Assembly: GCA_947463095.1 (NCBI GenBank)
Contig: CANHRE010000011.1
Coordinates: forward strand, 1-45,614
Reading direction: 5' to 3'
Origin: Flavobacteriales bacterium
GTDB lineage: Bacteria; Bacteroidota; Bacteroidia; NS11-12g; UBA955
DNA length: 45,614 nt
Part shown: piece by piece, positions 1-45,614 of the stretch
Numbering within the stretch: position 1 is the first letter of the stretch
How the letters are laid out: every line of letters starts with the position of its first letter
Made by a program: the position numbers and the translations under genes
Notes under the pieces: generated by a model
What the model saw: the letters and a program-made list of their open reading frames with translations, nothing else
What the model was told of the DNA's origin: nothing
The model's database searches: none

Positions 1-50
1 CGCGCACCTTCGCGCAGGCCATATAGGAACAACGGCTTACCTGCCCCCTC

Positions 51-1040
51 CTATTCCGCCCAGGGCGTCACCCAGCCGAACTTGCGGCTTTCGGGGCCGG
101 AAGGCCGGATGCGGGTGCTGAGCTTCTCCAGCCTGGCGGGCAGGGCCATGAGGTAATCGCGGGCGCGTTCGCCGTTGTCGTTCAGTCCGTTCAGGTTGCC
201 TACCTGCCAGTGGGCCAGCAGGGTTCTCAGGATGTGTACATAGTCGTCGGCAGTATAGACCCCCAGCTGCTGTGCGGCATCGGCAAAACCCTGGAACGAC
301 TGTCCTACCGCTTCGCCGGCCTGACGCAACAGGTTCGCAGGCATGCTGATTTTTCGCTTCATCATATCGGCAAACACCGTCAACAGGGCAGAAGCATCCA
401 CGTCCAAAATCTGCTTTATAAATTCGCGGTAGGCCAGGTGGTGGCGCATTTCATCGCCGGCAATGGTGCGGCAGATGCGGGCCAGCAGGTTGCTGCCCTT
501 CTTCGCGGCCAGCTCCCCTACCCTTTTGTGGGAGATGTGTGTGGCCAGCTCCTGAAAGCTCGTATAGACAAAGTTGCGGTAAGGGTCGCGGTCGAGGCCC
601 AGGTCGAAGCCGTCGGCCAGCAGGTATTGGGTGCTGATTTCCACCTCGCGCATGTTCACGCGGCCACTCAGGTAGAGGTATTTGTTCAGCACGTCGCCGT
701 GGCGGTTTTCTTCGGCCGTCCACTGTCTGATCCATTCACTCCAGGTATTGCGGCCCTCCTGATCAATGCCGTGTACACCCATCAGCCAGCTTTCGTAGGT
801 AGGCAGCGCTTCTTCGGTGATCATATCGCCAATCAGCACAATCCAGAAATCGTATTCCAGTTCGGACGACTCGCCACGCAGATCGCGGATTTGTTCCAGG
901 AAATTATCTGCTTTAGGATCGGGCAAAAAATCAGCAGGCTGCCAGATTTTGTCTATAGGAATCAGGTATTTCTGGATGAAATCCTTGATATGCCCTTCCA
1001 TAGACAACATCACTTCCAGCCGTTCCGGTGCTACGCTCAT
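51..1040 (-). CDS. Acyl-ACP desaturase (ferritin-like di-iron type)
   Basis: A 329-residue protein of the soluble stearoyl-ACP desaturase family, which puts a double bond into an ACP-bound acyl chain with a di-iron centre and O2. The iron-ligand motifs are visible in order: a helix containing ITEEALPTYE, then EENRHGD (about residues 110-116), then DEMRHH (about 196-201), the paired ExxH pattern of the family. I chose the ATG at 1040. The frame stays open 37 codons further upstream, but that part is low-complexity, reads through a dispersed 44-bp repeat (1131-1174) and lacks family similarity. The gene stands alone; the next gene upstream is the WYL regulator on the same strand. Family is clear; the chain position desaturated cannot be read from sequence. 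Confidence 0.9.
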   Translation of the reverse strand: MSVAPERLEVMLSMEGHIKDFIQKYLIPIDKIWQPADFLPDPKADNFLEQIRDLRGESSELEYDFWIVLIGDMITEEALPTYESWLMGVHGIDQEGRNTWSEWIRQWTAEENRHGDVLNKYLYLSGRVNMREVEISTQYLLADGFDLGLDRDPYRNFVYTSFQELATHISHKRVGELAAKKGSNLLARICRTIAGDEMRHHLAYREFIKQILDVDASALLTVFADMMKRKISMPANLLRQAGEAVGQSFQGFADAAQQLGVYTADDYVHILRTLLAHWQVGNLNGLNDNGERARDYLMALPARLEKLSTRIRPSGPESRKFGWVTPWAE

Positions 1041-1130
1041 ATTGCGGGTGCGAATGTCGGTAAAACTTCGGTAACGTATAGATTTATTGCAGGTTGCGGC
1101 AGGGGCTGTCCCCGAGCGTAGTCGAGGGGC

Positions 1131-1174
1131 GGTCCCTGAGCAGTTTACCAACCCCTGTCGTTCGCTACGCGCAC
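1131..1174 (+). repeat. 44-bp dispersed repeat, copy 1 (left side of accessory block)
   Basis: This stretch matches 7774-7817 at 41 of 44 positions in the same orientation (differences at offsets 7, 33 and 36). It is preceded at 1116-1130 by GCGTAGTCGAGGGGC, which recurs identically at 7882-7896. The arms GTCGAGGGG and CCCCTGTCG are roughly complementary, so the element could form an imperfect hairpin. It lies in the untranslated region upstream of the desaturase. Confidence 0.8.
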
Positions 1175-1236
1175 AAGCTGGGTAGATCTTCCTGAAAACC
1201 AGATATCCACAAATGACTGTAGTCTATCTGCCAGCT

Positions 1237-2259
1237 TTACTTCTTTTTGACTTCGTATAAATCATGCATCATTTCAATTCGCCTTGCCATCATCTGACGC
1301 AAATCACGGGGCTCTAATACTTCCACATTTTCCCCATAACGCAGCACCAATGCCTCAAATTCCATATTAGGTTTGATGAAGATGCGGAACACCACGCCCG
1401 TTTTATCTTCAGAAATAACTTCCTGCGAATGATGAAGCGGCAGAGATTCAATGAATGGCCAGGTTTTCCGGCCGGCCTTCAGCACGACCTCTGTCAGCGG
1501 ACTATCCTGAAAATGGGTTACCCCAATGATGTTATTGTAGAAACTATGCGGATCTGGTTTATAGGCCTTGTTGATGCCAGTTCCACAAGGTTCCAGGCTG
1601 ATTACTCTGTCCAAAGCTAAATTCTCCAGGCGGTCGGTTGTTTCTACGTAAGCCACCAAATACCATCGCGTGCGGTACTTCTTCAGAAAATAGGGATGGA
1701 CCTTTCTCAGTTTATCCTTTTCCTCTCGATCCTGGAAGGATTGGTAATTGATTTCTAGAATCAGGTCAAACTGAATGGCGTTCAGAATCGGGGTTACCCA
1801 ATGCCCACCTTTGGCCTCCGGCTCATGATCAAAATACAGAGCGCCTTCCTTAGAAATACTCTGGTTCACACTACCTTCAATACGCATGAGCATCTCTTCT
1901 AAAAAGGCAAAATGCGGCAATTCCTTGAACTGGCTCAACACCTGAACCGATTGCTCAATATTCTTTATGTCCGCTTCACTCAACGACTTCATTATAGAGA
2001 AAGCTGGATCAGAATACCGGTATCGACTTGTGCCATACGCTACTTCGATTGGAGCGGCAAAGCCCGCTGGCGGATCGCGGCGCATTAACTGAATATCCGA
2101 ATTGATTGACCTCGGTGAAATAGATGTAATGCCATGGAATTCAAACAGTTTTTCCGATACTTTTTTTACTAATTCATTGATAGTCAGACCAGAAGGATAG
2201 TTCCGAAATAACTCATCTAAAACGCGGTAACGAAAAGCAGCCAGCTTATTTTGTGACAT
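1237..2259 (-). CDS. WYL-domain transcriptional regulator
   Basis: A 340-residue protein with an N-terminal helix-turn-helix region (about residues 5-85, with RYRVLDELFRN and SPRSINSDIQLMRRD typical of the YafY/DeoR-like winged helix). A central WYL domain follows (VHPYFLKKYRTRWYLVAY contains the W-Y-L signature), then a C-terminal WCX-like extension (VVLKAGRKTWPFIESLP onward). WYL proteins sense small ligands or nucleic acids and often control defence or accessory genes. The ATG at 2259 (MSQNKLAAFRYR) is preferred over a start nine codons upstream because family members begin just before the HTH. No defence gene is visible beside it, so its target is unknown. Confidence 0.85.
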   Translation of the reverse strand: MSQNKLAAFRYRVLDELFRNYPSGLTINELVKKVSEKLFEFHGITSISPRSINSDIQLMRRDPPAGFAAPIEVAYGTSRYRYSDPAFSIMKSLSEADIKNIEQSVQVLSQFKELPHFAFLEEMLMRIEGSVNQSISKEGALYFDHEPEAKGGHWVTPILNAIQFDLILEINYQSFQDREEKDKLRKVHPYFLKKYRTRWYLVAYVETTDRLENLALDRVISLEPCGTGINKAYKPDPHSFYNNIIGVTHFQDSPLTEVVLKAGRKTWPFIESLPLHHSQEVISEDKTGVVFRIFIKPNMEFEALVLRYGENVEVLEPRDLRQMMARRIEMMHDLYEVKKK

Positions 2260-2342
2260 AGTGTAAATTATGCAAATAGACTGCACAATTGTATAGTTCT
2301 TTTGTGAAAACTAAAAACAGCAATGTCTATTAAATATCCTTG

Positions 2343-2528
2343 TTATTCCTCTAAATTGCGATTCAATGAACAACCTATTGATAAGAACCAAGTGAAGTTG
2401 CGCGTATTGAAGGGCGCACCATAAAAATGCTTATTGCCTTGTTCAGTGAATACCGGCTTTCCGACCTCATAACGAATTTCATATGTCCTATCCGGGTTGA
2501 ATAATACACCGATGTTACATCCTTGCAT
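2343..2528 (-). pseudogene. Possible fragment of an outer-membrane barrel or surface protein
   Basis: A 61-codon open frame lying just downstream of the propeller/AraC regulator and in its frame. Its C-terminal half (YEIRYEVGKPVFTEQGN and FTWFLSIGCSLN) alternates aromatic and polar residues like the last strands of a beta-barrel. No upstream domain, start context or partner is visible. It may be the end of a decayed gene or a chance open frame; I do not recognise a family. Confidence 0.25.
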
Positions 2529-2588
2529 TTGTTGCCGTCCAGGTGAACTATGGTTGAAATTCGGAATACATACAGGACATACGCAGAT

Positions 2589-4238
2589 TTATTTCTGTTT
2601 GTTGTTCCAAATTTTTCTGACGTAAAGCTCACTGAATCCGGTAACCTCGGATATTTCAGATGCTGTCTTATTTTGCTTCCTGAATTGCATCACTTTTTCC
2701 ATCCTTAGCCTGTTTATCAATGCCCCCGGTTTTTCAGGTGCCAGCACTGTATAGACATAGGCATTACTGGTGTTAAACTTTTCAGTAATAGATTTCAGGC
2801 TTGCTTTAGCAAGGTTCTCGGCAATAAATCGTTCAATATCTTCCCGAGTAGTGACCGGGGCGGCAGAAAATCCGGTATCAGCTTCGATGTCTTTGAGTTT
2901 ACGTCGAGAGCGAAAGAGCATTTTTGTAAGTAAACCTATGAAAATAAACGACGCAATGAGAAGACCAAACAGAAGCTTATATCCACCGGAATTATTGCCA
3001 CTTACATTCGTTACCCTTTCAGACAATTCATCGAGATATCTGGCATCCAAAATGTATAATCCATTTATGCTGCCGGCAAAGAGACTGTCACCCTGAAGAT
3101 AGAGACCATGTCGATTGAATTCAATTCCATTGATAAGTGGTGAAAGTTTGTTTGAAGCCGCATTGTACCGGAAAAGCCCTGCATTTGTGGCGATTGCGAA
3201 TTCTGAGCCGCCTAAATGTTGCAGTGTGTGTGCCTGATTCAATGTTGCCAACTTTTTAGACGTACCATCCCTGTTTACCACATAGAATCCCTGACTGCAG
3301 AGTAGATAAATACTAAGCGAGTTAACAAAGCCGTCCATGATATTTTCACGCAGAGAGAACTGAATTTCGCTTCGATTGGATACAGGATTGTAAAAAAAAA
3401 GATGTTTGCCTGAAGAGAAATAAATATTTCCCCGGTTTTCTCCCAAAAGAACTACCTCCGTATCCTTGTCTTTTACTTTATAGACCGATTCGGCTGTTGT
3501 AAGTTTCTCATTCATACGGGCCAAATCTGTCTTTGCAGCGAGAAAAAATTGCTTGTACTGATTGGAATAGAGAATGTCACTTGTCCAGTTGAAATCAAAA
3601 CCCTTGGGCAGTTGCAGTCTGCATGTAGGTAAACTATCACCATGATGCAGGTCAGCAATAAGCAGCGAACTGTAGCAAATGAAGACTTTGCCATTGATTT
3701 CACGAATGCGACCGTCAGTAAATCCCGGGAAACTATGCGTAGCATCTAACATGCGCCCGCGATAATAGATACCGGAATAAGTTCCGACAAAGTTACGTGA
3801 TGCCGCTCTGACGCTATGGCTTCTGTAAGCCACGTCGAAGGGCAAAATCTCCTAAATATGTATTTTACCTCCTGCGGCCAAGTAAAAAAAGTCATCCGTA
3901 CCCGCATGGTAAGTAACACTTTGTTCTTCCGGGAACGGAAGCAATTTGCTGTATTTTGTCTGCACGTGATACTTTATTCCCTGAGGGTTAACAGTTGGTA
4001 GTTCATTCTTGTCTAGAATCAGATATCCTGATCGGTTTTCGACCTTTGACATTGTCGTGCCATCGAAACAAAATATACCCTCGGAAGTACCTGCGTAAAT
4101 CTTGCCGTCACCGCCTTTCAATACATTGTAGAAAAAGGGCTTGGAACTCATAGAGTGAAGCACCGTATCCCTGAGTTGACACCAACCCTTTTCATAACAG
4201 AGCAGTGCGAGTATGACCAGGATTGCTTTTGCTGGCAT
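2589..4238 (-). pseudogene. Membrane-anchored propeller / AraC-type HTH regulator, interrupted by an in-frame TAG
   Basis: One reading frame of 549 codons is cut by a single TAG at 3852-3854, between KIHI and EILPFDVAYRS; both sides are in the same frame and keep the same domain structure. Part one (128 residues from ATG 4238) has a signal peptide (MPAKAILVILALLCYEKG) and propeller-like motifs (AGTSEGIFCFDG). Part two continues the propeller (GTYSGIYYRG, ATNAGLFRYN, AGSINGLYIL), then has one membrane helix (YKLLFGLLIASFIFIGLLTK), a basic linker and an AraC-type double helix-turn-helix at the C-terminus (SLKSITEKFNTS; TASEISEVTGFSELYVRKIW). There is no kinase or receiver domain. It is divergent from two secreted-protein genes and probably controlled them. 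Part two has no good start of its own, so it is called broken unless the TAG is a sequencing error or is read through. Confidence 0.75.
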
Positions 4239-4289
4239 GGCTGTGACAATGTTTAGGTGCGCAAAGAAATATCGCCCTATGAGACTTTT

Positions 4290-4312
4290 CAAAATTGTCG
4301 CGCAAAATTGTC
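4290..4312. promoter_or_regulatory. Tandem decamer, candidate operator in the divergent intergenic region
   Basis: CAAAATTGTC occurs twice without mismatch, at 4290-4299 and 4303-4312, separated by GCG (13-bp period). It lies between the start of the propeller/AraC regulator (4238, minus) and the first secreted-protein gene (4388, plus). AraC-type proteins often bind direct repeats, so this is a candidate binding site for the neighbouring regulator. That link is inference. Confidence 0.45.
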
Positions 4313-4387
4313 TCTATAGTTTTTAAAATAAATCCACGGGCAAAAAACTACAACAGAAAAAGCGGGCAATAAACTTGCATCGAATTG

Positions 4388-5410
4388 ATGAAAAAGATGT
4401 TGACATTAGCACTAAGCAGACGCTTCAGGGTTATCAGGGCACTCATGCTGTTTTCTGTTGTATTCGGTTCGATTAAGCCCTGTGCTTCCCAGCTGTATAT
4501 AGGTCCGGATGTCAATTCGCTGGTGATAAAATCTGGTGACAGTTTCAGTTATGACGGTCTCACACTCATACCCGCTACGAATTTCACACTTAACGATAAT
4601 ACAGTCACCCGCACGGATGCTAGGAGTATTAGTCCCACTCCAACAGGCAACTACGTTGCGCGGTATTTTAGCTTCAGCAAAACCACGGCGGTCTTTTCAG
4701 GAACAATTAGGTTTTCATATGCCGGAGCTACCTTGTCACCTTTGACCGCAGGGTTGCTTGAACTGAATATCAGAACGGACAGTACAACGTGGACTAATAA
4801 AAGCGGAACGGATAACGGCAGTAGTTATGTGGAAGCCACGGTGAGTGGCGCACATACGCTCAATACACTAACCCTGGCTTCTATCGGAGTGCCTTTGCCT
4901 GTTACATGGCTGTATTTTTCAGCTTCCCTGAGAAACAATGCTGTGGATCTGAACTGGGCAACCGCCGCTGAGTTTAATACACAGCACTTTCTGGTGCAAC
5001 ACAGCAGCTCCGGAGTAAAGTGGCAGACATTGGAACTGGTAGAGGCCGCCGGTAATTCTGCCACGCCGCGGTATTACTCCTGTGCCCATACCAATCCATC
5101 CTTCGGCAATAATTACTACCGGCTCATACAACAAGATTTAGACGGCAAACAAGATTATAGCGACATAGTGAGAGCATGGGTCGGAGAAAATGGCAGGTCA
5201 ATTCGCGTTTATCCGAATCCGGTGTCGCATGGGGAGTTAACAGTGTGCCTTATTGAAGATGCTGTATGCCGGATATTCGATGCCACCGGCAGGAACGTGC
5301 TTTCGCTGCCATTTCGTGCGGGCATCCATAAATTAGATGTATCCGGCTTGCAACGTGGTTTATACCACCTGCACTGCAGCGCTGAAGTGTTCCCGATCAT
5401 CATTCCATAA
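4388..5410 (+). CDS. Secreted protein with type IX secretion C-terminal domain
   Basis: A 340-residue protein with an N-terminal signal peptide (a basic stretch, then ALMLFSVVFGSIKPCAS). The first half is a beta-rich region without a recognisable family. From about residue 165 it has the widespread LPVTWLYFSASL...VDLNWATAAEFNTQHF module, which in Bacteroidota precedes the sorting domain, and it ends with a type A CTD (IRVYPNPVSHGELTV, then IFDATGRNV and a final short strand). Such CTDs direct export by the type IX system and attachment to the cell surface. ATG 4388 is chosen; a TTG precedes it directly. TAAACTTG at 4370-4377 is a weak promoter-box match. The gene is followed after 17 bp by the next secreted protein, so the two are probably cotranscribed. 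Confidence 0.85.
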   Translation: MKKMLTLALSRRFRVIRALMLFSVVFGSIKPCASQLYIGPDVNSLVIKSGDSFSYDGLTLIPATNFTLNDNTVTRTDARSISPTPTGNYVARYFSFSKTTAVFSGTIRFSYAGATLSPLTAGLLELNIRTDSTTWTNKSGTDNGSSYVEATVSGAHTLNTLTLASIGVPLPVTWLYFSASLRNNAVDLNWATAAEFNTQHFLVQHSSSGVKWQTLELVEAAGNSATPRYYSCAHTNPSFGNNYYRLIQQDLDGKQDYSDIVRAWVGENGRSIRVYPNPVSHGELTVCLIEDAVCRIFDATGRNVLSLPFRAGIHKLDVSGLQRGLYHLHCSAEVFPIIIP

Positions 5411-5427
5411 ACTTTAAACATAAAATC

Positions 5428-6807
5428 ATGAAAATACATATTCCATCAATCCTCTTTTTCTCCATTATGCTATCATGGTCCGGTATCGCCCGTGCCCAGG
5501 TAGGTATTGGCACTAGCACTCCCAGTGCATCTGCGCAACTGGAAGTTAGCAGCAGCAGCAAAGGATTTCTTCCACCCCGTGTCACCTTGACCGGACTCGG
5601 GGATGTAACAACCATTTCCAGTCCTGCTGTGGGCTTAATGGTATACAATACCGCTACAGCGGGAACTGCTCCGTCTAATGTTACTCCGGGTGTGTATTAT
5701 TACAACGGTACTAAATGGCAGCGGGTCATCAATCAGCAGCCGGATGCCACGGTAGAGTTTAATACAGCAGATCCGAACACAGGCAGCCCTATATTTAATC
5801 CCAATACACCGGCAAGCAAGGAGTATATTTATGTGAGTTCGGTGAACAATTCACAATGGACTTATACCGGCTCAGCGTACGTTACCTTTACTCCTCCGGC
5901 CAGCACGGCCTGGATGCTGTCGGGAGGCACGAATGATGCAGGCAGTAATAAAACTGCTTCCATTTACCGCACCGGCAAAGTGGGCATTGGTACATCCAAT
6001 CCTACCTATACATTGAGTGTAGGTACAGCAAATGGCTCCGTGCCGGGCTTAATCGAACTGAATCCTGCTGACGGGGCCAATGAAGGCGGTCAAATTGTCG
6101 TCAAGAAGTCAGTGAACTCAACAGCAAGTGCGAGCGACTGGACCATAGACCATTATGGAACCACTGCATCCAATGCCAGATTTAGAATTTTCAGTACCAC
6201 TGAAACAAAAGGCATAGTTATAGGCGATACCGGCAATGTGGGTATTGGATTGACTTCGCCCGCTACAAAACTCGAAGTAAGTTCAGGTGCTGCAAATAAA
6301 TCCGGAGTGCGATTTACCAACCTCACTTCCAGTACGCCTGTAACTTCAGGTGCTACTTTAGGTGTAGATGCAAGTGGCAATGTAGTTACTGTGACAGGTT
6401 CGTCATTTTCACCCTCATTTGGTTCGGTAGCACCCGCAAGCACCGTAACGGTTAATGCCGGGTCTAGTTCATTGTTGGCATCTATTTCATTTCCCACAAC
6501 CGGAACCTTTCTGATTAACTATACCATGCGGGTGCAAAGTACTGGTGCCACCGCCAACCAATATGCAGTTGGTTATCTGTCCAACACCAGCACTCCAGGC
6601 TCTCCAATCGCCGGCACCGAAATTCTGGGAGCTTTTTCAGGATCTGCTTTTGTTACGGGAGGTAATTACTCCGGCTCCCATATTGTAACAGTCAATTCTT
6701 TGCCCCAATCACTCCATTTCATAGGTGTAGCCGCCAATGGTCAGATGGCTTTTCTTGACGACGGAAACGGAAGAACAAGAATTTCTTATGTGAAAGTAAC
6801 TCCCTGA
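5428..6807 (+). CDS. Secreted GIGT-repeat, tail-fibre-like surface protein
   Basis: A 459-residue exported protein with a signal peptide (residues 1-23, ending ARAQ). Three copies of a GIGT-type motif are present: QVGIGTSTPSASAQLEV near the mature N-terminus, GKVGIGTSNPTYTLSV in the middle and GNVGIGLTSPATKLEV further on. The segment GLMVYNTATAG...GVYYYNGTKWQRV is common in Bacteroidota surface proteins that resemble phage tail-fibre shafts. The C-terminal 140 residues look like a beta-sandwich head; no type IX sorting domain and no auto-cleaving chaperone domain is seen. It follows the type IX substrate by 17 bp and is likely in its operon. A role in adhesion is a guess from architecture. 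Confidence 0.75.
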   Translation: MKIHIPSILFFSIMLSWSGIARAQVGIGTSTPSASAQLEVSSSSKGFLPPRVTLTGLGDVTTISSPAVGLMVYNTATAGTAPSNVTPGVYYYNGTKWQRVINQQPDATVEFNTADPNTGSPIFNPNTPASKEYIYVSSVNNSQWTYTGSAYVTFTPPASTAWMLSGGTNDAGSNKTASIYRTGKVGIGTSNPTYTLSVGTANGSVPGLIELNPADGANEGGQIVVKKSVNSTASASDWTIDHYGTTASNARFRIFSTTETKGIVIGDTGNVGIGLTSPATKLEVSSGAANKSGVRFTNLTSSTPVTSGATLGVDASGNVVTVTGSSFSPSFGSVAPASTVTVNAGSSSLLASISFPTTGTFLINYTMRVQSTGATANQYAVGYLSNTSTPGSPIAGTEILGAFSGSAFVTGGNYSGSHIVTVNSLPQSLHFIGVAANGQMAFLDDGNGRTRISYVKVTP

Positions 6808-6885
6808 TTTCAAAGGCAGCATAATGTAATTTCATTCTTGCGACCTTGATGCTGATTTGCCTGGCCGGTTTTTTGACAGAAATCC

Positions 6886-7180
6886 TTAAAGCTCTGGATG
6901 CCTGATCAGCGGCAGCATCTCTAGGGATTTCCTCAAGGGGTAAAAAGGCAGGGTAGTCATTAGTTCTGCGGCCATTTCTTCGTCAATAACCTTATATATG
7001 AGCACCGCACCGTTTCTCTTGGGTAGTAAAAACAATTGTTCCAGAACACCCTCCTGTTTCCATTGGGCCCCTCTCACTGGCCTTCATGCAATATGGCCAA
7101 GCGATCTTCTGGGCTGTAGGTTCTTCTATTTCCCATTTTTCTGTAAAGTTAATCGGACCTAATTTGTTTCTTAAAAGTCC
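6886..7180 (-). pseudogene. Remnant of a muconolactone-isomerase/YCII-like protein
   Basis: The downstream 63 codons (6886-7077) read AQWKQEGVLEQLFLLPKR, NGAVLIYKV and TTLPFYPLRKSLEMLPL. This matches the second half of the small ferredoxin-like muconolactone-isomerase family, where a 'W-x-x-G-x-(I/L)-x-E' helix is followed by an 'A-V-L-I' strand and 'TLP' helix. No start codon and N-terminal half lie in that frame. A different frame just upstream (about 7090-7180) carries FTEKWEIEEPTAQKIAWPY and could be the missing part after one frameshift. An intact distant relative lies at 33936-34232. Confidence 0.35.
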
Positions 7181-7606
7181 TCCAGCTTTACAGGGGTCTA
7201 AGACAAGAAATGTTTTACGGGCGTCATACGCTTTAGTCTAAAGCCTTATTCTGAAGGAAGCATAAATCTGAGCTGGTTCCGGGAGTGTGTGGCGTCGTCA
7301 TAGCTTTAATGTTTATTGGTTAATGGTTGAAAAAAGATGATGTCGCAAAATTGCCCTTGCTTTGTGCAGGCTATTTGCATTTTTGAAATTTATTTAATTT
7401 ATTTCTCATTGATCATACCTCAATGATAGATTTTGGGCAAATAAACAACTTCATTATGCAGCTAATCTGCATTTTTATCGAATAGTAAAAAATCAGGATA
7501 CAGGGGGAATAGCCGGAAATTGCAGAGGAGCAGATAAAGAGCGGGCAAATCAATCAAATACGATTGCAGGTATGGTTGCAAAATGCAGGAGCAGGGGGCT
7601 TTACCT

Positions 7607-7624
7607 TCCCCTACCTGTAGGGGA
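7607..7624. repeat. Perfect 8-2-8 palindrome
   Basis: TCCCCTAC and GTAGGGGA flank a CT spacer, giving an 8-bp perfect stem. It is not followed by a T tract, and no gene ends beside it, so it looks like a dispersed palindrome rather than a terminator. Confidence 0.5.
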
Positions 7625-7773
7625 GAACCTAGAAGGGCCGCCATAGAAAACGTTCCCTCAAGTACATGAAAAAAAGCAGGGGCAGGAATGGTGCAGGTCT
7701 TCTGTTAGTAAAGGCCCTGCTACAGGCTCAGGATGATAGTCTTTTCGGGCTTAGGATGCCCCTCGACAAGCTT

Positions 7774-7817
7774 GGTCCCAGAGCAGTTTACCAACCCCTG
7801 TCGTTCACTGCGCGCAC
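7774..7817 (+). repeat. 44-bp dispersed repeat, copy 2 (right side of accessory block)
   Basis: Matches 1131-1174 at 41 of 44 positions in the same orientation. Here the flanking core GTCGAGGGGC lies inverted at 7758-7767, whereas in copy 1 it is in the plus orientation at 1121-1130. Confidence 0.8.
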
Positions 7818-7857
7818 ATACGCCTGCCCCGTAATCGAATGCAATGAGCGACAGGGG
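7795..7857. repeat. Imperfect inverted repeat and related palindromic pieces
   Basis: CCCCTGTCGTTC (7795-7806) is answered by GAGCGACAGGGG (7846-7857), complementary at 11 of 12 positions. A further GCGTAGTCGAGGGGC at 7882-7896 is identical to 1116-1130. The cluster resembles a group of REP-like elements between the accessory block and the DUF4199 gene. Confidence 0.6.
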
Positions 7858-7987
7858 GGACAGATGTAAGCGCAGCGACAGGCGTAGTCGAGGGGCAATC
7901 CCATGTCATACTTCGTACCGGCCCCTCAACTCCGATCGGAGGCCTGTGAACTTTCATAAATGTCGTATCGCTGGGATTCGACTCCGC

Positions 7988-10234
<2,247 letters not shown>

Positions 10235-10239
10235 TTGCC

Positions 10240-10470
10240 ATGAAGGTAGAAATCCTCACTCCCGATAAATCACTGTTTCAGGGCGATGCCGATGTGCTCA
10301 CCCTGCCAGGCATTGAGGGCAGCTTTCAGATTCTGGATCGCCACGCACCCATGATTGCCAACCTGCGCAAGGGCACTGTGGTGGTAAAGAATCAGCAGAA
10401 GACCGAAAACTTTGATGTTCATGGTGGCATCGTTGAAGTGCTGAACAACAAAGTCATCGTATTGGTATAA
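10240..10470 (+). CDS. atpC: ATP synthase F1 subunit epsilon (short form)
   Basis: A 76-residue epsilon subunit containing only the N-terminal beta-sandwich (MKVEILTPDKSLFQGDADVL, then GSFQILDRHAPMIANL). The E. coli protein is about 139 residues and carries a C-terminal two-helix domain that inhibits ATP hydrolysis; that domain is absent here. Short epsilon subunits are usual in Bacteroidota. The gene lies 5 bp after atpD and is followed by a strong terminator. Confidence 0.93.
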   Translation: MKVEILTPDKSLFQGDADVLTLPGIEGSFQILDRHAPMIANLRKGTVVVKNQQKTENFDVHGGIVEVLNNKVIVLV

Positions 10471-10492
10471 GCCATGCAATATTGAATTTCAG

Positions 10493-10523
10493 GCCGGAAT
10501 CTGCAAAGGTTCCGGCTTTTTTT
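10493..10523 (+). terminator. Intrinsic terminator after atpDC
   Basis: GCCGGAA (10493-10499) pairs perfectly with TTCCGGC (10510-10516), followed at once by seven T residues (10517-10523). Confidence 0.88.
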
Positions 10524-10567
10524 ATGCTTCCGGTAGAATCCGGACCCGGCATCCGCGCGGCCTCGTT

Positions 10568-10575
10568 TATCTTTG
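10568..10575 (+). promoter_or_regulatory. pruA promoter box
   Basis: TATCTTTG fits TAnnTTTG and ends only 8 bp before the pruA ATG, so the transcript would have almost no leader. No TTG is seen at the usual upstream distance. Confidence 0.5.
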
Positions 10576-10583
10576 TGCCCCTC

Positions 10584-12212
10584 ATGAACGGAGTATTTCA
10601 GGTTCCCCAAGCCATCAACGAGCCCGTGCTGGATTACGCGCCGGGCAGTACCGAACGCAAGAAACTCAAAGCCGCCCTGGCAGAAGCACGCAGCAAGGTG
10701 TTGGACATACCCATGTACATTGGCGGACAGGAAGTGCGTACGGGCAATACCGTAAACATGTTCCCGCCCCACGACCTGGCGCATCAGATTGGCCAATACC
10801 ACAAAGGAGGCCGGGAACACCTGGAACAGGCCATTGAAGCTGCCCTGGCGGCCCGCGATCAGTGGGAACGCACTCCCTGGGAACAGCGTGCGGCCATCTT
10901 CCTGAAAGCCGCTGACCTGCTGGCGGGCCCCTATCGCTACAAGATTAATGCGGCCACCATGCTGGCCCAGAGCAAGAATGCTTATCAGGCCGAAATTGAC
11001 AGCGCCTGCGAGATGATAGACTTCCTGCGTTTCAACGTGCAGTACATGACGGAAATCTACAACGAACAGCCCAGCGCGAACAGCAAAACCATCTGGAACC
11101 GCTTGGAGTACCGCCCGCTGGAAGGATTCGTTTTTGCCCTGACACCGTTCAACTTCACGGCCATCAGCGGCAACCTGCCCACCAGCGCAGCCATGATGGG
11201 AAATGTGGTGGTATGGAAGCCGGCCAATACCCAGGTTTACAGCGCACAGATGCTCATGGAAGTGTTCCGGGAAGCAGGCCTGCCTGATGGGGTGATTAAC
11301 CTGGTTTATGTGGATGGAAGCATCGCCGGCGATATCATTTTCAAGCACCCCGATTTTGCGGGCATACACTTCACCGGCAGCACCGGCGTATTCCGTCAGG
11401 TGTGGCAGGAAATAGGCCACAACATCAGCAAATACAAAAGCTATCCCCGCATTGTAGGGGAAACAGGCGGCAAGGACTTCATCCTGGCCCACCCCAGCGC
11501 AGATGCTGAGGTTTTGGTGGCTGCCATCATCCGGGGCGCCTTTGAATTTCAGGGACAGAAATGCTCAGCAGCCAGCCGGGTGTATATCCCACAAACCCTT
11601 TGGAATGCGGTGAAGCCCAGGCTGCTGGCCGAAATGGCTACCCTAACCATGGGACCTACGGAAGATTTCAGCAACTTCATCAACGCGGTGATTGACGAGA
11701 AGGCCTTCAATAAAATCACCGGCTATATCGAACAGGCCCGAAAAGATGGGCAGGAAATATTGTGCGGCGGCGGCTACGACAAGAGCAAAGGGTATTTCAT
11801 CCAGCCCACCATTATTATGGCTAAAGATCCGATGTACACCACCATGTGCGAAGAGATTTTCGGCCCCGTGCTGAGTATTTATGTGTATGGCGACGATGAA
11901 TTTGAAAGCACCATGCACCTGGTAGATAAAACCAGCGAATACGCACTTACCGGGGCGATCATTGCCCAGGATCGCTACGCCATTGTGAGGGCCACCGAAG
12001 CGCTCCGACATGCCGCTGGCAACTTTTACGTCAACGACAAGCCCACCGGAGCCGTAGTAGGACAGCAGCCTTTTGGCGGCGCACGCGGCAGCGGCACCAA
12101 CGACAAGGCGGGCAGCAAACTGAACCTGCTGCGCTGGGTGAACCTGCGCACCATCAAGGAAAACTTCGTTCCCCCGAAAGATTACCGTTACCCCTTCCTG
12201 TCGGAAGAGTAA
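10584..12212 (+). CDS. pruA: 1-pyrroline-5-carboxylate dehydrogenase
   Basis: A 542-residue aldehyde dehydrogenase of the delta-1-pyrroline-5-carboxylate type, oxidising glutamate semialdehyde to glutamate with NAD in proline catabolism. The catalytic Cys327 lies in FQGQKCSAASRVY, the general-base Glu293 in VGETGGKDF, and the nucleotide-binding loop in FTGSTGVF. The long N-terminal segment with MYIGGQEVRTGN and the C-terminal QQPFGGARGSGTNDKAGS are characteristic of this subfamily. ATG 10584 is chosen because 34 upstream codons in frame span the atpC terminator and a promoter box. It is a stand-alone gene; proline dehydrogenase is not in the window. Confidence 0.95.
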   Translation: MNGVFQVPQAINEPVLDYAPGSTERKKLKAALAEARSKVLDIPMYIGGQEVRTGNTVNMFPPHDLAHQIGQYHKGGREHLEQAIEAALAARDQWERTPWEQRAAIFLKAADLLAGPYRYKINAATMLAQSKNAYQAEIDSACEMIDFLRFNVQYMTEIYNEQPSANSKTIWNRLEYRPLEGFVFALTPFNFTAISGNLPTSAAMMGNVVVWKPANTQVYSAQMLMEVFREAGLPDGVINLVYVDGSIAGDIIFKHPDFAGIHFTGSTGVFRQVWQEIGHNISKYKSYPRIVGETGGKDFILAHPSADAEVLVAAIIRGAFEFQGQKCSAASRVYIPQTLWNAVKPRLLAEMATLTMGPTEDFSNFINAVIDEKAFNKITGYIEQARKDGQEILCGGGYDKSKGYFIQPTIIMAKDPMYTTMCEEIFGPVLSIYVYGDDEFESTMHLVDKTSEYALTGAIIAQDRYAIVRATEALRHAAGNFYVNDKPTGAVVGQQPFGGARGSGTNDKAGSKLNLLRWVNLRTIKENFVPPKDYRYPFLSEE

Positions 12213-12373
12213 ATCATCCGGGCGGAAAAAAGACTACTCCAAACGCTGAACGATGCGAACAACATGCTGTTGGAGGCGTTTTATAATGCTGCCATTGCGC
12301 GTAGGATCCGGCGCACCTTTAGTTATTTTTAAGTAAACAACGTTGTAATGCAATGCAGGTGGCGTAAAAACCC

Positions 12374-12403
12374 TTGCATAAACAATATACGTGTCTAACT
12401 TCG
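12374..12403 (+). promoter_or_regulatory. Promoter of the two-component operon
   Basis: TTG at 12374-12376 and TAACTTCG at 12396-12403 are 19 bp apart, a near-consensus Bacteroidota promoter. The response-regulator ATG follows 20 bp downstream. The 12213-12423 gap otherwise holds no supportable gene. Confidence 0.65.
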
Positions 12404-12423
12404 TAAAAGCATTAATGGTGCTT

Positions 12424-13101
12424 ATGAATATACTTTTACTGGAAGACGATCCCATTTTATCGAAAGAAATCAGCCACTTCCTGTCTCAAAAAGGCATAAC
12501 GGTAAGCACGGTTGAGGACGGGAGTCAATTTAGGGATGTCAATGAACGGAAGAGTCCGGATTTGTATCTGTTAGACATCAACGTACCCGGCATCAACGGT
12601 TTGGAAATCTGCCGCTTGGTTCGCGAGGAGAACAAGAAGACGCCAATTATTATGCTCACGGCCTACAGCGAGATTAATGAGAAGCGGCACGCCTTTGAAT
12701 ACGGCGCAGACGATTATATGGTGAAGCCCTTTCATTTTGACGAGTTGTTTCTGCGCATCCAGTCCATACAGCGGAGGATGGGCGAGCAGGAAGGACAGGG
12801 GGACGTTATCCGGATTGATGACCTGGAAATCATGGAAAGCGACAGCCAGGTGAAACGCGGCGGTAAGACCATTGACCTCACGCCAAAAGAATACAGATTG
12901 TTGCTGTTGCTGGCCAAAGCCAATGGAAGAACCCTTTCTAAACAGAGCATAGCAGCCGGCGTATGGGATGCACAACTGGATTCATCATTCAACACCGTTG
13001 AGGTCTATATCAACTTCCTAAGAAAGAAAATAGACAAGGATGCTGCCGTGAAGTTGATTCATACCCGCCATGGTTATGGCTATTACCTGAAGTCGGAATA
13101 A
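12424..13101 (+). CDS. OmpR-family response regulator
   Basis: A 225-residue two-domain regulator. The receiver domain (1-120) has the acidic pair LLEDDP, the phospho-acceptor Asp51 in LLDINVPGINGLE, Thr79 in MLTAY and Lys101 in DDYMVKPF. The C-terminal winged helix (about 130-225) has LTPKEYRLLLLLA and the recognition segment NTVEVYINFLRKKID ending in HTRHGYGYYL. ATG 12424 (MNILLLEDDP) starts exactly at the receiver. The sensor kinase begins 1 bp after the stop codon, so the pair is cotranscribed. The stimulus and target genes cannot be told from the sequence. Confidence 0.93.
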   Translation: MNILLLEDDPILSKEISHFLSQKGITVSTVEDGSQFRDVNERKSPDLYLLDINVPGINGLEICRLVREENKKTPIIMLTAYSEINEKRHAFEYGADDYMVKPFHFDELFLRIQSIQRRMGEQEGQGDVIRIDDLEIMESDSQVKRGGKTIDLTPKEYRLLLLLAKANGRTLSKQSIAAGVWDAQLDSSFNTVEVYINFLRKKIDKDAAVKLIHTRHGYGYYLKSE

Positions 13102-13102
13102 T

Positions 13103-14476
13103 ATGACCCTGAAGCGCAAGGTGACCATCGGAGTTGCGCTGGCATTTTCCTTTATTTATATTGTTGCTGCGGCCTCCATTTACCTGTTCTTTTCTTCATT
13201 CAAGAAGGAAGAATTTCTTTCCCGTATGGAAAACAAGGCCGAGAACACCCTTCGCCTGCTGATAGAACTTAAAAAGAAGGACATGCAGGTGGTTAATTTC
13301 TTTGATCAGAATATGATTAACCACCTTTATAACGAAAAAACCTTAGTATTAAATGGCGCTTTACAACCCATCTATTCTTCTCTGGGAGTTACGAATATTG
13401 CTGATTTCTCACAAGACCTGAAACAACTAGGCCCAAATAAAGAAATAGCACGCTCGGCTCGTGGCGAGGAAATTCTTGGCAAGTACTATATCATTGATGG
13501 AAAGGAATATTATGTACTCATAGCTGCGGAAGATAAATTCGGAAAAAGCAAGCTGCAGTTTTTGTTGTGGCTACTCCTCAGCAGTTTCATCATAAGCACG
13601 CTGCTTATCTGGGTTATTTCCTTTTACCTGATTAAGCGATTGCTCAAACCCTTAGACACCTTTGAGAAGCAAATTACGGCCATCACGGTGGGCAAGCTGA
13701 ACGAGCCTATACAAGTAAGTGGAAACCAGGATGAAATTAACCTGCTGACCATGGCATTTAACAAGTTGCTGGTGCGGTTGAAGGATGCCTTTGAAGTTCA
13801 GAAGGACTTTTCTGCCAGCGCCAGCCACGAACTGCGTACACCCCTGACAAGGATGGCCTTTCAACTGGAAAACATGATGGAAAGTGGCCTCTATGATTCC
13901 GCACAAACGGAACAGTTGAACAGCCTCAAAACCGGCGTTTATCAGCTCAGTGACTTAACGAACAGCCTCCTGCTTTTATCCAATATCGAAGCCAAAGGTT
14001 CCACAGAAATAAGGAAACGCGAGCGGCTCGATGAGGTTATATTCAGGGCATACGATAAGGTGAAGGCCCACCAACCGGGATTTATCCTGAATTTCTCAGC
14101 CCGGGTGTACCCCAATGTGAATGAGGAATTGTTGGTGGAGGCTGTACCAGATATGCTGGAAATCGCATTCCAGAATCTGCTGAAAAATGCCTGCGTTTAT
14201 TCAACAAACCGCAGCGCCACGCTGTTTATTGATCAAAACGACAAGGATCAGATCAAAGTGTTCATCAGCAACAATGGACCCACGCTGAACAAAGCCGATG
14301 TAAAAACCATGTTTCAGGCATTTTCCAGGGGCACCAATGCGCGCTATGTACTTGGTTCAGGCCTTGGATTGCGCATTGTGCGGCATATTATGAACATCCA
14401 CGATGCATCCATCAACTACGCGGTGAATGAGCGGGGGGAAAACCAGTTTGAAATAGGTTTTAGCGCCGTCGGCTGA
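13103..14476 (+). CDS. Sensor histidine kinase
   Basis: A 457-residue membrane kinase. Two transmembrane helices (about 8-30 and 153-177) bracket a periplasmic sensor region of roughly 120 residues. A HAMP linker (KPLDTFEKQITAITVGKLN) follows, then the HisKA dimerisation helix with His242 in SASHELRTP, and a C-terminal HATPase with an N box (QNLLKNACVYS) and a G box (GSGLGLRIV). It should phosphorylate the regulator encoded just upstream. The periplasmic domain matches no ligand domain I recognise. Confidence 0.93.
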   Translation: MTLKRKVTIGVALAFSFIYIVAAASIYLFFSSFKKEEFLSRMENKAENTLRLLIELKKKDMQVVNFFDQNMINHLYNEKTLVLNGALQPIYSSLGVTNIADFSQDLKQLGPNKEIARSARGEEILGKYYIIDGKEYYVLIAAEDKFGKSKLQFLLWLLLSSFIISTLLIWVISFYLIKRLLKPLDTFEKQITAITVGKLNEPIQVSGNQDEINLLTMAFNKLLVRLKDAFEVQKDFSASASHELRTPLTRMAFQLENMMESGLYDSAQTEQLNSLKTGVYQLSDLTNSLLLLSNIEAKGSTEIRKRERLDEVIFRAYDKVKAHQPGFILNFSARVYPNVNEELLVEAVPDMLEIAFQNLLKNACVYSTNRSATLFIDQNDKDQIKVFISNNGPTLNKADVKTMFQAFSRGTNARYVLGSGLGLRIVRHIMNIHDASINYAVNERGENQFEIGFSAVG

Positions 14477-14514
14477 GCCGACCTGAATAGGGCATAAACG
14501 GGCCCCTAAATGCA

Positions 14515-14540
14515 CAAAGCCGGCAAGATTGCCGGCTTTG
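14515..14540. terminator. Hairpin between convergent genes
   Basis: CAAAGCCGGCAA (14515-14526) and TTGCCGGCTTTG (14529-14540) form a long stem between the kinase (plus) and gcvH (minus). There is no marked T tract on either side, so it may be a weak bidirectional terminator. Confidence 0.6.
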
Positions 14541-14563
14541 CACTTAAAGGCTTTTACGATGAA

Positions 14564-14944
14564 TCAGGCGCCGACCATTGCTGAATAAACGGCAGCATCC
14601 ATCAGGTCGTTCAATTGAGCGGTATCACTCATCTCAACGCAGATCATCCATCCGGCTCCGTAAGGATCCTGGTTCACGCTTTCGGGGGATCCATCCAGGG
14701 CGGCATTCACCTCTACAATGGTTCCGGCCACGGGCATATACAAATCGCTTACCGTTTTTACGGCTTCAACAGTGCCAAAGATGGCGCCCTGATTTAGCAG
14801 TCCAGAGTGTGGCTGTATTTCAACAAATACGATGTCGCCCAACTCGCTTTGGGCAAAATCTGTAACGCCAATCCAGGCCTTATTGCCTTCAACACGAATC
14901 CATTCGTGTTCTTTAGTGTACTTTAGGTTTTCGGGAAAGTTCAT
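14564..14944 (-). CDS. gcvH: Glycine cleavage system H protein
   Basis: A 126-residue lipoyl-carrier protein that shuttles the aminomethyl group between the P, T and L proteins of the glycine cleavage system. The lipoylated Lys63 lies in FGTVEAVKTVSDLYMP, and the start (LKYTKEHEWIRVEG) and middle (IGVTDFAQSELGDIVFVE) match the family closely. It is the last gene of a minus-strand run after fbaB and accD, 24 bp below accD. The other glycine cleavage genes are not in the window. Confidence 0.97.
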   Translation of the reverse strand: MNFPENLKYTKEHEWIRVEGNKAWIGVTDFAQSELGDIVFVEIQPHSGLLNQGAIFGTVEAVKTVSDLYMPVAGTIVEVNAALDGSPESVNQDPYGAGWMICVEMSDTAQLNDLMDAAVYSAMVGA

Positions 14945-14968
14945 ATCGCTTTAGTTTTCAATGATACA

Positions 14969-15859
14969 TCATTTGGCTTTTTTGTCCCAGATCATGGCCA
15001 GCAGCGTAGCTATTTTCTGTTTCATCTCGTAGCGCTTCACGATAAAATCCACAAAGCCATGTTCCTGAAGGAATTCGGAACTCTGGAAGCCTTTAGGCAA
15101 GTCTTTTCCAATGGTTTCACGGATTACCCTGGGACCGGCAAAGCCTATCAGGGCTTCGGGTTCAGCCACGTTAAAATCACCCAGCATGGCGTAGGAAGCT
15201 GTGACACCTCCTGTTGTTGGATCGGTAAGTATGGAAATGTAAGGCACCCCTTCTTTTGCCAGCAGGGCCAGTTTCGCACTGGTTTTAGCCATTTGCATCA
15301 GGGAAAAGGCAGCTTCCATCATGCGCGCACCTCCGGATTTGCTGATCACAATCACCGGCATCCGGTGTACACGTCCATAGTCGATGGCACGGGCAATCTT
15401 CTCGCCCACCACACTGCCCATGGAGCCGCCAATGAAGCCGAAATCCATACAGGCAATCACCACCGGCATTCCATTCATCTTACCGGTTCCGCTGCGCAAG
15501 GCATCTTTCAGGCCTGACTTGGACTGGCTTACACGAATACGGTCAACATAAGAACTGGTATCGGTAAACTCCAGGGGATCACCACTGCTGAGGTCGGCAT
15601 CCAACTCCGTGAATTTGCCGTTGTCAAACAAGATGCTGAAATATTCCCTAGAACCAATTTTTACGTGGTACTCACATTGAGTGCATACGTAGCAATTGTT
15701 GATGATATCCTTGGCTGGTACGATGGCTTTGCAGCGGGGACATTTCTCCCACAGCCCGTCGGGCGTGGATTTTTTATCTTTTGTTTTGGTTACTATGTTC
15801 TCACGAACACGCTGGAACCAACTGGGCTTATCGCCGCTGTCCTCTTCTTCAAATTCCAT
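14969..15859 (-). CDS. accD: Acetyl-CoA carboxylase carboxyltransferase subunit beta
   Basis: A 296-residue carboxyltransferase beta subunit that, with AccA, transfers the carboxyl group from biotin carrier protein to acetyl-CoA in fatty-acid synthesis. The N-terminal zinc ribbon is complete: CPRC at 40-43 and CTQC at 59-62. The crotonase-like core contains SGGARMMEAAFSLMQMAK and the GGVTASYAMLGD oxyanion loop. Length is normal. It lies 32 bp downstream of fbaB and 24 bp upstream of gcvH on the same strand. Confidence 0.97.
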   Translation of the reverse strand: MEFEEEDSGDKPSWFQRVRENIVTKTKDKKSTPDGLWEKCPRCKAIVPAKDIINNCYVCTQCEYHVKIGSREYFSILFDNGKFTELDADLSSGDPLEFTDTSSYVDRIRVSQSKSGLKDALRSGTGKMNGMPVVIACMDFGFIGGSMGSVVGEKIARAIDYGRVHRMPVIVISKSGGARMMEAAFSLMQMAKTSAKLALLAKEGVPYISILTDPTTGGVTASYAMLGDFNVAEPEALIGFAGPRVIRETIGKDLPKGFQSSEFLQEHGFVDFIVKRYEMKQKIATLLAMIWDKKAK

Positions 15860-15891
15860 AACCGATGCTTTAATTCAAAAAGTCTTCCTGA

Positions 15892-16950
15892 TCAGGCTAT
15901 GCTGATTTGTTGATCCAGGTACACGTCCTGGATGGCGTTCAGCAGGGCAACACCATCACCAACGGGCTTTTGGAACGCCTTGCGACCGCTGATAAGACCT
16001 GCGCCGCCTGCGCGCTTGTTGATAACGGCAGTAGCAACGGCTTCGGCCATATCGCTGGCACCCTTGCTCTCGCCGCCACTGTTAATCAGGCCAGCCCTGC
16101 CCATGTAGCAATTGGCTACCTGATAACGACACAGGTCAATAGGATGATCGGTGGTAAGCTCGCTGTACACTTTGGGATGTGTTTTGCCGAAGTTCAGCGC
16201 ATTGTATCCGCCGTTGTTGGTGGAAAGTTTCTGTTTGATGATGTCGGCCTGGATGGTAACTCCGAGGTGGTTGGCCTGGCTGCTCAAGTCGGCACTGGTA
16301 TGATAATCCACACCATCTTTCTTGAAATTGTTGTTGCGCAGGTAGCACCACAGGATGGTAGCCATGCCCAGTTCATGAGCCATTTCGAAGGCTTTGGAAA
16401 CCTCCTGAATCTGCCTGGCGCTTTCGTCGCTACCGAAATAAATGGTGGCTCCTACGGCCGTTGCGCCCAGATTCCAGGCTTCGCGGATGGTGCCGAACAT
16501 GATTTGGTCGAACTTGTTGGGATAGCTCAGGAATTCATTGTGGTTAATTTTTACAATGAACGGAATTTTATGGGCATACTTGCGGGAGTTGGCCGCCAAT
16601 ACGCCATAAGTAGACGCCACAGCATTACAGCCGCCTTCCACGGCCAGACGTATGATGTTTTCCGGGTCGAAATAAATAGGGTTGGGCGCAAAACTGGCGC
16701 CTGCACTGTGCTCTATTCCCTGATCCACGGGCAGAATGCTCATGTAACCGGTACCGGAAAGCCGACCGTTGTTGTAAATCGCTTGTAAACTCTTCAGCAC
16801 CTGTGGGCTTCTGTTAGACTGGGCAAAAACGCGGTCAATAAAATCACCACCGGGCAGGTGCAAATGCTCTTTGGAGATGGTTTTACATTCATGTTTGAGC
16901 AGGTACTCAGCCTGATCACCAAGTAGGGAAACTAGGTTTGCTTGCGACAT
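15892..16950 (-). CDS. fbaB: Class I fructose-bisphosphate aldolase (DhnA/FbaB type)
   Basis: A 352-residue aldolase of the archaeal/DhnA class, which cleaves fructose-1,6-bisphosphate through a Schiff base. Recognisable pieces are [21 protein letters not shown] near residue 71, VKINHNEF (133-140), the likely Schiff-base Lys239 in [10 protein letters not shown], and the phosphate-binding end [18 protein letters not shown] 16950 is chosen: a consensus promoter box ends 15 bp upstream, so the 39 upstream in-frame codons are not translated. It heads the fbaB-accD-gcvH run. Confidence 0.92.
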
Positions 16951-16965
16951 AGTTGATATTGTCGG

Positions 16966-16995
16966 CAAAAGTAGCAAATTTTGAGGTTTAGCCAA
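16966..16995 (-). promoter_or_regulatory. fbaB promoter
   Basis: On the minus strand TTG (16993-16995) and TACTTTTG (16966-16973) are separated by 19 bp. The region is only 49 bp wide between two divergent start codons, so it overlaps any promoter of the GNAT gene. Confidence 0.65.
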
Positions 16996-16999
16996 GGTT

Positions 17000-17422
17000 G
17001 TGAACACAGAGGTAATCCGAGCCGCGCAGGAACACGAGTTAATGCAGGCATTTTCCATACGTCGCAAGGTGTTTGTGGAAGAACAGAATGTTTCAGAAGA
17101 AGAGGAATATGACGAATTTGAAATCAGCTCCCGGCACTATCTGGTGCTGGTAGACGGTCATGCTGCAGGCACGGCACGCTGGAGGGAAACGCCTAATGGT
17201 TATAAGCTGGAACGCTTTGCCGTGCTTCCCGCCTATCGGAATATGGGCGTAGGCACGGCGCTGTTAAAAGCCCTGCTGCACGACGTGCCCAAAAACCGAA
17301 CCGTGTACCTGCATGCCCAGGTTCCTGCCATGCAGCTTTATGAGCGCCAGGGATTTAAAGCTGTTGGCGAATTGTTTTACGAGTGCAACATACCGCACTT
17401 TAAAATGGTGCTGAACACTTGA
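17000..17422 (+). CDS. GNAT-family N-acetyltransferase
   Basis: A 140-residue acetyltransferase with the full GNAT fold: [20 protein letters not shown] at the N-terminus (the YjcF/ElaA-like subgroup), [20 protein letters not shown] as the acetyl-CoA pyrophosphate loop (RNMGVG) and [13 protein letters not shown] near the end. The start is GTG 17000; no ATG lies before the conserved region. Its stop codon overlaps the TTG start of the deacetylase gene. The acetyl acceptor is unknown; the context suggests, but does not prove, an envelope sugar. Confidence 0.85.
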
Positions 17423-18030
17423 ACCTGTTCCTTAGGGTTCCCGGATTTGTCAGGCAACTGTTCCCTAACAGGGAATGGAAGGTCAATACGAAGGAAAAGG
17501 TATTGTACCTGAGTTTCGACGATGGCCCTCATCCTGAAATTACGCCCTGGACCATGGAACAGCTTACTAAATTTCAGGCCAAGGCCACATTTTTCTGTGT
17601 GGGCGATAACGTGCGGAAGCACCCTGAGGTATGCCGGGCCTTGCTGCAGCAGGGCCACCGCATTGGCAACCATACCATGAACCACCTGAAGGGGTGGAAT
17701 ACCGCTACCCAACTTTACCTGGATAATGTTGCCCAAGCGGCGCAATGGATTGACAGCAACCTGTTCCGCCCGCCTTATGGCCGTATGACCCGCGCACAGG
17801 AACAAAGCCTGAACAAACACTACCGCATCATCATGTGGACCCTGCTCAGCGCCGACTACCAGCAAAACCTCAACCGCTTGAAGGCCCTCGACTTCCTGAA
17901 ACGACATACCCAACCTGGCAGCATCGTGGTATTCCACGACAGCGAAAAAGCCAAAGGAAATCTGGAGTTTCTGTTGCCACGCTATCTTGAATACGCCCAC
18001 CGTGCGGGCTATACCTTTGCCACCCTGTGA
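17419..18030 (+). CDS. Polysaccharide deacetylase (NodB domain)
   Basis: A 203-residue protein consisting almost wholly of a NodB homology domain, the carbohydrate esterase 4 fold that removes N- or O-acetyl groups from polysaccharides. Motifs occur in order: SFDDGPHPE (catalytic Asp), ATFFCVGDN, GNHTMNH (metal-binding His pair), FRPPYGRMT and VVFHDS. The start is TTG 17419, overlapping the TGA of the upstream gene; the next ATG would delete the first motif. The following gene also starts inside this stop codon. No signal peptide is evident, so it may act in the cytoplasm or at the inner membrane. Confidence 0.88.
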   Translation: MNLFLRVPGFVRQLFPNREWKVNTKEKVLYLSFDDGPHPEITPWTMEQLTKFQAKATFFCVGDNVRKHPEVCRALLQQGHRIGNHTMNHLKGWNTATQLYLDNVAQAAQWIDSNLFRPPYGRMTRAQEQSLNKHYRIIMWTLLSADYQQNLNRLKALDFLKRHTQPGSIVVFHDSEKAKGNLEFLLPRYLEYAHRAGYTFATL

Positions 18031-19136
18031 TATACCTCCTGCTCGCCATTCCTTTGTTATACCTGCTTGTTCAGTCGCTGCAACTGTATGCACTGATTCA
18101 ATACTGCAGCATACAGCAGCCGGAACCGGAATCATGGCCTGAGGTGAGCCTCATGGTAGCGGCGCGCAATGAAGCCAACAACATCTTGTCCTGTCTGGAA
18201 GCCCTGAATAAACTGGATTACCCCAAAGAGCGACTGCATATTCTGATTGGCAATGACCAAAGCACCGACGAGACCTCAGCGCTGGTGACAGCATTCATTG
18301 CTGACAAGCCTCAGTTCCGTCTGATTCAGATTCAGGACAATGAGCTGCCCCTGAAGGCCAAAGCCAGGGTGATGGCCCAACTGGACCCACATGCACAAGG
18401 TGATTTCTATCTGATAACCGATGCCGATGTTCAGGTGCCACCCTCCTGGATAAAGGGGCTGTTGCGCCGTTTCACGCCTGAAACCGGTGTGGTGAGCGGC
18501 ACTACCATGGTGCGCGGCCGGGGTGCCAATGCCAAAAACCAGGAAATTGACTGGGCCTATTTTATGGGATTGCTGAACATCATCTCTTACACCGGTGTTC
18601 CCGCTACCGCCGTGGGTAACAACATGGCCGTGCGGGCCGCTGCCTATTGGCAGACCGGTGGTTATGCCGCCATCCGCTTCAGCATCACCGAAGATTACAA
18701 ATTGTATCAGGAAATCTGCCGGCATGGCTGGAAATGGGACAATGTGATGGCTCCGGACGTACTGGCATTCACCGCTGCCGTAGATGATCAGGTGCAGCTC
18801 CTTCACCAAAGAAAGCGCTGGCTTAGCGGCGGCACAGAATTACCTTGGTACTGGTGGCTGCTGTTCGGGGTGTTCGGCCTCTTTTATCTGGTTACGCCTG
18901 CTCTGTTGTTCCTGAATGCGCTCAGCGCATTGGGTTTATGGCTTGCCAAGTGGTTGCTGCAAAGCTTCCAGATCCTCAGGATCTATAACTTGTTGGCCCT
19001 GCCCGCCCCTTCCCTGTTTCAGCTGCTCCGTTACGAACTGTACCTGACCCTGCTTACACCGGCCACCGCCATCTTTTTCTTGCTGCCGCTGCCCACCAAC
19101 TGGAAAGGGCGACTGTATCGCGGCGCGAAAGGTTGA
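18027..19136 (+). CDS. Membrane glycosyltransferase, family 2
   Basis: A 369-residue GT-A glycosyltransferase with an N-terminal membrane helix (residues 1-25), a catalytic domain (SLMVAARNEANNI, the ITDADVQVP metal site and QRKRWLSGG, the QxxRW-like motif) and two or three C-terminal membrane helices. This layout fits GT2 enzymes that add sugars to lipid-linked or exported polysaccharides. GTG 18027 overlaps the TGA of the deacetylase gene, so the two are probably translationally coupled. It ends 5 bp before the convergent glycosyltransferase. Confidence 0.88.
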   Translation: MIYLLLAIPLLYLLVQSLQLYALIQYCSIQQPEPESWPEVSLMVAARNEANNILSCLEALNKLDYPKERLHILIGNDQSTDETSALVTAFIADKPQFRLIQIQDNELPLKAKARVMAQLDPHAQGDFYLITDADVQVPPSWIKGLLRRFTPETGVVSGTTMVRGRGANAKNQEIDWAYFMGLLNIISYTGVPATAVGNNMAVRAAAYWQTGGYAAIRFSITEDYKLYQEICRHGWKWDNVMAPDVLAFTAAVDDQVQLLHQRKRWLSGGTELPWYWWLLFGVFGLFYLVTPALLFLNALSALGLWLAKWLLQSFQILRIYNLLALPAPSLFQLLRYELYLTLLTPATAIFFLLPLPTNWKGRLYRGAKG

Positions 19137-19141
19137 AAACC

Positions 19142-19909
19142 TCAGGCTTTGAATTTCATACGCAGGGCCTCCCGGTACTTAAGAAATACCTCATATGCCT
19201 GCCAGGTGCACAGCTCCCAGCCGCGACTTCCACTGGTAAAACCCAGCTGAAAAACCCAGGTACGCAGAAAGCGGAACAGAGGGCCCACAACCATCTTCAC
19301 CAACAGTAAAAAGCTATTTTTTTGCTGCAGGCGGTGTGCGCTGATGCCTGCAAACTTGCGCGACTGCTTCATCAGTGCTGCTTTGTCTGCATAGGTATAG
19401 TGAAGGATATCACCGGCCAGATGGCCTGCTGGAGTTCCCTCGGGAATGCTGTAGCGATCGTGGGGGTTGTTGCCGGCCCAGCTTCCGATGCCGTTTTTCC
19501 ACAAACGCAGTTTTTTGTCAGGATACCAGCCACAGGTTTTTACGGGAAGTCCGCGGTAGAAATTCAGGCGGTTGAAGGTAAAGGCCTCCTTCGGACTTCC
19601 ATCTCTTTTCAGTTGCAGGATGGACTGCACGAGGCGTTCATCGGCTGCTTCATCGGCATCCAGAGAAAGCACCCAGGTGCAGGCAGCCATAGCCCTAACT
19701 CTGTTTTTTTGCTCTACGTGCCCTTCGAAGGGATGTATTTCCACCCGAGCACCCAACCCGGCTGCGATGTTGCGGGTTTGGTCAACGGAACCCGAATCGA
19801 GCACAATCAGCTCATCGGCAATGGAGGCTACCGATTCGAGGCAGCGCCGGATATTGGCTTCCTCATTGTATGTAATCACCACCACGCTCAGGGTTTGGCT
19901 CATAAGCAT
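19142..19909 (-). CDS. Glycosyltransferase family 2 (WaaE/KdtX-like)
   Basis: A 255-residue soluble GT2 enzyme with LSVVVITYNEEANIRRCLES at the start, VLDSGSVDQT and the SLDADEAAD metal-binding motif, then KLRLWKNG. This pattern is that of lipopolysaccharide core beta-glucosyltransferases (WaaE/KdtX) and relatives in Bacteroidota. ATG 19909 overlaps the TGA of the CoA-binding gene (TGATG), so it is translationally coupled. It is the last gene of the Fur-purA-CoA-binding run. Confidence 0.88.
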   Translation of the reverse strand: MLMSQTLSVVVITYNEEANIRRCLESVASIADELIVLDSGSVDQTRNIAAGLGARVEIHPFEGHVEQKNRVRAMAACTWVLSLDADEAADERLVQSILQLKRDGSPKEAFTFNRLNFYRGLPVKTCGWYPDKKLRLWKNGIGSWAGNNPHDRYSIPEGTPAGHLAGDILHYTYADKAALMKQSRKFAGISAHRLQQKNSFLLLVKMVVGPLFRFLRTWVFQLGFTSGSRGWELCTWQAYEVFLKYREALRMKFKA

Positions 19910-20268
19910 CAGTATTGGCCGGTGCGCAGCAGCACCAGGGTGCAGGCTTCCAGGGTTTCCATACCGGCAGCCCGGGCAGCGTCCATAAGTTCAGGATGCT
20001 CCGTGCCAGGGTTAAAGATGATGCGTTTGGCCCCGCTGCTCAGGATGGCCTCCATCCATTGCAACTGATGCGTAGCGTTCAAGTACAGCGTAATCGTGTC
20101 TATGGCTTCGGAAGGAAACTGTCGCTGGATGCTTTTACCGGCCACTTCACCGGTCTTGATGCCCACAGGAAACACCTCATGCCCATAATCCCGCAACATC
20201 ATCGCGGCCTTCCAGGCGTAGCGCTCCTGATTGTTCGTTGCTCCCAGCACGAGGGTGGGCTTGTTCAT
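19909..20268 (-). CDS. CoA-binding domain protein (YccU-like)
   Basis: A 119-residue single-domain Rossmann protein of the CoA_binding_2 family: TLVLGATNNQERYAWKAAMM, GHEVFPVGI and IIFNPGTEHPELMDAARAAG are conserved in the group. Such small proteins bind CoA in vitro but have no settled role. It lies 3 bp after purA and overlaps the glycosyltransferase start. Confidence 0.85.
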   Translation of the reverse strand: MNKPTLVLGATNNQERYAWKAAMMLRDYGHEVFPVGIKTGEVAGKSIQRQFPSEAIDTITLYLNATHQLQWMEAILSSGAKRIIFNPGTEHPELMDAARAAGMETLEACTLVLLRTGQY

Positions 20269-20271
20269 GGT

Positions 20272-21537
20272 TTATTGGATGATGGTTTGCTCACGCGAAG
20301 GACCAACGGAGATGATGCGCAGCTTAATCCGGAAGAATTGCTCCAGAAACTGCACATAGGTTTGCAGGGTTGCCGGCAGCGTTTCCACATTGCGCGCGGT
20401 GGTAATGTCTTCCTGCCATCCTTCGAAAGTCTGATACACAGGTTTGATGTCCTTCTGTGCAATACCAAAGGGAATTTGGTCTGTGGTTCCGTCCACATCT
20501 TCATAACCAATCCCCGCCTTAATCTCGGACATACTGCTCAGCACGTCGCTCTTCATCATAATCAATTCATTCACACCGCTCAGCATGATGGCGTATTTCA
20601 GCGCCACCAGGTCTATCCACCCGCAGCGGCGGGGTCTTCCGGTTGTGGCACCATATTCATTTCCATGCTTGCGCAGCCATTCACCGGTATCGTCCAGCAG
20701 TTCGGTGGGGAAAGGACCTTCGCCTACGCGTGTGCAATAGGCTTTGAAGATGCCGCTTACCTTACCTATATAGCGCGGAGCGATACCCAGGCCAATGCAG
20801 GCACCCCCACTGATGGTATTGCTGCTGGTCACATAGGGATAAGTACCGAAATCCACATCGAGCATGCTGCCCTGCGCACCTTCAGCAAGGATTTTGCGCC
20901 CTGCCAGGATTTGTTCATGCAGCCAGTATTCGCTGTCCACCTGTGTAAAACGGCGCAGGCCATCCACGGCGGCAAAGAACTCCGCATTCATGGCATCCAG
21001 ATCGAAGTCCGTGAGTCCCAGGTACTCAATATTCTGTTTGTGGAATGCTGCTACGGCGTGATAACGCTGTTCGAAACCGGGTAAGGTAACGTCGCCTATG
21101 CGCAGTCCAGTGCGTCCGGTTTTATCTTTATAGGCAGGTCCGATACCCCTCAGGGTGCTGCCAATTCTGGTAGCGCCTTTGGCGTTTTCCAGTGCCTGAT
21201 CGAGGAGGCGATGGGTGGGCAGGATGAGGTGGGCTTTTTTGCTGATGAGCAGGCTGGCAGCAACATCTACACCTGCGGCTTCCACGCGGGATATTTCGGC
21301 GAGCAGCTTCACAGGGTCAATGACCACACCATTGCCGATAAGGTTTTGGATTCCGGGGTGGAAAATGCCGCTGGGAATGGTATTCAGCACATGCTTCTGT
21401 CCATGGAACTCCAAGCTGTGGCCAGCATTAGGACCGCCCTGAAAGCGGCACACCACATCGTATTGAGGCGTAAGAAAATCGGCTATTTTCCCTTTTCCTT
21501 CATCGCCCCATTGAAGGCCTAACAGTACATCTACCAT
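20272..21537 (-). CDS. purA: Adenylosuccinate synthetase
   Basis: A 421-residue GTP-dependent enzyme that joins IMP and aspartate in AMP synthesis. The N-terminal P-loop GLQWGDEGKGKIADFL, the IMP-binding segment GIGPAYKDKTGR, GAQGSMLDVDFGTYPYVTSS and GRPRRCGWIDLVAL are all present and in order. The length is normal. It lies 3 bp below the Fur-family gene and 3 bp above the CoA-binding gene, so it is inside a tight minus-strand operon. Confidence 0.98.
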   Translation of the reverse strand: MVDVLLGLQWGDEGKGKIADFLTPQYDVVCRFQGGPNAGHSLEFHGQKHVLNTIPSGIFHPGIQNLIGNGVVIDPVKLLAEISRVEAAGVDVAASLLISKKAHLILPTHRLLDQALENAKGATRIGSTLRGIGPAYKDKTGRTGLRIGDVTLPGFEQRYHAVAAFHKQNIEYLGLTDFDLDAMNAEFFAAVDGLRRFTQVDSEYWLHEQILAGRKILAEGAQGSMLDVDFGTYPYVTSSNTISGGACIGLGIAPRYIGKVSGIFKAYCTRVGEGPFPTELLDDTGEWLRKHGNEYGATTGRPRRCGWIDLVALKYAIMLSGVNELIMMKSDVLSSMSEIKAGIGYEDVDGTTDQIPFGIAQKDIKPVYQTFEGWQEDITTARNVETLPATLQTYVQFLEQFFRIKLRIISVGPSREQTIIQ

Positions 21538-21540
21538 CCT

Positions 21541-22056
21541 TTAGCTTTTGTTTGGTTCTTGGTTTACCATGATGCCGCAATGCCTGCAGTTACCTTCTTC
21601 ATCGGCACGTGGCATGGCGTACAAATGCAGGGAATGATGATCTACGTCAAACTTGAGCAGGTCACCCATAGTGGTTGTGATTTGCTGAATGCGCGGATCG
21701 CAAAACTCCAGCACCTTATTACACTGCTGGCAAATTAAATGATCGTGCTGCCTGTATCCGAAGGCTTGTTCGTAGAAGCTGGTGTTTTGACCAAACTGAT
21801 GCCGCTTAACCAATCCGGATTCTACCAGCAGGTCTAGGGTATTGTATACCGTAGCCCTGCTCACCTGGTATTTTCGGTTTTTCATTTGCAGGAACAAGGT
21901 ATCCACATCAAAATGGGTTCGGTGGGAATAAATCTCGTCCAGGATGGCGTAGCGCTCCGGGGTTTTACGTTGCCCCGTCTGTTCCAGATAGGCGGTGAAG
22001 CGGTTGTGTACCTCTTCTTTTACCTGGATGATTCGCTGACGGGTGGCCTTATCCAT
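21541..22056 (-). CDS. Fur/PerR-family metalloregulator
   Basis: A 171-residue repressor with an N-terminal winged helix ([16 protein letters not shown], then [20 protein letters not shown]) and a C-terminal dimerisation domain. Metal sites are intact: [15 protein letters not shown] carries the His pair and first CxxC, and [10 protein letters not shown] the second CxxC, so the structural zinc site is complete. I cannot decide between Fur and PerR from residues alone. It heads an operon with purA (3 bp gap). A perfect 7-1-7 palindrome covers its start codon, which suggests autoregulation. Confidence 0.92.
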
Positions 22057-22068
22057 AATTAAATTATG
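22054..22068. promoter_or_regulatory. Candidate Fur-family operator over the fur start codon
   Basis: CATAATTAAATTATG is a perfect 7-1-7 inverted repeat centred at 22061; its left three bases are the start codon on the minus strand. Fur and PerR boxes have the same 7-1-7 architecture and a similar AT-rich core (for example ATAATnATTAT in PerR boxes). Assignment is inference. Confidence 0.5.
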
Positions 22069-22109
22069 CCCTTCACAACTGCACTAAACAGGCAGAGGGG
22101 CAAGTTCTA

Positions 22110-23405
22110 TTACAAACTCCAGTAGTCGAGGTTATGGAAACGGGCGCGGTACAAACCTTTCAGGTCCAGCAGAAAACCGCCCTGGTTGAGGCGTTGGTGG
22201 AACCAAGACTCTTCGAGGTTGCGGTAATCGGCATGGGGTACGGCAAGGATGATGCCGTCATAGTCCGTTCCGATGGCAGGCTTCAGGCCAAATCCATATT
22301 CATGCTGCAGTTCGTCAGAATCGGCATGGGGATCCACCACTTCTACGTTCACCTCATAACTGGCCAGCTCGCGCACAATATCCACAATTTTACTATTGCG
22401 GATGTCGCTTACATCTTCCTTAAAGGTAGCCCCCAGGATGAGTATGCGGCTGTTTTTCACGTTGCGCTCAGCCTTGATCAGTTTTTGAACGGCCACCTTG
22501 GCAATATGAGCGGCCATGGCATCATTGGTAAATCGCCCGGCGGCAATTACGCGCGGATGGAAGCCCAGGGTTTCCGCCTTGTGCAGCAGATAATAGGGGT
22601 CAACACCAATGCAATGTCCACCTACCAGGCCTGGGAAATATTTATGGAAATTCCACTTGGTGCCTGCTGCTTCAATCACATCATAGGTATTCACACCCAT
22701 TTTGTCAAAAATCAGCGACAACTCATTCATGAGGCTGATGTTCACATCGCGCTGGGTGTTTTCCACAATTTTAGCGGCTTCGGCAACCTTGATGGTTGGG
22801 GCGCGGTGAATTCCTGCTTCGATGATGGCACCATAAAGTTTTGCCAGATTATCTAGACTCTCAGCATCGCAGCCGCTCACAATCTTCAGGATTTTAGTCA
22901 GAGGACGTTCTTTGTCACCGGGATTGATGCGCTCCGGTGAATAGCCCACCTTAAAATCCTGCACTGATTTCAGACCGGAAAACTGTTCGATGATGGGAAC
23001 GCAATCTTCTTCGGTGCAACCCGGATAGGTGGTACTTTCATACACCACATAATCGCCTTTGCTGATGACCTTACCCACGGTTTCGCTGGATTTGATGAGC
23101 GGAACCAGATCGGGTTCATTGGCATCGTTGATGGGCGTTGGCACGGCTACGATGTACACACCGCAATCTCTGATTTCATCCAATTTGTTCGTAAAGGTGA
23201 TGTTTTTGCCTTCGAAGTCCGAGGCGGGCAGTTCCCGGCTGGGGTCTTCTCCACGGCGCATCATTTCTACGCGCTTTTCGTTGATATCAAAACCCACGAC
23301 CTTGAATTTTTTGGCAAATTCAAGCGCCAGAGGAAGACCTACGTAGCCCAGTCCGATGATGCAGATGCTCTTCTTTCCCGAGGCTACTTGTTCAAACATT
23401 TCCAT
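22110..23405 (-). CDS. UDP-N-acetylhexosamine dehydrogenase (TviB/WbpO-like)
   Basis: A 431-residue nucleotide-sugar dehydrogenase that oxidises C6 of a UDP-sugar in two NAD-dependent steps. The N-terminal Rossmann motif IIGLGYVGLPLALEF, the centre with YESTTYPGCTEE and SPERINPGDK, the catalytic Cys265 in GGHCIGVDPYYL and the C-terminal NAD-like domain (ILGATFKEDVSDIRNSK) are complete. The SPERINPGDK form and length fit the UDP-GlcNAc/UDP-GalNAc dehydrogenases TviB and WbpO rather than UDP-glucose dehydrogenase. ATG 23405 is used; the TTG 15 bp upstream is less likely. The product would feed capsule or O-antigen synthesis. Confidence 0.88.
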   Translation of the reverse strand: MEMFEQVASGKKSICIIGLGYVGLPLALEFAKKFKVVGFDINEKRVEMMRRGEDPSRELPASDFEGKNITFTNKLDEIRDCGVYIVAVPTPINDANEPDLVPLIKSSETVGKVISKGDYVVYESTTYPGCTEEDCVPIIEQFSGLKSVQDFKVGYSPERINPGDKERPLTKILKIVSGCDAESLDNLAKLYGAIIEAGIHRAPTIKVAEAAKIVENTQRDVNISLMNELSLIFDKMGVNTYDVIEAAGTKWNFHKYFPGLVGGHCIGVDPYYLLHKAETLGFHPRVIAAGRFTNDAMAAHIAKVAVQKLIKAERNVKNSRILILGATFKEDVSDIRNSKIVDIVRELASYEVNVEVVDPHADSDELQHEYGFGLKPAIGTDYDGIILAVPHADYRNLEESWFHQRLNQGGFLLDLKGLYRARFHNLDYWSL

Positions 23406-23428
23406 AGAGGCAGATTTCAATGAGGGCG

Positions 23429-23436
23429 CAAAATTA
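23429..23436 (-). promoter_or_regulatory. Promoter box of the UDP-sugar dehydrogenase
   Basis: TAATTTTG on the minus strand fits TAnnTTTG and lies 23 bp before the ATG. A TTG occurs 16 bp further upstream, closer than the usual 18-19 bp. Confidence 0.5.
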
Positions 23437-23475
23437 GGTGTTTAAGCGTGAACAAAGAACAGTTGTAGCATGGAG

Positions 23476-25527
23476 TTAAGAATGCAGCTGGCTTCGCCTG
23501 TTCAATCCAGCCCGCAGCAGGAAAAACGACATGAGCACAAAAAACATCACCCCGGCTAAATCATACCAGGGGCCAAAGGTTTGCGACATTCGCTCCAGGT
23601 TGGACTCCATATACCTGCTGATGCCCGCATGTGTAGCCAGAAACGCAGCCAAAACACCAAATAAGGCTCCTCCGGCTACCAACCCTGTTGCCATGAGGTT
23701 GCCGCGACTCAACTCTTCATCCTCCTCTGCTTGTGCATGCTTCTTATTCTTACTGTTGCGCCATTCGGCTATACCCTTCACCACGCCACCGGCAAAAATG
23801 GGCAGGGTGGTACTCAGCGGCAGGTAGGCTCCCACGGCAAAACTCAGCGCTTTTATGCCACACAGTTCCATCACCAGGGCGAGGAAGGCTCCAATAATCA
23901 CAAAGTTCCAGTCGAGGTTGAATGACAGAATACCTTTAATCAGGGTGGCCATTAAGGTGGCCTGCGGAGCGCTGTAGTAAGTTCCGATGGCATGTTTCAT
24001 AGTGGGGTCTTTTTCCAGCATGGCCGCCGTAGGGGTATCCAGCAGTTGCACGGTAAGCCCTATAACGATGGACGATACCACAGCCCCGATAAACAAGGCC
24101 AGTTGCTGGTATTTAGGTGTGGCGCCCACGATATATCCAGTTTTTAAATCTTGGGAGGTGGCGCCGGCGTTGGCTGCGGCGATACAAATCATTCCTCCTA
24201 CCACCAGCGCCATCGGCTCATAGGCGCTGCCCGTCCATCCGATGCCAATAAACACCAGACAGGTGCCCATGATGGTGGCAATGGTCATGCCGCTGATGGG
24301 GTTATTGGATGAGCCAATGATGCCCACGATGCGTGAGGAAACGGTAACGAAAAAGGCGCCAAAAAGCACCACCAGCACACCAAGCAGCAGCTTACCGCCT
24401 ATAGAATCTCCGGGCACTATGGGCAGCAGGGCCATCAACAAAATCAGTGCTAGGCTTCCAAAGCCAACCACCTTAAGGCTGAGGTCTCGTTCGGTCCGTT
24501 TTTTTGCAGCTTCGTCAGCGCCTTTACCCACGGCACCAAGGCTTTCCCGGAAAGAACTGACAATGGTGGGGATGGTTTTGATCAGGGTGATGAAGCCTCC
24601 GGCGGCTACGGCACCGGCGCCGATTTGTCGTATATAGGCGCGGTAGATGGCCGCGGCGAAATCGCTGAAGGTATGGGCCGCCGGATCCCAGTTGCCCGGC
24701 CCGCCGGAATCAGCCAGCGAAGACAAGAGGCCCAGCTTCACCAGTTGCGCCGCGATAATGTCCGGAGGAATCAGGCTGGCCAGCAGGGGTATGAACACCA
24801 GCCAGGCCAATACGCCGCCTGCAACCAGCACTCCGGCAATTTTGGGACCGATGATGTATCCAACACCCAGGTATTCAGGGGTAATTTCGGCGCTCACCTG
24901 CGCTGCCGGGAAAAAACGGTTTTTAATGCTGGTGGCATAAACGGGAGCATCGGCAATCACATGAAACACCTTCTGGAGCAGTGCATAAACCGTGGCAATC
25001 CCCAAACCGTAATAGGCCATCCGTGCAAAGTCGCCACCCTTTTCTCCGGCAATAAGCACGCTGCCGCAGGCCGTGCCTTCCGGATAAGGCAGGGTTTCGT
25101 GTTCCTTCACAATCAGTGTTTTGCGCAGTGGAATCATCATCAGTGTGCCCAACAGGCCACCAAGGATGGCCAGGGTGAGAATGGTCCAATAGTTAAAGTA
25201 GGAAGGGCCATTGCTTTCCGCGCTCAGAAAGAGAAAACCCGGCAGGGTAAACACCACACCGGCAGCTATGGATTCGCCCGCGGAGCCAGCAGTCTGGATG
25301 ATGTTGTTTTCCAGCACCGTAGTTTTGAACACCTTGCGGCCAAGAGAAATGGCAATCACGGCAATGGGGATAGAAGCACTCACGGTGAGGCCGGCTTTTA
25401 AAGCCAGATATACCGTAGCCATGCCAAACACGATACCAAAAAAAGCGCCGAGAAACACACTCTTCAGCGTGAACTCGGCGACTTTCTCTTCCGCAGGCAC
25501 ATAGGGCCTGAAATCCTGTCCACTCAT
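23476..25527 (-). CDS. OPT-family oligopeptide transporter
   Basis: A 683-residue polytopic membrane protein of the oligopeptide transporter family. The N-terminal FTLKSVFLGAFFGIVFGMAT, GLTVSASIPIAVIAISLGRK and PYPEGTACGSVLIAGE are conserved in bacterial OPT proteins; about 15 hydrophobic segments follow. These proteins import oligopeptides or metal chelates with protons. It is the last gene of a minus-strand run after two POT transporters, 19 bp below the first, which supports a peptide substrate. Confidence 0.9.
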   Translation of the reverse strand: MSGQDFRPYVPAEEKVAEFTLKSVFLGAFFGIVFGMATVYLALKAGLTVSASIPIAVIAISLGRKVFKTTVLENNIIQTAGSAGESIAAGVVFTLPGFLFLSAESNGPSYFNYWTILTLAILGGLLGTLMMIPLRKTLIVKEHETLPYPEGTACGSVLIAGEKGGDFARMAYYGLGIATVYALLQKVFHVIADAPVYATSIKNRFFPAAQVSAEITPEYLGVGYIIGPKIAGVLVAGGVLAWLVFIPLLASLIPPDIIAAQLVKLGLLSSLADSGGPGNWDPAAHTFSDFAAAIYRAYIRQIGAGAVAAGGFITLIKTIPTIVSSFRESLGAVGKGADEAAKKRTERDLSLKVVGFGSLALILLMALLPIVPGDSIGGKLLLGVLVVLFGAFFVTVSSRIVGIIGSSNNPISGMTIATIMGTCLVFIGIGWTGSAYEPMALVVGGMICIAAANAGATSQDLKTGYIVGATPKYQQLALFIGAVVSSIVIGLTVQLLDTPTAAMLEKDPTMKHAIGTYYSAPQATLMATLIKGILSFNLDWNFVIIGAFLALVMELCGIKALSFAVGAYLPLSTTLPIFAGGVVKGIAEWRNSKNKKHAQAEEDEELSRGNLMATGLVAGGALFGVLAAFLATHAGISRYMESNLERMSQTFGPWYDLAGVMFFVLMSFFLLRAGLNRRSQLHS

Positions 25528-25546
25528 GGGCAGGAAGTTAAAGGAA

Positions 25547-27103
25547 TTATTTTACTCCATGCATCATGGAGAGCAACTTCTTATTCAATCCAATCAGGAT
25601 GAATCCCATCAAAATGGTAAAGCCGGCGATGCCACCAAAGATGGTCATGGCACCCAGTTTCTTCACTATCCCTACGGTGAGGCCCGCAAGGTTATTGGCA
25701 ATAAAGCTGCTCAGGAACCAAACACCCATCAGCAGAGAGGCCAGCTTCACGGGTGCAAGTTTGGTAACCATAGACAATCCAATCGGGCTGAGGCACAATT
25801 CGCCGCAGGTGTGGATGAGGTAGGTTCCCAACATCCAGTAGATGCTTGCCTTGATGCCTTCATCAGCCACTTCTCCACCGCGTTGCAATACCGCACCCAC
25901 CATCAGCAGGAAGCCCAGGCCTAGCAGAATCATTCCAATACCCATTTTCACGGGCGTATTGGGCTCGCGGTTGCCACTGTTCAGGCGAGACCACAAGATG
26001 GTAAATAAAGGCGCCAGCATCACGATAAACAGCGGATTCACGCTTTGGAACCAGGAGGTGGGGATGAGGAAATCGCTCACTTCACGGTCAATGTATTTAT
26101 CGGTGTAGAGGGAAAGAGCGCCACCGGCCTGTTCAAAGCCCGCCCAGAAAAAGGTTACAAAAGCCACCAGAATAACAATCACCCAGGTACGGTCTTTTTC
26201 TTGTGCAGTAAGACCTTTAACAGGAACATTCATCGTGTCAACGATATCGCCTGCTGCAAGGTTTTTGTTTCCAGGGCGATTACCCAGGTCTCCCAGGTAT
26301 TTCTGTCCGAGGGTATTGAACAACAACTGACCCAGTGCCATGCCGATACCTGCTGCGAGGAATCCGTATTGGAAGGCATATGTAGTAACCTTCATGCTGC
26401 CGTCGGCCTGCGCCACTTTGGTGGCAAACAAGTCTTCTGCCAGAAAACCGCAAACCAGCGGTGCAAGGAAGGCACCCAGGTTGATGCCCATATAGAAGAT
26501 GTTGAATGCGCGGTCTTTGCGGGGATCTTTATTATCATACATCTGACCAACCACAATAGAGATATTGGGTTTAAAGAAGCCGTTGCCCACAATCAACATG
26601 GCCAAACCGGCATAGAATGAACCCATTCCCGCGTTGGTAGCCAGCGAAAACTGACCGAGGGCCATCAGGATACCACCAATGGTGATGGAGCGGCGTTGAC
26701 CGATATAATTATCTGCCAGCCAGCCGCCGATGATGGGCGTGAGGTAAACCAATCCGGTATAGACTCCATAAATCAGGCCGGCGGTGTCTTCATCAAATCC
26801 CAGACCGCCTTCGGCGTAGGTTTTGGTAAGATAAAGAATCAGCAGGCCGCGCATGCCGTAATAGCTGAACCGTTCCCACATCTCTGTGAAGAACAACAGC
26901 CTGAGGCCCGGAGGATGCTCTTTTTGTCCGAAAATCCAAACCATAATGGCCGCCAGAAAGGCAATCACCATGGAATAGAGGTAAATCTGAAATTGTTGCG
27001 ATGGCACTCCGAAGCTCAGGCCCAGCACCTGATTAAACAGCAGTATGCCGGCCAGCAGCGCTACCACAAAGGAGAGTAGAATTTTGGTATTGTTGGTTTT
27101 CAT
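25547..27103 (-). CDS. POT-family proton-dependent peptide transporter
   Basis: A 518-residue member of the PTR/POT branch of the major facilitator superfamily, importing di- or tripeptides with protons. The ExxER proton-coupling motif is in TEMWERFSYYGM, followed by LADNYIGQRRSI and the PTR signature region GNGFFKPNISIVVGQMY. It has extra N-terminal helices before the ExxER motif (a first pair at about residues 10-60), as in long bacterial POTs. ATG 27103 avoids overlap with the second POT gene, which ends 40 bp upstream. Confidence 0.92.
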   Translation of the reverse strand: MKTNNTKILLSFVVALLAGILLFNQVLGLSFGVPSQQFQIYLYSMVIAFLAAIMVWIFGQKEHPPGLRLLFFTEMWERFSYYGMRGLLILYLTKTYAEGGLGFDEDTAGLIYGVYTGLVYLTPIIGGWLADNYIGQRRSITIGGILMALGQFSLATNAGMGSFYAGLAMLIVGNGFFKPNISIVVGQMYDNKDPRKDRAFNIFYMGINLGAFLAPLVCGFLAEDLFATKVAQADGSMKVTTYAFQYGFLAAGIGMALGQLLFNTLGQKYLGDLGNRPGNKNLAAGDIVDTMNVPVKGLTAQEKDRTWVIVILVAFVTFFWAGFEQAGGALSLYTDKYIDREVSDFLIPTSWFQSVNPLFIVMLAPLFTILWSRLNSGNREPNTPVKMGIGMILLGLGFLLMVGAVLQRGGEVADEGIKASIYWMLGTYLIHTCGELCLSPIGLSMVTKLAPVKLASLLMGVWFLSSFIANNLAGLTVGIVKKLGAMTIFGGIAGFTILMGFILIGLNKKLLSMMHGVK

Positions 27104-27143
27104 AGAAATTGTTCGAGAATGGCGGCTAAAATAGGGAAATCCC

Positions 27144-28862
27144 TCAGGATATATTCTTTTCACGAAGTACGCTGTTCAGCCAGCGCAGCAGCACAAACAT
27201 GATGGCGGCGGCCACCAGGGCGAGCACACAGTTCATCAGGAAGAAGTTGGATTTATCTTCAAAACCTTCCCACATACCGGACAACATGCCCGAAAGCTTA
27301 TTGCCTACCGAGGTACTCAGGAAGAACCCTCCCATCATCAGGGCGGTAATGCGCGGCGGACTCAGCTTAGAAACCAGCGACAGGCCCATCGGCGAAAGGC
27401 ACAGTTCACCAAGGGTTATCACTGCATACGAGGCAATCAGCCACCAGCTGCTCACTTTGTTGTGTTCGATATCGGTGCTGCGCACTGCTGCCACCATCAC
27501 CAGGGCGCTGAGCGCAGTGATGACCAGCCCCAGCGTAATTTTGGCAGCCGTGCTGGGCTCTCTTTTTCTGCGGCGCAGCAGGCCCCAAAATCCTACCACG
27601 ATTGGGGTGAGCAGCACCACCCAGAAGGGATTAACGCTTTGATATAATTCCGTAGAAATGAGCTTCAGGCTCTGCCCTTCCGCAGGAACCTGATTTGAAG
27701 GCAGATTCTGGAAATAAGCGCGGCTGGCCGTTTGGGCTTTAAATTCGCTGCTCAGCGCAAGGCGCTCATCGGAACGGCCTTGAACACGCAGGGTGGAATC
27801 CTGAATCTTCACCGCCTTTTTGTATTTCTTAAAGGAGGCTGCGTCCAGACGTGCGATTGAATCGTTGCGCACGGTCTGATTCAGCTTCATCACGTCCAGC
27901 GTATTGCCTACCGCAACAGAAGGAACACGGTCGGTATGCTGTTCGGCCCACACAGTCAGGGCGTCGCCATTTTGGTGAAACACCGCCCAGAACACCACCA
28001 GGCAGCCATAAACGGCAAGCAACGCACCGATGGGCCTTTTATCTTCCTGACGGGCCTTTGCATACAGGTAGATGAAGAACGTAACCACCGGGATACAACC
28101 GAAAATGAAGGCGTCATTGCTGTCGGTACCCAGCAGGTTGCCGGGAATCAGGTAGCCCAGAATGCCGAAAGCAAACATGGGTACCAGGGTAAACAGCAAG
28201 ATGCGGGCTGTACTCATGTCGCCCTCTTCCATAGGTTTTATTACATCGGCTTCCCGGATATGCTTCGTGGAGGCGTAAAATACCAGCAGACCCAGCAGCA
28301 TGCCGAAACCTGCCGCGGCAAAAGCCCAACCCCAACCGTAGTTGATGCGGAAATAGGCGGCAATAAAATTACTCACAAAGGCACCAATGTTGATGCCCAT
28401 ATAAAAGATATTGTATCCGCTGTCCTTGTTGGCGCGGTATTCATCCTTGTTGTACAGGTTGCCCAACAGGGTAGAAATATTGGGTTTGAAGAACCCGTTA
28501 CCCAGGATGATCAGCAACAGCGATACATAAAAGGTTGTTTCCCCCTTCATGGAGAGGCCAAAATAGCCGGCAGCCATCAGCAGGCCTCCTATAAAAATGG
28601 AATTGCGGTAGCCCAGCAATCGGTCGGCCAGCAGGCCACCGAGGAAGGGGGTGAGGTAAACCAAGCCCAGATAGGTGCCGTAGATGTCTGATTTTTGTTC
28701 AGGAGAGAAGCCCATTCCCCCGTTTTGCTGGCTATCCAGCATGTACAGGGAAAAAATTCCCAACATGAGGTAATAGCCGAATCGCTCCCACATTTCGGTA
28801 AGGAACAGGTAGGGCAAGGCCTTGGGATGGCCGGAAGAGCCTTTGCTTTGGTGTTGATCCAT
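27144..28862 (-). CDS. POT-family peptide transporter with a large central loop
   Basis: A 572-residue POT transporter, paralogous to its neighbour. TEMWERFGYYLMLG holds the ExxER motif and GNGFFKPNISTLLGNLY the family signature. Between two late helices (about residues 311-404) it carries some 95 polar, charged residues that the neighbour lacks; the flanks YQSVNPFWVVLL and YQSVNP-like SVNPLFIVML align between the two. The loop should face the periplasm or be a cap. It starts 9 bp after the phosphoribosyltransferase gene, so all four genes are probably one operon. Confidence 0.92.
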   Translation of the reverse strand: MDQHQSKGSSGHPKALPYLFLTEMWERFGYYLMLGIFSLYMLDSQQNGGMGFSPEQKSDIYGTYLGLVYLTPFLGGLLADRLLGYRNSIFIGGLLMAAGYFGLSMKGETTFYVSLLLIILGNGFFKPNISTLLGNLYNKDEYRANKDSGYNIFYMGINIGAFVSNFIAAYFRINYGWGWAFAAAGFGMLLGLLVFYASTKHIREADVIKPMEEGDMSTARILLFTLVPMFAFGILGYLIPGNLLGTDSNDAFIFGCIPVVTFFIYLYAKARQEDKRPIGALLAVYGCLVVFWAVFHQNGDALTVWAEQHTDRVPSVAVGNTLDVMKLNQTVRNDSIARLDAASFKKYKKAVKIQDSTLRVQGRSDERLALSSEFKAQTASRAYFQNLPSNQVPAEGQSLKLISTELYQSVNPFWVVLLTPIVVGFWGLLRRRKREPSTAAKITLGLVITALSALVMVAAVRSTDIEHNKVSSWWLIASYAVITLGELCLSPMGLSLVSKLSPPRITALMMGGFFLSTSVGNKLSGMLSGMWEGFEDKSNFFLMNCVLALVAAAIMFVLLRWLNSVLREKNIS

Positions 28863-28871
28863 CGTTCTGAT

Positions 28872-29378
28872 TTATTGAAGATATAGGTTCAGGTGCTCAG
28901 GGTTGGAGGCGTCGAAAAACACATGCTCCTGAAGCGTGGTTGCCAGCGATATACCCACGTAATCGGCGCGCACCGGAAAACTGCGGTAACTGCGTTCGGC
29001 GAGGAACATTGTTTCCAGCGAGGAAGGCGCGGCGCTGATGATGGGCTGCATCACATGAACAAGGGTTTTGCCGGAATTCAGCACATCATCCACCAGCAAC
29101 ACGTTGCGGTCTTTGAAACCGGGCTGAGGTGTATGGCGAATTTGCGAGGCATCAAAGCCGATGCGGTCAAAATCCACGCGGAATAATTCAGGAGCGGTGC
29201 CATGGAACTTTGCAATACGCGAAGACAGCATATCGGCCAGAAAAAAGCCTCTGTCGCCAATACCTCCCAGCAACAAGGTGCCGTGGCTGTGGTGCCTTTC
29301 ACATACTTCCAGCGCAATCCGGTCTAGCGTAATCAGTATCTGCCGGTGCCCCATAATGTCCGTTCGCTGACTGTCCAT
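28872..29378 (-). CDS. PyrR/Hpt-like phosphoribosyltransferase
   Basis: A 168-residue type I phosphoribosyltransferase. The PRPP-binding motif is VLLVDDVLNSGKTL and the substrate hood starts GTLLLGGIGDRGFFLADML. The fold and length are like PyrR or hypoxanthine phosphoribosyltransferase; the base used is unclear. ATG 29378 is chosen because a good promoter (29386-29414) ends 7 bp upstream; ATG 29354 is an alternative. It opens the run that continues with the peptide transporters. Confidence 0.82.
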   Translation of the reverse strand: MDSQRTDIMGHRQILITLDRIALEVCERHHSHGTLLLGGIGDRGFFLADMLSSRIAKFHGTAPELFRVDFDRIGFDASQIRHTPQPGFKDRNVLLVDDVLNSGKTLVHVMQPIISAAPSSLETMFLAERSYRSFPVRADYVGISLATTLQEHVFFDASNPEHLNLYLQ

Positions 29379-29385
29379 TCCCTTG

Positions 29386-29414
29386 CGAACATAAGCAGTT
29401 TCCAATGATTTCAA
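29386..29414 (-). promoter_or_regulatory. Promoter of the phosphoribosyltransferase-transporter run
   Basis: On the minus strand TTG (29412-29414) and TATGTTCG (29386-29393) are 18 bp apart. The box ends 7 bp before ATG 29378, implying a very short leader. Confidence 0.6.
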
Positions 29415-29456
29415 CCCATCACCGCGCTGCTTCTGTGCAGCATTTATTCGCATCCC

Positions 29457-29486
29457 TTGCAAACAGGTTTTGTTTGGCTATATTTG
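29457..29486 (+). promoter_or_regulatory. Promoter of rpmE2
   Basis: TTG (29457-29459) and TATATTTG (29479-29486) are 19 bp apart, an exact match to the Bacteroidota consensus. The L31 ATG is 24 bp downstream. Confidence 0.75.
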
Positions 29487-29510
29487 CACCCCCGAAAACA
29501 GAAAGCTGTC

Positions 29511-29762
29511 ATGAAAAAAGATATCCATCCTTCCTCATACCGTCTGGTAGTTTTTAAGGATATGAGTGCGGACCACGCCTTCATTACCCGTTCTTGCGTG
29601 GACACCAAAGAAACCATCAAGTGGGAAGACGGCAACGAATACCCCTTGTACAAATTGGAAATTTCCAGCAAATCACATCCTTTCTACACTGGCAAGCAAC
29701 AGCTTGTGGATACCGCAGGTCGTATCGACAAGTTCAACAAGCGCTACGGCAAGAAGAGCTAA
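29511..29762 (+). CDS. rpmE2: 50S ribosomal protein L31, type B
   Basis: An 83-residue L31 of the zinc-free type: [17 protein letters not shown], then [13 protein letters not shown], and [20 protein letters not shown] near the end. It has a single Cys and lacks the CxxC pair of type A L31. It is single-gene, with its own promoter and terminator. Confidence 0.97.
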
Positions 29763-29787
29763 TCAGTTCTTTCCAACGAACAATCCC

Positions 29788-29820
29788 AAAACCCTGCCCT
29801 ACGGCGGGGTTTTGTTTTTT
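29788..29820 (+). terminator. Intrinsic terminator after rpmE2
   Basis: AAAACCCTGCC pairs with GGCGGGGTTTT around a short loop (one T-G pair), followed by a T-rich run to 29820. Confidence 0.85.
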
Positions 29821-29873
29821 ATCGGGATATTCCTGAAGCAGAATCGCGGTCTATGCGGTTATTTTGCTGCATC

Positions 29874-31037
29874 ATGTTCGGCATCACTTTTTTTGACGAC
29901 GCGCACCACGGCGACCTGTATCCCCTCACCCTCACCCGCCCGGCCGCCGACTTGCGCACGGGCATCCTGAGCATTGCAGAGAAATGGGCAAGACTACTCG
30001 GAGCGGGTGAAGTTTCCTATCAAACAGTTACACACCTGAGCGCACTGTTCCCTGAGCGCGCGGCCACCACCTGGTTTATCAACGGGCGCCTGCTTCCGGA
30101 TGCAAACCTGCTGAAGGCCATGGAAACCCTGGAACAAGGTGCGGTACTTTGTCTGCCTGACGGCACCGAGCTGCTGCGGAAAGCAGGAAGCACCTCGCAG
30201 GAAAAAACCTACGAACATCCGGTGGTGATGATCCGCCGCCCGCAGGATCTGTTTTTGCATAATGCCGAACAAATTAAAGCAGACTTTGCCTGGATTACGC
30301 GCGACCGTGAAAGTGCCCCACTGGACGCAAGCAATAAGGTGATCGGCGCGCACCCGGTATTTCTGGAACCCGGCGCGAAAGCCAGTTGCAGCATCTTCAA
30401 CACCACCGAGGGCCCTGTATATCTGGATGCCGACTGTGAGGTGATGGAAGGCAGTTTAATTCGCGGACCGTTTAGCCTTGGCGCTCACAGTCAGCTGAAG
30501 ATGGGAACCCGCATATACACCGGTACCAGCATAGGCCCGCATTGCAAGGTGGGCGGAGAAATCAACAACTCCGTGATTCTTGGATACAGCAACAAGGCCC
30601 ACGAAGGTTTTCTGGGAAACAGCGTCATTGGCACCTGGTGCAACCTGGGCGCAGACAGCAACAACAGCAACCTGAAAAACAATTATGACGAAGTGAAGTT
30701 GTGGCATTACGGCACGCAACGCTTCGAGAAGACAGGGCTACAGTTCTGCGGCCTGATTATGGGCGACCACAGCAAGTGTGGCATCAACACCATGTTCAAT
30801 ACCGGCACGGTGGTGGGCGTAGCTTGTAACGTGTTCGGCGCCGGATTTCCCCGAAACTTCATCCCAGACTTCGCTTGGGGTGGGCCGGCCGGTTTTGTGA
30901 CGCATAAACCCGAGCAGGCACTTACCACGGTACGCAGGGTATTTGAGCGACGGAAAAAGCATTTATCAGAAGAAGAAGCGCTTATGTTGCGGAGCGTGTT
31001 TGAAATGACCAAAGCGCTGCGTAACTGGGAAGAGTAA
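29874..31037 (+). CDS. GlmU-related putative sugar nucleotidyltransferase
   Basis: A 387-residue protein with an N-terminal region resembling a nucleotidyltransferase (ITFFDDAHHGDLYPLTLTRP, a start typical of the GlmU-related family) and a C-terminal left-handed beta-helix (from about residue 190; GPFSLGAHSQLKMG, GGEINNSVILGYSNKAHEGF, NSVIGTWCNLGADSNNSNLK). The family is widespread in Bacteroidota and annotated as glucose-1-phosphate thymidylyl- or uridylyltransferase-like, without biochemical proof known to me. The classic GxGxR loop of active nucleotidyltransferases is not seen. ATG 29874 (MFGITFFDD) is preferred to ATG 29853, seven codons upstream. It lies 111 bp after rpmE2. Confidence 0.8.
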   Translation: MFGITFFDDAHHGDLYPLTLTRPAADLRTGILSIAEKWARLLGAGEVSYQTVTHLSALFPERAATTWFINGRLLPDANLLKAMETLEQGAVLCLPDGTELLRKAGSTSQEKTYEHPVVMIRRPQDLFLHNAEQIKADFAWITRDRESAPLDASNKVIGAHPVFLEPGAKASCSIFNTTEGPVYLDADCEVMEGSLIRGPFSLGAHSQLKMGTRIYTGTSIGPHCKVGGEINNSVILGYSNKAHEGFLGNSVIGTWCNLGADSNNSNLKNNYDEVKLWHYGTQRFEKTGLQFCGLIMGDHSKCGINTMFNTGTVVGVACNVFGAGFPRNFIPDFAWGGPAGFVTHKPEQALTTVRRVFERRKKHLSEEEALMLRSVFEMTKALRNWEE

Positions 31038-31103
31038 AAGGTATCAGGGAGTTCCTTACCACTATTCATCTGTCGCACCTACGGAGCTAAGCACTACTAG
31101 CCG

Positions 31104-31135
31104 GCCCCTCGACTCACCCTCTCGTTCGTTTCACT
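31104..31135. repeat. REP-like palindromic element
   Basis: GCCCCTCGAC (31104-31113) is the inverse of the core GTCGAGGGGC found at 1121-1130 and 7887-7896, and it is followed by a CTCGTTCGTTTCACTCAC stretch similar to the arm near 1156. It lies in the 163-bp gap between two convergent genes. Confidence 0.5.
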
Positions 31136-31159
31136 CACTTATGCCCCCCGTAAACGCAG

Positions 31160-31201
31160 CACTTACCACTTATCACTTACCACTTACCACTTACCACTTA
31201 T
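31160..31201 (+). repeat. Heptamer tandem repeat (CACTTAC/T, six copies)
   Basis: Six consecutive 7-mers read CACTTAC, CACTTAT, CACTTAC, CACTTAC, CACTTAC, CACTTAT. The array ends on the last base of the relA/spoT stop codon (31201-31203 on the minus strand). Confidence 0.85.
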
Positions 31202-33441
31202 CACTCCAACTCGATGCGCGTGACCGTCATATGTTTGTTGGTTGATTCCAGCTTGTGGATGAGCTCATTCAGGTGCGTGGTATCGTAGATATACAGGATA
31301 ATCGTACCCTCGAAGGTTCCGGCATGGCTGCCGAAGCTGATGGATTTCATGTTCACCTTCAGTTCTTTGGAAATCATATCGGTAATTCGGCTTACCACAC
31401 CCACATCATCGATACCGGTGATGCGTATACCCGCCTGAAAGGCTTTTTCATAGTTGAACTTAGCCTTCCATTCGGCTTTGATTATGCGGTATCCATAATT
31501 GCTCATCAACGAGATGGCATTGGGACAGTTGATGCGGTGGATTTTCACCCCTTCCCCGATGGTAACAAATCCGAAAATAGGATCTCCCGGGATCGGATTG
31601 CAGCACTTAGCCAGCGTATAATTCAGCTCATGGTCGTCGCCAACGATAATTTCCTCGTTTTTACGAGGCACATAAGGCTTGGTCTTACGCTCTTTTTGAA
31701 CGACCGGTAATTCATCGGCAGATTTTTTTTCTTCCTTGGGTGCCAGGATTTTGGACACTTCCAGGTCGTCTCTGTAGATTTTCCCAATCGCGATATTGTA
31801 GTACAAATCGGTAAGGGAAAGCTGATTGAAGTAGCGCATCACCCGCTGGGCCATCTGCTCATTAAACTGCACCTTGGCATTGCGGAACTTGCGCTGCAGG
31901 AGGTCCATTCCTTCTTCGGCCTTGGTGCGCTTTTCCTCCCTAAGGCTGTTGAGGATTTTGCCCTTTGCCTTACCGGTAACCACAAAGTCGAGCCAGTCTT
32001 CGTGCACCCTTTGCTTTTGAGAGGTGATGATTTCCACCAGGTCGCCGTTTTTAAGCGTATGGCTGATGGGCACCAGTTTGCCGTTCACCTTGGCGCCAAT
32101 GCATTTGGCACCAACGTCGCTATGGATATCAAAGGCGAAGTCGAGTGCCGTGCTCTTGTTGGCCAGGTTGCGGATGTCTCCTTTGGGCGTAAACACATAA
32201 ATTTCCTCGCTGAGCAGGCTGAATTTAAAATCGTCAAGGAATTCAAGGGCGTTAAGTTCCTTATTCTCCACCATGTCCTTCACCCGCGCCAGCCAGTTAT
32301 CGAAGGTGGCATCCTGCGGGGTAGTCTGCGCACTGCTGCTGGCCTTGTACTTCCAGTGTGCAGCAAGTCCGCGCTCGGCGATATCATCCATGCGCTTGCT
32401 GCGTATTTGCACTTCTACCCACTTAGCCTTTGGCCCCAGCACCGTGGTATGCAGCGCCTCATAGCCATTGGCCTTGGGCGTGGTAAGCCAGTCGCGCAGG
32501 CGGTCGGCCTGGGTTTTGTATATATCGGTAATAATGCTAAAAGCCCTCCAGCAGGCTTCTTTTTCGTGCTGGGGATCTGATTGAACAATGATGCGTATGG
32601 CAAACTGATCATACACCTGTTCAAAGGGGATGCCCTGTTTCCGCATTTTTTGCAGGATGCTGTAAATGGATTTAGGCCTTCCCTTGATTTCGAAAATATC
32701 CAGACCTGCCGTTTCCAGCTTCTCGCGCAGCGGCTCTATAAACTCGCGGATATATCGGTTGCGCTGACTTTTGGTGGCGGCCAGCTTGGCGGCAATTTCC
32801 TCATATTTCTCAGACTCGGTATATTTGATGGAAAGGTCTTCCAGCTCCGTTTTTATTGCGTACAGGCCGAGGCGATGGGCTAAGGGGGCATAGAGGAACA
32901 GCGTTTCGGAAGAAATTTTTAATTGGCTGCTGTGCGACATACTGCCCAGGGTGCGCATATTATGCAGCCGATCGCATAATTTCACCAGGATAACCCGAAG
33001 GTCATCGCTGATGGTAAGCAGCATCTTGCGAAAGTTCTCGGCCTGAATGCTCTGACCTGCTTCAAAATGCACCGCCGACATTTTGGTGAGCCCATTGATC
33101 ACACGGGCTATTTTTGGCCCGAAGCGCATTTCAATATCATCCAGGGTTACATCGGAATCTTCAACCACGTCGTGCATCAGGGCACAGACAATAGAATTCG
33201 GCCCCAGGCCCAGCTCCTGAGCGGCAATTTGAGCCACAGCCAGCGGATGAAATATATAGGGCTCGCCACTTTTCCTGTAGGTGCCGCGATGGGCTTCCAG
33301 TGCCACTTCAAAAGCATCGCGGATGAGCTTGCGGCGTTCATTCCCGATACTGCCTGCGGCACGCAGCAGCGCACGATAACGCTTGATGATCTCCTGCTTC
33401 TCTTGTTCGGCTTTTTCCAACTCCGGCGCCAACACGTTCAT
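31201..33441 (-). CDS. Bifunctional (p)ppGpp synthetase/hydrolase
   Basis: A 746-residue Rel/SpoT protein that makes and degrades the stringent-response alarmone. Domains in order: HD hydrolase (HPLAVAQIAAQELG at 65-78, HDVVED at 90-95, CDRLHNMRTL), synthetase (RPKSIYSILQKMRKQG, YDQFAIRIIV and YEALHTTVLG), TGS (IYVFTPKGDIRNLA), a conserved-Cys region (YTLAKCCNPIPGDPI) and a C-terminal ACT domain (ITGIDDVGVVSRITDMIS). The intact HD pair indicates hydrolase as well as synthetase activity. ATG 33441 is chosen; the open frame extends 69 codons further only because it is read antisense through tRNA-Leu. Confidence 0.95.
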   Translation of the reverse strand: MNVLAPELEKAEQEKQEIIKRYRALLRAAGSIGNERRKLIRDAFEVALEAHRGTYRKSGEPYIFHPLAVAQIAAQELGLGPNSIVCALMHDVVEDSDVTLDDIEMRFGPKIARVINGLTKMSAVHFEAGQSIQAENFRKMLLTISDDLRVILVKLCDRLHNMRTLGSMSHSSQLKISSETLFLYAPLAHRLGLYAIKTELEDLSIKYTESEKYEEIAAKLAATKSQRNRYIREFIEPLREKLETAGLDIFEIKGRPKSIYSILQKMRKQGIPFEQVYDQFAIRIIVQSDPQHEKEACWRAFSIITDIYKTQADRLRDWLTTPKANGYEALHTTVLGPKAKWVEVQIRSKRMDDIAERGLAAHWKYKASSSAQTTPQDATFDNWLARVKDMVENKELNALEFLDDFKFSLLSEEIYVFTPKGDIRNLANKSTALDFAFDIHSDVGAKCIGAKVNGKLVPISHTLKNGDLVEIITSQKQRVHEDWLDFVVTGKAKGKILNSLREEKRTKAEEGMDLLQRKFRNAKVQFNEQMAQRVMRYFNQLSLTDLYYNIAIGKIYRDDLEVSKILAPKEEKKSADELPVVQKERKTKPYVPRKNEEIIVGDDHELNYTLAKCCNPIPGDPIFGFVTIGEGVKIHRINCPNAISLMSNYGYRIIKAEWKAKFNYEKAFQAGIRITGIDDVGVVSRITDMISKELKVNMKSISFGSHAGTFEGTIILYIYDTTHLNELIHKLESTNKHMTVTRIELE

Positions 33442-33512
33442 AGATGCACAAATATAATCAGCACCTAAGGCCACTTGTTGAATAGAACATCCACAATAAG
33501 CATCGGGTGTAT

Positions 33513-33520
33513 TACCTTTG
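33513..33520 (+). promoter_or_regulatory. Possible promoter box of tRNA-Leu
   Basis: TACCTTTG fits TAnnTTTG and lies 37 bp before the mature tRNA. No TTG is seen at the expected spacing, so this is tentative. Confidence 0.35.
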
Positions 33521-33557
33521 CCACAGGAAATCAGGAATTCGTTCAGGATGTTCCTAC

Positions 33558-33639
33558 GCGGACGTGTCGTAATTGGTAGCCGAGCCAGACTTAGGATCTG
33601 GTGCCGCAAGGCGTGTGGGTTCGAGTCCCCCCGTCCGCA
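33558..33639 (+). tRNA. tRNA-Leu (anticodon UAG)
   Basis: An 82-nt class II tRNA. The acceptor arms GCGGACG (33558-33564) and CGTCCGC (33632-33638) pair fully, with discriminator A at 33639. The anticodon stem CCAGA/TCTGG encloses the loop CTTAGGA with anticodon TAG at 33592-33594. A long variable arm (TGCCGCAAGGCGTG) and the T arm GGGTTCGAGTCCC follow. CCA is not encoded. Confidence 0.95.
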
Positions 33640-33935
33640 CTTTTTCACCCTCTCTCCTGCCTATTCAGGCCTGGATGGAATGGTGTTCTGAACGGCTTAA
33701 ACAACGCTAAGCGCCCCAAGCCAACCATCATCAGCCGTTTGACCTTTTCGCAGGAACCCAACCAGGTACCATATAAGGATTTGTTCCCTGTCTTGTTTCC
33801 GCACAGAATCTAATGTAACCTCGTTTCCGTTCCCTTCATCTTCTGCCCCCAAAAATCCAAAACTTCCTGCTCCAAAACGCCCACTGCCAAAAAGACATTC
33901 CCTAAATTCGGCACCATTTTTAACCCTCTGAAGAC

Positions 33936-34232
33936 ATGATGTACTACATGGTAGAAATAGCGCTTCCAGAAGCACCTGATGCTCAGTTCTTCCAATTAAT
34001 ACCTGACCAAAAGGCCCATGTGGACCAATTAATGGAAGAGGGAACCATTCGTCAATACGCGCTGAGCCACGACCGCACGAGGTTGTGGGTAGTCACCCTG
34101 GCATCAAACGAACAGGAGGTTTGGGAAATCCTGGCTACCTTCCCGATGATTACATACATGAAGCCCGCACTTACGCCCCTGATGTTCGCCGACTCGGTAG
34201 CGTCCCTGCTGCCTTCATTCTCCCTCAACTGA
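33936..34232 (+). CDS. YCII/muconolactone-isomerase-like small protein
   Basis: A 98-residue protein with the small ferredoxin-like fold of the YCII/muconolactone isomerase family: MVEIALPEAPDAQFFQLIPD, DQLMEEGTIRQYALSHDRTR, VVTLASNEQEVWEILATFPM. The pattern 'strand, helix, G-x-I-x-x-Y, strand, A-S-x-E, helix, F-P' is clear. No substrate can be predicted. ATG 33936 is used; a second ATG follows directly. TAAATTCG at 33903-33910 is a possible promoter box. The 296 bp upstream, after the tRNA, hold no gene. Confidence 0.75.
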   Translation: MMYYMVEIALPEAPDAQFFQLIPDQKAHVDQLMEEGTIRQYALSHDRTRLWVVTLASNEQEVWEILATFPMITYMKPALTPLMFADSVASLLPSFSLN

Positions 34233-34249
34233 TTTAAGGCTTAAACCAG

Positions 34250-34257
34250 TACCTTTG
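34250..34257 (+). promoter_or_regulatory. Promoter box of the tig-clpPX cluster
   Basis: TACCTTTG fits TAnnTTTG and lies 20 bp before the GTG start of tig. No clear TTG lies upstream. Confidence 0.5.
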
Positions 34258-34277
34258 CAGCCAAATTTAAACGCCCT

Positions 34278-35651
34278 GTGAAAGTTAATTACGAAAAGGT
34301 TGACGAACTGAATGCTACCCTGACCATAGAATTGGGTGCAGAGGATTATGCGCCCAAGGTGGAAAAGGAATTGCGCTCTTTACAGAAAACCATTGCCATC
34401 CGCGGCTTCCGTCCCGGCAAAGCGCCCATCGAAATGGTGAAGCGTTTTTATGGCAAAAGCATCCTGGCTGAAGAAGTGCAGCGAATGGCTTCCGACACGC
34501 TCAACCAGTACCTTACCGATAATAATATAGACATCCTCGGCTATCCGCTGAGCAGCGATCGTATACCCACCAAATTCAATCCGGAACAGGATCAGGAGTT
34601 CAGTTTCTCTTTCGACCTTGGACTGGCGCCTGTGTTTGAATTGAACATCGGACAGGCAGATGTAATGGAACATTTCCAGATAGAGGTAGATAATCAGGAA
34701 ATAGACAAAGACATAGACTACATGCGCCGTCGCCTTGGCGCCATGACCGCTGTGGATCATGCTGAAGCCGAAGACATGATTTCTGGCACTCTGAACGAAT
34801 TGAATGAGCAGGGCGAACTTTTGGAGGGCGGAGCCCTCGACAAGCAGGCATCTGTTGTTCCGGGAATGGTGCAAGATGAAACACTGAAAAACCAGCTTCT
34901 TTCGGCCAAAGCCGGCGATGTGCTGAAGGTGAACATCTACCAGTTATTCAACAACAACGACACCGTTATACGCAATACCCTCGGCATCCAGGCAGAAGCC
35001 GTGAAGGACTTGAACATGGAGTTCCAGTTCAGCATCAGCGACATCAAACGCCGCGAGCTGGCAGAATTAAACGAAGCCTATTACCAGGAAATTTATGGCC
35101 CTGAAAACTACCCTGCCAGCGAAGAAGAATACCGTCAGCGGGTAAAACAGAACCTGGAACGCTATTATGCCAACGAGGCTGAATTGTGGCTTGATCATCA
35201 AATCAGCCATCTGCTGTCCGAAAAACACCGCATCAATCTGCCGGAATCCTTCCTGAAACGCTGGCTTACCACCACCAAACAGGAAACCTATAATGCCGAG
35301 AATATTGACGAGCGCTTCGCAGAAGAAGGCGATGTTTTACGCAGGCAACTGGTGATTGAAAAAATTGCCGAAGCCCAGAACATCCAGGTTACCGAAGATG
35401 AATTGCGCGGTGCAGCTTATGAATATGTAGCTGACTTATACCGCCAATATGGACTGATGAATGCCGGCAATCTAATTGTAGATTATGCCGAAAAGCAGCT
35501 GAAGGACGAGGATTTCAAACGCCGTATGGCAGACCGTGTGGTTCAGCGCAAGGCCTTTGAAGCCATACGCGGCATGGTGACACTGAAACCAGTTCCGGTG
35601 AGCGTGGAGCAGTATTTCAGCCACGTAAACGAACACAAACACCATCATTAA
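34278..35651 (+). CDS. tig: Trigger factor
   Basis: A 457-residue ribosome-associated chaperone. The ribosome-docking loop is GFRPGKAP at residues 43-50 in the N-terminal domain; a peptidyl-prolyl-isomerase-like middle and the helical C-terminal domain follow. The start is GTG 34278. The protein ends in a His-rich tail (HVNEHKHHH). clpP follows after 20 bp and clpX after that, the classic tig-clpP-clpX order linking nascent-chain folding with proteolysis. The middle domain is divergent from the E. coli protein. Confidence 0.93.
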   Translation: MKVNYEKVDELNATLTIELGAEDYAPKVEKELRSLQKTIAIRGFRPGKAPIEMVKRFYGKSILAEEVQRMASDTLNQYLTDNNIDILGYPLSSDRIPTKFNPEQDQEFSFSFDLGLAPVFELNIGQADVMEHFQIEVDNQEIDKDIDYMRRRLGAMTAVDHAEAEDMISGTLNELNEQGELLEGGALDKQASVVPGMVQDETLKNQLLSAKAGDVLKVNIYQLFNNNDTVIRNTLGIQAEAVKDLNMEFQFSISDIKRRELAELNEAYYQEIYGPENYPASEEEYRQRVKQNLERYYANEAELWLDHQISHLLSEKHRINLPESFLKRWLTTTKQETYNAENIDERFAEEGDVLRRQLVIEKIAEAQNIQVTEDELRGAAYEYVADLYRQYGLMNAGNLIVDYAEKQLKDEDFKRRMADRVVQRKAFEAIRGMVTLKPVPVSVEQYFSHVNEHKHHH

Positions 35652-35671
35652 TGTTATACTGAGATATCCTT

Positions 35672-36361
35672 ATGAACTACGGGAAAGAATTTAGAAAATA
35701 CGCTGTAAAGCATCTTGGCTTAAACAGCATTTACGTTGACAAATACATGAATGATGTGGTTCCTGAAGTGGTGAACCTAACGCCCAACATCATTGAAGAA
35801 CGTCAGATGAACGCAGTTGCCATGGACATCTTTTCCAGGCTGATGATGGACCGCATCATCTTCCTCGGTGTGCCGATTTATGATGAAGTGAGCAACATAG
35901 TGATGGGTCAGCTGCTGTTTCTGGAAAGTTCAAATCCGAACCGCGACATCCAGATTTACATCAACAGCCCCGGAGGTTCAGTATATGCGGGCCTGGGCAT
36001 TTACGACACCATGCAATACATCAGCAGCGACGTGGCTACCATCTGCACCGGAATGGCTGCCAGCATGGCTGCCGTGTTGATGTGTGCCGGGGAAAAAGGC
36101 AAGCGCAGTGCCCTGCAGCACAGCCGTGTTATGATTCACCAGCCGCTGGGCGGTGCGCAAGGTCAGGCCTCTGACATTGAAATCACCTACAGGGAAATCT
36201 CCAAGCTGAAAACGGAATTGTACAACATCATCAGTGAACACAGCGGTCAAACCTTCCAGCAAGTGGAAAAAGACAGCGACCGCGACCACTGGATGACCGC
36301 CCTTGAAGCAAAGGAATACGGCATGATTGACGAAGTTCTTGGACGCAATCCCAAAAAATAA
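35672..36361 (+). CDS. clpP: ATP-dependent Clp protease proteolytic subunit
   Basis: A 229-residue ClpP. The catalytic triad is Ser131 (GMAASMAAVLMCAG), His156 (SRVMIHQPLGG) and Asp205 (DSDRDHWM). The handle helix and the C-terminal MIDEVLGRNPKK are typical. The N-terminus (about 35 residues before the mature start) is longer than the E. coli propeptide and is presumably cleaved or forms the axial loops. It lies between tig and clpX. Confidence 0.97.
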   Translation: MNYGKEFRKYAVKHLGLNSIYVDKYMNDVVPEVVNLTPNIIEERQMNAVAMDIFSRLMMDRIIFLGVPIYDEVSNIVMGQLLFLESSNPNRDIQIYINSPGGSVYAGLGIYDTMQYISSDVATICTGMAASMAAVLMCAGEKGKRSALQHSRVMIHQPLGGAQGQASDIEITYREISKLKTELYNIISEHSGQTFQQVEKDSDRDHWMTALEAKEYGMIDEVLGRNPKK

Positions 36362-36397
36362 GCGAACCATTTAACCCACCGGTTGTTAGCTACCGGA

Positions 36398-37639
36398 ATG
36401 AAGACGAAAGAAGCACACTGTTCCTTCTGCGGAAAGAAAAAAACGGAAGCCCTGATGTTGATCTCGGGGCTGGAGGGGCATATCTGTGAATTTTGTGCTG
36501 AGCAAGCCTTCAAAATTGTTGAACAGGAACTTGGCGTTGAATCAGCGCAGGAAACACTTAAGGAGCAAACCTCGATTCAGGAAATTCCCAGCCCGAAATC
36601 CATCACTGAATACCTTGACCAGTACATCATCGGCCAGAGCGACGCCAAAAAAACCATGGCTGTGGCCGTTTACAACCATTACAAACGCCTTCAAAATCAA
36701 CATGGCAACAATGAAGTGGAACTGGAAAAAAGCAATATCCTGCTGGTCGGTGAAACTGGAACAGGCAAAACCCTGCTGGCTAAAACCCTGGCTAAATTTC
36801 TGAACGTTCCATTCTGCATTGCCGATGCTACGGTGCTCACTGAGGCCGGTTATGTAGGTGAAGATGTGGAGAGCATCCTGTCGCGACTGCTTCAGGTAGC
36901 CAACTACGACCCGAAGCAAGCGGAACGCGGAATCATATATCTGGATGAGGTAGATAAGATTTCCCGCAAATCCGACAATCCCTCCATCACCCGCGATGTG
37001 AGCGGTGAAGGGGTGCAACAAGGCCTGCTTAAAATTCTGGAAGGAACCATTGCCCATGTAGCACCTGAGGGCGGTAGAAAGCACCCCGACCAGAAATATG
37101 TGAAGATTGACACCTCGAACATTTTGTTCATTTGCGGTGGCGCCTTCGAAGGCATCGAGAAAATCATTGCACGTCGGATCAACAAACAACAGGTGGGTTT
37201 CAAAAAGGATTCCTCCAGAATTCTGGAAGCCGAAAAAGACCACCTGCTCAAGAGCATCAGTCCTTCTGATCTTCGAGCCTATGGCCTTATCCCGGAAATC
37301 ATCGGGCGCCTGCCTATTCTTACCACCATGGAGTCGCTGGACAAGGTTACCCTGCGCAGCATCCTCACCGAGCCCAAAAATGCCCTGATCAAACAATACG
37401 TGCGCCTGTTCGAACTGGACGGTATTAAACTGACCGTTGAGCCGGAAGTCATCGATTTCATTGTTGACCAGGCCTTTGCCTATAAGCTGGGCGCCCGCGG
37501 CTTGCGCAGCATCTGTGAGGTAATCATGATGGACTATATGTATGCCGCTCCCGGTATGAAGAAGAAATCACTGAGCATCAGCTTTCAAGATGCCCAGGAA
37601 CAATGGAAAAAACATAGAAACGCTACATTGGCGGCCTGA
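36398..37639 (+). CDS. clpX: ATP-dependent Clp protease ATP-binding subunit ClpX
   Basis: A 413-residue AAA+ unfoldase. The N-terminal zinc-binding domain has Cys8, Cys11, Cys30 and Cys33. Walker A is GETGTGKT (118-125), Walker B is IIYLDEVDKI, and the GYVGEDVES pore segment and an IGR-loop region are present. ATG 36398 is chosen over TTG 36383 because the zinc domain begins right after it. It lies 36 bp after clpP, with which it forms the ClpXP protease. Confidence 0.97.
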   Translation: MKTKEAHCSFCGKKKTEALMLISGLEGHICEFCAEQAFKIVEQELGVESAQETLKEQTSIQEIPSPKSITEYLDQYIIGQSDAKKTMAVAVYNHYKRLQNQHGNNEVELEKSNILLVGETGTGKTLLAKTLAKFLNVPFCIADATVLTEAGYVGEDVESILSRLLQVANYDPKQAERGIIYLDEVDKISRKSDNPSITRDVSGEGVQQGLLKILEGTIAHVAPEGGRKHPDQKYVKIDTSNILFICGGAFEGIEKIIARRINKQQVGFKKDSSRILEAEKDHLLKSISPSDLRAYGLIPEIIGRLPILTTMESLDKVTLRSILTEPKNALIKQYVRLFELDGIKLTVEPEVIDFIVDQAFAYKLGARGLRSICEVIMMDYMYAAPGMKKKSLSISFQDAQEQWKKHRNATLAA

Positions 37640-37671
37640 TTGGTGTATCTTGGCAGGCACTTGCGCTGCTT

Positions 37672-38970
37672 ATGAAACTCGAGAAAAATCACCCCCGCAC
37701 GCTTTGGGGCTGGGCCATGTACGATTGGGCCAACAGCGTCTTCTCCCTGTGTATTGCTACGGCCATCTTCCCTATCTACTACCAGGAAACAACACCCGCC
37801 ATGGTGAACATGCTGGGTACTCCCATAAAGAATACCGCCCTGTATGAATTTGCCGTTTCCGCGTCTTTCCTGCTGATTGCATTCCTGTCGCCCCTGCTTT
37901 CAGGTATTTCCGATTATCGGGGAAACAAGAAAAACTACATGCGCTTTTTCGTCTGGCTTGGGGCCCTCAGTTGCATGTCCATGTACTTTTTCACGGGTAG
38001 CAACGTATCCGTTGGTATCATCACCCTGATGCTGGGCACCATCGGCTTCGCCGGAAGTTTGGTGTATTACAATTCCTACCTTCCTGACATTGCCACACCG
38101 GACCGCTTCGACAGCCTCAGCGCAAGAGGTTATTCACTGGGGTACTTCGGAAGTGTTATCCTGCTCATTTTCAATCTGTTGCTCATCCAAAAACCGGAAT
38201 GGTTCGGCCTGCAAGGTACAGGCACCTTGCCTTCGCGAATTTCGTTCCTCTCCGTAGGTGTTTGGTGGCTTCTCTTTGCTCAAATCACATTTAACCGATT
38301 GCCCTCGGTAAGAAACCGCCAACAGGGCAGCATCGGCGAGATGGTAGGCAAAGGCTTTAAAGAACTTAGGAAGGCCTGGAACCTGGCAAAAAAGGATCGT
38401 ATGCTCATGCGCTTCCTCATGGCCTTTTTTATATTCAACATGGGCGTGCAAACAATAATGTATCTGGCCACCTTATTTGGTAAGGATACCATCAAACTCA
38501 GCACCTCCTACTTAATTATCACTGTACTGATTATCCAGTTGATTGCCATTCCCGGGGCCTTGTTCTTTTCCCGCCTGTCTTCTAAAAGGGGCAATATGGC
38601 ATCACTGATGCTCGCAACCGGCATTTGGGTGCTCATTTGCCTGTCGGCTTATTTTCTTCCGGAAGGTGAAGAAATACCCTTCTTTATATTAGGTTCCGCC
38701 GTAGGACTGGTGATGGGAGGCATTCAAAGCACCTCCAGAGCTACCTATGCCAAATTTATTCCCGATGATACACAGGATACTGCTTCCTACTTCAGCCTGT
38801 ACGAATTCGCAGAAAAAACAGGCATCGCGCTGGGCACTTTAATTTACGGACTGGTGGATCACCTGACACATAACATGCGCAACAGCGTGTTGATACTGAT
38901 GGCCTTTTTCATTCTTGGATTGTGGCTGTTGTCGCGCATCAATGACCGCCGGCTGCAACCTCAGAGTTAA
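37672..38970 (+). CDS. UMF1-family MFS transporter
   Basis: A 432-residue major facilitator protein with about 12 hydrophobic segments. The N-terminal GWAMYDWANSVFSLCIATAI is the signature of the UMF1/Atg22-like family. The central loop and SPLLSGISDYRGNKKNYMRF fit the MFS loop 2-3. Substrate is not known for bacterial members; vacuolar amino-acid export is known for yeast Atg22. It follows clpX by 32 bp, and TATCTTGG at 37646-37653 may serve as its own promoter box. It ends 13 bp before the convergent CHU_C gene. Confidence 0.85.
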   Translation: MKLEKNHPRTLWGWAMYDWANSVFSLCIATAIFPIYYQETTPAMVNMLGTPIKNTALYEFAVSASFLLIAFLSPLLSGISDYRGNKKNYMRFFVWLGALSCMSMYFFTGSNVSVGIITLMLGTIGFAGSLVYYNSYLPDIATPDRFDSLSARGYSLGYFGSVILLIFNLLLIQKPEWFGLQGTGTLPSRISFLSVGVWWLLFAQITFNRLPSVRNRQQGSIGEMVGKGFKELRKAWNLAKKDRMLMRFLMAFFIFNMGVQTIMYLATLFGKDTIKLSTSYLIITVLIIQLIAIPGALFFSRLSSKRGNMASLMLATGIWVLICLSAYFLPEGEEIPFFILGSAVGLVMGGIQSTSRATYAKFIPDDTQDTASYFSLYEFAEKTGIALGTLIYGLVDHLTHNMRNSVLILMAFFILGLWLLSRINDRRLQPQS

Positions 38971-38983
38971 CACGATACGCGAC

Positions 38984-41900
38984 TTAACGCAGCAAGAGAA
39001 TGGTTCCCTGTTGGGCCACTTCCCTGCCGGAAGCCGTTCTGAATCTCAACGACCAGGCATAAGGACCTGCGGGACAGTTGTTTCCATCGGGTGTGCGGCC
39101 ATTCCAACCCGTTTCCGGAGCTTGAGCCACAAATACCTTCTGCCCCCAGCGATTGAACACCTCAAGGGAATAATCTGCCACTGTTTCAACAAGGCTTACC
39201 TTGAACTCGTTGTTTTCGGCAGGCAGCCTGCCATCGGGAGTAAAAGCATCCGGCACATAAAAGCGTAGTGGAGGATTCACCTTCACCTGCTTCGTAATTT
39301 CATCCATGCAGCCCCTCGCAGATGTTGCCCTCAGGCGCACATCATAAAGTCCGGGCGCAGGGAAATTGACCATAGGATGATCCCCTTTTAACTGCCAGCC
39401 AAAACTGCCCTGTATGTACCAGGAATAATCTGTCTTGTCGGCGCAAGTTGTTCCATTCCGCAGCGTTACTGTGGGATATTCCCAGTCCACAACCGTTCCG
39501 GGCAACACGTCGAAGGCCGCGACCGGGCTGGCGTGCACCCTCATGGTATCGCTCAGCATCAGGGTATTGGTACAACCATCCCGCTGCAATACCAAGCGAA
39601 GCGGATAGCGCCCTACTTCCCTGCCCACAAACCGGTAGTTGTTGTTCCCCAAACTGCTGATGGACTCTGCGGGCTGCCAAGAGCATACATCCGGTTTACC
39701 CGGGTAAAAATCGTTGACTTGTAATAAAGCTTCAAAAGGCGCGCAGCCTTCCCAGGCAGAACTGCTGATTCGTGCCGTAGGCAGAGGCTTTACAAGCACC
39801 TGCAGCAAGGTGTCTTTATCGGGACATACATTTTCAGAATGAGCCACCACACGTAATGATGCCCATCCAAAGCTGCGGTATGGTGCAAAACGTGTCTGGG
39901 TGCCTCCTGTGCGTGACAGGCCATCTTCTTCGCTGCTGGAATAAGAAATGCTGCTGCTATGACTGCTTGCTACACTCAGGTTCAGCGCATCACCGGCACA
40001 TAACTCCGAACGGTAACCATTCAAGGCCGTAAACACAGGTGGCAAAAAAGTTGCAAGCTGGTATTGAACGGTATCGGCACAGCGGCTTACCGGATCCTGA
40101 TAGAAATATACTGCGAGGTAACGTCCTTCACCTTGCGGCAGCTTTAGCTGATTCCCGGCTACCTGCTGCCCATACCAAGTTCCACCTGCAGGTGAAGCAC
40201 TGAGCGTTTGCGTTTGCGCAAGGTTTCCACACAGCGCAGCCGGTAAGCTTGTATCAAGGGCAAGGACAGGCAGCGCATTCACCTTTAAATCCAGGATGCG
40301 TTCTACCAAACAACCTCCCCCTCTCCAAAAATATCGCACCTGATAAGTACCGGCGGTCAAAGCCGAAGTAGGCAAGGTATCGCCACTCAGCTTCTGTTTA
40401 TCCAGGAACCAGGTTCCGCCTGGCAAACGTAAGCCGCTTTCTCTGCGCAAATCAATCATTGACAGCCCTTGACAAATCGGGGCAAGTACAGAGAATCCGT
40501 GAACAGGCAACTGTGTTACCTCTATGATGGAAGTATCACTGCGCAAGCAGCCATAGTTATCCGTATAAGACGCCAACACCTTATTGACGCCGGGTTGCCC
40601 CTGATGCTCTAATATTGTATTTGGCCAGGCTGAAATCAGACCGGCATTTCCTTCGATAAGCGAAAATTGTAACGGTGGAACATTGGTTGCGGTAAGCGGT
40701 TGCAAAGTTAACGAAGACGCACTGCTGCAAATGGCGGTATCCCGGAACATGATGTCCGTAAAAGGAAATGGGTTAATCAACACCTGACCCTTTACCATGC
40801 AACCGATTTGGTCGCTGATCTGGACAGGAATACTTAGTTTTTGTCTTGGTGCTGCAGGCATGCGCACGGGCGATGCGGAATCACCCGACAAACCATTCCA
40901 TAAATAGTTCAAAGGAAGAGTGCCGCCAACAACAGAAGCCAAGGCCCTGCCAGCAGCCTCTGGACAAAGATGATCAGGATATGAGAGAGAAAGCAATGGC
41001 CTTGTGAAGGCTGGAACCAGCATACTGTCTTCCGCAACACTCATGCAACCCGTTACGGCATTCATCAACTCAAGCCGCAGCACATAACGACCACCCTGAG
41101 GTAATCTGAAATGCACCTGAGCACCAGCAGCCTGGTTCAGCAGTTTCCTTTTTTCATCAAACAGGAACCAGTTAAACAGATGTCCACTATGGTCTGGCGA
41201 GGCTTTTCCAACGGCAGTAAGCGTCGCACAGGTGTCCAACGTCAGCACCACAGCTGCCTTTACTTTTTCCGCTACGCGAAAACGAAAACTGGAATACGCC
41301 GATAGATTCAAGGGACAGGCCTGATCGCGTGCATAAAAAGTGAGGCGATAAGGTTGATTGCGCACATCAGCAGATTGGGGTGTCCAGCAAAAAGAAGCAT
41401 CTGCTGAACCGGGTTTGGAGTGGTTGCGTGTAAACTGATATCCGGAAAAATCGGCATCAGCGTGCAGTACCATTGAATCCTTAACACCCAAGAAGGCTGG
41501 GTCGCTGCCGTATAGTTCGAAGCAGTTCTCATCACCGGCGCATAACCAGCTGGTGGCACCACTTATTTTAAGTGTGGGTGCGGCGTTCTTCACCGAGACC
41601 ACCATAAACTGCACATCCCGTCGCACCCTGCCTACCTGCACCATATTGCCTCCTATTTTCCTCCACTCCAGGACTTCCAGCACCATGAAACCCATTGTAC
41701 CGGACAACAAGGGGGTAAAGGTCAGGTCGCCGCTGAGAGAATCAAAAAGCAGTCCTGTTGGCGGACTTCCGGCAGGATTGTCAGGGCAGCCGACGCCGCT
41801 ACCACAATAAACAGTAAGGGGTTTGAGCGCCGACAATCCGGATGGATAGAGCAAGTTGCGTTCATATCCTTTTTGCGCTGGGGCCAAACGATAGGACAAT

Positions 41901-42505
41901 GAATCGCCATCTGCATCCATGGCTAATGGGTTATAGCGAAACGGCTCATTTTCGGCAAGGATGAAAAATGCCGGTGCATTCAATTGGGCGCTGTTGTTGG
42001 TTATGTTATTGCACAATTCGAGCGCCGTAAAATTGTAAAAATACTCTGCCGTTCCCCAGGCATCGGTACGGGAGTCAATACGTATTCCTACATGAAAGCT
42101 GCACTGAAGCGCCAGCAGCGAAGTGAAATCATAGCTACCCGTAAACACCCAGGCTTCCATGCCGGTATTGATACCCGGATTGCTGCCGCAGGCAGAAACC
42201 ACGGCATTGCAAACAGGAGTAATATCCTTTCGGCTCACTCGGGTCAGCGCTATACTTCCAAGCTTCTGACCTGCCTTCAGGGTACCAGGTGCTCCTAAGA
42301 CATCTAAATCGGGGATATTGGGGCAATTAAGCGTGTTGAATTCGCATTCTGTACAATTGCGGTAAACGGCAAGTTGAAACTGATAGCTGTTTCCAGAAAT
42401 CCTTTTATAGGTTATTTCACCGCCCAAAACATGAGAGGCCCAAAGCGCACTCTGCGCTGTGGCAATGAAAAGCCACATCAATAACAGCGTGCTTAGAAAC
42501 CTCAT
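38984..42505 (-). CDS. Large secreted protein with CHU_C (gliding-motility type) C-terminal domain
   Basis: A 1173-residue surface protein. It has a signal peptide (MRFLSTLLLMWLFIATAQSA), then a conserved N-terminal region starting HVLGGEITYKRISGN, seen at the head of many Bacteroidota gliding or adhesin proteins. A long stretch of Ig/PKD-like beta modules with paired cysteines follows, and the C-terminal CHU_C domain (FYVPDAFTPDGRLP, VFNRWGQKVF, GWNGRTPDGNNCPAGPYAW). CHU_C is the type B signal for type IX secretion. ATG 42505 is chosen. TATATTTG lies only 6 bp upstream, so the message may be leaderless. It is probably an adhesin; no catalytic motif is seen. Confidence 0.88.
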   Translation of the reverse strand: MRFLSTLLLMWLFIATAQSALWASHVLGGEITYKRISGNSYQFQLAVYRNCTECEFNTLNCPNIPDLDVLGAPGTLKAGQKLGSIALTRVSRKDITPVCNAVVSACGSNPGINTGMEAWVFTGSYDFTSLLALQCSFHVGIRIDSRTDAWGTAEYFYNFTALELCNNITNNSAQLNAPAFFILAENEPFRYNPLAMDADGDSLSYRLAPAQKGYERNLLYPSGLSALKPLTVYCGSGVGCPDNPAGSPPTGLLFDSLSGDLTFTPLLSGTMGFMVLEVLEWRKIGGNMVQVGRVRRDVQFMVVSVKNAAPTLKISGATSWLCAGDENCFELYGSDPAFLGVKDSMVLHADADFSGYQFTRNHSKPGSADASFCWTPQSADVRNQPYRLTFYARDQACPLNLSAYSSFRFRVAEKVKAAVVLTLDTCATLTAVGKASPDHSGHLFNWFLFDEKRKLLNQAAGAQVHFRLPQGGRYVLRLELMNAVTGCMSVAEDSMLVPAFTRPLLSLSYPDHLCPEAAGRALASVVGGTLPLNYLWNGLSGDSASPVRMPAAPRQKLSIPVQISDQIGCMVKGQVLINPFPFTDIMFRDTAICSSASSLTLQPLTATNVPPLQFSLIEGNAGLISAWPNTILEHQGQPGVNKVLASYTDNYGCLRSDTSIIEVTQLPVHGFSVLAPICQGLSMIDLRRESGLRLPGGTWFLDKQKLSGDTLPTSALTAGTYQVRYFWRGGGCLVERILDLKVNALPVLALDTSLPAALCGNLAQTQTLSASPAGGTWYGQQVAGNQLKLPQGEGRYLAVYFYQDPVSRCADTVQYQLATFLPPVFTALNGYRSELCAGDALNLSVASSHSSSISYSSSEEDGLSRTGGTQTRFAPYRSFGWASLRVVAHSENVCPDKDTLLQVLVKPLPTARISSSAWEGCAPFEALLQVNDFYPGKPDVCSWQPAESISSLGNNNYRFVGREVGRYPLRLVLQRDGCTNTLMLSDTMRVHASPVAAFDVLPGTVVDWEYPTVTLRNGTTCADKTDYSWYIQGSFGWQLKGDHPMVNFPAPGLYDVRLRATSARGCMDEITKQVKVNPPLRFYVPDAFTPDGRLPAENNEFKVSLVETVADYSLEVFNRWGQKVFVAQAPETGWNGRTPDGNNCPAGPYAWSLRFRTASGREVAQQGTILLLR

Positions 42506-42511
42506 GCAACA

Positions 42512-42519
42512 CAAATATA
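42512..42519 (-). promoter_or_regulatory. Promoter box of the 1173-residue CHU_C protein
   Basis: TATATTTG on the minus strand ends 6 bp before the ATG. The expected -33 position falls inside the preceding terminator hairpin and has no TTG. Confidence 0.5.
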
Positions 42520-42523
42520 ACAA

Positions 42524-42549
42524 GAAGGGGGGGCAAATGCCCCCCCTTC
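42524..42549 (-). terminator. G7/C7 terminator hairpin
   Basis: GAAGGGGGGGC (42524-42534) and GCCCCCCCTTC (42539-42549) form a perfect 11-bp stem with an AAAT loop, 24 bp downstream of the partial CHU_C gene. On the minus strand it is followed by a moderately T-rich stretch that also contains the next promoter box. Confidence 0.75.
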
Positions 42550-42572
42550 AGAAACTTGTTCGATATGCGGGA

Positions 42573-45500
42573 TTATCGCAGCAGCGTAACGGTTCCTGGG
42601 AATTTATAAACCTTTCCTTCGTAACTGGTCAATTCCACGAAGTAGGCATAAACATCCTGCTGGCAATCCACACCATTTGCTTTACCATCCCAACCCTTGT
42701 TCACATCGTTGGTTTCAAAAAGCTTCTCACCCCAGCGGTTGAACACCACCATTTTGAAGCTGGAGAAGTTTTGAGCAACCACGTTAAAGGTATTGTTAAA
42801 GTTCGGGCCGGCCTGATCCGGGGTAAAGGCATTGGGAATGAACACAATGATATCCGGACCAATTTTCAGTGTGCGGTAGGCCGTATCCTTACATCCTTTA
42901 TCGGAAGTAACAAACAGCGTTACCAGATAGGTTGCCGTGTCTTTACCATAAGCGAAGAATGGATCCCGTTGTGTGCTGGTATCAATTGGCTTTCCTGAAC
43001 CGAATACCCACAGGTTGCGTAACAGTGAATTATCACCGATGCTGCTTTGGTTAAAGAACTGGAACTTAGGCAGTGCAATAGTGGTATAAAACTGTGGATC
43101 TGAGGTAAACTGCGCCACAGGCACGGGCCAAACATCTACGTAATCAGGCTTGCTCACCGTAGTTGCGCAGGGGCCTGCTGTATTCGTTACGGTCAGGGTT
43201 ACGGTGTATTTACCCCATTTCGGATAGATAATTCCCACAGGATTAGCCTGGGTAGAGGTATCACCATTTCCGAAGTTCCATTTATAAGCAAGTGTTGACG
43301 CGGGCAAGTTGCTCACTACAGAGCTGAAGGAGGAAACCAAGGGTTCGCAACCTTGCAGCGGTGTTCCTGTGAAATCAACCTGAGGATATGGATGGATGTT
43401 CACCAGAATACTGTCGCGAACAGCAGGACACACATTTGGCGTTGGAGCCACGTTGCGCACCTTCAGCGTTACAGAACGGGTGGTTTTATCTGCACTTCCT
43501 GGAGTATAAATGGAGCTTGTATCCTGGGCGCTGAAGCTACCGTCGCCGGTGGTAGTCCATTGCACACCTGGAGACCAGCGCAATCTGCTGTTCAGGTTCA
43601 GTGTCTGGTCATCGCAAATACTGCCGGGTTTGGGCGTAAGGATGGTCAGAGAAGGCGTGCTTTGAACCAGAATCTGGAAGCTGTCGCGGATGGAGCAGCC
43701 AAATGGGTCGGTGTAGCGATATACGAGGGAATATGGACCTTCCACGGTAGCCGCATTGTTGGTGCCTGGGGTAAAGATGCTGTTACCGGAACCACTCAAG
43801 CGTTTTCCTGACCATACACCAGTACCGCCTACAGGAGATACAAAGGTGGGCGCCAAATTAATGGGTGGATCAATACTGCACACACGCATGTTCGCGGGCA
43901 TGGTCATCTTGGGCAAGGGCTTCACCACCAGCGTTCCGCTGTCGGTCGCCAAACAGCCTGTGGCCAGGTGAACATATTTGAATTCCCAGTCTCCGTCGCC
44001 GCTGGCAGGAACAAAGTACCTACCGTTTAGCACAGCCGATTTCAATCCTGGATCGCTGCGGTCGGCGTTGCGGGCAATGGCAAACCAACGTCCACCGGTC
44101 GGATTGGTAACCCCGTTCAGGGTTACATAATCATTCAGGTCAACGGTATCGTCATTCAGACAAACCTGTGGGAAACTCAGCACCTTAGCTTTGGGCTCAC
44201 CAATAATGTCAATCTTGGCAGTATCTCTGGTGAAACAGCCGGTGATGGGATCCTGAATAAAGAATGCCATATCGTATTTACCGGCATAGAAGTCTTCAGT
44301 TACATCACCAAAGCAGAACTCATAATTTGGAGGAAGCCCTGTGCCCTGATTTTTATCTTTAATGAGGGTAGAAACCGGCACACCGCTTGGCGCACCGAAG
44401 ATATTCCAATTGTACAAAGCCCCAGTTTTCACTTTTGGGATGATGATTGAGGAATCCATCAGCGCACAACCTTTATCCTGGCAATATATACGGTCTTGAA
44501 GCTGGACAATCGGATTTCCATTGGTGGTAATCCGGAAGCTATCCTTGTTGAAGCAGCCGGTAACCGCATCGGTGTACGAAGTCCAAATCATATCGGAGCG
44601 GCGATTCCCCCCTTGCAGATCAGAGTTTTTGATTCTGCTGGTTCTATAGATGTAGCTGGCACCCTGGTTTGTCACCATGAGGGTATCTTTAGGACACCAG
44701 AAGCGCACGTTCTTTCCGAATTTGCTTTCTAATCCTGACTCAATTCCAAGGTTCCGATCGCCATAATCATAGCAGCGTGCAGGAACAGATGCCCTAAGGT
44801 CAGGCAACTTCAACACTTTAACGCAGACCGTGTCTTTGTCCTCGCAGGTATGCTTATCTTGTGTAACGCTCAAGTACAACTCATAACACTGATCTGTGCT
44901 CGGGAATATTCTTATGGAGTTCAGTGTACCCATAGGAATATTCGATGTGATGTTGTTCCAGGTAAAGTTCAGTTTTTGCGTGGCGGGACGGCCATTAGCA
45001 AAAATCAGCAACGTATCCTTGAAACAAAGGTTTTTGTCTTTGCCGGCGTCGGCCACCACCGTATCATTCACAAACAGCTGAACGGTATCGAATCCAAAGC
45101 ATTTCCATTTGGTTTCTGTTACCCTCACTGAATACTTATTGGCCCTGTTCACGGTTATGGTGCGGGTAGTATCACTATTGGGGAACCAAAGGTAACGCAC
45201 CGTATCTGCGTGTTGCGCGTCAAAGGTGTTTTTCTCGTAGGTACAGATTCGTTGATCAGGACCTAAGTCAACCACCGGAAGCGGCTTCACGTAAACCTTA
45301 ATGGTATCATCATCCACACAACCATTGTTATCGGTTATCAACAAAGCTATAATTGAATCCTGAGTGATTTTCGCCGTGAAGGAATTCAGCGTATCTCCAC
45401 TCTTGTGGTTATGGGGTGTAGCCCAGCGGTAGCGGTAAGGCGCGGGACCGTTGGTGATTCGGGGAGCGAAAGTGATGCTGGAGCCGAAACAGGCAAACGT

Positions 45501-45614
45501 ATCGGCACCAAAGGAAAGTTCAGCAGTAAATACCGGAGGAATAATGACTGTATCGTAATAGATGGTCGGACAATCTTCCGGGTTGTTAATCATGTGGGTG
45601 ATGATGTATTTCCC
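42573..45614 (-). CDS. Large PKD/Ig-repeat surface protein with CHU_C domain (5' end outside window)
   Basis: At least 1013 residues; the frame is open through the right edge, so the N-terminus is missing. It consists of repeated beta modules, each with conserved cysteines and recurring phrases such as DTVQLFVND, DKDTVCVKV and KTTRSVTLKV. A PKD domain follows (FTGTPLQGCEPLVSSF, WNFGNGDTSTQANPVG, YPKWGKYTVTLTVTN), and a CHU_C domain ends the protein (FIPNAFTPDQAGPNF, VFNRWGEKLFE, GWDGKANGVDCQQDVYAYF). It should be a type IX-exported surface adhesin or motility protein. A second CHU_C gene lies directly downstream, with a terminator between them. Confidence 0.88.
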   Translation of the reverse strand, partial: GKYIITHMINNPEDCPTIYYDTVIIPPVFTAELSFGADTFACFGSSITFAPRITNGPAPYRYRWATPHNHKSGDTLNSFTAKITQDSIIALLITDNNGCVDDDTIKVYVKPLPVVDLGPDQRICTYEKNTFDAQHADTVRYLWFPNSDTTRTITVNRANKYSVRVTETKWKCFGFDTVQLFVNDTVVADAGKDKNLCFKDTLLIFANGRPATQKLNFTWNNITSNIPMGTLNSIRIFPSTDQCYELYLSVTQDKHTCEDKDTVCVKVLKLPDLRASVPARCYDYGDRNLGIESGLESKFGKNVRFWCPKDTLMVTNQGASYIYRTSRIKNSDLQGGNRRSDMIWTSYTDAVTGCFNKDSFRITTNGNPIVQLQDRIYCQDKGCALMDSSIIIPKVKTGALYNWNIFGAPSGVPVSTLIKDKNQGTGLPPNYEFCFGDVTEDFYAGKYDMAFFIQDPITGCFTRDTAKIDIIGEPKAKVLSFPQVCLNDDTVDLNDYVTLNGVTNPTGGRWFAIARNADRSDPGLKSAVLNGRYFVPASGDGDWEFKYVHLATGCLATDSGTLVVKPLPKMTMPANMRVCSIDPPINLAPTFVSPVGGTGVWSGKRLSGSGNSIFTPGTNNAATVEGPYSLVYRYTDPFGCSIRDSFQILVQSTPSLTILTPKPGSICDDQTLNLNSRLRWSPGVQWTTTGDGSFSAQDTSSIYTPGSADKTTRSVTLKVRNVAPTPNVCPAVRDSILVNIHPYPQVDFTGTPLQGCEPLVSSFSSVVSNLPASTLAYKWNFGNGDTSTQANPVGIIYPKWGKYTVTLTVTNTAGPCATTVSKPDYVDVWPVPVAQFTSDPQFYTTIALPKFQFFNQSSIGDNSLLRNLWVFGSGKPIDTSTQRDPFFAYGKDTATYLVTLFVTSDKGCKDTAYRTLKIGPDIIVFIPNAFTPDQAGPNFNNTFNVVAQNFSSFKMVVFNRWGEKLFETNDVNKGWDGKANGVDCQQDVYAYFVELTSYEGKVYKFPGTVTLLR

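Follow-up and report, generated by a model that had tools for sequence, protein, structure and literature searches.

A regulator gene in a lake-type Bacteroidota genome lies on the minus strand, back to back with genes for exported surface proteins, and raises the question of how one membrane helix could hand a propeller's signal to an AraC-type end. The window in which the locus lies is the whole stretch of DNA analysed, 45,614 nucleotides in length. The membrane regulators so far described in the Bacteroidota belong for the most part to HTCS, SusR-like and ECF/anti-sigma systems that serve glycan use; if the reading proposed here is true, a kinase-free, AraC-ended class tied to type IX surface proteins would be added to them. 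That reading, which we hold to be probable, is of a local one-component regulator that acts in a SusR-like manner on the adjacent surface-protein operon, in a locus that keeps its sensor and promoter block but exchanges its cargo, and whose copy in the window is probably inactive.

The regulator gene (2589..4238, minus strand, ATG at 4238) encodes, in this order, a signal peptide, an all-beta ectodomain, one TM helix and an AraC-like end with two HTHs. An AlphaFold model built from an alignment of 11 regulator homologues (mean pLDDT 76.9) has the signal peptide followed by four-stranded blades from residue ~43 to 416, a long helix at 435–470 and then six short helices. The blades form a beta-propeller (model residues 43–416; 3045..4166, minus strand), whose best Foldseek matches are the periplasmic domains of the HTCS BT4663, BT3049 and BT4673. 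Comparison with BT4673 gave a VIA Z of 22.9, a value that many other propellers equal, and a profile match to the HTCS ectodomain 3ott was found as well (E 2.4e-6). The propeller fold is sure, while kinship with the Reg_prop-type propellers of HTCS is suggested by the Foldseek ranking together with the 3ott match. How many blades there are is less certain, the model being of low confidence at residues 106–128 and 222–231.

The single TM helix region (model helix 435–470; 2883..2990, minus strand), recognised from both sequence and model, leads into a short AraC-type DNA-binding domain (2592..2861, minus strand), which ends short of the last AraC helix. Modelled alone, the last 90 residues reach a pLDDT of 92.8, and VIA Z values for the DNA-binding part against AraC/XylS structures are mostly 8–10 (10.3 for YesN and 8.6 for MarA), whereas non-AraC chains do not exceed 5.5. 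The two HTH units are linked by a long helix in the model, which is the hallmark of AraC/XylS proteins. Pfam HTH_18 stays below its gathering score (14.7 bits in the window against 33.6), with a weak match in six of the 11 homologues.

Neither a kinase nor a receiver could be placed in this chain. A Pfam scan of the 11 homologues (E up to 1) gave no HisKA, HATPase or REC match among the best 25 of 32 families listed, and alignment and model leave no room for a kinase or receiver between the TM helix and the DNA-binding domain, so the phosphorelay-free layout proposed in the initial annotation stands. That the ectodomain might be an ordinary fragment of an HTCS sensor had been allowed for as well, and this reading was rejected: about ten intact homologues, mostly of 545–566 aa, share the signal peptide, propeller, single TM helix and short AraC-type domain, are equally long, and have the DNA-binding domain as their C-terminal end, with no kinase. 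One weak match has an HTCS-like length (1315 aa). By topology, the ectodomain is periplasmic and not surface-exposed; the “surface-sensing” originally ascribed to the system is not supported, since an inner-membrane protein with one TM helix has its sensing part in the periplasm.

Several known systems share part of this plan. In both the regulator and the HTCS BT4663, BT3049 and BT4673, the output is AraC-type and the propeller ectodomains are related in fold, but the regulator, a protein of ~550 aa in all, is without histidine kinase, phosphoacceptor or receiver, and has one propeller where the HTCS ectodomain comprises ~740 residues. In membrane one-component regulators of the ToxR/CadC type, a winged-helix domain lies at the cytoplasmic N-terminus, and one TM helix passes the signal to the DNA-binding domain. 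Signalling through one TM helix would be shared with these, whereas the window regulator has a signal peptide, an N-terminal propeller and a C-terminal AraC domain. A literature search that covered few subscription papers found no propeller-TM-AraC one-component family, and no AraC regulator of T9SS cargo, described. A membrane regulator of the Bacteroidota without a phosphorelay is already known in SusR (BT3705 of Bacteroides thetaiotaomicron), which acts on operons close by, controls glycan-use loci and is described as having a DNA-binding domain that does not significantly resemble that of any known regulator (PMC3878776); its mechanism has been called undefined (PMC6874557). Compared by description, both proteins consist of a periplasmic sensor, a TM segment and a cytoplasmic DNA-binding end without a kinase, whereas the DNA-binding domain of the window regulator is AraC-type, and its neighbours encode surface proteins in place of SusR's glycan-use loci. 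By analogy, the proposed signalling from periplasm to DNA would resemble the described action of SusR in outline. The pattern is real and conserved, and is a variation on membrane one-component regulation rather than a new principle.

In the window itself, the regulator is interrupted. ORF calling divides it into two same-frame ORFs on the minus strand, 2589–3845 (418 aa) and 3852–4292 (146 aa), separated by an in-frame TAG at 3852–3854 that cuts the frame at codon 129, counted from the ATG at 4238, which the starts of homologues indicate to be the true one. Of the single-piece regulator first described, the succession of domains thus held and the unbroken frame did not. A whole-genome search found the gene in single copy, with this one internal TAG. 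Intact copies of 546–551 aa, with 60–62% identity, occur in G008, G019, G034 and G071 (another genus of the same family), and the four close homologues have Tyr (TAC) at the position of the stop. Recoding of TAG was considered and rejected, as TAG, although rare, is used as a stop and terminates one normal gene of the window.

It is a nearly balanced question, leaning slightly to the negative, whether the gene in the window is a pseudogene in decay, with the neighbouring surface operon by now either left without regulation or otherwise controlled, such that the layout would matter in relatives only. The stop in place of Tyr points that way, as does the promoter block, which is more diverged in the window (63 bits) than in any relative (70–78 bits). 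Against decay, no other lesion was found in the 549 codons, dN is alike before and after the TAG (0.28–0.35) with dS saturated in most comparisons or above 1.5, and the stop may also be a one-base error in the consensus of a draft genome. The similar dN of the two halves, the saturated dS and the lack of any other lesion mark the TAG as either a recent loss or an assembly or consensus error, and the substitution pattern indicates that selection kept acting on the gene until recent times, through nearly all of its divergence. With its frame cut at codon 129, the window copy is probably non-functional, be it a recent pseudogene or an assembly error. The pseudogene reading concerns this copy alone and is compatible with a local regulator in the family as a whole.

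Divergent to the regulator lies a gene for a T9SS type A exported protein of 341 aa (4388..5410, plus strand), for which orthologues were found. Its Por_Secre_tail sorting domain (5207..5383, plus strand) scores 29.7 bits against a cut-off of 27, and TIGR04183 scores 25 bits against 23. The gene that follows encodes a secreted, fibre-like protein of 459 aa with VGIGT repeats (5428..6807, plus strand) and weak tail-fibre similarity, and the divergent pair reported initially, of a type IX-exported and a GIGT-repeat protein, was thereby corroborated. A gene for a WYL/WCX-domain transcriptional regulator (1237–2286, minus strand) adjoins the module.

An exported surface or envelope gene is divergent to the regulator in every homologue with a visible upstream side, namely the window, G019, G071 (C20), L050, L051, L053, L054, G008, G034, G101, and G257 and G218, two remote relatives of the same size; in L045, L052 and L071 the upstream side falls at a contig end. 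The same three genes recur in the same order (regulator, T9SS, GIGT) in G019 and G071, and so the co-occurrence that the initial annotation called for does exist. Other cargo is found in other lineages. For example, the divergent gene encodes a T9SS protein of another type in G008 (1668 aa) and G034 (cut by the contig end), giant proteins N-terminally related to that of G008 in L051 and L053, a GIGT protein alone in L050 (labelled a Chitinophagaceae MAG), a repeat protein in L054, and an OmpA-PD40 protein in G101, where the gene for a discoidin-domain surface protein comes next. In the remote relatives it encodes a CHU_C-tailed (T9SS) adhesin (G257) or an outer-membrane barrel (G218). The G257 adhesin gene (L069:1089–4839) consists of two overlapping frames, with a frameshift or assembly error being possible. 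Conversely, G026, G039, G042, G050 and G053 have a T9SS-GIGT pair that is not accompanied by the regulator. A strict three-gene system was rejected as too narrow, given that the pair can do without the regulator and that the regulator accompanies other cargo as well; the repeated divergence to exported genes was confirmed, but the pairing with T9SS plus GIGT is not specific, and the cargo varies by lineage.

The divergent layout exceeds chance when set against a base rate from 400 kb of one related genome, G008, where a divergent T9SS-tailed partner was met in 3 of 94 trials (~3%). No exact probability is claimed, since kindred loci do not count as independent cases, the cargo classes within a clade being themselves related. 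We judge it quite improbable that the regulator has no regulatory tie to the surface genes, the two being carried side by side, independently, in a variable part of the genome. Such a view would accommodate the rarity and patchiness of the regulator (5 of 70 genomes of the family) and the pair that occurs without it, both of which, along with the interrupted window gene, also speak against a local regulator. It would further agree with the separate movement of parts, as the GIGT protein of the window (5428–6807) is 78% identical to its homologue in G071 (L044:1440–2813), the regulator 61% and the T9SS protein 51%, which suggests from sequence comparison that the GIGT gene was exchanged separately from the other two. 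It is opposed by the low base rate of a T9SS partner, by an orientation that is always divergent across changed cargo, and by a promoter block that is kept through cargo exchange. In both G008 and G034, what is left of a T9SS gene (YRLLQRDVDGKYNITKITS*) stands between block and new cargo: the cargo was swapped while the regulator and block were retained. It is a tentative and rather doubtful extension that an undescribed regulator family marks a cargo-swapping locus, in which a kinase-free sensor and its block are fixed, the surface proteins are lineage-specific, and the propeller possibly reads cargo export.

The block in question (4263..4338, no strand assigned), a candidate operator in the divergent promoter, was recognised by comparison of five genomes, where it lies directly upstream of the regulator start with a length of 73–76 bp (the 74-bp block hereafter). 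The window and G019 copies align with a score of 53, compared with 21 ± 4 for shuffles and a maximum of 41 in 300. A sequence model finds the block once per regulator genome in the five (63–78 bits), with the next best match at 17.4 bits; as the model was built from the window and its relatives, high scores for these follow from the design, and what is informative is that no second copies turned up. No strong match was found in the regulator-less relatives G026, G031 and G070. A regulon beyond the locus was rejected, as none of the five genomes has a second strong block, including at G019's second T9SS-GIGT pair. Within the block lies the half-site AAAAATTAGCACAT, and a half-site AAAAATTA(G/A)CACAT recurs in the distant L051 and L053 promoters with 12–13 of 14 positions matching, with some pairs better than all 60 shuffles and some not. 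The L051 promoter carries TGTGCTAAAAATTAGCACA, a perfect inverted repeat. The 74-bp block could be just the regulator's own promoter or leader.

For the local regulator favoured here, the following course of events is proposed. Anchored in the inner membrane, the protein would sense a periplasmic signal with its single beta-propeller, and the signal would cross one TM helix and alter DNA binding by the minimal AraC-type domain, probably via changed dimerisation or position. That domain would act on the short divergent promoter, presumably by binding at the 74-bp block, and would thus control the neighbouring operon of exported surface proteins, and perhaps the regulator gene as well; activation seems the likelier direction. 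With one candidate operator per genome beside one operon, signalling from propeller to AraC domain through a single TM helix is testable in a small system. As for the ligand, it is conceivable but unlikely that the propeller monitors export, such that periplasmic type IX cargo or an envelope component, rather than a nutrient or environmental ligand, is sensed and cargo expression adjusted. The partner's identity changes, yet in every case it is exported or belongs to the envelope, which would suit this role, and one homologue has a PorZ propeller match (E 0.0019). However, that match is weak and confined to one of 11 members, and the nearest folds, the HTCS propellers, are known to bind oligosaccharides (PMC3878776).

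A different membrane AraC regulator likewise stands beside T9SS-GIGT pairs in G019 and G026 (412 aa, 78% identical; L008:6504–7742 and L030:7908–9146). It differs from the propeller regulator in its hydrophobic multi-helix N-terminal part, without a propeller, and in lying in tandem upstream of the pair rather than divergent to it. The second T9SS-type copy of G019 (L008:7841–8830) has an in-frame TAA near its end, and premature stops occur in this gene family too. Finally, the GIGT protein at L008:8860–10014 ends in a Peptidase_S74 intramolecular chaperone and has strong similarity to phage tail fibres.
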